This document shows positions 1-50,305 of a stretch of 50,305 bases of DNA, piece by piece. Made by a program: the position numbers and the translations under genes. Source of the DNA: Melioribacter roseus (GTDB taxonomy: Bacteria; Bacteroidota; Ignavibacteria; Ignavibacteriales; Melioribacteraceae); contig DYLK01000020.1 in assembly GCA_020722065.1 (NCBI GenBank), positions 1 to 50,305 on the forward strand, written 5' to 3'. Each line of letters begins with the position of its first letter. Positions within the stretch are counted from its first letter, which is position 1. The notes below the pieces were generated by a model. It made no database searches, was not told where the DNA came from, and worked only from the letters and a program-made list of their open reading frames with translations.

Positions 1-563
1 GGCGGGTTACCAATAATTACATCAAATTTCATATTAAAAATTTCCTCTGGTTTTGTTGTGTGTATAAATTCATAAGCATGAGTTTCTAATTCATCTCCAC
101 GATCATAAACTTCTTGACTTGCACCACAAAAAGTACATTTGCCGTTTTGCCATGTGTGCTGTAAGCGGCTGTGCTTAATGTTGCCTTGTGCATCTTCAAA
201 TGTTTCGCAAACAGAATATTTCCCGTTAGCTGTTTTGGAGCAGTAAACGCTTCTGCGGGAAAGTAAGGATGTTAGCTCTGTTATAGCAATTCCGTACAAC
301 TGGTTTTTGTAAATGTGGTTTAGGCGTTTTTGTTTGTTCGGTATTTGTTTTTCTAATCCTACATTCAAGCGTTTGGCAATCTCGCGTAAGAACACGCCGG
401 ATTTACAAACAGGATCAAGAAACTTTGCGTCTTTATTACTCCATAATTCGCTTGGCAATAAATCCAAAATTTGGTTTACTAAATTAGGCGGAGTAAAAAC
501 CTCGTCATTGCTTAAATTAGCAAGACAGGTAAGTACGTCGGGATTATAATTTGTCTGGATCAT
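1..563 (-). CDS. Eco57I-type N6-adenine DNA methylase, 5' part only
   Basis: This is the N-terminal 187 residues of a larger protein that runs off the window. It has the S-adenosylmethionine motif I in the form DPVCKSGVF at about residue 48 and ends at the window edge in IIGNPP, the start of the catalytic NPPY motif of N6-adenine methylases. A CXXC pair (CTFC) lies between them. The family methylates adenine in DNA, usually as the modification part of a restriction-modification system; the rest of the gene may carry more domains. The ATG is 3 nt after the stop of the GxxExxY gene, and the first codons lie inside a repeat that flanks that gene. The start fits the family, whose members begin close to the [14 protein letters not shown] block. 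The specific R-M type cannot be decided from the fragment. Confidence 0.8.
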
Positions 564-593
564 GATTTACACGATTTTAGGATTAACAGGATT
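551..593. repeat. Inverted repeat flanking the GxxExxY gene (3' side)
   Basis: This stretch, with core AGGATTAACAGGATT at 579-593, is an imperfect inverted copy of the sequence at 982-1024. Both begin TGTC..GATCA/AATCA, run through a GATT block and end in AGGAT(T/G)AACAGGATT. They enclose exactly the GxxExxY gene and contribute coding bases to the ends of the neighbouring methylase genes. Confidence 0.65.
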
Positions 594-968
594 TTGATTG
601 AATTTTGGATTAAATATTTTCTTGAATTGTAAACTATTCGCTCCAAAATTAATTAATAAACCAATCGGCTTATTATATGCTACAACATAATTTTTAGCTT
701 GCGCTAAATGAACATCCTCCAAATTAATTACAGCTTTTAACTCAACTATTATATCATTTTCGACAACGAAATCAGCTCTTCGTGTGCCAACATGAATTCC
801 GTCATAGAAAATATCTTGTTCAACCTCTCTGGCAAATCTTAATCCGGCTCGTTCCAATTCAATAGCCAAACACCTTTGATAAATAACTTCATGAAAACCA
901 TTACCTAATTCATTATGCACTTTCATTGCGCATCCATTAATTTTATATGTGATGTCGTCATATTTCAT
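567..968 (-). CDS. GxxExxY family protein (PD-(D/E)XK-like)
   Basis: A 133-residue protein carrying the family signature GFHEVIY near residues 24-30, then RRADFVV and the block IIVELKA, which resembles the D...ExK core of PD-(D/E)XK nucleases. The family (Pfam PF13366) is widespread in Bacteroidetes and environmental bacteria. Its function is not firmly established; a nuclease-like role is inferred from fold assignment. The C-terminal residues NQNPVNPKIV are encoded by a flanking repeat, which is typical of these genes. It sits between two methylase genes on the same strand and looks like an insertion into their operon. Whether it takes part in restriction is unknown. Confidence 0.85.
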   Translation of the reverse strand: MKYDDITYKINGCAMKVHNELGNGFHEVIYQRCLAIELERAGLRFAREVEQDIFYDGIHVGTRRADFVVENDIIVELKAVINLEDVHLAQAKNYVVAYNKPIGLLINFGANSLQFKKIFNPKFNQNPVNPKIV

Positions 969-979
969 ATTAACAAAAT

Positions 980-1684
980 CTAATCCTGTTCATCCTTTAA
1001 TCCCGCGAATCCTGATTCTGACAGTTTTAAAAAATGAATTAACGGATATTCAGCAACCGGAGTTGGAATAAAAGCTTTATCGCCCAAATCTGAGAATAAA
1101 TTTGGTCCATCAATAGGTTGATTTTCGAGCAAATTTGCCATTGTATAATCTCTTCTTTTAATCATACTTCCATTTACTGCGCTCCATTCCGAAAAAATTA
1201 TCGGTTCTGCTTTTTCATCTGGAGTTTTTAAACTTAGAGCATCGCCCCATAAAATATTTCTACTAAGTATAAATTCAGCTGATTTTAAACATTCTGATTT
1301 TATATTTTTTTTATAATTGTTTGAGTAGTAATGAGTAAAAACTCCCAATAGTCTATCTCTACAAGTTTGGACATTATCTTTCAATATTTCTACTCCGTAA
1401 ATACTTGATAAAGCAATTATAGAATATCGCTCATATTCAAGTTGGTTCTTAGAATATCGGGTTTCTACTACATTTAATTTTCGTCTAAGAATTTCAACTA
1501 AAAAGTTGCCGGTTCCACAAGCTGGTTCTAAAAATCGTGAATCAATTCTTTCAGTTTCTTGTTTCACCAAATCAAGCATTGCGTTAACTTCACGTTCTGA
1601 AGTAAAAACTTCTCCGTGGTCAGCTACTCTTTGTCGATTTTTAATCTGACTATTACCGTTTATATCTTTTTGTAAATTTTTCAT
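980..1684 (-). CDS. Short N6-methylase-like protein with motif I only
   Basis: A 234-residue protein with a clear SAM-binding motif I, EPACGTGNF, near residue 57, and a GDAL motif further on. The catalytic (N/D)PP(Y/F) motif is absent although the rest of the Rossmann region is recognisable. Similar short proteins are known beside full Eco57I-like methylases, so this is a natural family and not an obvious truncation. It may act as a partner or specificity-related subunit of the methylase downstream; that is inference. The final residues come from a repeat next to the GxxExxY gene, so the original C-terminus may have been altered. The start ATG is supported by the conserved opening block leading to RVADHGEVFT. 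Confidence 0.75.
   Translation of the reverse strand: MKNLQKDINGNSQIKNRQRVADHGEVFTSEREVNAMLDLVKQETERIDSRFLEPACGTGNFLVEILRRKLNVVETRYSKNQLEYERYSIIALSSIYGVEILKDNVQTCRDRLLGVFTHYYSNNYKKNIKSECLKSAEFILSRNILWGDALSLKTPDEKAEPIIFSEWSAVNGSMIKRRDYTMANLLENQPIDGPNLFSDLGDKAFIPTPVAEYPLIHFLKLSESGFAGLKDEQD
982..1024. repeat. Inverted repeat flanking the GxxExxY gene (5' side)
   Basis: Partner of the repeat at 551-593. On the minus strand it reads TGTCAGAATCAGGATT and later AGGATGAACAGGATT. It encodes the last dozen or so residues (SGFAGLKDEQD) of the short methylase-like protein, so the end of that protein is probably repeat-derived. Confidence 0.65.
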
Positions 1685-1752
1685 ACTTACATTTTACTAA
1701 AATTTTGCCAATAATATAAGGTTTTATATGGAGTTTTTAACTATTGTTCACT

Positions 1753-1804
1753 GCTTTTCCGACACACTTTCATTAATTACTTCGAAGAACAAGTACCTCG
1801 GAGG
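1753..1804 (+). repeat. Dispersed repeat, copy 1 (inverted copy near window end)
   Basis: Begins GCTTTTCCGACACACTTTC and runs to AACAAGTACCTCGGAGG. A near-identical copy lies in the opposite orientation at 50190-50242, so the two flank about 48 kb of genes. The end of the element forms a hairpin, imperfect here and perfect in the other copy. It lies in the 295-base divergent gap between the methylase-like gene and porU; nothing else was recognised there apart from the possible promoter listed separately. Confidence 0.7.
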
Positions 1805-1869
1805 TAAAAAAACGTAATTCGTTAATTCGTGAATTATTAAATAAATTGTATTTGTTTTCTTTCATTCAC

Positions 1870-1897
1870 TTGACTTCTCAAAAATTTTAATTAAATT
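1870..1897 (+). promoter_or_regulatory. Possible sigma-70-type promoter for the porU cluster
   Basis: TTGACT and TAAATT are separated by 16 bases and lie about 85 bases upstream of the porU start. The match to the -35/-10 consensus is fair. In A+T-rich sequence such matches arise by chance, so this is tentative. Confidence 0.35.
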
Positions 1898-1979
1898 CAC
1901 AACCTAAATATTGGAGAGAAAGTCTATAGACAATTTGTTACATTTATTTTCAAATTTTTATTTTTAACGAAGGATAATA

Positions 1980-4900
1980 ATGCGTGACAAGTTGTTTTTT
2001 TTGATGATGCTTTTAACGTCATTTTCTCTCTTTGCACAAGGGGAATTCAATCTTTTAACATCTTCAGAAACAGAAATTGTAATTTCATATAAACCGAAAT
2101 ATTTGAGTTTCAAGCAGAATCCTAATAATTCATGGAAAATTTCAGTAGCTAATACTTCGATTTATCCAGATTTAGCAAATAATCAACCTAAAATCCCAAT
2201 AAACATTTTCTCAATTGGTGTCCCAGCTTTTGGTTCACAAATAGAAATAGTTGAGGTTAATTCCGAAATTGTAGATGGAAAAATTGAATTATTGAATGAA
2301 AAAGAGAATTTTAACCAAGGAATTTTTCAACAAAATTGGGGGGATTTTGTTAAAAAATCATCTCAAAGAATATCAAGAAATGCCCAAATTGAAGATTTTT
2401 GGATTTTCCCAATTATCCCAAATTCAGATAATTCATCTTTTCAAAAATTAAATGAAATTACTTTCCGCATAAAATATAAAGCGGCAACTCAAAAATTGGT
2501 TGAGAATAATGATAATCTTCTTTCAAAAGTATTATTAAACTTTGCAATTGCTAAAAAATGGGGAATTCCTCGTAAAACGATCGCAAAAGCAAGTCCATCA
2601 GTTTTAAGTTCAGGTGTTTGGCATAGAACAAAAATTACAGATGAAGGAATTTACAAAATTAGCTATCAAACTTTAGTCAATTTAGGTTTCAACCCGAGTT
2701 CAGATAATCCCAAAACAATAAAAATTTATAATAATGGTGGATATGCTTTAAATGAATCTTATTCATTTTCTACTCCACCTGACTTAATTGAAAATGCAAT
2801 TTCTGTCGTTGGCGAAGAAGACGGAGTGTTAAATGAGAATGATTACGTAGTTTTTTACGGACGTGGAACGGATTTCTTTGAAATTCAAACTACTTCTGGG
2901 AAATACGTACGTAAACACAATCAATTTGCAAAAGGGAATTATTATTGGATAACTTGGGCGGGAAATGATGGAAAAAGAATTGCAAGCGAAAACTCGCTTT
3001 CAGAATTTTCAACCGAACAAACTACAACTCAATCATTTTTGTTTCATGAATCCGATACTTACAATCCGTTAAAATCAGGTAGGCAATATTTCGGCGAACA
3101 ATTTTCGATGAATCAAACTAATCGTACTTTCGACTTGAATTTTGGGAATATCATAAAAGAAAATCCAATTTATGTAAATTGGGCTTTTGTAAATTATAGC
3201 ACCTCAAGTGTGGATTTGAATTTTTCACTAAACGGCAATTTAGTAAAAAGTCAGACAATTAATGGTTTTGGTAATAGTGAATATAGCGTTGGAGTACGAA
3301 AAACAGATAATTTTACATTTTACACAAATTCCGAAAGTTCCACTCAACCATTTCTAATAAATTTTGAAGCAAATTCCACATCAGAATCTGGTGGATTAGA
3401 TTTTTTTGAAATTACTTACTACTCCAAATTGATTGCCACAGACAATATTATTTCTATTTACGGAGAATCAATCAGTGGCGATATTAAATACACAATCTCA
3501 AATTTTACAACAACTGATGTCGAAATATTTGATATCACAAACTTTTCCGATGTTAAAAAAATAATACCACTTTCAAATTCTGGTGGCGAAGTTGTGTTTA
3601 TCAAAAATCAAACAAGTTCTGCTCCAGCAAAGTTCATTTTACTTAATTCTTCAAAATATAAAACCCCGCCAACTTTCGAAAAAGTAGAAAATTCCTTTGT
3701 CCGACAATCTGACGCAAGCACAAAAATGGTAATTATTACGAATAAAACATTTTCAGAAGTTGCACAAGAATATGCTAATTTTCGCATGAACGAATCGAAA
3801 TTTCCAGTTTCTACCTCAATTTTTTATATAGATGAAATTCAAAATGAATTTTCTGCTGGTTTAACAGATCCAACTTCAATTCGTGGTTTCGTAAAACATA
3901 TTTATGATAATTGGACGAACATTCCCGAATCCATTTTTATACTTGGAAAAGGCACTTATGATTATTTTGGAATTGAAGCAAACAAGAATAATTATGTTTT
4001 AGCTTATCACACAACTGAATCACTTTATTCAGTAAATTCATATTTTACAGATGATTATTATGTCTGGGTTGATGGAAATGATAACGTTGTCGATTTAGGC
4101 ATTGCTCGTTTGCCAATTGAATCTGATGAAGATTTACGGTTATATTTGCAAAAAGTTAAAGACTATGAAAACAATCAAGATTTTTCAAATTGGCGATATA
4201 AAATTTCTCTTGTTGCTGATGATAACATCGTTCCAAGTGGCGAAGATATTGCAGATCACACTCAACAATCTGAAACACTTTCCGCTCTTTTGCCAACTTA
4301 TTTTGAGCAGAACAAAATTTATTTACTTAATTATCCAACAGTAATTACTGGAGTTGGCAGACGAAAACCCGCCGTAAATGATGCTATTATTGAAGATTTG
4401 AATAATGGTGTTTTGTTAATGAATTTTATTGGTCACGGAAACCCTGATGTTTGGACTGACGAGCGTGTTTTTATGTCGGATGTTTCAATTCCATTGCTTA
4501 ATAATACTAACTATTTCTTTTTAACTGCCGCTACTTGCTCTTTCGGGCACATAGATGATCCAGATAGAAAAGCTGGAAGCGAACAATTAATTTTTAAAGA
4601 AAATGCTGGAAGTATTGGTGTTTTTGCTAGTGTCCGAGCTTCGTATTCCGACCAAAATTCAACATTGAATAATCGTTTTTATTCAAGTTTGCTTGACAAT
4701 CGAGATGAAATTGGCTCAAACTCACTAGGAAATACATTCTTTTCTGCAAAATCGGGCTATTCTAACGAAAATACACGCAAGTTCTCTTTGATTTGCGACC
4801 CATCTTTACGGCTACTTGAACCAGATTTTACATCAAAAATTGATAGTGTAAATGGTTCAGATTTGTCAGCCAATGTACAAATTCAATCTTTATCAAAAAT

Positions 4901-5870
4901 GAATATAAAAGGTTCGGTTAATAATGATTCTGATTTTAATGGCGAAGCACTAATCACAGTATTAGATTCGGAGCGAATTGTTGAACTTCCTGATATTAAC
5001 GATGATATGAAAGTACAAGGTGGAATTCTTTTCAAAGGACGTTCATCAGTTGTAAATGGGAAATTCGAAACAGAATTTGTTGTTCCAAAGGATATTTCAT
5101 TTGAAAATCGAAACGGGAAAATAATAGCCTATTTTTATAATGATGAAAAAGAAGCAATCGGTTCTACCAAAAATATTATTGTTGGTGGAAGAGATACAAC
5201 TCAAACAAATGATGGAAAAGGTCCAGAAATTGAAATTGCACTTGATGATTTTTCTTATGAAAACGCTTATTTAGTAAATCCAAATTTTACGCTACTTGCC
5301 AAGTTAACTGATGAAACAGGAATTAATACAAGTGGTTTGGGGTTGGGTCATAAATTAGAAGGGATTATTGATGGAGATGAAGAAAATCCGACAGATTTTT
5401 CCAATTCATTTATTAGTGATTTGGATAAAGGTGGAACTTCTGGTGAAATTAATTACAAATATTACAATTTCACTGAAGGAGAACATTCAATAAAGATAAA
5501 ATCTTGGGATGTTTTTAACAATGCAAGTGAAAAAGAAATTTCATTCAACGTAGTTTCGGGCGATGGTTTGCAAATTATGTATGTTGTTAATTACCCAAAT
5601 CCATTTTCTGATGCAACATACTTTACTTTTCAACACAATCTTACAGAAACAATTGATGTTGATATTCAAATATTTTCAGTTGCAGGTAGAAAAATCAAAC
5701 ATATTGAAGAAAGAAATATTTCTGACAAATTTGTAAAAATCTTTTGGGATGGAAGAGACGAAGATGGGGATAACATCGCAAATGGAACATATTTTTATAG
5801 GCTGAAAGTAAAATCTTATTCAAACAATTACTCAAAATCTTTCACAGGAAAAATTTCTGTGATAAAATAG
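1980..5870 (+). CDS. porU: T9SS signal peptidase/sortase PorU
   Basis: A 1296-residue gingipain-type (C25) cysteine peptidase. In the T9SS, PorU cuts the C-terminal sorting domain off cargo proteins at the cell surface and attaches them to an anchor. A signal peptide (residues 1-19, ending LFAQ) is followed by an N-terminal domain and the C25 domain. The catalytic pair is visible: His819 in FIGHGNPD and Cys853 in AATCSFGH. The C-terminal 90 residues (YPNPFSDATYF onward) form a T9SS-type sorting/FlgD-like domain, as PorU proteins usually retain. It is slightly longer than the roughly 1150-residue Porphyromonas protein. porV follows after 45 bases, matching the known PorU-PorV functional partnership. 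Confidence 0.93.
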   Translation: MRDKLFFLMMLLTSFSLFAQGEFNLLTSSETEIVISYKPKYLSFKQNPNNSWKISVANTSIYPDLANNQPKIPINIFSIGVPAFGSQIEIVEVNSEIVDGKIELLNEKENFNQGIFQQNWGDFVKKSSQRISRNAQIEDFWIFPIIPNSDNSSFQKLNEITFRIKYKAATQKLVENNDNLLSKVLLNFAIAKKWGIPRKTIAKASPSVLSSGVWHRTKITDEGIYKISYQTLVNLGFNPSSDNPKTIKIYNNGGYALNESYSFSTPPDLIENAISVVGEEDGVLNENDYVVFYGRGTDFFEIQTTSGKYVRKHNQFAKGNYYWITWAGNDGKRIASENSLSEFSTEQTTTQSFLFHESDTYNPLKSGRQYFGEQFSMNQTNRTFDLNFGNIIKENPIYVNWAFVNYSTSSVDLNFSLNGNLVKSQTINGFGNSEYSVGVRKTDNFTFYTNSESSTQPFLINFEANSTSESGGLDFFEITYYSKLIATDNIISIYGESISGDIKYTISNFTTTDVEIFDITNFSDVKKIIPLSNSGGEVVFIKNQTSSAPAKFILLNSSKYKTPPTFEKVENSFVRQSDASTKMVIITNKTFSEVAQEYANFRMNESKFPVSTSIFYIDEIQNEFSAGLTDPTSIRGFVKHIYDNWTNIPESIFILGKGTYDYFGIEANKNNYVLAYHTTESLYSVNSYFTDDYYVWVDGNDNVVDLGIARLPIESDEDLRLYLQKVKDYENNQDFSNWRYKISLVADDNIVPSGEDIADHTQQSETLSALLPTYFEQNKIYLLNYPTVITGVGRRKPAVNDAIIEDLNNGVLLMNFIGHGNPDVWTDERVFMSDVSIPLLNNTNYFFLTAATCSFGHIDDPDRKAGSEQLIFKENAGSIGVFASVRASYSDQNSTLNNRFYSSLLDNRDEIGSNSLGNTFFSAKSGYSNENTRKFSLICDPSLRLLEPDFTSKIDSVNGSDLSANVQIQSLSKMNIKGSVNNDSDFNGEALITVLDSERIVELPDINDDMKVQGGILFKGRSSVVNGKFETEFVVPKDISFENRNGKIIAYFYNDEKEAIGSTKNIIVGGRDTTQTNDGKGPEIEIALDDFSYENAYLVNPNFTLLAKLTDETGINTSGLGLGHKLEGIIDGDEENPTDFSNSFISDLDKGGTSGEINYKYYNFTEGEHSIKIKSWDVFNNASEKEISFNVVSGDGLQIMYVVNYPNPFSDATYFTFQHNLTETIDVDIQIFSVAGRKIKHIEERNISDKFVKIFWDGRDEDGDNIANGTYFYRLKVKSYSNNYSKSFTGKISVIK

Positions 5871-5915
5871 AAACAACTAAATTTGAAAATTAATTTAATT
5901 TAATGGAGATCTTTA

Positions 5916-7070
5916 ATGAAAATCAAACAAAAAATAGCTTTGATTGTTTTATTCTTTGTGGCAATTCCACAAATAGATTTTGCACAAGGAGGCGGTTATA
6001 CATCTGTCCCATTCTTATTGCTTTCGCCAGATTCACGTGCGGGCGGTATGGGTGAAACAGGTGGCGGACTTGCTGATGACGCTTCGGCGGTTTTCTGGAA
6101 TCCTGCTGGATTAGCTTTTACAACTGGTTCCGAAGTGCAATTAACACATAGTAATTGGTTGCCTCAACTTAATCTTGATTTATTCTACGACTTTCTCGCT
6201 TATCGCCAATACATTGAAGAAATTGGCGGAAGTGTTTCAGCAAGCATCGTTTACATGAATTTTGGTGAATTTTTTAGAACAGGTGAAGGTGGACCAGAAA
6301 TTTTAGGTACTTTTCGTGCTTTTGATGCTTCTGCAACAATTGGTTATGCAACCAAAGCAACTGAAGATTTAGGAATTGGTTTTAACTTTAGAATAATTCA
6401 CAGTAGATTAGCAGACCAAGCAACTGGACAAGAAAAAGGTTCTGGTGTTGCAACTAGTGTAAGTTTTGACGCAGCTACAATGTGGAGACCAAAAACAATT
6501 TTTGGAATGTTCGAAGATAGTTTTAGTCTTGGTATAAATATTAGTAATCTTGGTCCTAAAATGTATTACATCGATCAAGCACAAGCCGACCCAATTCCAA
6601 CTAACTTCAGATTAGGAACAGCTTTCCGTGTTTGGGAAGATGATTTCAACTCGCTAACTTTAACTGCTGATTTTACAAAATTACTAATTGCTGTTGATAC
6701 AGTAACAAATGAAAAATCAGAATTCTATGAAGCAATTTTTACTTCGTGGGCAGATGAGGAAATATCAACCGAATTTCGCCAAATAGTATCTTCAATTGGG
6801 ATGGAATATTGGTATGGTGATCCAAATGATTTTCAATTTGCAGTCCGAAGTGGATTTTTCTATGAAGACCCAGATTTCGGAAATAGAAAATTTGCGACTT
6901 TCGGAGCTGGTTTAAAATATGATATCTACAATTTTGATTTCAGTTACATTTCTTCATCACTTGCAGGAGCTGAAGAATCGCACCCACTTTCTGGAACTTT
7001 GCGATTTACTTTGGGTGCAAAATGGGGGGAACAAAATCGCTCAGTAAAAGGATTACCAAGAGGAATCTAA
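5916..7070 (+). CDS. porV: T9SS outer-membrane shuttle protein PorV
   Basis: A 384-residue outer-membrane beta-barrel of the PorV/PorQ (UPF0164) family. PorV receives cargo from the translocon and delivers it to PorU. A signal peptide (ending DFAQ) is followed by the family hallmark at about residues 36-66: SPDSRAGGMGETGGG, then DDASAVFWNPAGLA. The rest alternates short hydrophobic strands and ends in a strand-like RFTLGAKW before a short tail. It has a Shine-Dalgarno-like GGAG (TGGAGATCTTTAATG) ahead of its ATG, lies just behind porU and is 6 bases ahead of the M6-like gene, so the three are probably co-transcribed. PorV and PorQ are hard to tell apart by eye, but pairing with PorU and length favour PorV. 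Confidence 0.9.
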   Translation: MKIKQKIALIVLFFVAIPQIDFAQGGGYTSVPFLLLSPDSRAGGMGETGGGLADDASAVFWNPAGLAFTTGSEVQLTHSNWLPQLNLDLFYDFLAYRQYIEEIGGSVSASIVYMNFGEFFRTGEGGPEILGTFRAFDASATIGYATKATEDLGIGFNFRIIHSRLADQATGQEKGSGVATSVSFDAATMWRPKTIFGMFEDSFSLGINISNLGPKMYYIDQAQADPIPTNFRLGTAFRVWEDDFNSLTLTADFTKLLIAVDTVTNEKSEFYEAIFTSWADEEISTEFRQIVSSIGMEYWYGDPNDFQFAVRSGFFYEDPDFGNRKFATFGAGLKYDIYNFDFSYISSSLAGAEESHPLSGTLRFTLGAKWGEQNRSVKGLPRGI

Positions 7071-7076
7071 TATAAA

Positions 7077-10049
7077 ATGAAAATGAAAATGCTTTTTTGG
7101 TTAATTCTCGGCTTATTTGCAATTTCTGAAAATCAGTTTGCACAACAATTCAAACCAGAATTGTTTCCTCAAACTAAAGGTGAAATTAAGGAAATAAATT
7201 CCGATACTCTGAAAATTCTTGCTTTAATGGTGGAATTTCAACCAGACCAATATGATGCCACAGAAGGAAATGGAACTTTCGGTTCGCACTACACTACAGA
7301 AAGTGCAAACAGAACAGATATTCTTGACCCACTTCCGCATAATGAAGAATATTTTATGAATCATTTACTTTTTGCTAAAAATTACTTTGCAAAAGCATCA
7401 AAAAATCGGTTGAATATCGAATACAGCATTTTCCCCGTTAAAATTACATTAGATAGCACAATGCGAAATTATTCTCCCGAAGTTGGCTCGAGTGATGTAA
7501 GTAGAATTGCAAGAATGAGTCAACAAGCTTGGCAAAAAGCTGCAAATTATGAAAATGATTTTCCATATCAAGAATATGATATGTTTATTATTTTTCACGC
7601 TGGAGTAGGACGCGATGTAAGTATGCCAGGAAGTTTGGGAATTGAACGCGATATTCCTTCAGTATATTTGAGATTAAATGATCCAATCTTAATGCCTGAT
7701 GGAACTTCTATCTTACACACTGCGGTTTTACCTGAAACCGAATCTCGTGAAGTACAAACAATTACTGGTTCTGTTTTGGTTGAATTAACAATAAACGGTT
7801 TGCTTGTTGGAATGATTGGAAGTCATCTCGGTTTGCCAGATTTATTTAACACTGAAACTGGTTATAGTGCAATTGGTAGATTAGGTTTGATGGATGGTGA
7901 AAGTATGTTCGCCTATCTCGGAGCTTTCCCCCCGTTACCTTCGCCTTTCGAAAAACAATTGCTTGGGTGGTTAGATGTTACTGAAATTCCATTAGCAGAT
8001 AAAAATATTTCGGTTACAACTTACGAAACGGCAAATTCTTTCTTTGGAGATACAACAATTGTAAAAATTCCAATTAATTCTAAAGAATATTTTTTAGTGG
8101 AAAATAGACAACGAGATGCCCGACAAAATGGTGCAATAGTTACTTATATCAAAGATGGAATAACTTACCAAAAAACCTTTGAAAAAGATTCGAGTGGATA
8201 TTTTAATAATTGGGATTTAACAGCACTCGAAGGCGTAATTACAAATGTTGATGAATTTGATTGGGCGTTGCCTGGTGGTGGAATTCTGATTTGGCACATT
8301 GATGAAAACATTATTGATGAAAAAATTTCTTCGAATTCTATTAACAATGACCCGAAAAATAAAGGTGTAAAAGTTGTTGAGGCTGATGGAATTGATGATA
8401 TTGGTGTCAAATTTACGACAGTTTTTGGTGATACTTTTGTCGGAGCTGGTGATTCAACTGATTTTTGGTTCTCTGAAAATTGGGCGAATTATTACGAAAA
8501 TGAGTTCTCCGCAAATTCCAAACCGAATACAAATTCCAATTCTGGCTCAAATAGTGGAATTTCATTAACGAATTTTACAACAAATTCTAATCAGATTTCG
8601 TTCGATTTTGAATATAAACCCGAAAAAGTGGAATTTGTAGCGAGAATAACAAGCGAAAATTCAAGCCAAATTCAAAATACTGTTTCTGCACAAAATTCCG
8701 AGAAAATTGGTATTCTATCAGCAAATAATTTACAAATATTCGATTATTCTGGAAATCTACTTTCTGAATTTGTCAATTTTTCTAACGGGAATTTGATTCA
8801 ATTCTATTCTGCAAATGAAAATAAATCAATTTTCGTAGGCAATGTTGGTGGAAATCTAAATTTTGTTTCACTTGATGAAAATGGAACGGATTTGCAAACA
8901 TTAACTTTTGGCGATGAAATAACTTCTGAACTTTCGGCACAAAATGAAAGCAATTTTATTGTAAACTTTGCTTATTCCGAAAATGGAACCGAAAAAGTTG
9001 TTGAACTTGATTTAACAAATACTTCATTTCCGATAGTAAATACAAGTAATTTCCAAGTTCAGAAAATAATTCCGCTATCTGATTCTAAAATTCTTGTTGG
9101 CACTCGGGAAATTGAAATTGCGGGGAATTCATACACATTTACTCAAAATATTTTGAATGTTTTCTTAGCCGAAACAAACACAAATTCAGTGAAATCTCAA
9201 TTTCTTGTTGTTCTAGCAAACGATAATAAAATTCACATTCTTGAAATTAGTTCAAATGGAATTTCGCCATTTGCCGAAATTGAAAATTCGAATGAGATCA
9301 GTAATTTATCGCTATTCCCAGATGAAAACAGAAGTGAGATTTTCATCTCATTTTCATCCGATTCGACACTTTTTGCCTACAATTTGGTTGGGAATTTAGT
9401 TGATAATTATCCAATTGTAATTCCAAATAGAATTTCGGATGAATATACAAATTCGCAAAGTTCTATTGTTTCATATTTTGATGGAGAAAATCTGAAGAAA
9501 CTTTTTGTTTCTGAAGAAGGTGATTTATATTCTGAAAATTCATCAAATCCAATTCTTTCAGTTGGAATCGAAAATGAAGGAAATCCTTTGATTTCTGTCC
9601 AAACTGGCAAGTTGTTTGGAATTATGAAATCAAACTCGAATTTAAATATTTACCAAATATTTACAGAAGCTGACCCTTCAATTTCGTGGAGTGGAAATTC
9701 ATCAAACTCTACAAATTCTTCTACACTAATTTTAGATGAAATATCGGTTTCTGAACCAAATTTCAATAAAATTAAAGCATACAATTGGCCAAATCCAATT
9801 TACGATGGTGGAATTACACATTTTAGATTTGCTTTTGCAGAAGATTCTGAAGTTACAATTAAAATTTTCGATTTAGCGGGAAGTTTGGTTGCAGAATTAA
9901 ACGGGAATTCCCGTGCAAATTTCGAATCAGAAATTGATTGGAATACAGAAAATGTTAAGAGTGATGTTTACTTTGCCTCATTTTCGGCAAAAGGAAATGA
10001 CAGCGGGAAAGAATATCAAAGAATTATTAAAGTTGCAGTTATTAAATAG
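7077..10049 (+). CDS. M6-like secreted protein with degenerate active site and T9SS tail
   Basis: A 990-residue secreted protein related to the M6 (immune inhibitor A) metalloproteases. After the signal peptide (ending FAQ) comes an M6-type region holding HLGLPDLF at residues 250-257 and PSPFEKQLLGWLDV, both family landmarks. In active members the zinc motif HEXXH directly precedes x-LGLPDL; here that position reads GMIGS (residues 245-249), so the zinc ligands and catalytic glutamate are missing. The middle is rich in short Asn/Ser strands, probably a beta-propeller or similar. The last 80-90 residues (WPNPIYDGGITHF to IIKVAVIK) form a T9SS sorting/FlgD-like domain. It may be a surface scaffold or binding protein and not an enzyme. 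It shares the porU-porV operon. Confidence 0.8.
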   Translation: MKMKMLFWLILGLFAISENQFAQQFKPELFPQTKGEIKEINSDTLKILALMVEFQPDQYDATEGNGTFGSHYTTESANRTDILDPLPHNEEYFMNHLLFAKNYFAKASKNRLNIEYSIFPVKITLDSTMRNYSPEVGSSDVSRIARMSQQAWQKAANYENDFPYQEYDMFIIFHAGVGRDVSMPGSLGIERDIPSVYLRLNDPILMPDGTSILHTAVLPETESREVQTITGSVLVELTINGLLVGMIGSHLGLPDLFNTETGYSAIGRLGLMDGESMFAYLGAFPPLPSPFEKQLLGWLDVTEIPLADKNISVTTYETANSFFGDTTIVKIPINSKEYFLVENRQRDARQNGAIVTYIKDGITYQKTFEKDSSGYFNNWDLTALEGVITNVDEFDWALPGGGILIWHIDENIIDEKISSNSINNDPKNKGVKVVEADGIDDIGVKFTTVFGDTFVGAGDSTDFWFSENWANYYENEFSANSKPNTNSNSGSNSGISLTNFTTNSNQISFDFEYKPEKVEFVARITSENSSQIQNTVSAQNSEKIGILSANNLQIFDYSGNLLSEFVNFSNGNLIQFYSANENKSIFVGNVGGNLNFVSLDENGTDLQTLTFGDEITSELSAQNESNFIVNFAYSENGTEKVVELDLTNTSFPIVNTSNFQVQKIIPLSDSKILVGTREIEIAGNSYTFTQNILNVFLAETNTNSVKSQFLVVLANDNKIHILEISSNGISPFAEIENSNEISNLSLFPDENRSEIFISFSSDSTLFAYNLVGNLVDNYPIVIPNRISDEYTNSQSSIVSYFDGENLKKLFVSEEGDLYSENSSNPILSVGIENEGNPLISVQTGKLFGIMKSNSNLNIYQIFTEADPSISWSGNSSNSTNSSTLILDEISVSEPNFNKIKAYNWPNPIYDGGITHFRFAFAEDSEVTIKIFDLAGSLVAELNGNSRANFESEIDWNTENVKSDVYFASFSAKGNDSGKEYQRIIKVAVIK

Positions 10050-10058
10050 GAAATTGTT

Positions 10059-13000
10059 TTGATGAATAAGATTTTTGCGATTATTTTGCTTTTTTCAGTT
10101 AGTTTTTTTGCACAAGAGTTTAATCCCGAATACGAGTGGTTTACCATAGAAGGGAAGCATGTCAAAGTGCATTTTCACGAAGGAACTGAACGAACAGCGA
10201 AAATTGTTCTAAAAATTGCAGAAGAAGTTTGGGAGCCGATTACAAGTTTATATGGTTTTGAACCAGAGACTATTCATTACATAATTAAAGATATTGATGA
10301 TTATTCCAACGGAGCAACTTATTTCTTTGATAATAAAATCGAAATTTGGGCTTCGGCTTTGGATTTTGATTTGCGTGGTTCACATAATTGGCTTCGTAAC
10401 GTGATAACTCATGAATTTGTACACATGGTAAATTTGCAAACAGCAATGAAAATGACTCGCAGAATTCCAGCATTTTATCTTCAATACTTGCATTATCAAG
10501 ATGAACGCCGCCCAGATGTTCTTTACGGTTATCCGAACACAATAATTTCGTATCCAGTTGCGGGAATTAATGTTCCAAACTGGCTTGCCGAAGGAACTGC
10601 ACAGTATCAAAGAAAAGAATTAAATTATGATTCTTGGGATACTCACCGTGATATGATTTTGAGAAGTTATATTTTAGGTGGGAATTTGTTGAGTTGGAAC
10701 GAAATGGGAGTTTTTGGCAAAACAAGTTTAGGGAACGAATCTGTTTATAATCTCGGGTTGAATTTAGTTGATTATATCGCTCGTGTTTATGGCGAAGATA
10801 AACTTAAACAAATTTTTGCTGAATTGAAAAATCCATTGACTGTTACAGTAGATAAAGCAATCGAAAATGTTCTCGGAATTGAAGGAATTGAGCTTTACAA
10901 TCAATGGAAATTGCATCTTGAAAAGGATTATCAAGCTCGAATTAGTCCAGTTTTGAAAAATGAAGTAAAAGGAACTGAGATTGAATTGGAAGGTTTTGCA
11001 AATCTTCACCCACATTTCTATGAAAACGGCAAAAAAATTCTGTATTTATCTAATAAAGGAATGGATTATCTAAGCCAAACAAGTGTTTATTTATATGACA
11101 TTTCCACAAAAGAGAAGAAAAAAATTCTTCAAAAAGTTAATTCGAATGTGGAATTTATTCCGAACACAAACAAAATATTGTATGCGAAATTGAGTACTGA
11201 AAATCCAAAATGGACAAATATTCATGATTTATTTATTTACAATTTAGATAATGAAGAAGAAACTCGAATTACTTTTGGACTTCGGGCAAATAATCCTTCA
11301 ATTTCTTCTGATGGGAAAAAAGTTGTATTCCTTTTCCAAAAAGATGGAACAACTAATCTTGGAACGGTTACTATCGATGGGAAAAATTTTCGTCAACTTA
11401 CATTTTATGATAGAGGCGAACAAGTTTTTAATCCCGTTTTTTCACCCAAAAATGATGAAATATATTTTGGAATTATTAAACGCAATAATCAAGATATTGC
11501 AAAAATTGATACAAACGGCGCCAATTTTGAATTTGTACTGAATTCAGAATCTGATGAAAGAAACCCAACTTTCGGGAAAGATGGAAAATTCTATTTTTCT
11601 GATGACAAAACTGGAATTTTCAACATATATGAATATGATTTTCCATCAAAACAAATAACTCAGATTACAAACGTAACCGGCGGTAGTTTTTACCAAGATG
11701 TTGATTCTGAAGGAAATATTGTTTTTGCAAATTACACATCAACTGGTTATAAATTGAATTATCTTTCCAAAAATGAAAGAAAACAAATTTCAGCGGAAGA
11801 TAACTATCTGAAAACATCTGAATTTTCATTGCCAAATCAAAAAACATTGCCAGATTTAGAACAAGACGAAATTGCATATCTTAAAAATTATGATGATTTT
11901 ACTTTGCCTGAATACGAAGTTAAAAAGTATAAAGGAGAATTTACAAATGCCACGTTAATTCCTTTCGTTAGATATGACGATTACAACACAACAAGCAACG
12001 CTTTCGAAAAATTTAAATTAGGCTTATACTTTACTTCGTCTGATTATCTTAATCGATATGATATTTTTGCTGGTTTTGGAATGAATTCTCGTTTTGAAAG
12101 AGATGCTTTTTTGATGTTTAATTATCGCGATAAAATCCCATTTTTAATTGATCTTGGTTTAAAACCCCAAATTAGTCTCGAACTTTACAACGTAACACGA
12201 AAGGCAAATGCTGATATTTATTTTAATGTTGATTCTACAGACCAAGATTTTGGAGCAGATTATCACACACAAACTGACATAACCTACAATTTGTTAGAAT
12301 TTGACTTTGCTGCAAAGCAGAATTTACTTTCAGAAGATAATTTTCTTGAATTTAGATATATTTTAAGCAAATATTCAGCAACAATCGGCAGTTTTCTTTT
12401 ACCTGGCAATACGTATCTTTATCCAACAACAAACGATACTTATTTATATGGACACAATTTCCAATTGACATTTAACCATACAGATTATTTAGCAAATAGA
12501 AATATGTGTATAAATCCGATAGGTAGAAAAATTGAACTTAAACTCAATTATGAAATGAACAACTATAATTCAGAAGGAGAATACACAGTTGAAAATGGTG
12601 CTTTGAAACCAGTTTATGGCGATTTTTATTTTCCTCGTCTCGAAATGCGTTGGTTAGAAAATTTCCGTGTGTTTGATTCACATTCATTGAATTTTAAGTT
12701 GAAATATGGAACAATTTTTGGACCACCGCAACCGAAATTCTTCGATTTTTATATTGGTGGCTTAAATGGAATGCGCGGTTTTCCTTTCTATTCACTTGGT
12801 GGAAATGAAATGGCAACATTAAATGTTAGTTACAGATTTCCACTTTTCAGAGAAATTGATTATCGACTTGGATTATGGTATCTCGATAAAATGTATTTTA
12901 CCGTTTTTGGTGATGTTGGAAATGCTTGGAACGAAGGAATGCTAAAATTTGATGAATTGAAAAAAGACGTTGGCGCCGAATTACGAATGAAACTTGTTTC

Positions 13001-13145
13001 ATTTTACATTTTCCCAACAGCAGTATTTTTTAGTTGGTCTTATTCATTCGATCAAGTAGAAGAAATGGTGAACAAAACAAAAGTAATTTCGGGAAAAGAA
13101 TCGCGGTTTTACTTTGGTGTATTATTCGATTTTGAACTTTATTAA
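10059..13145 (+). CDS. Peptidase-MA / TolB-like propeller / outer-membrane barrel protein
   Basis: A 1028-residue protein with three parts. A signal peptide (ending FAQ) leads into a gluzincin-type domain with HEFVH at residues 118-122 and the downstream ligand region NWLAEGTAQY (Glu178), giving a complete zinc site. Residues about 310-560 hold repeated WD40/TolB-like propeller blades, such as blocks ending in ILYLSNKG and VVFLFQKDG. The remainder looks like a 16-strand-type outer-membrane barrel with an Omp85-like GMRGFPFYSLGG motif near residue 907 and a terminal FDFELY strand. It is presumably an outer-membrane-anchored metalloprotease. Ten bases separate it from the M6-like gene, so it may process or assemble surface proteins together with the T9SS; the role is inferred. 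Confidence 0.75.
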   Translation: MMNKIFAIILLFSVSFFAQEFNPEYEWFTIEGKHVKVHFHEGTERTAKIVLKIAEEVWEPITSLYGFEPETIHYIIKDIDDYSNGATYFFDNKIEIWASALDFDLRGSHNWLRNVITHEFVHMVNLQTAMKMTRRIPAFYLQYLHYQDERRPDVLYGYPNTIISYPVAGINVPNWLAEGTAQYQRKELNYDSWDTHRDMILRSYILGGNLLSWNEMGVFGKTSLGNESVYNLGLNLVDYIARVYGEDKLKQIFAELKNPLTVTVDKAIENVLGIEGIELYNQWKLHLEKDYQARISPVLKNEVKGTEIELEGFANLHPHFYENGKKILYLSNKGMDYLSQTSVYLYDISTKEKKKILQKVNSNVEFIPNTNKILYAKLSTENPKWTNIHDLFIYNLDNEEETRITFGLRANNPSISSDGKKVVFLFQKDGTTNLGTVTIDGKNFRQLTFYDRGEQVFNPVFSPKNDEIYFGIIKRNNQDIAKIDTNGANFEFVLNSESDERNPTFGKDGKFYFSDDKTGIFNIYEYDFPSKQITQITNVTGGSFYQDVDSEGNIVFANYTSTGYKLNYLSKNERKQISAEDNYLKTSEFSLPNQKTLPDLEQDEIAYLKNYDDFTLPEYEVKKYKGEFTNATLIPFVRYDDYNTTSNAFEKFKLGLYFTSSDYLNRYDIFAGFGMNSRFERDAFLMFNYRDKIPFLIDLGLKPQISLELYNVTRKANADIYFNVDSTDQDFGADYHTQTDITYNLLEFDFAAKQNLLSEDNFLEFRYILSKYSATIGSFLLPGNTYLYPTTNDTYLYGHNFQLTFNHTDYLANRNMCINPIGRKIELKLNYEMNNYNSEGEYTVENGALKPVYGDFYFPRLEMRWLENFRVFDSHSLNFKLKYGTIFGPPQPKFFDFYIGGLNGMRGFPFYSLGGNEMATLNVSYRFPLFREIDYRLGLWYLDKMYFTVFGDVGNAWNEGMLKFDELKKDVGAELRMKLVSFYIFPTAVFFSWSYSFDQVEEMVNKTKVISGKESRFYFGVLFDFELY

Positions 13146-13174
13146 TAAATTTTATCAGATATTAAGTGAAAGAG

Positions 13175-14023
13175 ATGAAAAAAATAATTCTAATATTAAT
13201 AATAAGCTTTATCCAAAATTATGCTCAAGCAAATTTAAGCAGCAATTTGTATCAAGATATGGATTTATCGTTTAACCAAACTTTTCTACAACTCGATTCA
13301 AATTCGGTTCAAAATATGACTTATCCAAAAAAATCAGTTGGACTTGCAGCGGGATTATCCGCCTTGTTACCTGGAGCGGGACAATTTTATAACGAAGATT
13401 ATTGGAGAACAGCAATTTATATTGGAATTGAAGTTGCAGCAATTGCAACAATAATTATTTACAACAAAAAGGGTGATGAACAAACCGAATATTTTGAGTC
13501 GTTTGCAAACGAAAATTGGTCGGCAGAAAGATATGCAGATTGGACTTTGGCTCACATTAACGAGTTAAATCCAAATTTAGATGCGAACGACTATAATCTT
13601 TACGATGCAAATGGGAATCTTGTTTGGTCTGAATTGAATAGACTTGAACAAGCAATTGGAAGTTATTATTCGCATCAATTAGCTCCATTTGGTGACCAAC
13701 AATATTATGAAATGATAGGAAAATACACACAATTTAACGTTGGTTGGTCAGATTTTGACGGCGGCGATTATAATTATGGAGATCCTGTAACTCCACTTTT
13801 TGAATATTATTCAATTGAAAGAGGCGAAGCAAACGAACTTTATAATATTGCTCGTTGGGGTTCAATTGTTGTACTTTCAAATCATATAATAAGTGCAGTT
13901 GAAGCAGCTTTTACAACAAATTATCGCAATAAACATGTTGATGTAAATGTCGAATTAAAAAGACAAACAATCAATTTTAGGAATGAATACTACCCAGAAA
14001 TAAATTTGAGAATAAAAATATAA
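13175..14023 (+). CDS. DUF5683-like membrane protein
   Basis: About 282 residues with an N-terminal signal peptide (MKKIILILIISFIQNYAQ) and a DUF5683-type segment: SVGLAAGLSALLPGAGQFYN followed by a hydrophobic stretch, IYIGIEVAAIATIIIY. The family is common in Bacteroidetes envelopes and its function is unknown. A GTG nine bases upstream (13166) is also in frame, but the ATG gives a better signal peptide, so the ATG is preferred. A second hydrophobic segment near residues 230-247 suggests two membrane passes. The stop overlaps the der start by one base (TAATG), implying translational coupling. Confidence 0.6.
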   Translation: MKKIILILIISFIQNYAQANLSSNLYQDMDLSFNQTFLQLDSNSVQNMTYPKKSVGLAAGLSALLPGAGQFYNEDYWRTAIYIGIEVAAIATIIIYNKKGDEQTEYFESFANENWSAERYADWTLAHINELNPNLDANDYNLYDANGNLVWSELNRLEQAIGSYYSHQLAPFGDQQYYEMIGKYTQFNVGWSDFDGGDYNYGDPVTPLFEYYSIERGEANELYNIARWGSIVVLSNHIISAVEAAFTTNYRNKHVDVNVELKRQTINFRNEYYPEINLRIKI

Positions 14024-15336
14024 TGAATGAACCTTTAGTTTTAATTGTTGGAAGACCAAATGTTGGAAAATCAACACTTTTTAATAGATTAACCAAAAGC
14101 AAAGAAGCAATTGTAGATGATTTTAGTGGTGTAACTCGTGATAGAATTTACGGTGAAGTTGAATGGAATGGGAAAATATTTAAACTTATCGATAGTGGCG
14201 GTTACGTGCCAGAAAGTGATGATTTGTTTGAAAAAGCAATTCGAGAGCAAGTTGAATTTGCAATCGAAGAAGCAGATTTACTTTTTTTTGTAGTTGATGG
14301 AAGACACGGAATAAATCCATTCGATTCCCAAATTGCTAAAATGCTTCGAAGTTCAAACAAACCAATTTATGTTCTTGTCAATAAATTAGATACAGCTGAA
14401 ATGAGTTATCAAACATCAGATTTTTATACACTTGGTTTTAATAAAGTAGTTGACATTTCAGGGTTGAATGGAAGAAATTTAGGCGATTTACTCGATGAAG
14501 TAATTTCTGATTTGGATTTTTCACGAACAAATGCTGAAATAGATACAAGATTAAAAATTGCTATGATTGGCAAACCAAACGTTGGCAAATCTTCGTTAAC
14601 AAACGCACTTCTTGGTTATGATAGAACAATTGTAACCAATATTCCTGGCACAACTCGCGATTCAATAAATTCAGTACTAAAATATTACGGAGAAGAAATA
14701 ATTCTTGTAGATACCGCTGGTTTGAGAAGAAAATCCAAAATAACAGAAAATATCGAGTATTATTCATCTGTGCGAACTTATCGAGCATTGATGGAAAGCG
14801 ATGTTTCAATCCTTTTAATCGATGCAGAAATTGGGTTGGAAAATCAAGATCAAAGAATAATTCAAGAAGCAATTAGAAGGATGAAAGGTTTGATAATTGC
14901 TGTTAATAAATGGGATTTGATTGAAAAAGAAACCAATACCGCACGCGATTTTGAACGTAAATTGCGAGATGAATTAGGAAGTGTGAATTTTGTGCCAATA
15001 GTTTTCATTTCAGCCTTAAATAAGCAGAGAATTTTCAAGTTAATTGATATGGCAAAGGAAATTCAAACAGAAAGAAGCAAGAAAATCTCAACTTCAACTT
15101 TAAACGATATTATTTTACCCGAATTGCAGAAAAATCCACCACCATCTACTCCAACTGGAAGAGAAATAAAAATTAAATATTTAACTCAAGTTGGGGAATA
15201 TTATCCGATGTTTTTTATCTTTTCTAACGAACCGAAACATGTTCCAGATTCTTATAAAAGGTTTGTTGAAAGAATTATTCGTGAGAATTTTGGATTTAAA
15301 GGTGTGCCGATTAAAATAATTTTCAAAGAGAAATAG
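14023..15336 (+). CDS. der: Ribosome assembly GTPase Der (EngA)
   Basis: A 437-residue double GTPase needed for 50S ribosomal subunit assembly in the cytoplasm. The first G domain has GRPNVGKST at residues 10-18, DSGG, and NKLD; the second has GKPNVGKSS near residue 184, DTAG, and NKWD. The C-terminal KH-like domain ends in GFKGVPIKIIFKEK, a typical Der ending. Length is normal for the family. It is the only cytoplasmic housekeeping gene in the secretion cluster and is coupled to the gene before it through a one-base overlap. Confidence 0.97.
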   Translation: MNEPLVLIVGRPNVGKSTLFNRLTKSKEAIVDDFSGVTRDRIYGEVEWNGKIFKLIDSGGYVPESDDLFEKAIREQVEFAIEEADLLFFVVDGRHGINPFDSQIAKMLRSSNKPIYVLVNKLDTAEMSYQTSDFYTLGFNKVVDISGLNGRNLGDLLDEVISDLDFSRTNAEIDTRLKIAMIGKPNVGKSSLTNALLGYDRTIVTNIPGTTRDSINSVLKYYGEEIILVDTAGLRRKSKITENIEYYSSVRTYRALMESDVSILLIDAEIGLENQDQRIIQEAIRRMKGLIIAVNKWDLIEKETNTARDFERKLRDELGSVNFVPIVFISALNKQRIFKLIDMAKEIQTERSKKISTSTLNDIILPELQKNPPPSTPTGREIKIKYLTQVGEYYPMFFIFSNEPKHVPDSYKRFVERIIRENFGFKGVPIKIIFKEK

Positions 15337-15357
15337 AAAACTTGATGTAGAATTGAA

Positions 15358-18300
15358 TTGAAAATTCGAATTAAAAATTGGTTGTTGCTTGTTATTTTTA
15401 TCAACACTTCAATATTTTCGCAAACAATTCAGTTCAATCTCACAAAAACTGATACTTTTTCGGTAACTTGCAAAATCCCCAATTTTCTTTCTGAATTTAA
15501 CATAAATCCCAATTCCTTCAAGTTTTATGACTTACAAAAAAATCCAATTTCCCCCAAATATTTATTTGATTCTACCTCAAACTCGATTGTTTTCGATTCA
15601 ATCGGAGTAAATAGTTCTAATAAGATTTTGGTTCGCTATTCTGCAGTTAAAATTCCGCTAAAAAAGGAAGTATTTCACAAAAAAATTGTTCAAGTTTATG
15701 ATGGAATTATTCCAGATTCAATTGTAACAAGCAATTTCGATAATTATAAAATTTCAAATGATGCTATTTTCGGGGAAAAATTAAACAGAAATGGTTCAAT
15801 AATTCGTGGAATTACTATCGGCTCAAATCAAGATGCAACAGTAAATAGTGGAATGCGACTTAATCTATCGGGGAAAATATCTGAAGATGTTGAAATTGTA
15901 GCGGCATTAACTGATCAAAGTTCGCCACTTCAACCCGAAGGAGCTACTGAATCAATTGAAGAAATTGATAAAGTGTTTATTGAATTGAAACATAAAAATG
16001 CAAATGGAACATTCGGCGATTTTTATCTCGAAGAGAATTACGGTCAATTTGCAAAAGTGAATAGAAAATTGCAAGGTTTGTATGGAAAAGTAAATTTTGA
16101 AAATCAGAATGGATTTTTTTCTTACGCATCGCAACGCGGGAAATATACAACAAACGAATTTTATGGGCAAGATGGCGTGCAAGGTGCATATTTGCTTTAT
16201 GGCGAAAATAACGAAAAGGAAATTATAGTAATTGCTGGAACGGAAGTTGTTTATGTTGATGGAGAAAAATTAAATCGAGGTGAAAATAATCATTACACAA
16301 TAGATTATGCCAATTCTTCAATTACATTTACGGCAAAAAAAATTATTTCGAAAACAAGTAGAATTTTTGTAGAATTTGAATATTCAGATAGAAAATTCGG
16401 GCGTTCATTTCTTTCTGGCGGCGGAAAAACCAATTTATTTGATAAAAAATTGATGATTTCGGCATCTTATTTTAGCGAAAATGACAATGAAAAAGATCCA
16501 ATTGATTTTACATTATCTGAAGATGAACTCGAAATTCTGTCAAACGCTGGAAATAATCCATTAAATGCAACAATTTCTGGTGTTTCTTTGGCTGCGGAAG
16601 ATTCCAACGGTGTGCGAAATGGAAATTATACAAAAGTTGATTCAACAATTAATTCGAATGAATTCTCGTACTATGTTTATCAACCCGAAAATGAAAATGC
16701 AATTTATAATGTAAAATTTACTTTTGTTGGCAGTGGAAAAGGTGATTATAGCAAAAAATCGACTTTAGAATATACTTTTATTGGAATTGGAAAGGGAAGT
16801 TATTTGCCTGTGGTTTTTCTTCCGCTACCGCAAAAAAAGGAAATTGTGAACTTTTTACTAACCTATCAGCCAACTAAAAATTTGCTATTTAATGCGGAAA
16901 TATCGGGTAGTAATTTTGACAGAAACAAATTTTCTGTTTTAGATGATGAAGAAAATAAGGGTTTTGCCTGGAATTTATCGACTAATTATCTAATTGAAGA
17001 TATTAAATTACTTAATTCCAACTTCGGGCGAATCGATTTGAATTATCGAGATAGATTTATTGATGAAAAATATAATTCTATAGAAAAGCTGAATAGTGTG
17101 GATTTTAGCAGGAATTACAACTTGAATTCCCAAGCAGGCAATTCACAAATTTTGCGTGAATTTAACTTGAAATACAATAAGTCTGAAAATTCAGAATTTG
17201 GATTTTTTTATGGATTTTTGAGTGAAGGCGACAATTTTTCATCTACAAGAAAGAGAATGAATTATCATTTTGGAGAAAAAGAGAATTACAATTTAGATTT
17301 AAGTTGGAATAGAACAGACTCCAAAAATTTGGGGATTTCGGGCAATTTTACAGAAATTAAATTGAATTCATTTTACAAAATTGGGATTTTCAAACCAATG
17401 TTTTCTGTTTTGCAGGAAATTAAAAACGATTTTATCATTTCGGGCGATACTTTAATAAATCAGAGTTACAATTATTCAGAAATACAGCCAAAAATAGAAA
17501 TTGTAAATGGAAAAAACTTCACTTTGCAAATGTTTTACGGCTATCGAAATGATAAAAATCCGCTAAAAAACAAGTTGGAAAATGAATCAGTTCAACAAAA
17601 ATATGGCGTTGAAACTCAGTTCAATTATGATAAAAATTTGCGGTCAAACTTGAATTTATCTTTCCAACAAAGAAAGTATGAGAAAATATTTAAGCAAAAT
17701 GGAATGCTGGATAATGAAAATTTGATAATAAAATCGCAAACAAATTATAATATTTTCTCAAATTTGGTTTCAGGCGATGTGTTTTATTCGGCGGCAACCG
17801 AAAAAACGGCAAAGTTGCAGAAAATATTTATTCCAGTGCCAATTGGACAAGGTGAATATATTTATTCTGGAGATTTGAATTTGAACGGAATTGCAGAAGA
17901 GGAAGAGTTTGAACAAGTTAACGAAAACGGGAATTTCACGACGATGACCATTCCAACAGATGAACTATTCCCGATTGTAAATCTTCGTTTTGACGTCAAA
18001 TTTAAGTTGGATTTTTCGAAAATATCAAATTACAACCCAATTTTCAAATCAATGATTTCGCCAATTTCATCTGAAACATTTTACAGAATTGATGAAAAAA
18101 GTAAGATTATTAATCCGATTAACATTTATTTAATGAATCAAAATTATTTCTTACAAGATTCTACAACAATTAACGGTTCAAATTTTATTCAACAAGATTT
18201 ATTTTATCAAAAAAATAGTAGCGAATTTTCAGCTCGAGGAAGATTTTTGCAACGGAAATTTCTGAATCAATATTCAAATGGTACAGAAAATGGGATAAAA

Positions 18301-18819
18301 ACGGAGAAAAGTTTGCAGATTCGAACAAAATTGATAACCGAAATAAGAAATCAAACCGAATATAAACTTATTGACGATTTTATGATTTCAGAAGCAAATG
18401 AATCTAAAAATAGAAAAGCCGAAACAGAGGAAATTAATACAGATTTTTCATATCGCCCAATAAATAATATTGAAGTTGGATTAAAACTTTCTGTAGGTAG
18501 AACAGTTGACAATTTCCCAGAAAACCCAACCACAATAGATGCAAATATTCAATCAGTAAGAATTTTGTATTCAGTAATCAATAGTGGAAAACTTAGATTT
18601 GAGATAGAAAGACGCGAATTGACAACAAAAAATGTAAGTACAAGTATCCCTTTTGAAATTACACAAGGATTTAGCATTGGCAAAAACTTTATTCTCAGAA
18701 TTAACGCTGATTATAAAATTTCGGAAAATCTTCAAACAACACTTCTTTATTCAGGGAAAAAATACGGGAATAGCGATATAATACACTTATTACAAGCTGA
18801 AGCGAGAGCTTTTTTCTGA
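15358..18819 (+). CDS. Short SprA-like outer-membrane protein
   Basis: A 1153-residue protein with a signal peptide (ending NTSIFSQ). Residues about 145-230 read GSIIRGITIGSNQDATVNSG, then LNLSGKISEDVEIVAALTD, QPEGATE and KVFIELK, then GDFYLEEN. This follows the pattern at the start of the barrel of SprA, the giant T9SS translocon pore. True SprA is about 2400 residues, so this is roughly half length. The rest is strand-rich with a C-terminal aromatic residue (EARAFF), consistent with a barrel. The start is TTG, supported by the signal peptide. It lies 21 bases after der. It may be a SprA paralogue or a minimal form in this lineage; identity with SprA itself is not proven. Confidence 0.6.
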   Translation: MKIRIKNWLLLVIFINTSIFSQTIQFNLTKTDTFSVTCKIPNFLSEFNINPNSFKFYDLQKNPISPKYLFDSTSNSIVFDSIGVNSSNKILVRYSAVKIPLKKEVFHKKIVQVYDGIIPDSIVTSNFDNYKISNDAIFGEKLNRNGSIIRGITIGSNQDATVNSGMRLNLSGKISEDVEIVAALTDQSSPLQPEGATESIEEIDKVFIELKHKNANGTFGDFYLEENYGQFAKVNRKLQGLYGKVNFENQNGFFSYASQRGKYTTNEFYGQDGVQGAYLLYGENNEKEIIVIAGTEVVYVDGEKLNRGENNHYTIDYANSSITFTAKKIISKTSRIFVEFEYSDRKFGRSFLSGGGKTNLFDKKLMISASYFSENDNEKDPIDFTLSEDELEILSNAGNNPLNATISGVSLAAEDSNGVRNGNYTKVDSTINSNEFSYYVYQPENENAIYNVKFTFVGSGKGDYSKKSTLEYTFIGIGKGSYLPVVFLPLPQKKEIVNFLLTYQPTKNLLFNAEISGSNFDRNKFSVLDDEENKGFAWNLSTNYLIEDIKLLNSNFGRIDLNYRDRFIDEKYNSIEKLNSVDFSRNYNLNSQAGNSQILREFNLKYNKSENSEFGFFYGFLSEGDNFSSTRKRMNYHFGEKENYNLDLSWNRTDSKNLGISGNFTEIKLNSFYKIGIFKPMFSVLQEIKNDFIISGDTLINQSYNYSEIQPKIEIVNGKNFTLQMFYGYRNDKNPLKNKLENESVQQKYGVETQFNYDKNLRSNLNLSFQQRKYEKIFKQNGMLDNENLIIKSQTNYNIFSNLVSGDVFYSAATEKTAKLQKIFIPVPIGQGEYIYSGDLNLNGIAEEEEFEQVNENGNFTTMTIPTDELFPIVNLRFDVKFKLDFSKISNYNPIFKSMISPISSETFYRIDEKSKIINPINIYLMNQNYFLQDSTTINGSNFIQQDLFYQKNSSEFSARGRFLQRKFLNQYSNGTENGIKTEKSLQIRTKLITEIRNQTEYKLIDDFMISEANESKNRKAETEEINTDFSYRPINNIEVGLKLSVGRTVDNFPENPTTIDANIQSVRILYSVINSGKLRFEIERRELTTKNVSTSIPFEITQGFSIGKNFILRINADYKISENLQTTLLYSGKKYGNSDIIHLLQAEARAFF

Positions 18820-18837
18820 TAAATAAAGAAAATGTAT

Positions 18838-18855
18838 TTGTAACTTATTTGTAAT
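18838..18855 (+). promoter_or_regulatory. Pho-box-like direct repeat upstream of the response regulator
   Basis: TTGTAAC-TTAT-TTGTAAT: two 7-mers repeated every 11 bp, the spacing used by OmpR/PhoB-family dimers. An A+T-rich hexamer (TAATTT) lies about 10 bases downstream, where a -10 element would be expected. A closely similar site precedes the TonB receptor gene. Confidence 0.5.
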
Positions 18856-18903
18856 TAGTTTCGGTTAATTTTTTAACACAAAATTAATCTTAAAGGTGAG
18901 ATA

Positions 18904-19587
18904 GTGAAGAAGATTTTAATTGCTGAAGATGACATTGATATCAGAGAGATAATTGAATTTAATTTGCAAAATGCTGGATATTCAACAATTCCAGTTAAAA
19001 ATGGACTTGAAGTTCTTGAACAAATAAATAAAATGCCCGATTTGATTTTGCTTGATATAAATATGCCTGGTTTGAATGGATTTGAAGTGTGCACAAAAAT
19101 TCGTGAAAACACAAAATTTGATGAAATACCAATAATATTTATCACAGCCCGTGATGAAGAAATTGATGAATTGCGTGGACTTTCACTTGGTGCTAACGAT
19201 TACATAACAAAACCTTTTTCACCTGCAAAAATTCTTGCAAGAATAAAAACACATCTGCGAAAAGCAAAAATGCCGAATCAAAATAGCATTTCTTTTACAA
19301 CCGAAGATGGAATTCTTGAAATAAACGAGGAAAAATATATTGTTGTTGTAAACAATGAAAAGTATGATTTACCAAAAAAAGAGTTTGACTTGCTTTATTA
19401 TCTTGCTAAAAATATGGGAAGAGTTTTTGATAGAGAAAACATTTTGAATAACGTTTGGGGCTTAAATGTTTATGTAAGTGATAGAACGATTGATGTTCAT
19501 ATTCGAAGAATTCGTAAAAGATTAGGGGTTTTTGGGAAATATATTGAAACAATAAAAGGTGTTGGGTACAAATTTTCACAAATCTAA
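18904..19587 (+). CDS. OmpR/PhoB-family response regulator
   Basis: A 227-residue two-component regulator. The receiver domain has the acidic pair Asp9-Asp10, the phosphoacceptor Asp51 in LLDINMPG, FITAR with the conserved Thr, and the Lys of YITKPF. The C-terminal winged helix runs from LPKKEFDLLYYLA to GVGYKFSQI, with the DNA-recognition region SDRTIDVHIRRIRKRLG. The start is GTG with an AAGGTGAG ribosome site ahead of it. No histidine kinase is adjacent. The 11-bp repeats upstream of this gene and of the next one suggest autoregulation and direct control of the receptor. The resemblance of those sites to PhoP/PhoB boxes makes a phosphate-type signal possible, but the signal is not shown by the sequence. 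Confidence 0.9.
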   Translation: MKKILIAEDDIDIREIIEFNLQNAGYSTIPVKNGLEVLEQINKMPDLILLDINMPGLNGFEVCTKIRENTKFDEIPIIFITARDEEIDELRGLSLGANDYITKPFSPAKILARIKTHLRKAKMPNQNSISFTTEDGILEINEEKYIVVVNNEKYDLPKKEFDLLYYLAKNMGRVFDRENILNNVWGLNVYVSDRTIDVHIRRIRKRLGVFGKYIETIKGVGYKFSQI

Positions 19588-19589
19588 TA

Positions 19590-19607
19590 TTGTAACTTCT
19601 TGTTAAT
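19590..19607 (+). promoter_or_regulatory. Pho-box-like direct repeat upstream of the TonB receptor
   Basis: TTGTAAC-TTCT-TGTTAAT has the same first 7-mer and the same 11-bp periodicity as the site before the response regulator gene. TAATAT follows seven bases downstream and could be the -10 element, as in promoters where the activator replaces the -35 contact. Confidence 0.5.
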
Positions 19608-19640
19608 AGTGATTTAATATAAGGTTAAGACTTAGCTAAC

Positions 19641-19687
19641 CTTCTCCTTCTAATTTTGGGCTCATTTATTTTATTATAAAGGAGAAG
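19641..19687 (+). promoter_or_regulatory. RNA leader hairpin that can mask the receptor's ribosome site
   Basis: CTTCTCCTT (19641-19649) is the exact reverse complement of AAGGAGAAG (19679-19687), which contains the Shine-Dalgarno AGGAG of the TonB receptor gene. Pairing would give a 9-bp stem with a 29-base A/U-rich loop and hide the ribosome site. A second inverted repeat, AAGGTTA (19621-19627) with TAACCTT (19637-19643), shares three bases with the first arm, so the two stems exclude each other if both are transcribed. Confidence 0.5.
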
Positions 19688-19692
19688 TGGGA

Positions 19693-22554
19693 TTGAAAAC
19701 TAATTTATTCACAATCATTTTGAGTTTGTTTTTGCTAACAAATTCAATTCTATCTCAAGAAAAAGGGATAGTTTATGGCAAAGTAGTTGACGCAAAGAGT
19801 GGTGAATCATTACTTGGCGTAAATATTATCTTACAAGGAACAACTTTAGGTGCAGCATCTGATTTAGATGGCGAGTACATCATCAAAAATATTCCCGTAG
19901 GTGAATATTCTATTATTTATTCAATGGTTGGTTTCGAAAAGAAGATAATCAGTAATGTAATGATTGAGAAAGGAAAATCTTTAAAGCTTGATATTACATT
20001 ATCTGAAGAAACTTTTGAAACGGCTGAAGTAATAATAACAGCCAAAGCAATAACAAGTTCTGAAGCAGGTTTATTGATAAAACGACAAAAATCAAATTCA
20101 ATAAGTGATGCAGTTGGTTCAGAGCAAATTGGGAAAAGCGGTGGGAGCAATGCAGCAGAAGCTGTAAAGCAAATAACTGGTGCTTCAATTTTTAATGGCG
20201 AAGATGTTTTCGTCCGAGGTTTGGGAGATAGATACACAAGTACAAACTTGAACGGAGCCCAAATCCCAAGTGTCGATCCTTACAAACAAAATTCCTCAAT
20301 AGATATCATTCCATCAAGTATGATTGATAACGTTCAGGTTGTTAAATCATTTACTCCAGATAAACGCGGTGATTTTTCAGGCGGAATTGTTGATATTGAG
20401 ACAAAAAGTTTTCCAGACAGATTTACATTAGCATTTACTTCGAAAGCAAGTTCGATTAATGGTTTAACATTCTCAGAAAATGGTTTAGCATCAGATGCAA
20501 GTTCTACCGATTGGCTTGGAATGGATGACGGAAAACGTGCATTACCTTCATTTTTAGAAAATACGACCTATGTTGCAAACCCAGGCGGAGCTTCCCAAGA
20601 TTCTGAAATTGCATCTGAAATGGATAAAGTAACAAATGCTTTTAATCCAGAAATGTCGCCACATAAATTTGTAGTTCCTATTAATCAAGATTATGCACTT
20701 TCTTATGGTGATCAGTACACTTTATTTGGAAATACATTAGGTGTAATTGCAAGCGTTACATATAAAAATGGTTTTTCAGGTTATACAAATGGGGAAATTA
20801 ATCGTTGGGCACGCGGCGTTGTTGATCCAACAAAAACACAGTTAGATAACACATATTCAATGTCTGACACGAAAGTTACAAATAATGTTTTGTTAACTAC
20901 AATGGCGAAAATTTCGTATAAATTGAATAATCAGAACATAATTACACTAAATTCCCAATTCAACCAAAATGGGGAATCGGTTTCAAGATATCTATCAGGT
21001 TCATATCCTTATGATTTAGACCCAGAATGGTTATATGAAGCGAGAACTATTCAATATAAAGAACGTTCTTTGGAATCTTACCAATTAAATGGCGAGCATA
21101 GATTTGTTGATTTATTTGACGGTAATTTTGATTGGAGACTTTCTTATCAAAAATCTTTGCAAAATGACCCCGATACAAGATTTTTCTACAATTTTATGAC
21201 TGATGATTCAGTTTACGGGATCAAAACAAATCTAATGCCTGAAAGATATTTTAGAAATACTGATGAAGATCAAATTGAATTTCAAAGCGACTTTACAATA
21301 CCTTTTCAGCAATGGAGCGATTTGAATTCTGCTTTCAAAATAGGTGGTTTTTTATCTCAAAAACAAAGAACATTTACTGAAAGAAGATTTTCTTATCAGC
21401 CAACTTCAAAAATTGGGACATATTTCCGAAATGAAAACGGGAATATTGATGCTTTATTTTCAGAAAAATATCTTGGTTGGGTAAGAACTGATACACTTGC
21501 AAACGGAACAATTCAAAATATTCTCCCAATTTATATCCAAGAAACGGATCAATCATCAAACAATTATGATGGTGAAAGCAACATTTATGCAGGTTATGCA
21601 ATGGTTGATTTGGGAATTCTCTCAAATTTACGAATGATTGCTGGAGCTAGAATTGAAAATACGAGAATGCAAACATTTTCTGCTACAGATAATACTATAA
21701 TCGGGGAAATAAAAACAAGCGATGTTTTGCCTTCTTTCAATTTGATTTATACACCATTTGAAAATACAAACATTAGATTTTCTTATGGAAAAACGTTAGC
21801 AAGACCAACTTTTAGAGAAATCTCACCTTTTACAAGTTACGATTTTAATGGTGGAGATACTTACATTGGCAACCCAGATTTAGAAAGAACAACAATAGAT
21901 AACCTTGATTTACGGTTTGAATGGTTCATAAAAGCTGGTGAAATTATTGCAATTAGTGGATATTACAAGGAATTTAGAAATCCAATAGAAATTATGATTC
22001 AAGACGCAGTTAATAGTGTTTTAACTTGGACAAATGTTGAGAAAGCTAAAGTAATGGGAATAGAATTTGAAACAAGAAAGAAACTTGATTTCATTCATCC
22101 TTATTTCAATGATTTTACTTTAGGTGGTAATTTCTCATACATTTATTCAGAAGTTCAAATTCCTGAATCAGAGTTACTAGTTTTAAGAGCTTATGACCCA
22201 GAAGCAAAAGATACTCGTCCATTTACTGGTCAATCTCCCTATTTAATAAATGTATTTTTAGGATATGATAACTACGATGCCGGTTTTTCATCAAACTTAT
22301 ATTTCAATGCATTTGGCAAAAGACTATTTGCCCTTGGCTCAGTTGGTGCCCCAGATGTATATGAACAATCGTTCAATCTATTAAATTTTTCTGCATCACA
22401 AAGAATTTCCGAAAACTTCTCAATTACCATTGGGATAAAAAATATTCTTGATGATTCCATTACTCAAATACAAGAGTTCAAAGGAAGGGAATATATATAT
22501 AATAACCACTTTAATGGAAGAAGTTACGATTTTGGTTTAAAATTTAACTTATAA
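19693..22554 (+). CDS. TonB-dependent outer-membrane receptor with carboxypeptidase-like domain
   Basis: About 953 residues. A signal peptide (ending NSILSQ) is followed by a CarboxypepD_reg-like beta-sandwich (about residues 24-110, GKVVDAKSGESLLGVNI onward), a plug domain (about 130-235, with VFVRGLGDRYTSTNLNG and GDFSGGIVDIETK), and a barrel ending in SYDFGLKFNL. Such receptors import large or scarce substrates using TonB energy. The substrate is not evident. TTG at 19693 is chosen over the in-frame GTG at 19687 because AGGAG is 8 bases from the TTG but only 2 from the GTG. Upstream sit a Pho-box-like repeat and an anti-Shine-Dalgarno hairpin, so it is probably regulated at both levels. 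The secreted duplicated protein follows after 17 bases and may be a surface partner. Confidence 0.9.
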   Translation: MKTNLFTIILSLFLLTNSILSQEKGIVYGKVVDAKSGESLLGVNIILQGTTLGAASDLDGEYIIKNIPVGEYSIIYSMVGFEKKIISNVMIEKGKSLKLDITLSEETFETAEVIITAKAITSSEAGLLIKRQKSNSISDAVGSEQIGKSGGSNAAEAVKQITGASIFNGEDVFVRGLGDRYTSTNLNGAQIPSVDPYKQNSSIDIIPSSMIDNVQVVKSFTPDKRGDFSGGIVDIETKSFPDRFTLAFTSKASSINGLTFSENGLASDASSTDWLGMDDGKRALPSFLENTTYVANPGGASQDSEIASEMDKVTNAFNPEMSPHKFVVPINQDYALSYGDQYTLFGNTLGVIASVTYKNGFSGYTNGEINRWARGVVDPTKTQLDNTYSMSDTKVTNNVLLTTMAKISYKLNNQNIITLNSQFNQNGESVSRYLSGSYPYDLDPEWLYEARTIQYKERSLESYQLNGEHRFVDLFDGNFDWRLSYQKSLQNDPDTRFFYNFMTDDSVYGIKTNLMPERYFRNTDEDQIEFQSDFTIPFQQWSDLNSAFKIGGFLSQKQRTFTERRFSYQPTSKIGTYFRNENGNIDALFSEKYLGWVRTDTLANGTIQNILPIYIQETDQSSNNYDGESNIYAGYAMVDLGILSNLRMIAGARIENTRMQTFSATDNTIIGEIKTSDVLPSFNLIYTPFENTNIRFSYGKTLARPTFREISPFTSYDFNGGDTYIGNPDLERTTIDNLDLRFEWFIKAGEIIAISGYYKEFRNPIEIMIQDAVNSVLTWTNVEKAKVMGIEFETRKKLDFIHPYFNDFTLGGNFSYIYSEVQIPESELLVLRAYDPEAKDTRPFTGQSPYLINVFLGYDNYDAGFSSNLYFNAFGKRLFALGSVGAPDVYEQSFNLLNFSASQRISENFSITIGIKNILDDSITQIQEFKGREYIYNNHFNGRSYDFGLKFNL

Positions 22555-22571
22555 CAAAATAAAGGATAGCA

Positions 22572-25514
22572 ATGAAAAAAAGTACATTATTCTTGGTAAA
22601 TTTGATGCTTTTTGCATCATTATTTGCACAAACATCTGGCTTCTTTAATGCAGTAAATTACAAAGGAGCGTTTGGAAGCAGTAACTGGCTAAAAGGATGG
22701 ACAGCCTTAGACCATTATGGATATTTGGCACCAGAAACAACAAGTAGCAGCGAAGTAACAGTAACAGATGCAGATATCAATCCAGGCGATGTGGTCTATT
22801 GGACAGCAGACAAAACCTATATATTAAATGGATTTGTCTATGTAGAAGATGGAGCAGTGTTAAACATCGAAGCGGGAACAGTAATAAAAGGTAAAGCAGG
22901 TCAAGGGGAAAGTGCAAGTGCCTTAGTAATAGCCCAAGGTGGAAAAATCTATGCAGAAGGAACAGCAACAAGCCCAATCATCTTTACAGGCGAAAGCGAT
23001 GATGTAAACAATCCAAACGATTTACCATTGCCAACCTCAAATTTATGGGGAGGTTTAATCCTCTTAGGCAAAGCACGAATCAACACAACAAGTGGAGTAG
23101 GGAATATCGAAGGCTTACCAGTAAATGAAAAAAGTCAATATGGTGGAGAAGATGATCACGATAATAGTGGAGTATTGCGTTATGTATCAATCCGACACGG
23201 AGGAACAGATATCGGTTCAGGCAACGAAATCAACGGATTAACATTGGGAGCCGTAGGAGATGGAACAACAATAGAATATATAGAAGTATTTAACAATAAT
23301 GATGACGGCTATGAATGGTTTGGCGGCACAGTAAATTGTAAATATTTAGTAAGTGCCTTCAACGGAGATGATGCATTTGACCACGATGAAGGAATTCGTA
23401 GCAAAATGCAATTTCTATTTGCAATACAAGATTCAGAAATGGGAAATCACTTAGGCGAACATGACGGAGGAACAGTTCCAGAAGATGGCGAACCTTATGC
23501 CTTCCCACAAATCTACAATGCAACATTCTTAGGAAGTGGAGTAAATTCGACAAATCCAGATAACTCAAATTTATTTAAGTTACGAGATTTCTGGGGCGGA
23601 TTGTACAACAATAGTATCTTCGGAGATTTTGCAGGCAATGCAATGGATGTAGAAGATTTAGCCACAGGCAATGATAGTAGATTAAGATTAGAAAATGGAG
23701 GAATAGTATTCAAAAATAACATCTGGTTTGATTTTGGAGCAGGCAATACATTCGCAGAATTAGGAGATCACGAATGGGAAGCCGCATATTTATCAGATGC
23801 AGCCAATGGCAATACAATAGAAAATCCAGGGTTGAAATCAATAACAAGAACATCTTCAACAGAAAGTTTAGACCCACGACCAACTGCTGGTGGTCCAGCT
23901 TATCAAAATTTGACACCTTTAACAGATGACTTCTTTGATGCAGTAAATTACAAAGGAGCGTTTGGAAGCAGTAACTGGCTAAAAGGATGGACAGCCTTAG
24001 ACCATTATGGATATTTGGCACCAGAAACAACAAGTAGCAGCGAAGTAACAGTAACAGATGCAGATATCAATCCAGGCGATGTGGTCTATTGGACAGCAGA
24101 CAAAACCTATATATTAAATGGATTTGTCTATGTAGAAGATGGAGCAGTGTTAAACATCGAAGCGGGAACAGTAATAAAAGGTAAAGCAGGTCAAGGGGAA
24201 AGTGCAAGTGCCTTAGTAATAGCCCAAGGTGGAAAAATCTATGCAGAAGGAACAGCAACAAGCCCAATCATCTTTACAGGCGAAAGCGATGATGTAAACA
24301 ATCCAAACGATTTACCATTGCCAACCTCAAATTTATGGGGAGGTTTAATCCTCTTAGGCAAAGCACGAATCAACACAACAAGTGGAGTAGGGAATATCGA
24401 AGGCTTACCAGTAAATGAAAAAAGTCAATATGGTGGAGAAGATGATCACGATAATAGTGGAGTATTGCGTTATGTATCAATCCGACACGGAGGAACAGAT
24501 ATCGGTTCAGGCAACGAAATCAACGGATTAACATTGGGAGCCGTAGGAGATGGAACAACAATAGAATATATAGAAGTATTTAACAATAATGATGACGGCT
24601 ATGAATGGTTTGGCGGCACAGTAAATTGTAAATATTTAGTAAGTGCCTTCAACGGAGATGATGCATTTGACCACGATGAAGGAATTCGTAGCAAAATGCA
24701 ATTTCTATTTGCAATACAAGATTCAGAAATGGGAAATCACTTAGGCGAACATGACGGAGGAACAGTTCCAGAAGATGGCGAACCTTATGCCTTCCCACAA
24801 ATCTACAATGCAACATTCTTAGGAAGTGGAGTAAATTCGACAAATCCAGATAACTCAAATTTATTTAAGTTACGAGATTTCTGGGGCGGATTGTACAACA
24901 ATAGTATCTTCGGAGATTTTGCAGGCAATGCAATGGATGTAGAAGATTTAGCCACAGGCAATGATAGTAGATTAAGATTAGAAAATGGAGGAATAGTATT
25001 CAAAAATAACATCTGGTTTGATTTTGGAGCAGGCAATACATTCGCAGAATTAGGAGATCACGAATGGGAAGCCGCATATTTATCAGATGCAGCCAATGGC
25101 AATACAATAGAAAATCCAGGGTTGAAATCAATAACAAGAACATCTTCAACAGAAAGTTTAGACCCACGACCAACTGCTGGTGGTCCAGCTTATCAAAATT
25201 TGACACCAATAGTTTCGGTTGAAAATATTTCTTTCGAAGATGTAAACCCAACTGACTTTGCATTAAATCAAAATTATCCTAATCCATTTAACCCTTCAAC
25301 AGTTATTAATTTTGAATTAAAATCAAATTCAAATATTTCGTTGAAAGTTTATAATGTTCTTGGAGCTGAAGTTGCTACTTTAGTAAATGGAAATTATGCA
25401 GCTGGAAAATATAATGTAACATTTGATGCTTCAAAATTATCTTCAGGAGTTTATTTCTATAGATTACAAGCTGGCAATTTTATTGAAACAAAGAAAATGG
25501 TTCTTCTCAAGTGA
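22572..25514 (+). CDS. Secreted T9SS cargo protein of two identical 430-residue units
   Basis: A 980-residue protein: signal peptide (ending LFAQ), two tandem units that are identical in sequence from AVNYKGAFGSSNWLKGW to PAYQNLTP, and a type A T9SS sorting domain with NQNYPNPFNPST and the ending KKMVLLK. Each unit carries glycine- and asparagine-rich rungs (WGGLILLGKARI, YVSIRHGGTDIGSGNEI, TIEYIEVFNNNDDGYEW) typical of a right-handed beta-helix, and many Asp residues that could bind divalent ions. Homologous single-unit proteins occur in Bacteroidetes/Ignavibacteria without a known function. The units are richer in G+C and in C-ending codons than the tail. It probably forms an operon with the TonB receptor ahead of it and is secreted by the T9SS. 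Confidence 0.85.
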   Translation: MKKSTLFLVNLMLFASLFAQTSGFFNAVNYKGAFGSSNWLKGWTALDHYGYLAPETTSSSEVTVTDADINPGDVVYWTADKTYILNGFVYVEDGAVLNIEAGTVIKGKAGQGESASALVIAQGGKIYAEGTATSPIIFTGESDDVNNPNDLPLPTSNLWGGLILLGKARINTTSGVGNIEGLPVNEKSQYGGEDDHDNSGVLRYVSIRHGGTDIGSGNEINGLTLGAVGDGTTIEYIEVFNNNDDGYEWFGGTVNCKYLVSAFNGDDAFDHDEGIRSKMQFLFAIQDSEMGNHLGEHDGGTVPEDGEPYAFPQIYNATFLGSGVNSTNPDNSNLFKLRDFWGGLYNNSIFGDFAGNAMDVEDLATGNDSRLRLENGGIVFKNNIWFDFGAGNTFAELGDHEWEAAYLSDAANGNTIENPGLKSITRTSSTESLDPRPTAGGPAYQNLTPLTDDFFDAVNYKGAFGSSNWLKGWTALDHYGYLAPETTSSSEVTVTDADINPGDVVYWTADKTYILNGFVYVEDGAVLNIEAGTVIKGKAGQGESASALVIAQGGKIYAEGTATSPIIFTGESDDVNNPNDLPLPTSNLWGGLILLGKARINTTSGVGNIEGLPVNEKSQYGGEDDHDNSGVLRYVSIRHGGTDIGSGNEINGLTLGAVGDGTTIEYIEVFNNNDDGYEWFGGTVNCKYLVSAFNGDDAFDHDEGIRSKMQFLFAIQDSEMGNHLGEHDGGTVPEDGEPYAFPQIYNATFLGSGVNSTNPDNSNLFKLRDFWGGLYNNSIFGDFAGNAMDVEDLATGNDSRLRLENGGIVFKNNIWFDFGAGNTFAELGDHEWEAAYLSDAANGNTIENPGLKSITRTSSTESLDPRPTAGGPAYQNLTPIVSVENISFEDVNPTDFALNQNYPNPFNPSTVINFELKSNSNISLKVYNVLGAEVATLVNGNYAAGKYNVTFDASKLSSGVYFYRLQAGNFIETKKMVLLK
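22651..23917 (+). repeat. Tandem duplication, unit 1 (1290-bp period)
   Basis: By eye this unit matches the second unit base for base over about 1267 bp; the copies are offset by exactly 1290 bp (430 codons) and joined by a short variable linker. No difference was found in the stretches compared. Confidence 0.9.
23941..25207 (+). repeat. Tandem duplication, unit 2 (1290-bp period)
   Basis: Second copy of the unit at 22651-23917. It diverges immediately after the shared TTTGACACC, where the T9SS tail begins. Confidence 0.9.
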
Positions 25515-25554
25515 TCAGTGATGAGTAATCAGTAAAAAATAAATTATTATTATA

Positions 25555-25590
25555 AAACCTCTGTTGGAGAAATTCTTCAGAGGTTTTTTT
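25555..25590 (+). terminator. Terminator after the duplicated secreted-protein gene
   Basis: AAACCTCTG pairs with CAGAGGTTT across a 14-base loop, followed by a run of T. It is about 40 bases past the stop codon. Confidence 0.8.
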
Positions 25591-25600
25591 ATGTTAAACT

Positions 25601-25640
25601 AAAGATGAACTCCACCCCTTCAAGGTGGGGTTCATCTTTT
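25601..25640. terminator. Long near-perfect hairpin, likely second terminator
   Basis: AAAGATGAAC and CCACC pair with GGTGG and GTTCATCTTT, giving about 17 pairs with one G-U wobble and a 7-base loop. It has A and T runs at both ends and could stop transcription from either side. Confidence 0.7.
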
Positions 25641-25692
25641 TAAACTAAATGATAGTTCTCAGTTTATAGATTAAGTTTTTAATTATTTTGTA

Positions 25693-25714
25693 GAACAGAC
25701 GTTCGCTTCTGTTC
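25693..25714. repeat. REP-like hairpin (GAACAGA ... TCTGTTC)
   Basis: GAACAGA and TCTGTTC are a 7-bp inverted pair around CGTTCGCT. It lies about 30 bases ahead of another REP-like hairpin in the same island. Confidence 0.45.
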
Positions 25715-25743
25715 GTTTGAATTAACCATTAAATCATCTTTTT

Positions 25744-25771
25744 TTGTCAGACGAGGACGTCTGACCTACCG
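25744..25771 (+). repeat. 28-bp REP-like palindrome, copy 1
   Basis: GTCAGACG-AGGA-CGTCTGAC is a perfect 8-bp stem with a 4-base loop, followed by CTACCG. The whole 28-bp element, including its flanks, recurs exactly, inverted, at the window's right edge. Confidence 0.8.
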
Positions 25772-25791
25772 AAAGCAAATGATTTATGCTA

Positions 25792-25923
25792 TGTCATACT
25801 GAGCGAATGCGAAGTATCTTGAGAAATTAGGAATTACGAATTATGGATTAAAGTAACTCAGATTGCTTGCAATCTGAAAAACTGATTACGGATTAAAGAT
25901 TCTTCCCTTCGTTCAGAATGACA
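25792..25923. mobile_element. MITE-like element with 28-bp inverted arms
   Basis: The left arm (25792-25820, starting TGTCATACTGAGCGAA) is an imperfect reverse complement of the right arm (25896-25923, ending TTCAGAATGACA). About 75 bases lie between the arms, including the small palindrome CAGATTGCTTGCAATCTG. There is no coding capacity, so any movement would depend on a transposase elsewhere. The arms resemble a sequence often dispersed in genomes of this group. Confidence 0.5.
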
Positions 25924-26223
25924 TTTTGGGACTATTAAACAGTGAGACTCTGAGTCTTTGGGACTGTTAGATTTGGTAATTGATTGATTTTCACTGTTTA
26001 TTCATCAATGAGTACTGATTTTATACACCTTGTAAAATAATTATTGTAATTTCCCTTCCGATGAAAGTGGTGGATTACGAAGAAAACGTAAGTTGAGGTA
26101 GGGGAAAAAGTAAAATCATGAAAATAATCTATCATTCCAACTAATTCCCGTGATTGACGAATTCTTCTATCAGGATTCTCAGAAAAAAGCTTTAGATTCT
26201 GTGTAAAAACATCAGGAAATGAT

Positions 26224-26254
26224 AAAAAAAGACGGCATCTCTACCGTCTTTTTT
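26224..26254 (-). terminator. Terminator for the M3 peptidase transcript
   Basis: GACGG and CCGTC form the stem core, extended by A and T runs on both sides (AAAAAAAGACGG and CCGTCTTTTTT), with an 8-base loop. It lies 31 bases past the stop codon of the M3 peptidase gene and could work in both directions. Confidence 0.8.
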
Positions 26255-26284
26255 CGCGTAAAATTAAATTAAATTATTTTATGA

Positions 26285-28177
26285 TTATTCAGCTAATAAT
26301 CTTTCCATTTCATCAAGAAGTTTGTTCATCTTATTTACAACGGCTTCAATTGGTTCTTTGGAATTCATATCAACTCCAGCTTTTTTTAAAACTTCAATTG
26401 GATAATCAGAACTTCCAGAACTTAAAAAGGCAAGATATTTGTCAATTGCAGGTTGTCCTTCTTTTTTAATTTTTGCAACTAATGCTTGCGATGCTGCAAA
26501 ACTTGTAGCATACTGATAAACATAAAAGTTATAGTAAAAATGAGGAATTCTCGACCAAGTATATTTTTCTTCTTCATCAACAAACATACTCGGTCCCCAA
26601 TATTTTTGATAAAGATCGCCGTAAAGTTGAGTTAATTCATCGGGAGTTAGTGATTCACCACTTTCAGTTAATTTGTGAATTTCTCTTTCGTATTCAGCAA
26701 ATCCTGTTTGTCGGAAGAATGTGAATGTCATATTATCAAGATTCTTCTCAATCAATGCTAACTTTTCAGCTTTTGTCGTAGCATTTTCGATTAAATAATC
26801 AAGTAACAAAGCTTCATTTGCAGTTGAGGCAACTTCGGCAACAAAAATAGAATAATCAGCATAAATAAATGGTTGTTTCGTTCCAGAAAAATGAGAGTGC
26901 ATATTATGTCCCATTTCGTGAATTAATGTAAAAACATCATTTAATTGATTATTCCAATTTAAAAGAACATAAGGATGAACTCCGTAACCCATATCAGAAG
27001 AATAGGCTCCGCTTCGTTTACCTTTTGTTTCATAAACATCTATCCAACGGTTATCGAATGCAAATTCAAGACTTTTGATGTATTCTTTACCAAGCGGTTG
27101 AAGAGATTTTAACACGACTTCTTTTGCTTCATCAAAAGAAAATTGCTTTTCAGTCCCTGGGAAAAGCGTTACATAAGTATCATAAGGATGAAGTTCGTTA
27201 TAATTTAGAACTTTCTTTTTCAAATTAGCCCAACGGTGCATAACTTTTATGTTTTCGTTAGCAATTTTTATTAGATTATCATAAACTGATGTAGGAATGT
27301 TGTTTTGTGAAAGTGCTGCTTCAAGTGTATTTGTGTAATTTCTTGCTTTGGCATTAAAAATGTTAGTTTTAATGTTTCCTACAAGTAAACTTGCTAAAGT
27401 ATTTTTATTTTCCATATAAGGAACGTAATATGCCTTGTAAGCTTCTTTTCTGAAATCGCGATTTGTCGAATACATTGCTGCATAATATCTTCCGTCAGAA
27501 ATTTGAATATCATTTCCTTGTTCATCTTTTATTGAAGGATATTTCAAATCAACGTTTTTTAACAAAGAAAATGTGTTTTGTGGAACTTGCATTGATGGTG
27601 AAGCAAGTGCAATTATTCTTTCTTCTTTTTCAGATAGTATGTGTTTTTTATTTCTTAAAAGATTATTGAAATATTGGGTATAAATTTTTAATTGGTCTGA
27701 AGAATTAATATATGACCACAATTTCTCTTCTGGAATTGCCATAATTTCTGGTGTAACGAATGAAGTAGCTTCTGAAACTCGCGACCATAAATCTTCAACT
27801 CGATTGTAAAGTGTTTGATTTTTTGCATCGCCCAAATCCAAATCGTGCGACAAAGAAGCATAAAGAAATAATTTTCCGAGTATAATATCAACTTTCTCAT
27901 CAAATTTCAGAAAATTATACAAATCTGAAGCAGAATTGCCAATTTTCCCTTTGTAGTTATTATAAGTTGGAATTTGAGATTCTATCCATTTATAGTCAGT
28001 TTCCCAATCAACTTCAGTTTTGTAAATATCTTGTAAATTCCAAGTGTATTTTGGATCGATATTTTCACGTTTTACTAATTCCCCTGAATTTTCTTGTCCA
28101 AAAGTGGAAAGAAATGCAAGGTTGTTAAAAATAAATATCATAATAAAAAACCTCTTAAGTTTTAGTAAATGTTTCAT
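26285..28177 (-). CDS. pepF: M3-family oligoendopeptidase F
   Basis: A 630-residue zinc metallopeptidase of the M3 family (oligoendopeptidase F branch), which cuts short peptides. The zinc motif HEMGH is at residues 420-424, with the third ligand in the following EVASTANE block. The N-terminus (MKHLLKLKRFFIMIFIFNN, ending FGQ) is a signal peptide, so the enzyme is exported, probably to the periplasm; many PepF proteins are cytoplasmic. The chosen ATG has AGGAG five bases ahead; an in-frame ATG 30 bases upstream overlaps the permease gene and would spoil the signal peptide. The permease gene lies 11 bases ahead on the same strand. A terminator follows. Confidence 0.9.
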   Translation of the reverse strand: MKHLLKLKRFFIMIFIFNNLAFLSTFGQENSGELVKRENIDPKYTWNLQDIYKTEVDWETDYKWIESQIPTYNNYKGKIGNSASDLYNFLKFDEKVDIILGKLFLYASLSHDLDLGDAKNQTLYNRVEDLWSRVSEATSFVTPEIMAIPEEKLWSYINSSDQLKIYTQYFNNLLRNKKHILSEKEERIIALASPSMQVPQNTFSLLKNVDLKYPSIKDEQGNDIQISDGRYYAAMYSTNRDFRKEAYKAYYVPYMENKNTLASLLVGNIKTNIFNAKARNYTNTLEAALSQNNIPTSVYDNLIKIANENIKVMHRWANLKKKVLNYNELHPYDTYVTLFPGTEKQFSFDEAKEVVLKSLQPLGKEYIKSLEFAFDNRWIDVYETKGKRSGAYSSDMGYGVHPYVLLNWNNQLNDVFTLIHEMGHNMHSHFSGTKQPFIYADYSIFVAEVASTANEALLLDYLIENATTKAEKLALIEKNLDNMTFTFFRQTGFAEYEREIHKLTESGESLTPDELTQLYGDLYQKYWGPSMFVDEEEKYTWSRIPHFYYNFYVYQYATSFAASQALVAKIKKEGQPAIDKYLAFLSSGSSDYPIEVLKKAGVDMNSKEPIEAVVNKMNKLLDEMERLLAE

Positions 28178-28188
28178 AGTTTCTCCTT

Positions 28189-28992
28189 TTAATTGATAAA
28201 CATCCAAAAGATGTAATCGAAAATTAGAATTGTTGCGGAAATTAAAACGAAGGCTTTAATTGTTGATTTCCCAACTCCTTCTGCTCCTCCAGATGTTTGA
28301 AATCCGAGAAATGTTCCAACTAATGCGGTAATTCCCCCAAAAAAGAATCCTTTAATTATTCCAAAAAATAAATCTTTCATCAAAAATGTTCTCTTTACTG
28401 AATCAAAAAAAACATCGGCAGATACTGAAAGAAAGTAATTTGAAATGAAATATGCACCAAAAATTGCAATAATATCGGCAAAAATTACAAGAATTGGAAT
28501 CATAATTATTGATGCGTAAAAACGAGGCAAAGCTAAATAACGAACTGGGTCAATTGCCATTGTTAAAAGTGCATTAATTTGGTCGGTAACTTTCATAGAA
28601 CCAATTTCTGCGGCAATTGAAGCTCCAATTCTACCCGCAATTACAATTGCAGTTAAAACGGGACCAAGTTCTGTGATTATTGCTCTGCTTGTCGCTGTTC
28701 CTAAAAATGAAAGTGGTGCTAATCCTTTAAGTTGGTATGCAGCTTGCCAAGCTGCAACTGCACCAGTAAAAAGTGCGATTATAAAAACAAGAGGAATTGA
28801 GCCAACTCCAATATGATCCATTTGGTTTATTAATTGCTTTTTAGTCCTGAAAATTTGTGGTGTATTTTTTAAAATTTTCATTAATAGGATGAAAATTCCA
28901 CCAATTTCAGCAAAAAATTGCATTGTTTTCTTTCCGATATTGCTTAAAATCTGTTGTATTGTAATCTCAAATTTATTTTTTGAATTGTGCAA
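28189..28992 (-). CDS. MlaE-type ABC transporter permease
   Basis: A 267-residue inner-membrane protein of the MlaE/YrbE family, the permease of ABC systems that move phospholipids between the membranes. The conserved parts are ELGPVLTAIVIAGRIGASIA, EIGSMKVTDQINAL and AIDPVRYLALPR, with five to six hydrophobic segments. The start is TTG; an ATG at 28923 would remove the N-terminal amphipathic helix, which family members usually have. No ATPase (MlaF) or MCE protein (MlaD) gene is nearby in the window, so its partners must be elsewhere. It is co-oriented with the M3 peptidase gene. Confidence 0.88.
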   Translation of the reverse strand: MHNSKNKFEITIQQILSNIGKKTMQFFAEIGGIFILLMKILKNTPQIFRTKKQLINQMDHIGVGSIPLVFIIALFTGAVAAWQAAYQLKGLAPLSFLGTATSRAIITELGPVLTAIVIAGRIGASIAAEIGSMKVTDQINALLTMAIDPVRYLALPRFYASIIMIPILVIFADIIAIFGAYFISNYFLSVSADVFFDSVKRTFLMKDLFFGIIKGFFFGGITALVGTFLGFQTSGGAEGVGKSTIKAFVLISATILIFDYIFWMFIN

Positions 28993-29096
28993 ATTAACAA
29001 AGTTAATTGTGATTTTCGATAAAATCTATGATTAAAAAGGAAAATAAAACTATTGTAACTTAAAATTTCCTTAATTTTACCAACTATTTTAATTGG

Positions 29097-30332
29097 ATGA
29101 AAATGAACGAAATTACAATAGAACAACTAAACAATTGTGTAACGATAATTACAGAAGAACTTCCCGAAGCAAAATCATTTACTTTGGGATTTTGGTTTCC
29201 GCAAGGTTCGAGATGGGAAAATGAAAACGAAAATGGGATTTCTCATTTTATTGAACACATGATTTTTAAAGGTACAAATACTCGAACAGCAAAGAAAATT
29301 TCTGATGAAATTGAAAAAACTGGCGGTTATTTGAATGCATTTACAACAAAAGAAGAAACATGCTTTTACGGAAAAGGAATTAACGGAACTGAAGAAAAGC
29401 ATTTTGAAGTGCTTTCAGATATGATTTTCAATTCAACTTTCCCAGAGAAGGAAATTAAACGCGAAGCTGAGGTTGTTATTGATGAATTGAATGATATTGA
29501 AGATACTCCAGATGAAATTATTTTTGATGATTTCGAGGAATTACTTTTCCCAAATTCAAAACTTGGCTTTCCTATTATTGGAAATGAAAAAAATATACGT
29601 TCCTTTTCTCGTGAAATAATTACAGATTATTATAAAAAAAACTACATTTCCTCAGAATTTTACGTAGTAAGTTCGGGTTCAGTTAAACATAAAAAAATTA
29701 TGGAGTTTGTCGCAAAGTATTTTTCATTAACGAATTGTAATCAAAACAATCAAAAATCATCTGAAATAGAACGAAGTGTTATCAGTCATCTAGAAATTCC
29801 ACACGCAAGCACGCAAGCATATAAAATTCTTGGGATGCAAACAGTTGGTGCAGTTCATAAAGATTATAGAAAGTTAAGAATTTTATCAATTTTGCTTGGA
29901 GAAGGTAGCAGTTCTCGTTTATTCAATTCAATTCGAGAAAAACGCGGAATTGCTTATCAAATTAATACTTTTGTTAATTCATATCAAGATGTTTCGGCTT
30001 TCGGAGTGTTTTTATCTACAAATGCAAAAAATATGGAGTTAGCAAAGAAATTAATTGAACAAGAAAGAGTAAAAGTGATAGAAAAGGGAATTTCTAAAGA
30101 GGAATTTATTCGAGCCAAAAATATATTTATCGGAAGCACAATTTTATCTCTTGAAGAAACATCAAATAGAATGACAAGATTGGCAAAATCTTACCAAAGA
30201 TATAAAAAAATTCTGTCTGTAAATTCAATGATAGAAGAAGTTAACTCGATTGATAAGTTAGAATTTGAAAAATTTGTAAAACAAACTCTGAACAATAATT
30301 TTATTGAAGTGAGTAGAATACCAGAAAAATAG
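29097..30332 (+). CDS. M16-family zinc peptidase (pitrilysin-like)
   Basis: A 411-residue M16 peptidase, the family of bacterial processing peptidases and mitochondrial MPP. The inverted zinc motif HFIEH is at residues 50-54, and the downstream acidic ligand region is EAEVVIDELNDIEDTPDE near residues 121-138. The C-terminal half carries the partner-domain motif SSRLFNSIREKRGIAYQI. Length is typical of the single-chain bacterial form. No signal peptide was seen, so it is probably cytoplasmic. The first codons offer two ATGs six bases apart, with no strong ribosome site to choose between them. It is divergent from the permease gene. Confidence 0.9.
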   Translation: MKMNEITIEQLNNCVTIITEELPEAKSFTLGFWFPQGSRWENENENGISHFIEHMIFKGTNTRTAKKISDEIEKTGGYLNAFTTKEETCFYGKGINGTEEKHFEVLSDMIFNSTFPEKEIKREAEVVIDELNDIEDTPDEIIFDDFEELLFPNSKLGFPIIGNEKNIRSFSREIITDYYKKNYISSEFYVVSSGSVKHKKIMEFVAKYFSLTNCNQNNQKSSEIERSVISHLEIPHASTQAYKILGMQTVGAVHKDYRKLRILSILLGEGSSSRLFNSIREKRGIAYQINTFVNSYQDVSAFGVFLSTNAKNMELAKKLIEQERVKVIEKGISKEEFIRAKNIFIGSTILSLEETSNRMTRLAKSYQRYKKILSVNSMIEEVNSIDKLEFEKFVKQTLNNNFIEVSRIPEK

Positions 30333-30403
30333 GCAAAAAAGATTTGGCAGTCATTAGGTAATTATTTATTTTTAATTTGATGTAAAGAAGGATAGTTAAA
30401 GAC

Positions 30404-33400
30404 ATGTTCAGGGAATTCTGGGAAAAGTTTTTTCTTAGAAATCAGAATAAACAACAAAAATTTGTTTTCATTTTAGCTCTTTTAACTTGGGTTGTTTATG
30501 CTGTCGTTTCATTTTTGATAATAAAATCATCTGTCAATGATTTTTACACTGAAGCTGCAATTAGTTATGCTAAAGGTTTGGTAGATAAACCCAAAATCGC
30601 TTTAACTATAATTAAAAAGCAAATCGAAAAAGGGTATAAGTATAATAAATTTGATGTAGATTCACTTCCATTATTTCCCAAAACAGAAGCAGAATTGAAG
30701 GGAATTAAAATAAGTGTGTTAAAGAAAACAATTCAAACAATCCCAACAGAAATTACAAATGTAAAAGTTAATATTTATACGAATAATAATGTTATTTCTG
30801 ATAAAAATGAGATACAAAAATTTGTATTAGCTGATAAAATATTGAAAAATACTTCAAACAAGGGGATGATTGAAAATTCGTTAGAATTTGACAAATTAAT
30901 TAAATATTATCAATACGTGGAATGTTCTGATACTTCGTCTAAATGTTTTCAACAGTTAAAACGGTTTGGTTTAAATAATTCAACTAAATTGATTGTTGAA
31001 GTAATATTCCCACATAGCAAAATAGCTTTTTTGCATTATAATAAACAAATCAATGATATAATTTTGAGACATTTTCTGCTTGTCTTTATCGGGTTATTTG
31101 TAATAACCTTATTTTATATTTATTCTGTTAAGAAAAAAAATGCTGAAGACGTTTTGACCGAGCGTATAAAACATGAAAGAGAAAAATTTAAACAACTATT
31201 TAGTCTTGCCCCATTCCCAATTTTACTTTGTAAAATAGACGGAACAATAATTGAAGCAAATGAAAGTACAGTTGATCTTACAGAAATTGATAATGATAAT
31301 CTACTAAAAACAACGTTTATTACTTTTTTTTCAACCGAAACTTTAACTAAAAGACCTTTTGATTTTGAACGATTAAAAAGTGAAAGAAAAATTAGAACCG
31401 AATATGAACTGATATCTGCTACTGGTAAGAAAAAACACGTAATTATTAATGCTGTTTATCTTTATGATGATATATTTCAAGTTATTTTGGTTGATGTTAC
31501 AGAAAAACAAAATTTATTAGATGATTTGAAAGCAAAAAATAAGATAATAGAATTTGCAGACGGACATGCAAATATTGGTTCAATGGAATATAATTTCTCA
31601 ACTAAAGAAATTTGGATTTCCTCAGGTATGTTAGATTTATTTGGAATAAACAAACAAACAAAAATCACTTCACCAGATTATTTTCTTGATTTTCTTGCAA
31701 TCTCGGATAGAGAAAGAATCAAACGAAATCGATATTACTTAAAGAATACCGACCAAATGAAATTCAACATAACATATAAAATAAAAAAAATGGATGGTAA
31801 AGAATTTTGGGTTGAACATCTTGAAACTATTGAAAAAAATAGTCTTGGCGAAAATATGCTTATTACTTCTATTAAAGATATTGATGAACTTACCAAAATG
31901 ATAGAATCTATAAATGAAACAAATAATAAGTTTAAAAGAATTTTTGACTTTGCCCAAGTTGCACTTCTAATTGTCGATGCAAGATTTGTATATGAAACTT
32001 TAATGAATCTTGCCATTGAAAAGAAAAATATACAACTTGTTATAGATTCTATTACAGATGAATTATTAATACAATTCTTGAGATTTAGCAAGATTAAAGA
32101 AATCAATTTATATGGAAGCAAATTACTAAAACGCAAAATTGAAGATGTAACTTTAGACCAAATTGTTCCAAAAAGTGAGTACAAAAAAATTAAAAAATTA
32201 TATCAATATATATTAGAAGAAAAAAGTAATTATGTTACTTCATTCGATGTAAATATTGATGGTGAAATAAAAACTGGTTTGTTAAGTATTACAATTCCTG
32301 CTGATTTTAAAATATTAAAAACGTTAATTGTAAGTTTTTCAGATTTATCTGAACAAATAAAAACCCAAAAAATATTACATCAAACAATTTCAGTTTTAAC
32401 AACGTATTTCGATATCACTCCATTTCTAATTATCTCCCTAAATTCTAAAGGCGAAGTTGATTTTATTAACCAATTAGCAATAAAAACACTTGGTTTTACT
32501 AAAGAAGAGATTTTAGGCAAAGTTTGGGAAAGAGACTTTGTAGTTTCAACAATTGGTCGCACAATTGGGGAAAATGAAGATGAAGAAAACGTTACAAATA
32601 AAATTTCTACTAAAAATGAAGAGAAGATATTCCAGTGGACAATCAAAAAAGTTTACGATGAGAATAATCAACTTTTGTTAAGTTTACAAGTAGGAAGAGA
32701 TATTTCAGATGAAGGAAGAAGCAATAAAGAAATTGCTAAAAGTTATAAAGAAATAATAAGTCTGAAACACGAAATTGAAAAGAAGAATTTACAACTAATT
32801 CAAGCAAAACAAATGCTTGAAGAACGTGAAAAAATGCTTGTCAAAGAAAATAGTGATAAAGATAGATTCTTCTCGATAATTGCTCATGATGTACGCAGTC
32901 CGTTTACAGCTATTTTAGGAATGTTGCAATTTCTAACAGAGAATTCTGCTGATTTGACTGAAGAAGAAAAATCCGAAGCACTTTCAACCGTGAATCGTGG
33001 CGTACGAAATGTATATAATTTATTAGATGATTTACTGGAATGGTCGCGACTAAAAATGGATAAATTCCCACTTGAATTCCGAGAAGTAAATCTTTATGAA
33101 GTAATCTTAAATTCAATTTTACCATTTGAAAATTCTTTGGAGCAAAAGAATATTTCTTTGATAAAAGAAATTCCAACTGAAATTTTCGTTTTTGCAGATG
33201 AAAGAAGTTTATTAACTATTCTTCGAAATTTGCTTTCAAACGCAATTAAGTTTAGCAAAACTGGTGGAAAAATCACTATTTCTGTTATTAATAAGAATGG
33301 TTATGCACATATTTCAGTTATTGATACTGGAGTTGGAATTCCAATTGAAGCTCAAAATAAGTTGTTCAAAATTAATGAGCATCACACAACGATAGGAACA

Positions 33401-33535
33401 AATCAAGAAATTGGTACGGGATTGGGATTAATTCTTGTTCAGGAATTTGTTGAAAAAAATTATGGAACAATTTGGTTTGAAAGTGAAGTTGGAAAAGGGA
33501 CTAAATTTACTTTCACCGTCCCAATTGTTAGATAG
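30404..33535 (+). CDS. Membrane sensor histidine kinase with multiple PAS domains
   Basis: A 1043-residue kinase. Two membrane helices (about residues 20-42 and 222-243) bracket a roughly 180-residue extracytoplasmic sensor containing a Cys pair (ECSDTSSKCF). Several PAS-like domains follow (about 258-370, 380-495, 505-640 and 650-770; the second is clearest, then the fourth), then a coiled coil. The HisKA box is IIAHDVRSPF with the phosphorylatable His828, and the ATPase domain has the N box LRNLLSNAIKFS, DTGVGI and GTGLGLIL. No receiver domain or regulator gene is adjacent, so it is an orphan kinase in this window. The PhoB-like regulator 11 kb upstream is not clearly its partner. The ligand is unknown. 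Confidence 0.88.
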   Translation: MFREFWEKFFLRNQNKQQKFVFILALLTWVVYAVVSFLIIKSSVNDFYTEAAISYAKGLVDKPKIALTIIKKQIEKGYKYNKFDVDSLPLFPKTEAELKGIKISVLKKTIQTIPTEITNVKVNIYTNNNVISDKNEIQKFVLADKILKNTSNKGMIENSLEFDKLIKYYQYVECSDTSSKCFQQLKRFGLNNSTKLIVEVIFPHSKIAFLHYNKQINDIILRHFLLVFIGLFVITLFYIYSVKKKNAEDVLTERIKHEREKFKQLFSLAPFPILLCKIDGTIIEANESTVDLTEIDNDNLLKTTFITFFSTETLTKRPFDFERLKSERKIRTEYELISATGKKKHVIINAVYLYDDIFQVILVDVTEKQNLLDDLKAKNKIIEFADGHANIGSMEYNFSTKEIWISSGMLDLFGINKQTKITSPDYFLDFLAISDRERIKRNRYYLKNTDQMKFNITYKIKKMDGKEFWVEHLETIEKNSLGENMLITSIKDIDELTKMIESINETNNKFKRIFDFAQVALLIVDARFVYETLMNLAIEKKNIQLVIDSITDELLIQFLRFSKIKEINLYGSKLLKRKIEDVTLDQIVPKSEYKKIKKLYQYILEEKSNYVTSFDVNIDGEIKTGLLSITIPADFKILKTLIVSFSDLSEQIKTQKILHQTISVLTTYFDITPFLIISLNSKGEVDFINQLAIKTLGFTKEEILGKVWERDFVVSTIGRTIGENEDEENVTNKISTKNEEKIFQWTIKKVYDENNQLLLSLQVGRDISDEGRSNKEIAKSYKEIISLKHEIEKKNLQLIQAKQMLEEREKMLVKENSDKDRFFSIIAHDVRSPFTAILGMLQFLTENSADLTEEEKSEALSTVNRGVRNVYNLLDDLLEWSRLKMDKFPLEFREVNLYEVILNSILPFENSLEQKNISLIKEIPTEIFVFADERSLLTILRNLLSNAIKFSKTGGKITISVINKNGYAHISVIDTGVGIPIEAQNKLFKINEHHTTIGTNQEIGTGLGLILVQEFVEKNYGTIWFESEVGKGTKFTFTVPIVR

Positions 33536-33557
33536 GAATTAAATTGAAATAAACGAT

Positions 33558-34676
33558 CTAAATATCTATTTGATACATTCTGTAAGTTTTGTACAAAGTT
33601 GCATTCATCATTTTTGCTCCTTTGTTCATCATTTCGTTATCTTCTAAAATCCAACTTGCTTCACCTTTGGTTATTCCCAAATCGGCAGCTCTTTTTGTAA
33701 TTTCGTAGTATAAAACAGCATCTAATCCACGTTTCTGAAATTCAGGGATAATCCCGAGTATTAAAATTCTTGCCCAGTCTGTTTTACCTTTCCAATTTAA
33801 CAATTTTAGAATTCCAAAAGGAAATAGTTTTCCTTTTAATCCTTTAATAATTTTGTTGTAATCGGGCATTACGAGAGCAAAACCAATAGGTTGATTATTA
33901 ATTTCGGCAAAAACTGTAATATGAGGCACGACAAGCGGTTTCAATTCTTTAGCAAAAGTTTCAATTTCTTCATCAGTGAAAGGAACAAATCCCCAATTTG
34001 GCTGCCAAGCTTTATTAAAAATAACTTTAATTTTTGCTAATTCATTATGAAAATCTTTCAAATTAACAGGTCGTATAACTACACCTGCACGTTTTGCAGC
34101 AAGTTGCGAAACGCGAGTTATTTTTTCTGATTCAAGTAATTTTTGCTGGTCTATTTGATAAGCATACAAATCTTTCGCTTTATAAAACCCATATTTTTCA
34201 ATTAAATCGACATAATATTTTGGATTGTAAGACATCATTAAACGAGGCTCATCTTCAAAACCATCAATTAAAAGTCCATAAACATTATTAACATCTGGGC
34301 TGGCTGGTCCACGCATTTGTTCTAAACCGCGTTCTTTCAACCAATTTCTAACAGTGTCAAATAATTTTGAAGTAATTTCATAATCATTAAAAGCTTCGAA
34401 AAAACCAAAAAAACCAACTTTATCATTGTGAATTTGGTTGTGTAAGTCATTTTTAATAGCCGCAATTCTCCCCACTATTTTCCCATTTTTTTCAGCAAAG
34501 AAAAGTTGCATTTCTGCATGCTTAAAGAATGGATTTTTATCAACGTTAAGTGTATTCTTTTGGTCAAAATTTAATGGAGCTACCCAATAATTATCGTTTT
34601 TGTAAACTTCAAATGGGAATTTAATGAATTGTTTTAATTCATTTTTTTGAACTTTTCTTATAGTAATTTCTGACAT
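33558..34676 (-). CDS. GNAT-fold acyltransferase, candidate bacterial ceramide synthase
   Basis: A 372-residue protein of the GNAT superfamily, longer than common acetyltransferases. The N-terminal part has a conserved YWVAPLNFDQK...NPFFKHAEMQLFFAE block and the middle a MRGPASPDVNN block; the acetyl-CoA-fold core is ILILGIIPEFQKRGLDAVLYYE near residues 307-328. In Caulobacter the bacterial ceramide synthase (bCerS) is a GNAT-like protein that N-acylates 3-ketosphinganine. This gene is one base after the stop of a serine palmitoyltransferase-like gene (TAAAATG), and a reductase gene lies just across a divergent promoter region. The ceramide role is inferred from that grouping. Confidence 0.6.
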   Translation of the reverse strand: MSEITIRKVQKNELKQFIKFPFEVYKNDNYWVAPLNFDQKNTLNVDKNPFFKHAEMQLFFAEKNGKIVGRIAAIKNDLHNQIHNDKVGFFGFFEAFNDYEITSKLFDTVRNWLKERGLEQMRGPASPDVNNVYGLLIDGFEDEPRLMMSYNPKYYVDLIEKYGFYKAKDLYAYQIDQQKLLESEKITRVSQLAAKRAGVVIRPVNLKDFHNELAKIKVIFNKAWQPNWGFVPFTDEEIETFAKELKPLVVPHITVFAEINNQPIGFALVMPDYNKIIKGLKGKLFPFGILKLLNWKGKTDWARILILGIIPEFQKRGLDAVLYYEITKRAADLGITKGEASWILEDNEMMNKGAKMMNATLYKTYRMYQIDI

Positions 34677-34677
34677 T

Positions 34678-35868
34678 TTATATCACTTTTAATTGTTTTC
34701 CAACTTCGATAAATTTTTCAATAATAAAATCGAGATGTGAATTTTCATGTGTGGACATATAACTTGTTCGGAGCATTTGTCTTCCTTGTGGAACTCCTGG
34801 TGAAATAAAAACATTTGTAAAAATTCCATAATCATACAACATACGCCACATTGTGAAAGCAAGCTGATCATCACCAACAATTACTGGTACAATTGCAGTT
34901 CTACCTGGTATAACATTAAACCCAGCATCAGTTAAACCTTTTCGTACTCTTTCGGCATTTTGAATAAGTTTTGTAACTAATTCGGGTTGTTCTTCTAATA
35001 TTTCAAGAGCTGCAGTTGCTGCCGCTACAGATGAAGGAGTCGGCGAAGCACTAAAAATTAATGCTGGTGAATGATGTTTTATATAATCAATAACTTTTGC
35101 TTTCCCAACAACAAAACCACCGAGAGAAGCAAATGTCTTTGAAAATGTTCCAATAGTTAAGTCAACTTCTTCTTCAAGGTTAAATTCACTTGCTGTTCCT
35201 CTTCCGCCTTTTCCAATAACGCCAATTGCGTGAGCGTCATCAAGCATAATTTTTGCATTATTCTTTTTAGCAAGTTCATTTAGTCTTGGTAAGTTTACAA
35301 TTTCTCCACCAGTACTGAATACACCATCACTCACAATTAATTTAGGGGAATCTAATGGCAATTTAGATAAAACACGTTCTAAATCTTTCATATCATTATG
35401 TTTATAACGCACTAATTCAGCTTGTCCAACTTTAGATAGCAAAGTTCCAGCTACAATACTTGCGTGGTTATCTTTGTCAGAAATTAAATATTCTCCTTTC
35501 CCAACAAGCGGGGCTAAAACTCCTTGTGAAGTTTGAAAACCAGTACTAAACAATAAACAAGCTTCTTTCCCTAGGAATTTTGCAATTTTTTCTTCAAGTT
35601 GAACGTGCAAATCAATTGTTCCAGTAAGGTATCGAGAGCCAGAACAGCCAGTTCCATATTTGTTTAATGCATTTCTTGCGGCTTCTATTACTTTTGGGTG
35701 AGCAGTTAATCCCAAATAATTATTTGAACCAGCCATAATAACTTTTCTTCCTTCAAGCATTACAACTGGTCCTTCATTTTCCTGTACAGGACGAAAATAT
35801 GGGTAAACTCCCAAAGCTTTTACTTCATCAGCACGAGTAAAATCATAACATTTCTGAAAAAGATCCAA
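34678..35868 (-). CDS. spt: Serine palmitoyltransferase-like alpha-oxoamine synthase
   Basis: A 396-residue PLP enzyme of the alpha-oxoamine synthase family, which joins an amino acid to an acyl-CoA with loss of CO2. PLP contacts are visible: His135 in DNHAS, DDAH at 210-213 and the Schiff-base Lys244 in [11 protein letters not shown]. The family includes serine palmitoyltransferase, 8-amino-7-oxononanoate synthase and glycine C-acetyltransferase. The N-terminal VYPYFRPV segment and [13 protein letters not shown] resemble bacterial serine palmitoyltransferases, and no biotin or threonine genes are adjacent. The start is TTG with GGAGG just ahead. Being paired with the GNAT protein and an epimerase-like reductase supports a first step in sphingolipid synthesis; KBL or BioF remain possible. 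Confidence 0.75.
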
Positions 35869-35966
35869 AATTCCTCCAAAAAAAATGGTGTATATTTAAC
35901 TATTCTTAAATTTAATTTGTGAAGATACTTAAAATTGTAATAAATAATTAAAAAGATTTAATAAAA

Positions 35967-36956
35967 ATGAATAAAAAAATTTGTTTAGTTACTGGTGGAA
36001 CCGGTTTTGTGGGAAGTCATTTAGTAGATTATTTACTTAAAAAAGAGTATAGAGTTCGCGTTCTTACCCGAAAAGGTAGTAATTTGAAATGGTTAAAAGA
36101 TAAAGAAGTTGAGATTTTTGATTGTGGTTACGATGATAAAATTGGAATTGAAAAAGCTATAAAAGATATAGATTTTTTATTTCATGTTGCTGGAGTTGTA
36201 AAAGCCAAAACTTGGAATGATTATTTAGAAGGGAATGTAAAAACTACAGAAAAACTATTGCAAATTGTTGAGGAAACAAATCCAAAAATTGAAAAAATTG
36301 TTATTGTTTCAAGTTTGGCGGCTAATGGACCAGCGAAAAATGGAATATTTTCTGATGAAAACTCAACACCAAACCCAATTACTCGATATGGGAGAAGTAA
36401 ATTAGAACAAGAAAAATTAGCAAAAAGTTATTTTTCTAAACTTCCAATTACAATTGTTCGTCCGCCTGCTGTTTATGGAGAACGTGATACTGAAATTTTC
36501 TTGTTTTTCAAAACATTCAAAAATGGGTTAATGACAAAAATTGGATATAATCAAAAATTAGTTTCACTTGTTCATGTTAGTGATTTGGTAGAAGGCATTT
36601 TTCTTGCTGGAATTTCACCACATTCGCAAAATGAAATATTTTGTATCGGGTCTGAAAAATACTATTCTTGGGATGAAATTGCCGATGCCACTTCTTTAGC
36701 ATTTCAGAAAAAGCCAATAACAATAAAAATTCCCCATTTCCTTGTTTTTGCAATTGGGGCAATTGCAGAATTTATTTCATTCTTTAGCTCAAAACCGGCA
36801 ACTTTTAATTTTGAAAAAGCAAAAGATTTTGTTCAAAATTATCAAACTTGTTCAATAAGAAAGGCTGAAAAAATTCTCGGTTATAAACCAAAAGTTAATT
36901 TGGTTGAAGGAATTAAACGAACTGTAGATTGGTACAGAGATAGTAATTGGTTGTAG
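35967..36956 (+). CDS. NAD-dependent epimerase/dehydratase-like reductase, candidate CerR
   Basis: A 329-residue extended short-chain dehydrogenase. The nucleotide-binding motif GGTGFVG is at residues 10-16, a Ser pair sits at 115-116 (VIVSSLAANG), and the catalytic YxxxK is Tyr141/Lys145 (RYGRSK). PPAVYGERD follows, as in sugar-epimerase-like enzymes. In Caulobacter the ceramide reductase CerR is of this superfamily, so the gene's position opposite spt makes a reductase role plausible. No sugar-nucleotide pathway genes are adjacent. Its 3' end overlaps the convergent DUF123 gene by 76 bases. Confidence 0.75.
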   Translation: MNKKICLVTGGTGFVGSHLVDYLLKKEYRVRVLTRKGSNLKWLKDKEVEIFDCGYDDKIGIEKAIKDIDFLFHVAGVVKAKTWNDYLEGNVKTTEKLLQIVEETNPKIEKIVIVSSLAANGPAKNGIFSDENSTPNPITRYGRSKLEQEKLAKSYFSKLPITIVRPPAVYGERDTEIFLFFKTFKNGLMTKIGYNQKLVSLVHVSDLVEGIFLAGISPHSQNEIFCIGSEKYYSWDEIADATSLAFQKKPITIKIPHFLVFAIGAIAEFISFFSSKPATFNFEKAKDFVQNYQTCSIRKAEKILGYKPKVNLVEGIKRTVDWYRDSNWL

Positions 36957-37393
36957 GAAATTTTCTTTTTTGAATAAAGCAAATGAGAACTGCAAGAATT
37001 ACAGTCAGAATTTCCAAACTCGGGGATTTCAAATTCCAATTTCATTTGTGATTTTAGGAAGTAGATAACTTCACACTCATTTTGCTTTTGTTTTCCTTCA
37101 AAAATGAAAACTCGCTCAACTTTATTAGTGATTTGAGTTGTAATGTAATCAATATGCCAATGAATTTTCTTTTCCTTTTGTACATGTCTTTTAATTCTGG
37201 ATTTCAAATTTTTAACAGCACTGCCCGAATAGTAATAAAATCCTTTTCGAAAAATAATATCACTAAAATTTTTATGATTTATAGTGAAATCGTTGTTTGC
37301 TCGTATTTCGAGAAGATAAGTTCCGCTATCTGATTTAATTATTTTTTGCACCTTCGTCAATCCAAGTAATAATTCCTTGAATTTGTTTTTCAT
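36881..37393 (-). CDS. DUF123 / GIY-YIG-like endonuclease-related protein
   Basis: Up to 170 residues with the DUF123 pattern: GTYLLEIRA, then GFYYYSGSA, SRIKRH and HWHIDYI, followed by a CNSCSSHL cysteine cluster. The family is a divergent relative of GIY-YIG nucleases and its role is unclear. The annotated ATG overlaps the upstream lipoprotein gene by 59 bases and has no ribosome site; GTG at 37351 or TTG at 37360 would shorten the overlap and still keep the conserved part. The 3' end also overlaps the convergent reductase gene by 76 bases. Confidence 0.7.
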   Translation of the reverse strand: MKNKFKELLLGLTKVQKIIKSDSGTYLLEIRANNDFTINHKNFSDIIFRKGFYYYSGSAVKNLKSRIKRHVQKEKKIHWHIDYITTQITNKVERVFIFEGKQKQNECEVIYFLKSQMKLEFEIPEFGNSDCNSCSSHLLYSKKKISYNQLLSLYQSTVRLIPSTKLTFGL

Positions 37394-37739
37394 CTAAAGG
37401 CGGAACTGAGCCGTAAATGGGAGGCATTAAAGCGGTGCCTGGTAAACCTTGAATTGCCCAAACAAGTCTTGAATTACTAGAATTCCCTGGAACTATGACA
37501 AGCGGGTTCAATACAGCATTCGACCAAGAAGTTAGTGAAATATTTCCTTCTGCTGAAGAATTATCGTGGCAACCACTTAAAGCACAACTTGCATTAAAAA
37601 TTGGTTGGATGTGTTTACTATAACTTACATTTTCAGATGGAATGTCATTTGAATTTAAAACTGTATCATCACAAGCAATAATAAATTGAATGGAAATAAA
37701 CACAATTATGATTGCAATATTTATTGTAATTTTTTTCAT
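37335..37739 (-). CDS. Small lipoprotein with CX4CH heme-like motif
   Basis: A 134-residue predicted lipoprotein: the signal peptide ends in FIIAC with Cys23 as the lipid site. SYSKHIQPIFNASCALSGCH holds two cysteines and a histidine spaced C-x4-C-H (Cys52, Cys57, His58), and GTALMPP supplies a possible Met axial ligand, followed by a final helix (EKQIQGIITWIDEGA) as in cytochrome c domains. Canonical heme c attachment uses CXXCH; a CX4CH variant is known in some multiheme proteins. It may be a monoheme cytochrome or a non-heme relative. Envelope location is inferred from the lipobox. Confidence 0.7.
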   Translation of the reverse strand: MKKITINIAIIIVFISIQFIIACDDTVLNSNDIPSENVSYSKHIQPIFNASCALSGCHDNSSAEGNISLTSWSNAVLNPLVIVPGNSSNSRLVWAIQGLPGTALMPPIYGSVPPLDEKQIQGIITWIDEGAKNN

Positions 37740-37802
37740 AAACTTTTTTGTACTAAAATATTAAAAAACAATAATCTATAAAAGGTGATTTGTAGCAAAC
37801 TT

Positions 37803-37831
37803 ATATTATTTTTCTTTGTTAACAATATCAA
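37803..37831 (-). promoter_or_regulatory. Possible promoter for the CX4CH lipoprotein gene
   Basis: Read on the minus strand: TTGATA, 17 bases, TAATAT, about 65 bases from the start codon. The rest of this 328-base divergent gap (37740-38067) shows no other clear element. A weak 71-codon frame on the plus strand is discussed among the rejected items. Confidence 0.35.
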
Positions 37832-38067
37832 ATATCCTATTTTTTGCCAACTAAATTTTATATAAATATAAAAAAGAACCCTATGAAAAATAAATTTGCT
37901 TTTATAATAATTCAAAATTTCGGGAAGCGAGAGTCAGAAAACGACACATTGATTACTTGGGAAAGCACAGAAAAACCGAATGAAAGATATTCACTACATA
38001 AAATAATTAATCTACATAAAATAATTAATTCAATTGTTTTTACAGCAGACAAAATTTAGGAATCATT

Positions 38068-39333
38068 ATGCTAAATATTCAAAAGAAACTAACAAATCTA
38101 TTTTATTTAATTTTATCATTACCTGCAACCGCAATGGGATTTGCATTATCAATTCAAATATCAGCTTTAAGTTGGATTTTAATTACCAAATTTAATTTGG
38201 ATTTACACGAAATGGGCTTTGTTTGGGCTGCTGGACCAATTGCTGGTTTAATTGCTCAGCCAATTGTTGGATTAATTAGCGATAATGTTTGGTTTTGGGG
38301 TGGAAGAAGAAGACCATTTATAATAATTGGTGGTGTTTTGGCTTCGCTTATGTTACTTTCGTTACCAAATATTGATGTTATCCAAAAAATTACTGGAATT
38401 GAAAGTTTAGTTGCCGTTGCAATGATTATTGCTTTAACGCTCGATTTATCAATAAACGTTTCATTCAATCCAACTCGTTCAATAATCGCTGACGTAACTC
38501 CAGAAGGCGAAGCAAGAACAAAAGGTTATACTTGGATGCAAACTATTTCGGGAAGTTTTGGCGTTCTTGCTTATGCAATTGGAGCGATATTTGGGAATTA
38601 TTTGTTGATTTATTTTGGTTCAATTCTCGTACTTATTTTAACAATTATCCCTTCTTTTATGATTGAAGAAAAGAGACAATTGCAATCTTTAACAGAAGAA
38701 GAGTTAGATTCTTCTTCAAGCACTAATTGGATTGAATATCTTAAAACAAACTTTGCAAATGCGTTTTCTTGGTTGGGTGTGCAAACAATGTTTGTTTTTA
38801 TAATTGCATTTATCGCACAAAAAATTAACATAAAACCTGAAGGTATTTCACAAGCAGAAATTGAAGGAATTGATAAAATAACGGGACAAATAATTTCAAT
38901 TTCTTTTCTAATATTAAATGCTGTTGGTGCAATTTTGCCTAAATTTGTCTTGCAACCAATTGCAAAAAAAATTGGAAGAGTTAAAACACAAATGGTAAGT
39001 GTGGCGGTAATGTCTTTAGCATATTTTGGAATTACGTTCTTCGTTCGTTCAAGCGAAATGTTGTATTTATTTATGGCTATCGCTGGAATAGGCTGGGCGG
39101 CAATTGTAAGTCTTCCATTTGCAATTATGTCAGAAACTGTAAACAAAGCAAAAATGGGATTTTTTATGGGAATGTTTAATTTATCAATAGTTATACCACA
39201 ACTAATAGTAAGTAGTTTTTTCGGAAAAGTGATAGAAAACTCAATTGACAAAAACATTGTATTTTTAATAAGCGGAATATCTCTTGCAATTTCATCAGTT
39301 TTATGGTTAACAGTTAAAGAACAAAAGGCTTAA
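38068..39333 (+). CDS. MFS transporter, sugar/cation symporter type
   Basis: A 421-residue inner-membrane protein with about 12 hydrophobic segments. The loop 2-3 motif is GLISDNVWFWGGRRRPFIII, typical of the SLC45/glycoside-pentoside-hexuronide group of sugar symporters, and ISINVSFNPTRSIIADVTPEG-type sequence marks helices 4-5. The substrate cannot be told from sequence. The next gene begins one base past the stop, so the two are co-transcribed. Confidence 0.85.
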   Translation: MLNIQKKLTNLFYLILSLPATAMGFALSIQISALSWILITKFNLDLHEMGFVWAAGPIAGLIAQPIVGLISDNVWFWGGRRRPFIIIGGVLASLMLLSLPNIDVIQKITGIESLVAVAMIIALTLDLSINVSFNPTRSIIADVTPEGEARTKGYTWMQTISGSFGVLAYAIGAIFGNYLLIYFGSILVLILTIIPSFMIEEKRQLQSLTEEELDSSSSTNWIEYLKTNFANAFSWLGVQTMFVFIIAFIAQKINIKPEGISQAEIEGIDKITGQIISISFLILNAVGAILPKFVLQPIAKKIGRVKTQMVSVAVMSLAYFGITFFVRSSEMLYLFMAIAGIGWAAIVSLPFAIMSETVNKAKMGFFMGMFNLSIVIPQLIVSSFFGKVIENSIDKNIVFLISGISLAISSVLWLTVKEQKA

Positions 39334-39334
39334 T

Positions 39335-40123
39335 ATGATAAAATACTTATTAGTTTTGATTTTGCTCACATCTCAATTTTTTGCACAAACAAGTTTCAAT
39401 GTGGAATCATTTGAGATTAAAGAAGAATTTACAGAATCCGACCCAATTGACGAAAGTTTGGGGAAATTTCAGAATTTTGAGATTCATTTAAATAAAGGTG
39501 ATAAAGTTGCAATTGATATTTCAGCACAAAATTTTGTCCCATTATTAATCTTAATATCACCCAAAAATCATAAATATGTAGAATCTTCGAAGAATGGAAA
39601 AACTATCTCTTTCCAAGAAAATATTGATGAAACTGGGAATTGGTCACTCTTTATTGTTACTGGTAAAGATGATTTAGGAAAATACAACTGTAAAATTAGT
39701 TTTTCAGATAACAAATCATTAACTTTTCCAGAAAAACTGACACTACAAGAATTTATTGATTTTTTTATCGCACACTCGCAAGCTGATTTTGTTTTTCTTT
39801 CTGAAAAATTAATTCATCAAGGAAAAGAATTTAGTCTAATTTCTGAAAATTCTTCATTCGAAAAAGTAGAATTTTTAGGAAAATCAATTGTATTCAAACT
39901 ATCAATATCTGATAAAAAGTCAGTTTTTGAAAAACTATCAAAATTACTTCCCGAACAATTTCCAGATTGGCGATTTACAAAAGGGAAAAAAATGAAAAAA
40001 GAGAATGATTTTGTAACATCAATTGCTTTAATTGAAAATGATAAACAGAATCCACGTTTTGTTACGATTAAATTAATAGAAGGAAAAAGCACAAATTTGC
40101 AATTTGAATTTGGGAAAAAATAG
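39335..40123 (+). CDS. Secreted protein with PPC-like beta-sandwich, function unknown
   Basis: A 262-residue protein with a signal peptide (MIKYLLVLILLTSQFFAQ). Residues about 45-125 (FQNFEIHLNKGDKVAIDISA ... DETGNWSLFIV) resemble the bacterial pre-peptidase C-terminal (PPC) beta-sandwich fold. The C-terminal half has no recognised domain. It follows the MFS transporter with a 1-base gap and ends before a bidirectional terminator. It is probably periplasmic; a role with the transporter is only positional inference. Confidence 0.55.
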   Translation: MIKYLLVLILLTSQFFAQTSFNVESFEIKEEFTESDPIDESLGKFQNFEIHLNKGDKVAIDISAQNFVPLLILISPKNHKYVESSKNGKTISFQENIDETGNWSLFIVTGKDDLGKYNCKISFSDNKSLTFPEKLTLQEFIDFFIAHSQADFVFLSEKLIHQGKEFSLISENSSFEKVEFLGKSIVFKLSISDKKSVFEKLSKLLPEQFPDWRFTKGKKMKKENDFVTSIALIENDKQNPRFVTIKLIEGKSTNLQFEFGKK

Positions 40124-40144
40124 CTGTTTAATTTTTAAAATGAA

Positions 40145-40178
40145 AAACCCCGAAACTCTAATTTAAATTTCGGGGTTT
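40145..40178. terminator. Bidirectional terminator between convergent genes
   Basis: AAACCCCGAAA pairs exactly with TTTCGGGGTTT across a 12-base loop, with A and T runs on both sides. It lies between the end of the secreted-protein gene and the end of mdh. Confidence 0.9.
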
Positions 40179-40202
40179 ATTCAATAAGGAGGTTAAACAG
40201 AA

Positions 40203-41168
40203 TTAAAAACCTAATCTTTCCATATCAGCTACAAGTGAAACCACTGCATTTACTGATTTATCAAAAGCTGATTTTTCTTCTTCATTCAAGCTAACTTCAA
40301 GAACTCTTTCGCAGCCATTTGCTCCTAATACAGCAGGAACTCCAACGAAATAACCTTTCACACCGTATTCTCCATTTAAATAAACACATGAAGGTAAAAC
40401 TCGTTTTTGGTCGCCAAGAATTGCTTCAGCCATTGCAGTTGCAGCGGAAGCAGGCGAGTAGAAAGCAGAACCAGTTTTAAGAAGTTTTACTACTTCGCCA
40501 CCAGCATCTTTTGTCCTTTTTACCATTGCATCCATAACTTCTTTTGCTTTTTCAGCAGAGTTATATTTTTTCTCAAGTTGTTCCATTACTGGAAGTCCAT
40601 TTACGTTTGCATAACGTACTAATGGAACCATTGTATCACCGTGTCCGCCAAGAACCATTGCATTTACATCTTTTACTGAAACGCCTAGTTCCCAAGCAAT
40701 AAATGAAGAAAATCTTGATGAATCTAAAACTCCAGCTTGACCAATTACTCGGTTATGTGGGAATCCTGTAACTTTTTGGAAAAGTGTAACCATTGCATCT
40801 AATGGATTTGAGATGATGATTGCAATTGCATTCGGAGCGAATTCTTTTACACCTTGAGCAACTGAATTCATAATTTTTGCATTTGTAACTAGTAAATCAT
40901 CACGACTCATTCCTGGTTTTCTTGGTAAACCTGCTGTAACAATAACAATGTCAGAATCTTTAATTCCTTCATAAGAATTTACACCAGTTAATTTTACATC
41001 AAAACCATCAATTCGAGATGCTTCAATAATATCAAGTGTTTTGCCTTGTGGCATATCTTCTACAATATCAAATAAAACAACATCAGCGAGTTTGCGTAAA
41101 GCAATTAGTTGAGCAAGAACTCCACCAATTTGTCCACCACCGATTAACGAAATTTTTTTACGTGCCAT
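40203..41168 (-). CDS. mdh: Malate dehydrogenase (LDH-like type)
   Basis: A 321-residue NAD-dependent malate dehydrogenase, converting malate to oxaloacetate in the TCA cycle. The dinucleotide site is GGGQIGG at residues 10-16 with Asp34 after it; the substrate arginines lie in [14 protein letters not shown] (Arg83, Arg89), and the catalytic His176 is in [11 protein letters not shown]. The Arg at position 83 fits malate and not lactate specificity. An AGGAG ribosome site precedes the ATG. The gene stands alone between a terminator and the RsbW-like gene. Confidence 0.95.
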
Positions 41169-41268
41169 TTCTTTTTCTCCTTTTTTTCAAATAATGACTT
41201 TCAAAAATAATTAAAAAAGAGTAATCTGTCTAATTAAAGTTATAAGATAATTTTAGCAAAAGAAAGTA

Positions 41269-41682
41269 CTATTTCAAATTAATTTTAAGAATAGTTTCCG
41301 TCCCTTTTGAGGAAAAATTATAGGAAAGTGAGTCAACAACATTTTTGATGATGAAAATTCCTCTTCCATTATCTTTTAGTAGATTTTCGGGTAATGTAGG
41401 GTCTGGAAGATTTTCAGGGATAAAACCTTGTCCAAAATCGAAAAATGAAATAATAATTGAGTTATTTTCTAAGAAAATTTTCAGCTCAATATTTTTTGAT
41501 AAATCAAATTTGTTTCCGTGTTTTATTGAATTTGAAGATGCTTCGGCAACTGCAAAATTTATAGCTTCAATAATTTTAACATCATTTGTATATTTTGAAA
41601 CAATTTGCTCGATAAATTTCTGAATTTTGGGAATTACAGAAAAATTACTTTTGTATTTGTTCTCAGCAATTAATGTTTTCAT
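41269..41682 (-). CDS. RsbW/SpoIIAB-like ATP-binding anti-sigma-type kinase
   Basis: A 137-residue GHKL ATPase domain without other domains. The N box is EASSNSIKHGNKFD, the G1 box is FFDFGQGF and the G2 box is NGRGIFIIKNVVD. Proteins of this type bind sigma factors or phosphorylate STAS-domain antagonists. No antagonist, phosphatase or sigma-factor gene is adjacent, so its partners are elsewhere. It is 32 bases after the outer-membrane protein gene on the same strand and may share its transcript. Confidence 0.85.
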   Translation of the reverse strand: MKTLIAENKYKSNFSVIPKIQKFIEQIVSKYTNDVKIIEAINFAVAEASSNSIKHGNKFDLSKNIELKIFLENNSIIISFFDFGQGFIPENLPDPTLPENLLKDNGRGIFIIKNVVDSLSYNFSSKGTETILKINLK

Positions 41683-41714
41683 TTTTCAAATTTTTATTCT
41701 GAAATTAATTTATT

Positions 41715-43622
41715 TTATATTTTCCACGAAAGAGAAAAGTTAAAATTTAGCAAGTTTTTATCAAATCGAGAATTTTTATAAATATTTTCATACCAGCCAT
41801 AAAATTTTGACGAAATTGAATCAAAAAGTTGTAAACTTGCTTCAAAACTTGGTCCAACGCTTAAATAATCTGATTCCATTTTCTTGTCCATTTTTTCATA
41901 TTGGTAATTAGAAAGTGAGAATAATCGTATTCCAACTCCAGCAAAAAAAGTGGAATTATTGTAAATAATTTTTGGTTCGGTAAAAACTTCTTGAATATAT
42001 TGAGATGGTTTTTGTGCAAAGTCATTCCAACTAAATTGTCCTTGTTCTGATAACTTTAAGTACGTTTCGCTTCCAAATTCCCAATTATTTGCAATTTTTA
42101 TAAATGTAGAATCGCGGAAAACAAACTGTCGGAATGCAAAACTTTTCAAATTACCTGAAAATGTTTCGTAATCATACACAGTATAATTTGCTAAAACTTC
42201 AGCAGAATTTTGAGTTCGAACAATTTTCCCGTGATAATCACTACTTGTGCTAAGTTTCAGAATCCGTTTGATATTATTGTTTGAACTTCGCTCAGAAAAA
42301 ATGTAAACTATGTGGTTAAAACTTCCTTCGAGTGAAATATTCCAATCAAAAAAGTGGGAAATCCTTTCCAAAAAGAACAATTTTCCCATACTTAGTAATT
42401 CATCTCTGTCATCATAATTATCTTCACTTGGAGTATTATAAATTAATTTTCGATGCAATAGTGAAAATCCAATTTTGCTATTTTGCGAAATTGAGAATTC
42501 AGTTCCACTGGAAAGTAAATATAATTTAGAGTTATTGTCTTTTTTGTGTTCGGTTTCTTGTCGTTGTGTTAAAAAAATTTCATCAATTCCTTCGATAGGA
42601 TTTACAGAAAAAATTTCCTCTCTATTTTGAAAATTTGAGCGAAAATAATAAGAAAAATCAGATGAATTGTAGTAATAATTTCCAATAAAATTCAATTGTA
42701 ATTTATCAATTTTGGGGTCAAAAGTAGAAGAAGTTGCAATTTCAGTAAAAATGTACTTTTTCTTTCTTTCCACATTTTCAAAATTTACACTTCCAACTAC
42801 TTCGAAATGAGAAGAATTCCCAAAATAAAAGTTCAATTTATTCTCAATTAAAGTATTTTGCTCAATTCTACTTTCTATATTATTGAGAATATTAAAATGA
42901 GTGGCAGTTGCTGAATCTACGTTTTTGTAAAAATCCTTCTTCCTTTGTAAATAACTAATTTCAAGTCGGTTGGTGAAAATTTCTGAATTCTGCGTATTTA
43001 TAGAAAGGTTTACATCTCGAATAAAATCAAATCTTGGAGAAATATTTTCATCTAAATATTGGAAATTTGATTTGATTTGGATATTCTCGAATTCGATATT
43101 TCCCAATTTCCCTTCAAAACCAAGAATTTCACCATCATCAATTATTGCATATTGCTTGTTTTGGGATTTTCCCCAAAAAGGTGAAATTTCAAGAAATTGT
43201 TCATAATTCAATTTTGAGAAAAACAAAAACTTGTTTTCTTCAATATTCGAAAGGAGATTTTGGTTATTGTCGCTGTAATAATTTCTAAAGACAAGAAGCC
43301 CTGGGCTAAAAAAATCATAAATCGAATAATCTATACTTAATTTTAGAGAATGAAAATTTCGATAAATTTGTTGTGAAGTAGTTAGAAAAACAGAATTAAA
43401 TTTGCCATCAATCGCAAAGCTAAAATCAGATAAGTGCGAATTAATGTAAAAATTTGAGTTAGCATTTATTGTGTTAATATTTTTATCGGAAGCGAGAAAG
43501 AAAGTGTTAGGTTTTGGTGAAATTAAAAAAGAAGAAAGTGTGTCGGAAGTCATTTGCGAGAAATGATTTCCGTACAAAAGCAGAAGTAAAAGGATAAATT
43601 GTGTTTTTTTTGATTTCATCAT
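41715..43622 (-). CDS. Uncharacterised outer-membrane beta-barrel-like protein
   Basis: A 635-residue protein with a signal peptide (KTQFILLLLLLYGNHFSQ). The rest alternates short polar and aromatic strands, and the last residues LLNFNFSLSWKI resemble a barrel-closing strand. No domain was recognised and no catalytic motif was seen. Two ATGs stand next to each other at the start; either gives the same signal peptide. It heads a likely two-gene unit with the RsbW-like ATPase. Compared with the SprA-like protein it lacks the NQDA/SGK pattern. Confidence 0.65.
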   Translation of the reverse strand: MMKSKKTQFILLLLLLYGNHFSQMTSDTLSSFLISPKPNTFFLASDKNINTINANSNFYINSHLSDFSFAIDGKFNSVFLTTSQQIYRNFHSLKLSIDYSIYDFFSPGLLVFRNYYSDNNQNLLSNIEENKFLFFSKLNYEQFLEISPFWGKSQNKQYAIIDDGEILGFEGKLGNIEFENIQIKSNFQYLDENISPRFDFIRDVNLSINTQNSEIFTNRLEISYLQRKKDFYKNVDSATATHFNILNNIESRIEQNTLIENKLNFYFGNSSHFEVVGSVNFENVERKKKYIFTEIATSSTFDPKIDKLQLNFIGNYYYNSSDFSYYFRSNFQNREEIFSVNPIEGIDEIFLTQRQETEHKKDNNSKLYLLSSGTEFSISQNSKIGFSLLHRKLIYNTPSEDNYDDRDELLSMGKLFFLERISHFFDWNISLEGSFNHIVYIFSERSSNNNIKRILKLSTSSDYHGKIVRTQNSAEVLANYTVYDYETFSGNLKSFAFRQFVFRDSTFIKIANNWEFGSETYLKLSEQGQFSWNDFAQKPSQYIQEVFTEPKIIYNNSTFFAGVGIRLFSLSNYQYEKMDKKMESDYLSVGPSFEASLQLFDSISSKFYGWYENIYKNSRFDKNLLNFNFSLSWKI

Positions 43623-43729
43623 TAAATTTAATAATCAAACAAAAATAAAGAAAAGCAATTTGAATTTGTAAAAGATTTTTGATTACCAAATTCAATGCCT
43701 ATTTTTGTCATTCAAAAAAATAAGAGTTT

Positions 43730-44827
43730 ATGCAACAGAAAAAACGTGAAATAGCTTTCGATTTAATTAGAGCGATGGCAATTATATTAATGATTGAAGG
43801 TCATACAGTTGATGTTTTTCTTTCAGATGTTTATAGAAACGAATCAAATTTTTTCTTTCAACTTTGGACAACAATTCGAGGTTTTACTGCACCTTTTTTT
43901 ATGATTACTGCTGGAGCAGTTTATACATTTCTTTTATACAAAAAAGGTGATGAAATTGACCAAAATCGACTTCAAAAAGGTTTTAAACGAGGATTTAAGT
44001 TATTAATTGTCGGGTATTTGCTCAGATTTCCATCTTTCAATCCTTATCAGCTTTTCAAAATAGAACAATTTCAGTGGAATACTTTCAGCACTGTTGATGC
44101 TTTGCATATTATTGGTTTAGGATTGATTACAATAAATTTAATTTATTATATAGAAAGGAAAATCAGAATAAGTTTAATAGCAATTTATTCAATTTTCACC
44201 TTACTTTTTTGGCTTGGAATGCTCGTTAATCCGTTTATAGCTTCGTTTGATTTTCCATTTATGTTAAGAGCTTATTTTACTCGTGAATTAGGGACAATTT
44301 TCACACTTTTCCCTTGGGTAGGATTTTTAACTTTTGGAAGTATAATTGGTTTACTTGTTCGAGATGGACATTTTGTGCGAAGTAAATCAATTTTTAAGAT
44401 AATGGGAATTACATTAACTATTTTAGCAATAAACACAGCAATCTTTCATTTATATTATAAAATGAATTATGATTTTTATCTAATCATTCAGCGTGCTTCG
44501 TTTGTAGTTTTCATCTTCACAATTTTCTTCTTGTTAGAGAAGAACTTGAAACGAGATTTTTCAAAATTAGCTATTTTGGGTAGAAAATCCTTATTAATTT
44601 ATGTTGTTCATTTATTTATTTTATATGGTTCTCCAATTTCTTTGGGATTTTACCAAGTTGTTCCACATAGTTTAAGTTTAGGTTGGGTTGTTGTGGCAGT
44701 TTTAATTATGGAAATCTCAATGATTTCATTAGCTCTAAACATAGATAAAAAATTATCGAGCGAAGAATTTTATGGAAAGATTTATAAATACAAACCCGAA
44801 TTTAAGTTCGGAAGAAAGAGAATTTGA
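43730..44827 (+). CDS. DUF1624 / HGSNAT-like membrane acyltransferase
   Basis: A 365-residue protein with about ten hydrophobic segments. The opening [21 protein letters not shown] (conserved His25) and [18 protein letters not shown] match the heparan-alpha-glucosaminide N-acetyltransferase-like family (DUF1624), membrane enzymes that acylate sugars or glycans. The acceptor here is unknown; LPS or surface glycan is possible given the operon that follows. It overlaps the start of ruvB by 56 bases, which is long for two unrelated proteins. Confidence 0.8.
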
Positions 44828-45794
44828 ACAGACAATTCGTCCGTTTTCCTTTGAACAATTTACTGGACAAGACAAAATTGTAAGTAATCTCCGAGTTTTT
44901 ATTTCGGCAGCCAAAATGCGTGGTGAATCACTTGACCACGTTTTACTTACTGGACCTCCAGGATTAGGAAAAACAACACTCGCAAACATTATCGCAAATG
45001 AAATGCAAGTTCCAATTAAAACTACATCTGGTCCAGTTTTAGAAAAACCTGGTGATTTAGCGGGAATTTTAACAAATCTCGATGAAAAAGCTGTTCTTTT
45101 TATTGATGAAATCCACAGACTTTCGCCCGTTGTGGAAGAATATCTCTATTCGGCAATGGAAGACTTTGTTTTGGATATTATGATTGATACGGGACCAAAT
45201 GCCAGAACTGTGCAAATCAAATTGCCAAAATTCACACTTGTTGGCGCCACAACTCGAGCTGGCTTGTTAACTGCTCCGTTGCGAGATAGATTTGGAATAA
45301 AATCCCGACTTGATTATTACGACAGTGTTCTACTTTCAAAAATTATCAACAGAAGTTCATCAATTCTCGAAATAAAAATTGATGCCGAAGCTTCATTCGA
45401 AATTGCAAAAAGATCACGCGGAACGCCAAGAATTGCCAACCGATTACTGCGAAGAACTCGCGATTTTGCAGATTACGAATCAATGAAAAACATAGATTTA
45501 AGAATTGCAAAAGTAGCATTAGAATCGCTTGATGTTGATGAAGATGGTTTAGATGAAATGGATAAAGAAATTCTTCTTACTATTATTGATAAATTCAATG
45601 GCGGACCAGTTGGACTAAGTACAATTGCTGTTTCCGTGAACGAAGACGCTGGCACAATTGAAGAAGTTTACGAACCTTTTTTAATTCAACAAGGATTTAT
45701 TCAACGTACGCCTCGCGGAAGAGAAGCGACAGAATTAGCTTATCGCAGATTTAACAGAACAAAAGGACAAAAAGAAAAAGGATTGTTTGATTAA
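44772..45794 (+). CDS. ruvB: Holliday junction helicase RuvB
   Basis: A 340-residue AAA+ motor that drives branch migration of Holliday junctions with RuvA. Walker A is GPPGLGKTT at residues 61-69, Walker B ends in DEIH (112-115), and [18 protein letters not shown] and the arginine-rich [17 protein letters not shown] follow. The winged-helix tail is present ([19 protein letters not shown]). Length is standard. ruvA and ruvC are not beside it. The stop overlaps the kdsA start by one base (TAATG), so it is translationally coupled to the LPS genes. Confidence 0.97.
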
Positions 45795-46606
45795 TGATAA
45801 ATCTAAATAATATTAAAATTGGAAACAATAATCAGTTTGTGCTAATTGCAGGACCTTGTGTAGTTGAAAACTGGGAAATCACATTTCAAACTGCTGAAAA
45901 AATTAAAGAAATTACTACAAGATTAAATATTCCATTTATTTTTAAGTCAAGCTACAAAAAAGCAAACCGCACAAGTTTGAATTCATTTGTAACAATTGGT
46001 GAAGATGAAGCTTTGCAAATACTTGCTGATGTAAAAAAACAACTCGATTTGCCAATTATAACCGACATTCATTCGCCAGAAGAAATTGAAAAAGCAAAAG
46101 AAGTTGCAGATATTCTACAAATTCCAGCTTTTTTATGCAGACAGACAGATTTATTAATTTCAGCAGGGAAAAGCAATCGAATTGTTAATGTGAAAAAAGG
46201 ACAATTTCTTGCACCAGAAGATATGAAACACGTTGCAGAAAAAATTCAATCAACGGGAAATAACCAAATTATGCTAACTGAAAGGGGAACAACATTCGGA
46301 TATCATAACCTTGTTGTTGATATGCGAAGTTTAGTTGTGATGAAAAATTTGGGTTTTCCTGTTGTAATGGATGCGACACATTCCGTACAAATGCCGTCAA
46401 ATTCAAATGTAACTGGTGGAAATCCCGAATTTATTTATCCACTTGCAAAAGCAGCAATTTCAATTGGAATTGACGCACTTTTTATGGAAGTTCACCCAAA
46501 TCCCGAAAAAGCATTAAGTGATTCCGCCAGCCAATTACCACTTTATCAACTTGAAAAAATGTTAATTTTACTTAAAAAAATTGACGAAATTGTAAAATCT
46601 GAGTAA
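45794..46606 (+). CDS. kdsA: 3-deoxy-8-phosphooctulonate synthase (Kdo-8-phosphate synthase)
   Basis: A 270-residue enzyme that joins phosphoenolpyruvate and arabinose 5-phosphate to make Kdo 8-phosphate, the first committed step to the LPS core sugar Kdo. Signatures are LIAGPCVVE, FKSSYKKANR, DIHSPEE, FLCRQTDLL and the MEVHPNP tail. An Asn is absent at the position that would mark the non-metal class only if alignment confirms it, so metal dependence is left open. It is coupled to ruvB and lies 3 bases ahead of kdsD, which makes its substrate. Confidence 0.95.
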   Translation: MINLNNIKIGNNNQFVLIAGPCVVENWEITFQTAEKIKEITTRLNIPFIFKSSYKKANRTSLNSFVTIGEDEALQILADVKKQLDLPIITDIHSPEEIEKAKEVADILQIPAFLCRQTDLLISAGKSNRIVNVKKGQFLAPEDMKHVAEKIQSTGNNQIMLTERGTTFGYHNLVVDMRSLVVMKNLGFPVVMDATHSVQMPSNSNVTGGNPEFIYPLAKAAISIGIDALFMEVHPNPEKALSDSASQLPLYQLEKMLILLKKIDEIVKSE

Positions 46607-46609
46607 AAA

Positions 46610-47590
46610 ATGGAAAATCCAGAGATAATTAAAAACGGTCGTAGAGTAATTCATATCGAACAAAAAGCTGTTGATAAGCTTGTTGCAAGATTAGATGACG
46701 ATTTTGCCGAAAGTGTTAAAAAAATCTATAATTCCAAAGGTAGAGTAATTCTTAGTGGAATTGGAAAATCTGGCTTAATTGCACGCAAAATTGTTGCAAC
46801 TTTGAATTCTACTGGAACTCCCGCAATTTTTCTTCATCCAGTTGATGCAATGCACGGCGATTTAGGAATTGTTCGTAATGAAGATATTGCAATATTAATC
46901 TCGAAAAGTGGAAATACAGAAGAACTTCACGATTTAATAATTATGCTAAAAAGAATGTCAGTTCCAATAATTGCATTAACAAGTAATAAAAATTCATATT
47001 TAGGAAAAAATTCTACTTTCTTTCTTGATGTTTCAGTCGAAGAAGAAGCTTGTCCAAATGATTTAGCCCCAACTTCATCTACAACAGTTGCACTTGTAAT
47101 TGGTGATGCACTTGCAATTGCACTTTTGCAACTTCGGAATTTTACCCCCGAAGATTTTGCTCAACTTCATCCTGCGGGAACTTTGGGCAAAAAACTCACA
47201 CTGAAAATTGATGAAATTATGATAAGTGGAAATGATGTCCCAAAAGTTCTCCCTTCAACTTCGTTCAAAAATACGATACTCGAAATTACATCAAAAAGAT
47301 TGGGTGTTACAACTGTTGTTGATGAAAATGGAATTCTTTTAGGAATAATTACTGATGGCGATTTACGAAGATTATTAGAAAAAGATGTTGATTTGACAAA
47401 GTTGACCGCAAATGAAATGCTAACTAAAAATCCAAAAACAATTTCGAAAGACAAATTGGCTTCGCAAGCACTTAGTTTGATGGAAAAATATAATATCACA
47501 AGTCTGATTGTTATTGAAAATGAAAAGCCAATTGGAATGTTGCATTTGCATGATTTGGTTAAACTTGGATTGCAGAGCAATGATAAATAA
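46610..47590 (+). CDS. kdsD: Arabinose-5-phosphate isomerase
   Basis: A 326-residue KpsF/GutQ-type enzyme that converts ribulose 5-phosphate to arabinose 5-phosphate for Kdo synthesis. The N-terminal SIS domain holds SGIGKSGLIARK, HPVDAMHGDLG and ISKSGNTEEL; two CBS domains follow (about residues 205-325, with LGIITDGDLRRLLE). Length is standard. It sits 3 bases after kdsA and overlaps the start of lptC by 11 bases. kdsC, which often lies between these two genes, is absent here. Confidence 0.95.
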   Translation: MENPEIIKNGRRVIHIEQKAVDKLVARLDDDFAESVKKIYNSKGRVILSGIGKSGLIARKIVATLNSTGTPAIFLHPVDAMHGDLGIVRNEDIAILISKSGNTEELHDLIIMLKRMSVPIIALTSNKNSYLGKNSTFFLDVSVEEEACPNDLAPTSSTTVALVIGDALAIALLQLRNFTPEDFAQLHPAGTLGKKLTLKIDEIMISGNDVPKVLPSTSFKNTILEITSKRLGVTTVVDENGILLGIITDGDLRRLLEKDVDLTKLTANEMLTKNPKTISKDKLASQALSLMEKYNITSLIVIENEKPIGMLHLHDLVKLGLQSNDK

Positions 47591-48119
47591 GTTCATTTTT
47601 ATTGTTTCTATATTCATTTTGATAATTTCTTGCCAACCACAAAAAATTAAACCAGATGTCGAAGCAATTGATGACGATAAAATTCCAACGCACGAAAGTT
47701 GGAATACAAATATCAAATTTTATAAAGGGAATCATCTCCAAGCTATTCTTAAAACATCGCATTTGACGGATTATGAAGAAGAAGAATTTAAATTGTTAGA
47801 TAAAGTAAATGTTAAATTCTATAACAAAAAAAATCAACTTGAATCAATTTTAACTTCAAATTATGGGAAATCTGATGATAAAAATAAGTTGCTATTTGCG
47901 TGGGGAAATGTTGTGGTTCAGAATTTTGAAGAGAAAAAATTGAATACTGAAGAATTGATTTGGAATGAAGAAACAGAGAAAGTCTATACTGATAAATTTA
48001 TTAGAATTTATGATGGACCTGATATTATTGAAGGTTTTGGGTTTGAATCTGATAAAAAATTGGAGAATTACAAAATCTTTAAAATCACTTATTTGGCACA
48101 AAGAGAGACGAAAAATTGA
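47580..48119 (+). CDS. lptC: LPS export protein LptC, lipoprotein form
   Basis: A 179-residue protein with a lipobox (LIISC, Cys18), whereas E. coli LptC has an N-terminal membrane helix. It is the periplasmic bridge component that hands LPS from LptB2FG to LptA. The sequence after the signal is strand-rich, with FYKGNHLQAILKTSHL and ILTSNYGKSDDKNKLLFAWG matching the LptC/OstA beta-jellyroll pattern. The start ATG overlaps the end of kdsD by 11 bases; a longer upstream frame would run far into kdsD and spoil the lipobox. The stop overlaps the lptA start. Confidence 0.8.
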   Translation: MINKFIFIVSIFILIISCQPQKIKPDVEAIDDDKIPTHESWNTNIKFYKGNHLQAILKTSHLTDYEEEEFKLLDKVNVKFYNKKNQLESILTSNYGKSDDKNKLLFAWGNVVVQNFEEKKLNTEELIWNEETEKVYTDKFIRIYDGPDIIEGFGFESDKKLENYKIFKITYLAQRETKN

Positions 48120-49459
48120 ATTTTTTTAAAACTCAACTAATTTTAATTTTTCTTTATGTAATTTCTTTCTCGCAGAATTTCTCGATTGTTGGCGATAGTT
48201 TGATTGGGAAAGTTGTTGGAGAAGAAAAATTTAGAGAAATCATTGGAAATGTTAAAATTGTAAGTGAAAATACAACAATTACTTGCGAAAAAGCAGTTCA
48301 AAATCTTACAACACAGGATTTAAGCCTTTCGGGAAATATAATTCTTACTAATGATACACTTCAAGCTTTCGCCGAAAATGCAATGTATAACAAAGAAAAA
48401 GATTTTGCATTTAGTGATGATAAAGTAAAGATAATCCAAAATGAAGATAGAATTTCGGCTAATTCTGGGAATTTCGATTTTATTAAGCGAATTGCAGAAT
48501 TCAAAGGGAATGTGTTTGTAGAAAATCCACAATTAAAATTAAATTCTGATTTTTTGCGTTATTTCGATTTTGAAAAAAAAGTTCAAAATTATGGAAATGT
48601 TATCGTACAAGATTCTGTGAATATTTTGTATTGCGATTCGCTTTTTACAGATAGAATTAAATCGATTAACGAAGCTTTTGGGAAAGTGAAAATTCACATA
48701 AAAAATGAAAAGGCAACACTTTTTGGCGGATTTTTTCGCGATTCGGCTGCTGTTTTTTCCGAATTTGAAATTCAACCTTTATTAATTCAAGAAAATAACG
48801 AGAATGAAAAAATTGATTCACTTTTCCTCCTTGCCGACAAAATCATAATTGAACGAGATTCAATAAATCAGAAAATGTTTTCGCAAAGAAATGTAAAATT
48901 GTACAACAAACAATTCCAGTTAGTTGCGGATTCCATTTATTTTGACATCACGAACGATAAAATTCAAGCTTTCAAACCAAAGAATGAATTACTTCCCGTT
49001 GTAATTTGGTCGGAAGAAAATCAAATTTCGGGCGATAGTGTAAATATTTATCTGAAAGAAGATAAAATTGATAGAATTGAAATAATAAAAAATGCGATGA
49101 TGATTGAAACAAAAGATTCAGTAAAACATCGTTTTAATCAAATAAGCGGCAATAAAATTGAGCTGTATTTTGCGGATGAAAAAATATCAAAAACTAAGAT
49201 TTATGATAATGTTTTAGCTATTTACTACACAATTGAAGAAGATGAAATTACTGGTTTGATGAAAGCATCATCGAAAAATGCTGAAATTGTATTTGAAGAA
49301 AATGCAGTCAAAAAAGTTAAACTGTTTGGTTCACCAGAAAGTGAATTTCACCCAATAAAATTAGTAGAAACCAAAGAAAATGAATTTATTTTGCCATATT
49401 TTCAACTTTTTAATAATAAACCGAAAATTCAAGAATTTTTAATTAGAATAACACAATGA
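48116..49459 (+). CDS. lptA: LptA/OstA-like periplasmic LPS transport protein
   Basis: A 447-residue protein with a signal peptide (ending VISFSQ) and repeated OstA-like strand pairs such as [21 protein letters not shown] and [21 protein letters not shown]. LptA proteins build the periplasmic bridge that carries LPS to the outer membrane. E. coli LptA is only about 185 residues, so this is a long form with more jellyroll repeats, as is usual in Bacteroidetes-type bacteria. The start is TTG, overlapping the lptC stop (TTGA); the stop overlaps lptB (ATGA). Whether it is strictly LptA or a related OstA protein is uncertain. Confidence 0.75.
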
Positions 49460-50184
49460 AATTACATAGTAATGAATTAGTAAAAATTTATAAAAAAAGG
49501 GAAGTTGTAAAAGACGTTTCAGTTTCAGTAAATCAAGGTGAAATAGTAGGATTACTTGGACCAAATGGAGCTGGAAAAACTACAACTTTTTATATGATTG
49601 TCGGAATGATAAAACCAAATTCTGGAAATGTTTTTCTTGATGATACCAAAATTACAGAATATCCAATGTACAAAAGAGCAAGAATGGGAATTGGTTATTT
49701 ACCTCAAGAAGCGTCAGTTTTTAGAAGATTAACAGTTGAAGAAAATATTCTATCAATTCTCGAAATGATAAAAGTTCCACAAAATGAAAGACATACTCGT
49801 TTAGAAAAATTGTTGGAAGAGTTAAATATTACGCACATTCGCAAGAGTTTGGGAATTCAATTAAGCGGTGGTGAAAGAAGAAGAACTGAAATTGCGAGAG
49901 CTTTGGCTACAGAACCCAAATTTATTTTATTAGATGAACCTTTTGCAGGCGTTGATCCAATCGCTGTTGAAGATATTATGAAAATAGTAGCAAATCTAAA
50001 AAACAAAGGCATCGGAATTTTGATAACCGATCATAATGTTCACGAAACTTTAAGTATTGTTGATAGAGCATATATTTTAATAGAAGGGAAAATATTTAAG
50101 GATGGCTCAGCAGAAACATTAGCAAATGACGAGGAAGTAAGAAAGTTGTATTTAGGCGAGAAGTTTAAATTGGATAGATATTAA
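49456..50184 (+). CDS. lptB: LPS export ABC transporter ATPase LptB
   Basis: A 242-residue ABC ATPase that powers LPS extraction from the inner membrane with LptF and LptG. Walker A is GPNGAGKTT (residues 35-43), the Q-loop is LPQE, the signature is LSGGE (136-140), Walker B is ILLDEP (157-162) and the switch is [10 protein letters not shown]. Length is standard. It starts four bases before the lptA stop (ATGA) and is the last gene of the operon; lptF and lptG are not in the window. A hairpin follows the stop at once. Confidence 0.96.
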
Positions 50185-50189
50185 AAAAT

Positions 50190-50242
50190 CCTTCGAGGTA
50201 CTTGTTCCTCGAAGGTATTAATGAAAGTGTGATAGAAAAGCG
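50190..50242 (-). repeat. Dispersed repeat, copy 2 with perfect hairpin
   Basis: Inverted counterpart of the repeat at 1753-1804. It contains CCTTCGAGG and CCTCGAAGG, a perfect 9-bp stem with an 8-base loop (50190-50215). The hairpin begins a few bases past the lptB stop and may end or stabilise that transcript. Confidence 0.7.
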
Positions 50243-50277
50243 GTAATCAGTGAAAAGATTGATTGGATAATTGGTCG

Positions 50278-50305
50278 CGGTAGGTCAGACGTCCTCGTCT
50301 GACAA
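50278..50305 (-). repeat. 28-bp REP-like palindrome, copy 2
   Basis: Exact reverse complement of the element at 25744-25771, again with the GTCAGACG/CGTCTGAC stem. It touches the window edge, so more repeat may follow. Confidence 0.8.

Follow-up and report, generated by a model that had tools for sequence, protein, structure and literature searches.

A predicted three-gene ceramide synthesis locus in Melioribacter roseus and its conservation across the Ignavibacteriales

Can Melioribacter roseus, a member of the Ignavibacteriales, make sphingolipids? The question is raised by three adjoining genes in a stretch of 50,305 nucleotides (here called the window; contig DYLK01000020.1), which belongs to a genome of 2.38 Mb in 69 contigs, rated 100% complete. 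The locus probably serves to build ceramide, the backbone of bacterial sphingolipids, with Spt, bCerS, and CerR leading to dihydroceramide, a prediction from the genes to which we assign a probability of about 0.9. From L-serine and a fatty acyl thioester, Spt would form 3-ketosphinganine by condensation; bCerS, the tandem-GNAT protein, would N-acylate this product from a second acyl thioester, and CerR would then reduce the 3-keto group to give dihydroceramide. Enzyme activity, substrate chain lengths, and the head group we can only infer, and sphingolipid production by the host is itself a prediction.

Such a locus is not new in kind, since sphingolipid potential has already been published for Ignavibacterium and for many phyla (PMC10667739, PMC11334938). 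In passages of the first of these papers, Ignavibacter/Ignavibacterium is credited with the genetic potential for sphingolipids, and monoglycosyl ceramides are found to correlate with Ignavibacteria (PMC10667739). The second, a Black Sea study, mentions Spt-like genes in 38 phyla at that site and 40 in all (PMC11334938). The locus is thus a good instance of a pathway already known and leaves our understanding of it unchanged. What does it offer, then? From the genomes it can be firmly predicted that Melioribacter-like Ignavibacteriales produce lipids built on ceramide, the compact divergent locus being present in 50 of 58 genomes and wholly absent from three. Because the locus is conserved, compact, and missing as a whole from those three, the order should be useful for testing the sequence of the steps and the site at which CerR acts.

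The Locus

The features of the locus are as follows.

33558..34676, minus strand: bcerS (yghO / CC_1154 / 'aca' family), encoding a tandem-GNAT N-acyltransferase of 372 aa, a predicted ceramide synthase
34678..35868, minus strand: spt, encoding an AOS/Spt-type PLP enzyme of 396 aa, nearest to Sphingobacterium SPT, with a TTG start
35869..35966, no strand assigned: divergent intergenic region separating spt from cerR, 98 bases, with both promoters presumed inside
35871..35877, minus strand: GGAGGAA, resembling a ribosome-binding site, upstream of the TTG start of spt, from direct reading of the sequence
35967..36956, plus strand: cerR, encoding an extended, NAD(P)H-dependent SDR of 329 aa, a predicted 3-oxo-dihydroceramide (or 3-ketosphinganine) reductase

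The first-pass annotation of the window had placed three ceramide enzyme types side by side here, and an open reading frame check of the window bears this out: the spt, GNAT, and SDR genes adjoin one another, and all are intact and full length. As that annotation also had it, the ATG of the GNAT gene comes one base past the stop codon of spt, both genes being on the minus strand. The TTG start of spt is preceded, by direct reading, by TGGAGGAATT. Two further claims fared less evenly. A divergent promoter had been proposed between spt and the SDR gene; the SDR gene does diverge from spt across the 98 bases, but promoter-like matches between 33400 and 37500 (18, versus 16.6 +/- 3.9 in shuffles) are not in excess. 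LPS genes had been noted in the window, and Kdo/LPS-export-like genes do lie at 45.8-50.2 kb, but no functional link between them and the ceramide trio was seen. The window also carries type IX secretion (T9SS) genes, for PorV and a C25 peptidase, that fit placement in Melioribacter.

The PLP Enzyme

Is the PLP enzyme a serine palmitoyltransferase or one of its relatives among the AOS enzymes, such as KBL or BioF? Its top NCBIfam model is SerpalmtaseCFB at 483.3 bits, ahead of KBL (374), BioF (361), and ALAS (259). This score lies below the equivalog cut-off of 640 for that model (NF047600), and our claim is therefore of an SPT-type enzyme, without membership in the NF047600 equivalog. A search of the PDB ranks the Sphingobacterium multivorum SPT first at 412 bits, followed by a Thermus thermophilus enzyme of KBL/BioF type at 268, the Sphingomonas-type SPT (2x8u) slightly under it at 259, a cysteate acyltransferase (28eh) at 214, and BioF at 192. 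With the S. multivorum enzyme (PDB 3a2b), the window protein shares 47.9% identity over 388 aligned residues, and the two are identical at the 11 positions checked, including the SPT-type alanine. It is nearer to the Sphingobacterium type than to the Caulobacter/Sphingomonas type.

The phylogeny points the same way. In a 30-row AOS tree, the window enzyme forms a single clade with the Sphingobacterium and Sphingomonas SPTs (support 98/95), and outside this clade fall the KBL and BioF of E. coli, the T. thermophilus protein, and nine AOS enzymes of relatives. A separate KBL-like AOS occurs in the relatives L073 and L187 and groups with E. coli KBL at 100/99. The residues that bind PLP and carboxylate (the Schiff-base lysine K244, plus H135, D210, H213, and R367) are common to all the AOS enzymes compared and do not discriminate, because KBL and BioF share them. 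More telling are S243 and A274, which are the same in the three SPTs among five enzymes aligned; at these sites E. coli KBL has G/N and BioF has G/T.

Does the genome hold a competing candidate? The SPT query finds one other match in it, and since this is only remote (3.8e-6), the window SPT is the sole AOS-grade enzyme of the genome. There are also three stronger PF00155 matches, which the SPT query misses. Placed against BioF and KBL, the protein thus keeps the Spt identity that the first-pass annotation gave it: it joins the SPTs in the tree, and its best profile and PDB matches are to SPTs. We class it as an enzyme of the bacterial SPT type, with predicted activity on serine and a long-chain acyl thioester.

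The GNAT Protein

General-purpose searches say little about the GNAT protein. Pfam returns only a general GNAT model, NCBIfam returns no matching model, and sequence searches of the PDB give weak, general GNAT matches only. The AlphaFold model is a tandem GNAT (pLDDT 88.8), and with it Foldseek has GNATs as its top matches, some of them tandem. The closest relative among the matches listed is from a Melioribacter roseus MAG, at 96% identity, and the bCerS family is represented by one copy in the window genome. The protein also matches 45 plasmid records, with relatives that include those of Sphingomonas and Roseomonas and E. coli YghO. Seven of these records were opened, and an SPT-like gene lies within the stretch in five (Rubrobacter, Aureispira, E. 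coli, Sphingomonas, and Streptomyces) and in neither of the other two (Roseomonas and Bacteroides finegoldii).

Which GNATs does it belong with? According to the Fig. 9 legend of PMC9386255, yghO of E. coli BL21(DE3) and CC_1154 represent the 'aca' gene that is required for dihydroceramide, and passages of PMC11324152 identify CC_1154 as CerS and CC_1164 as CerR. For B. fragilis, PMC10865984 uses BF9343_4218 and BF9343_4240 as the CerS and CerR references. In our tree, the references for this clade were the Sphingomonas protein and E. coli YghO, standing in for the Caulobacter and B. fragilis proteins. A first tree gave the key split only 90/87 and put the second GNAT of one relative (L073) on the window's side. 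The tree was rebuilt with four rows dropped (the long-branch second copies L072, L073, and L074, and Streptomyces) and eight loci added. In this version, a split supported at 100/100 places the window protein with the Sphingomonas protein and YghO, and on the opposite side is a Bacteroides-like paralogue clade that contains the B. finegoldii protein and the second GNAT copies of relatives. The protein accordingly sits inside the bCerS clade, as had been proposed from the first look at the window, and SPT accompanies such genes, in flank or genome, at 76 of 80 loci (see below). By sequence, it is a member of the bCerS family, with N-acylation as its predicted reaction.

The Predicted Reductase

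The SDR was described at the outset as a CerR-like reductase, and three CerR-type queries agree, each having it as the best match in the window genome. It is the sole match to the SDR of the Sphingomonas cluster (2.5e-16) and to that of Rubrobacter (2.7e-36), and with the SDR of the E. coli cluster it scores 1.5e-17, the next match being at 3.2e-4. The Rubrobacter query also finds G008 (6.2e-24), G013 (1.6e-21), and G015 (2.1e-8), none of which has an spt-linked SDR, and finds no match in G022. A match to this query is thus not exclusive to spt-linked SDRs, although it is strongest here. Identity outside the order is 24-41%, and to the Sphingomonas, E. coli, and Rubrobacter proteins 24-30%. 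S116 and Y141-x3-K145 are kept in 9 of 9 aligned rows.

Caulobacter CerR has been linked to NDUFA9 in a passage of PMC11087976. When the SDR profile is compared with the PDB, chains of NDUFA9 (the 39-kDa subunit of complex I) reach 3.9e-23 at best, and other extended SDRs score higher (3wj7, 1.3e-44). The top NCBIfam model is HpnA, at 126.7 versus a cut-off of 367.65; we do not adopt this reading, since the protein reaches only a third of the score required and its gene is linked to spt. Where would the enzyme act? Its glycine-rich motif starts near residue 10, too close to the N terminus, judged by eye, for a signal peptide to precede it. In Caulobacter, CerR is reported to be periplasmic. 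Taken as a whole, the protein is CerR-like at the sequence level.

Conservation Across the Order

How general is the arrangement? The sample comprised 58 genomes of the order, the window genome included, from 49 genera. Only orthologue-grade rows were counted, leaving out GNAT rows at <=34% identity, AOS rows at <=49%, and SDR rows at <45%; SDR rows were those among the matches listed. On this basis, the GNAT is present in 55 genomes, SPT in 54, and the SDR, among the matches listed, in 54. In 51 of the 58, the SPT and GNAT genes are neighbors on the same strand, and the SDR gene stands divergent beside SPT in 53, with a gap of 98-292 nt in those 53. Fifty of the 58 have the whole three-gene layout. 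This arrangement is far beyond chance.

The exceptions are of several kinds. SPT is absent from four genomes (G008, G015, G022, and G023). Three of these lack all three genes: G008 (88% complete), G015 (91%), and G022 (99%). The fourth, G023 (68% complete), is without SPT only and keeps the GNAT and SDR; it is the single exception among the 55 GNAT-bearing genomes of the order, the other 54 having SPT. In G013, which has both SPT and GNAT, only the adjoining SDR is missing. The GNAT is on a separate contig in G004, G033, and G051, and genes are in pieces in G048 and G012 (GNAT) and in G053 (SPT).

The association extends beyond the order. We took the 80 top-ranking GNAT loci from named genomes, of at least 577 confirmed; some of these are from the same genomes as among the 58 (L082 and G003, for example). 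SPT lies in the flank of the GNAT at 55 of the 80, across many phyla, and for 21 of the remaining 25 a strong SPT-like gene is found elsewhere in the genome at 46-68% identity, giving 76 of 80 with SPT in flank or genome. The last four, in genomes of ungraded completeness, have one weak SPT match and three with none.

Acyl Donor, Order of Steps, and Alternatives

Where does the acyl group come from? Rhodobacterial clusters are said in PMC9386255 to use a dedicated ACP and ligase. The first-pass annotation had raised the matter of an acyl carrier protein elsewhere in the genome, and there is one ACP match, on a contig (C41) other than that of the locus; no ACP lies near the locus that would provide a dedicated AcpR alongside spt, and the window proteins scanned include no AasR-type acyl-ACP synthetase. 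With only one ACP, on another contig, the likely donor is acyl-CoA or a housekeeping acyl-ACP. A broader proposal, possible if doubtful, is that sphingolipid production is a fixed trait of the Ignavibacteriales as an order: the three genes would form a self-sufficient unit, supplied by acyl-CoA or by the one housekeeping ACP, and CerR would work in the cytoplasm, giving a topology unlike that reported for Caulobacter.

Might the genes do something else altogether? The PLP enzyme could be a glycine C-acetyltransferase (KBL) or BioF with incidental neighbors, as the shared AOS fold, the common PLP residues, and respectable KBL and BioF scores (374 and 361 bits) would allow. The SPT_CFB model and the Sphingobacterium SPT score higher, however, the tree sets KBL and BioF apart, S243 and A274 are SPT-like, KBL-like enzymes occur separately in L073 and L187, and the linkage to GNAT and SDR is conserved, all of which make this highly improbable. 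Sulfonolipids of the capnine type, known in Bacteroidota (PMC9304779), need similar chemistries; on this reading the AOS would be a cysteate acyltransferase (SulA), and its two neighbors would supply the matching N-acyltransferase and reductase. SulA, by a statement in PMC9304779, has Lys281 where SPT has Ala; we located the site through the Sphingobacterium SPT alignment and the 30-residue spacing (Lys251 to Lys281 in SulA, K244 to A274 here). The window enzyme has Ala there, 30 residues past its Schiff-base lysine, and in the PDB search the cysteate enzyme 28eh reaches 214 bits where SPT reaches 412, leaving very little room for a sulfonolipid product. It is just as hard to credit the GNAT as an ordinary acetyltransferase next to spt by chance. 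Its Pfam match is only to the general model, and relatives have a distant GNAT paralogue clade, one relative being without SPT; yet SPT adjoins the GNAT in 51 of 58 genomes, both vanish together from three, related loci have SPT in flank or genome in 76 of 80 cases, and the protein shares a clade with YghO and the Sphingomonas protein.

Even if the locus makes ceramide, as we favor, the steps could run in either order. Acylation would come before reduction, to judge by work in Caulobacter described in PMC11087976, where oxidised ceramide accumulates in cerR mutants. In the eukaryote-like order, the SDR would reduce 3-ketosphinganine first and the GNAT would then acylate sphinganine. We keep this order in play, as an unlikely one, because a 3-ketosphinganine reductase, BT_0972, is reported for Bacteroides thetaiotaomicron in passages of PMC9278070; the apparent want of a signal peptide on the window SDR also fits a cytoplasmic reductase. 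Against it are the Caulobacter mutants and the fact that no other protein of the genome matches the CerR-type queries as well as the SDR does. Acylation before reduction is thus the order that we adopt for the predicted pathway.

Comparison With Known Loci

The ceramide genes of Caulobacter are CC_1162 (spt), CC_1154 (cerS), CC_1164 (cerR), CC_1163 (acpR), and CC_1165 (aasR). The window encodes homologs of the Spt, bCerS, and CerR of the Caulobacter/rhodobacterial and E. coli yghO clusters, as judged through Sphingomonas parapaucimobilis (L045) and E. coli (L043), with proteins 23-37% identical to those of this set. Unlike the rhodobacterial cluster, the window genome has its one ACP away from the locus, and unlike the Caulobacter/rhodobacterial set, it has no LptF/LptG among the window proteins scanned. 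In sphingolipid-producing Bacteroidota, the three genes are described in a passage of PMC11334938 as not close together, in contrast to their clustering here. The same layout, with the SDR diverging from spt-GNAT, occurs in Aureispira anguillae (L042; SPT 63%, GNAT 41%, and SDR 41% identity), where the locus is on a plasmid and has a wider spt-GNAT gap. A plasmid of Rubrobacter radiotolerans (L041) carries the spt-GNAT-SDR trio as in the window, although with all three genes co-directional. As to what else accompanies spt, MlaE appears in 1 of 20 spt regions (L048), most of which do not extend far enough on that side for its presence to be assessed, and DUF123 appears in 11 of the 20.

Variation in the ceramide-type enzymes of relatives

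The SPT and the GNAT are retained in one relative, G013 (locus L062), with the SDR absent from its usual position, and this genome offers a natural opportunity to examine what CerR contributes. In the window, the 3' end of the SDR gene shares 76 bases with an ORF on the opposite strand:

36881-37393, minus strand, DUF123 (PF01986) ORF

A similar DUF123/SDR overlap occurs in 10 of the 20 regions fetched from relatives. Another relative, G014, has an additional SPT-like AOS (48% identity) that clusters with the Sphingobacterium SPT in the AOS tree (support, 87/89):

L078:5005-6198, additional SPT-like AOS

A distant second GNAT, 26 to 34% identical to that of the window, is present in 18 of the 58 genomes of the order; in relatives it is represented by loci L068 to L080, except L078, and it is also found in Bacteroides finegoldii (L046). 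G015, a genome without an SPT, carries it as well. Eight of these GNATs grouped with the B. finegoldii protein in the GNAT tree (support, 100/100); this second GNAT is perhaps a Bacteroides-type ceramide synthase.

Related clusters and neighboring genes

Escherichia coli PN43 (L043) has a complete sphingolipid-type cluster:

L043:2343-10122, lptF/lptG copies, spt, ACP, SDR, fatty acyl-AMP ligase, and yghO

By DNA match, which counts genes whether intact or not, yghO was found in 4,501 and the cluster's spt in 4,088 of 5,426 complete E. coli genomes. The same cluster is already known in E. coli BL21, according to PMC9386255.

Another gene run occurs in an actinomycete, on a plasmid of Streptomyces sp. 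NBC_01001, where the ceramide enzymes are possibly put to secondary-metabolite use:

L047:6763-11289, SPT-like AOS, GNAT, SDR, and condensation-domain protein in a single run

The window itself carries a further run, which we take to be a predicted Kdo-LPS synthesis and export cluster:

45794-50184, plus strand, DAHP_synth_1, SIS-CBS, LptC/OstA-like, and ABC ATPase genes
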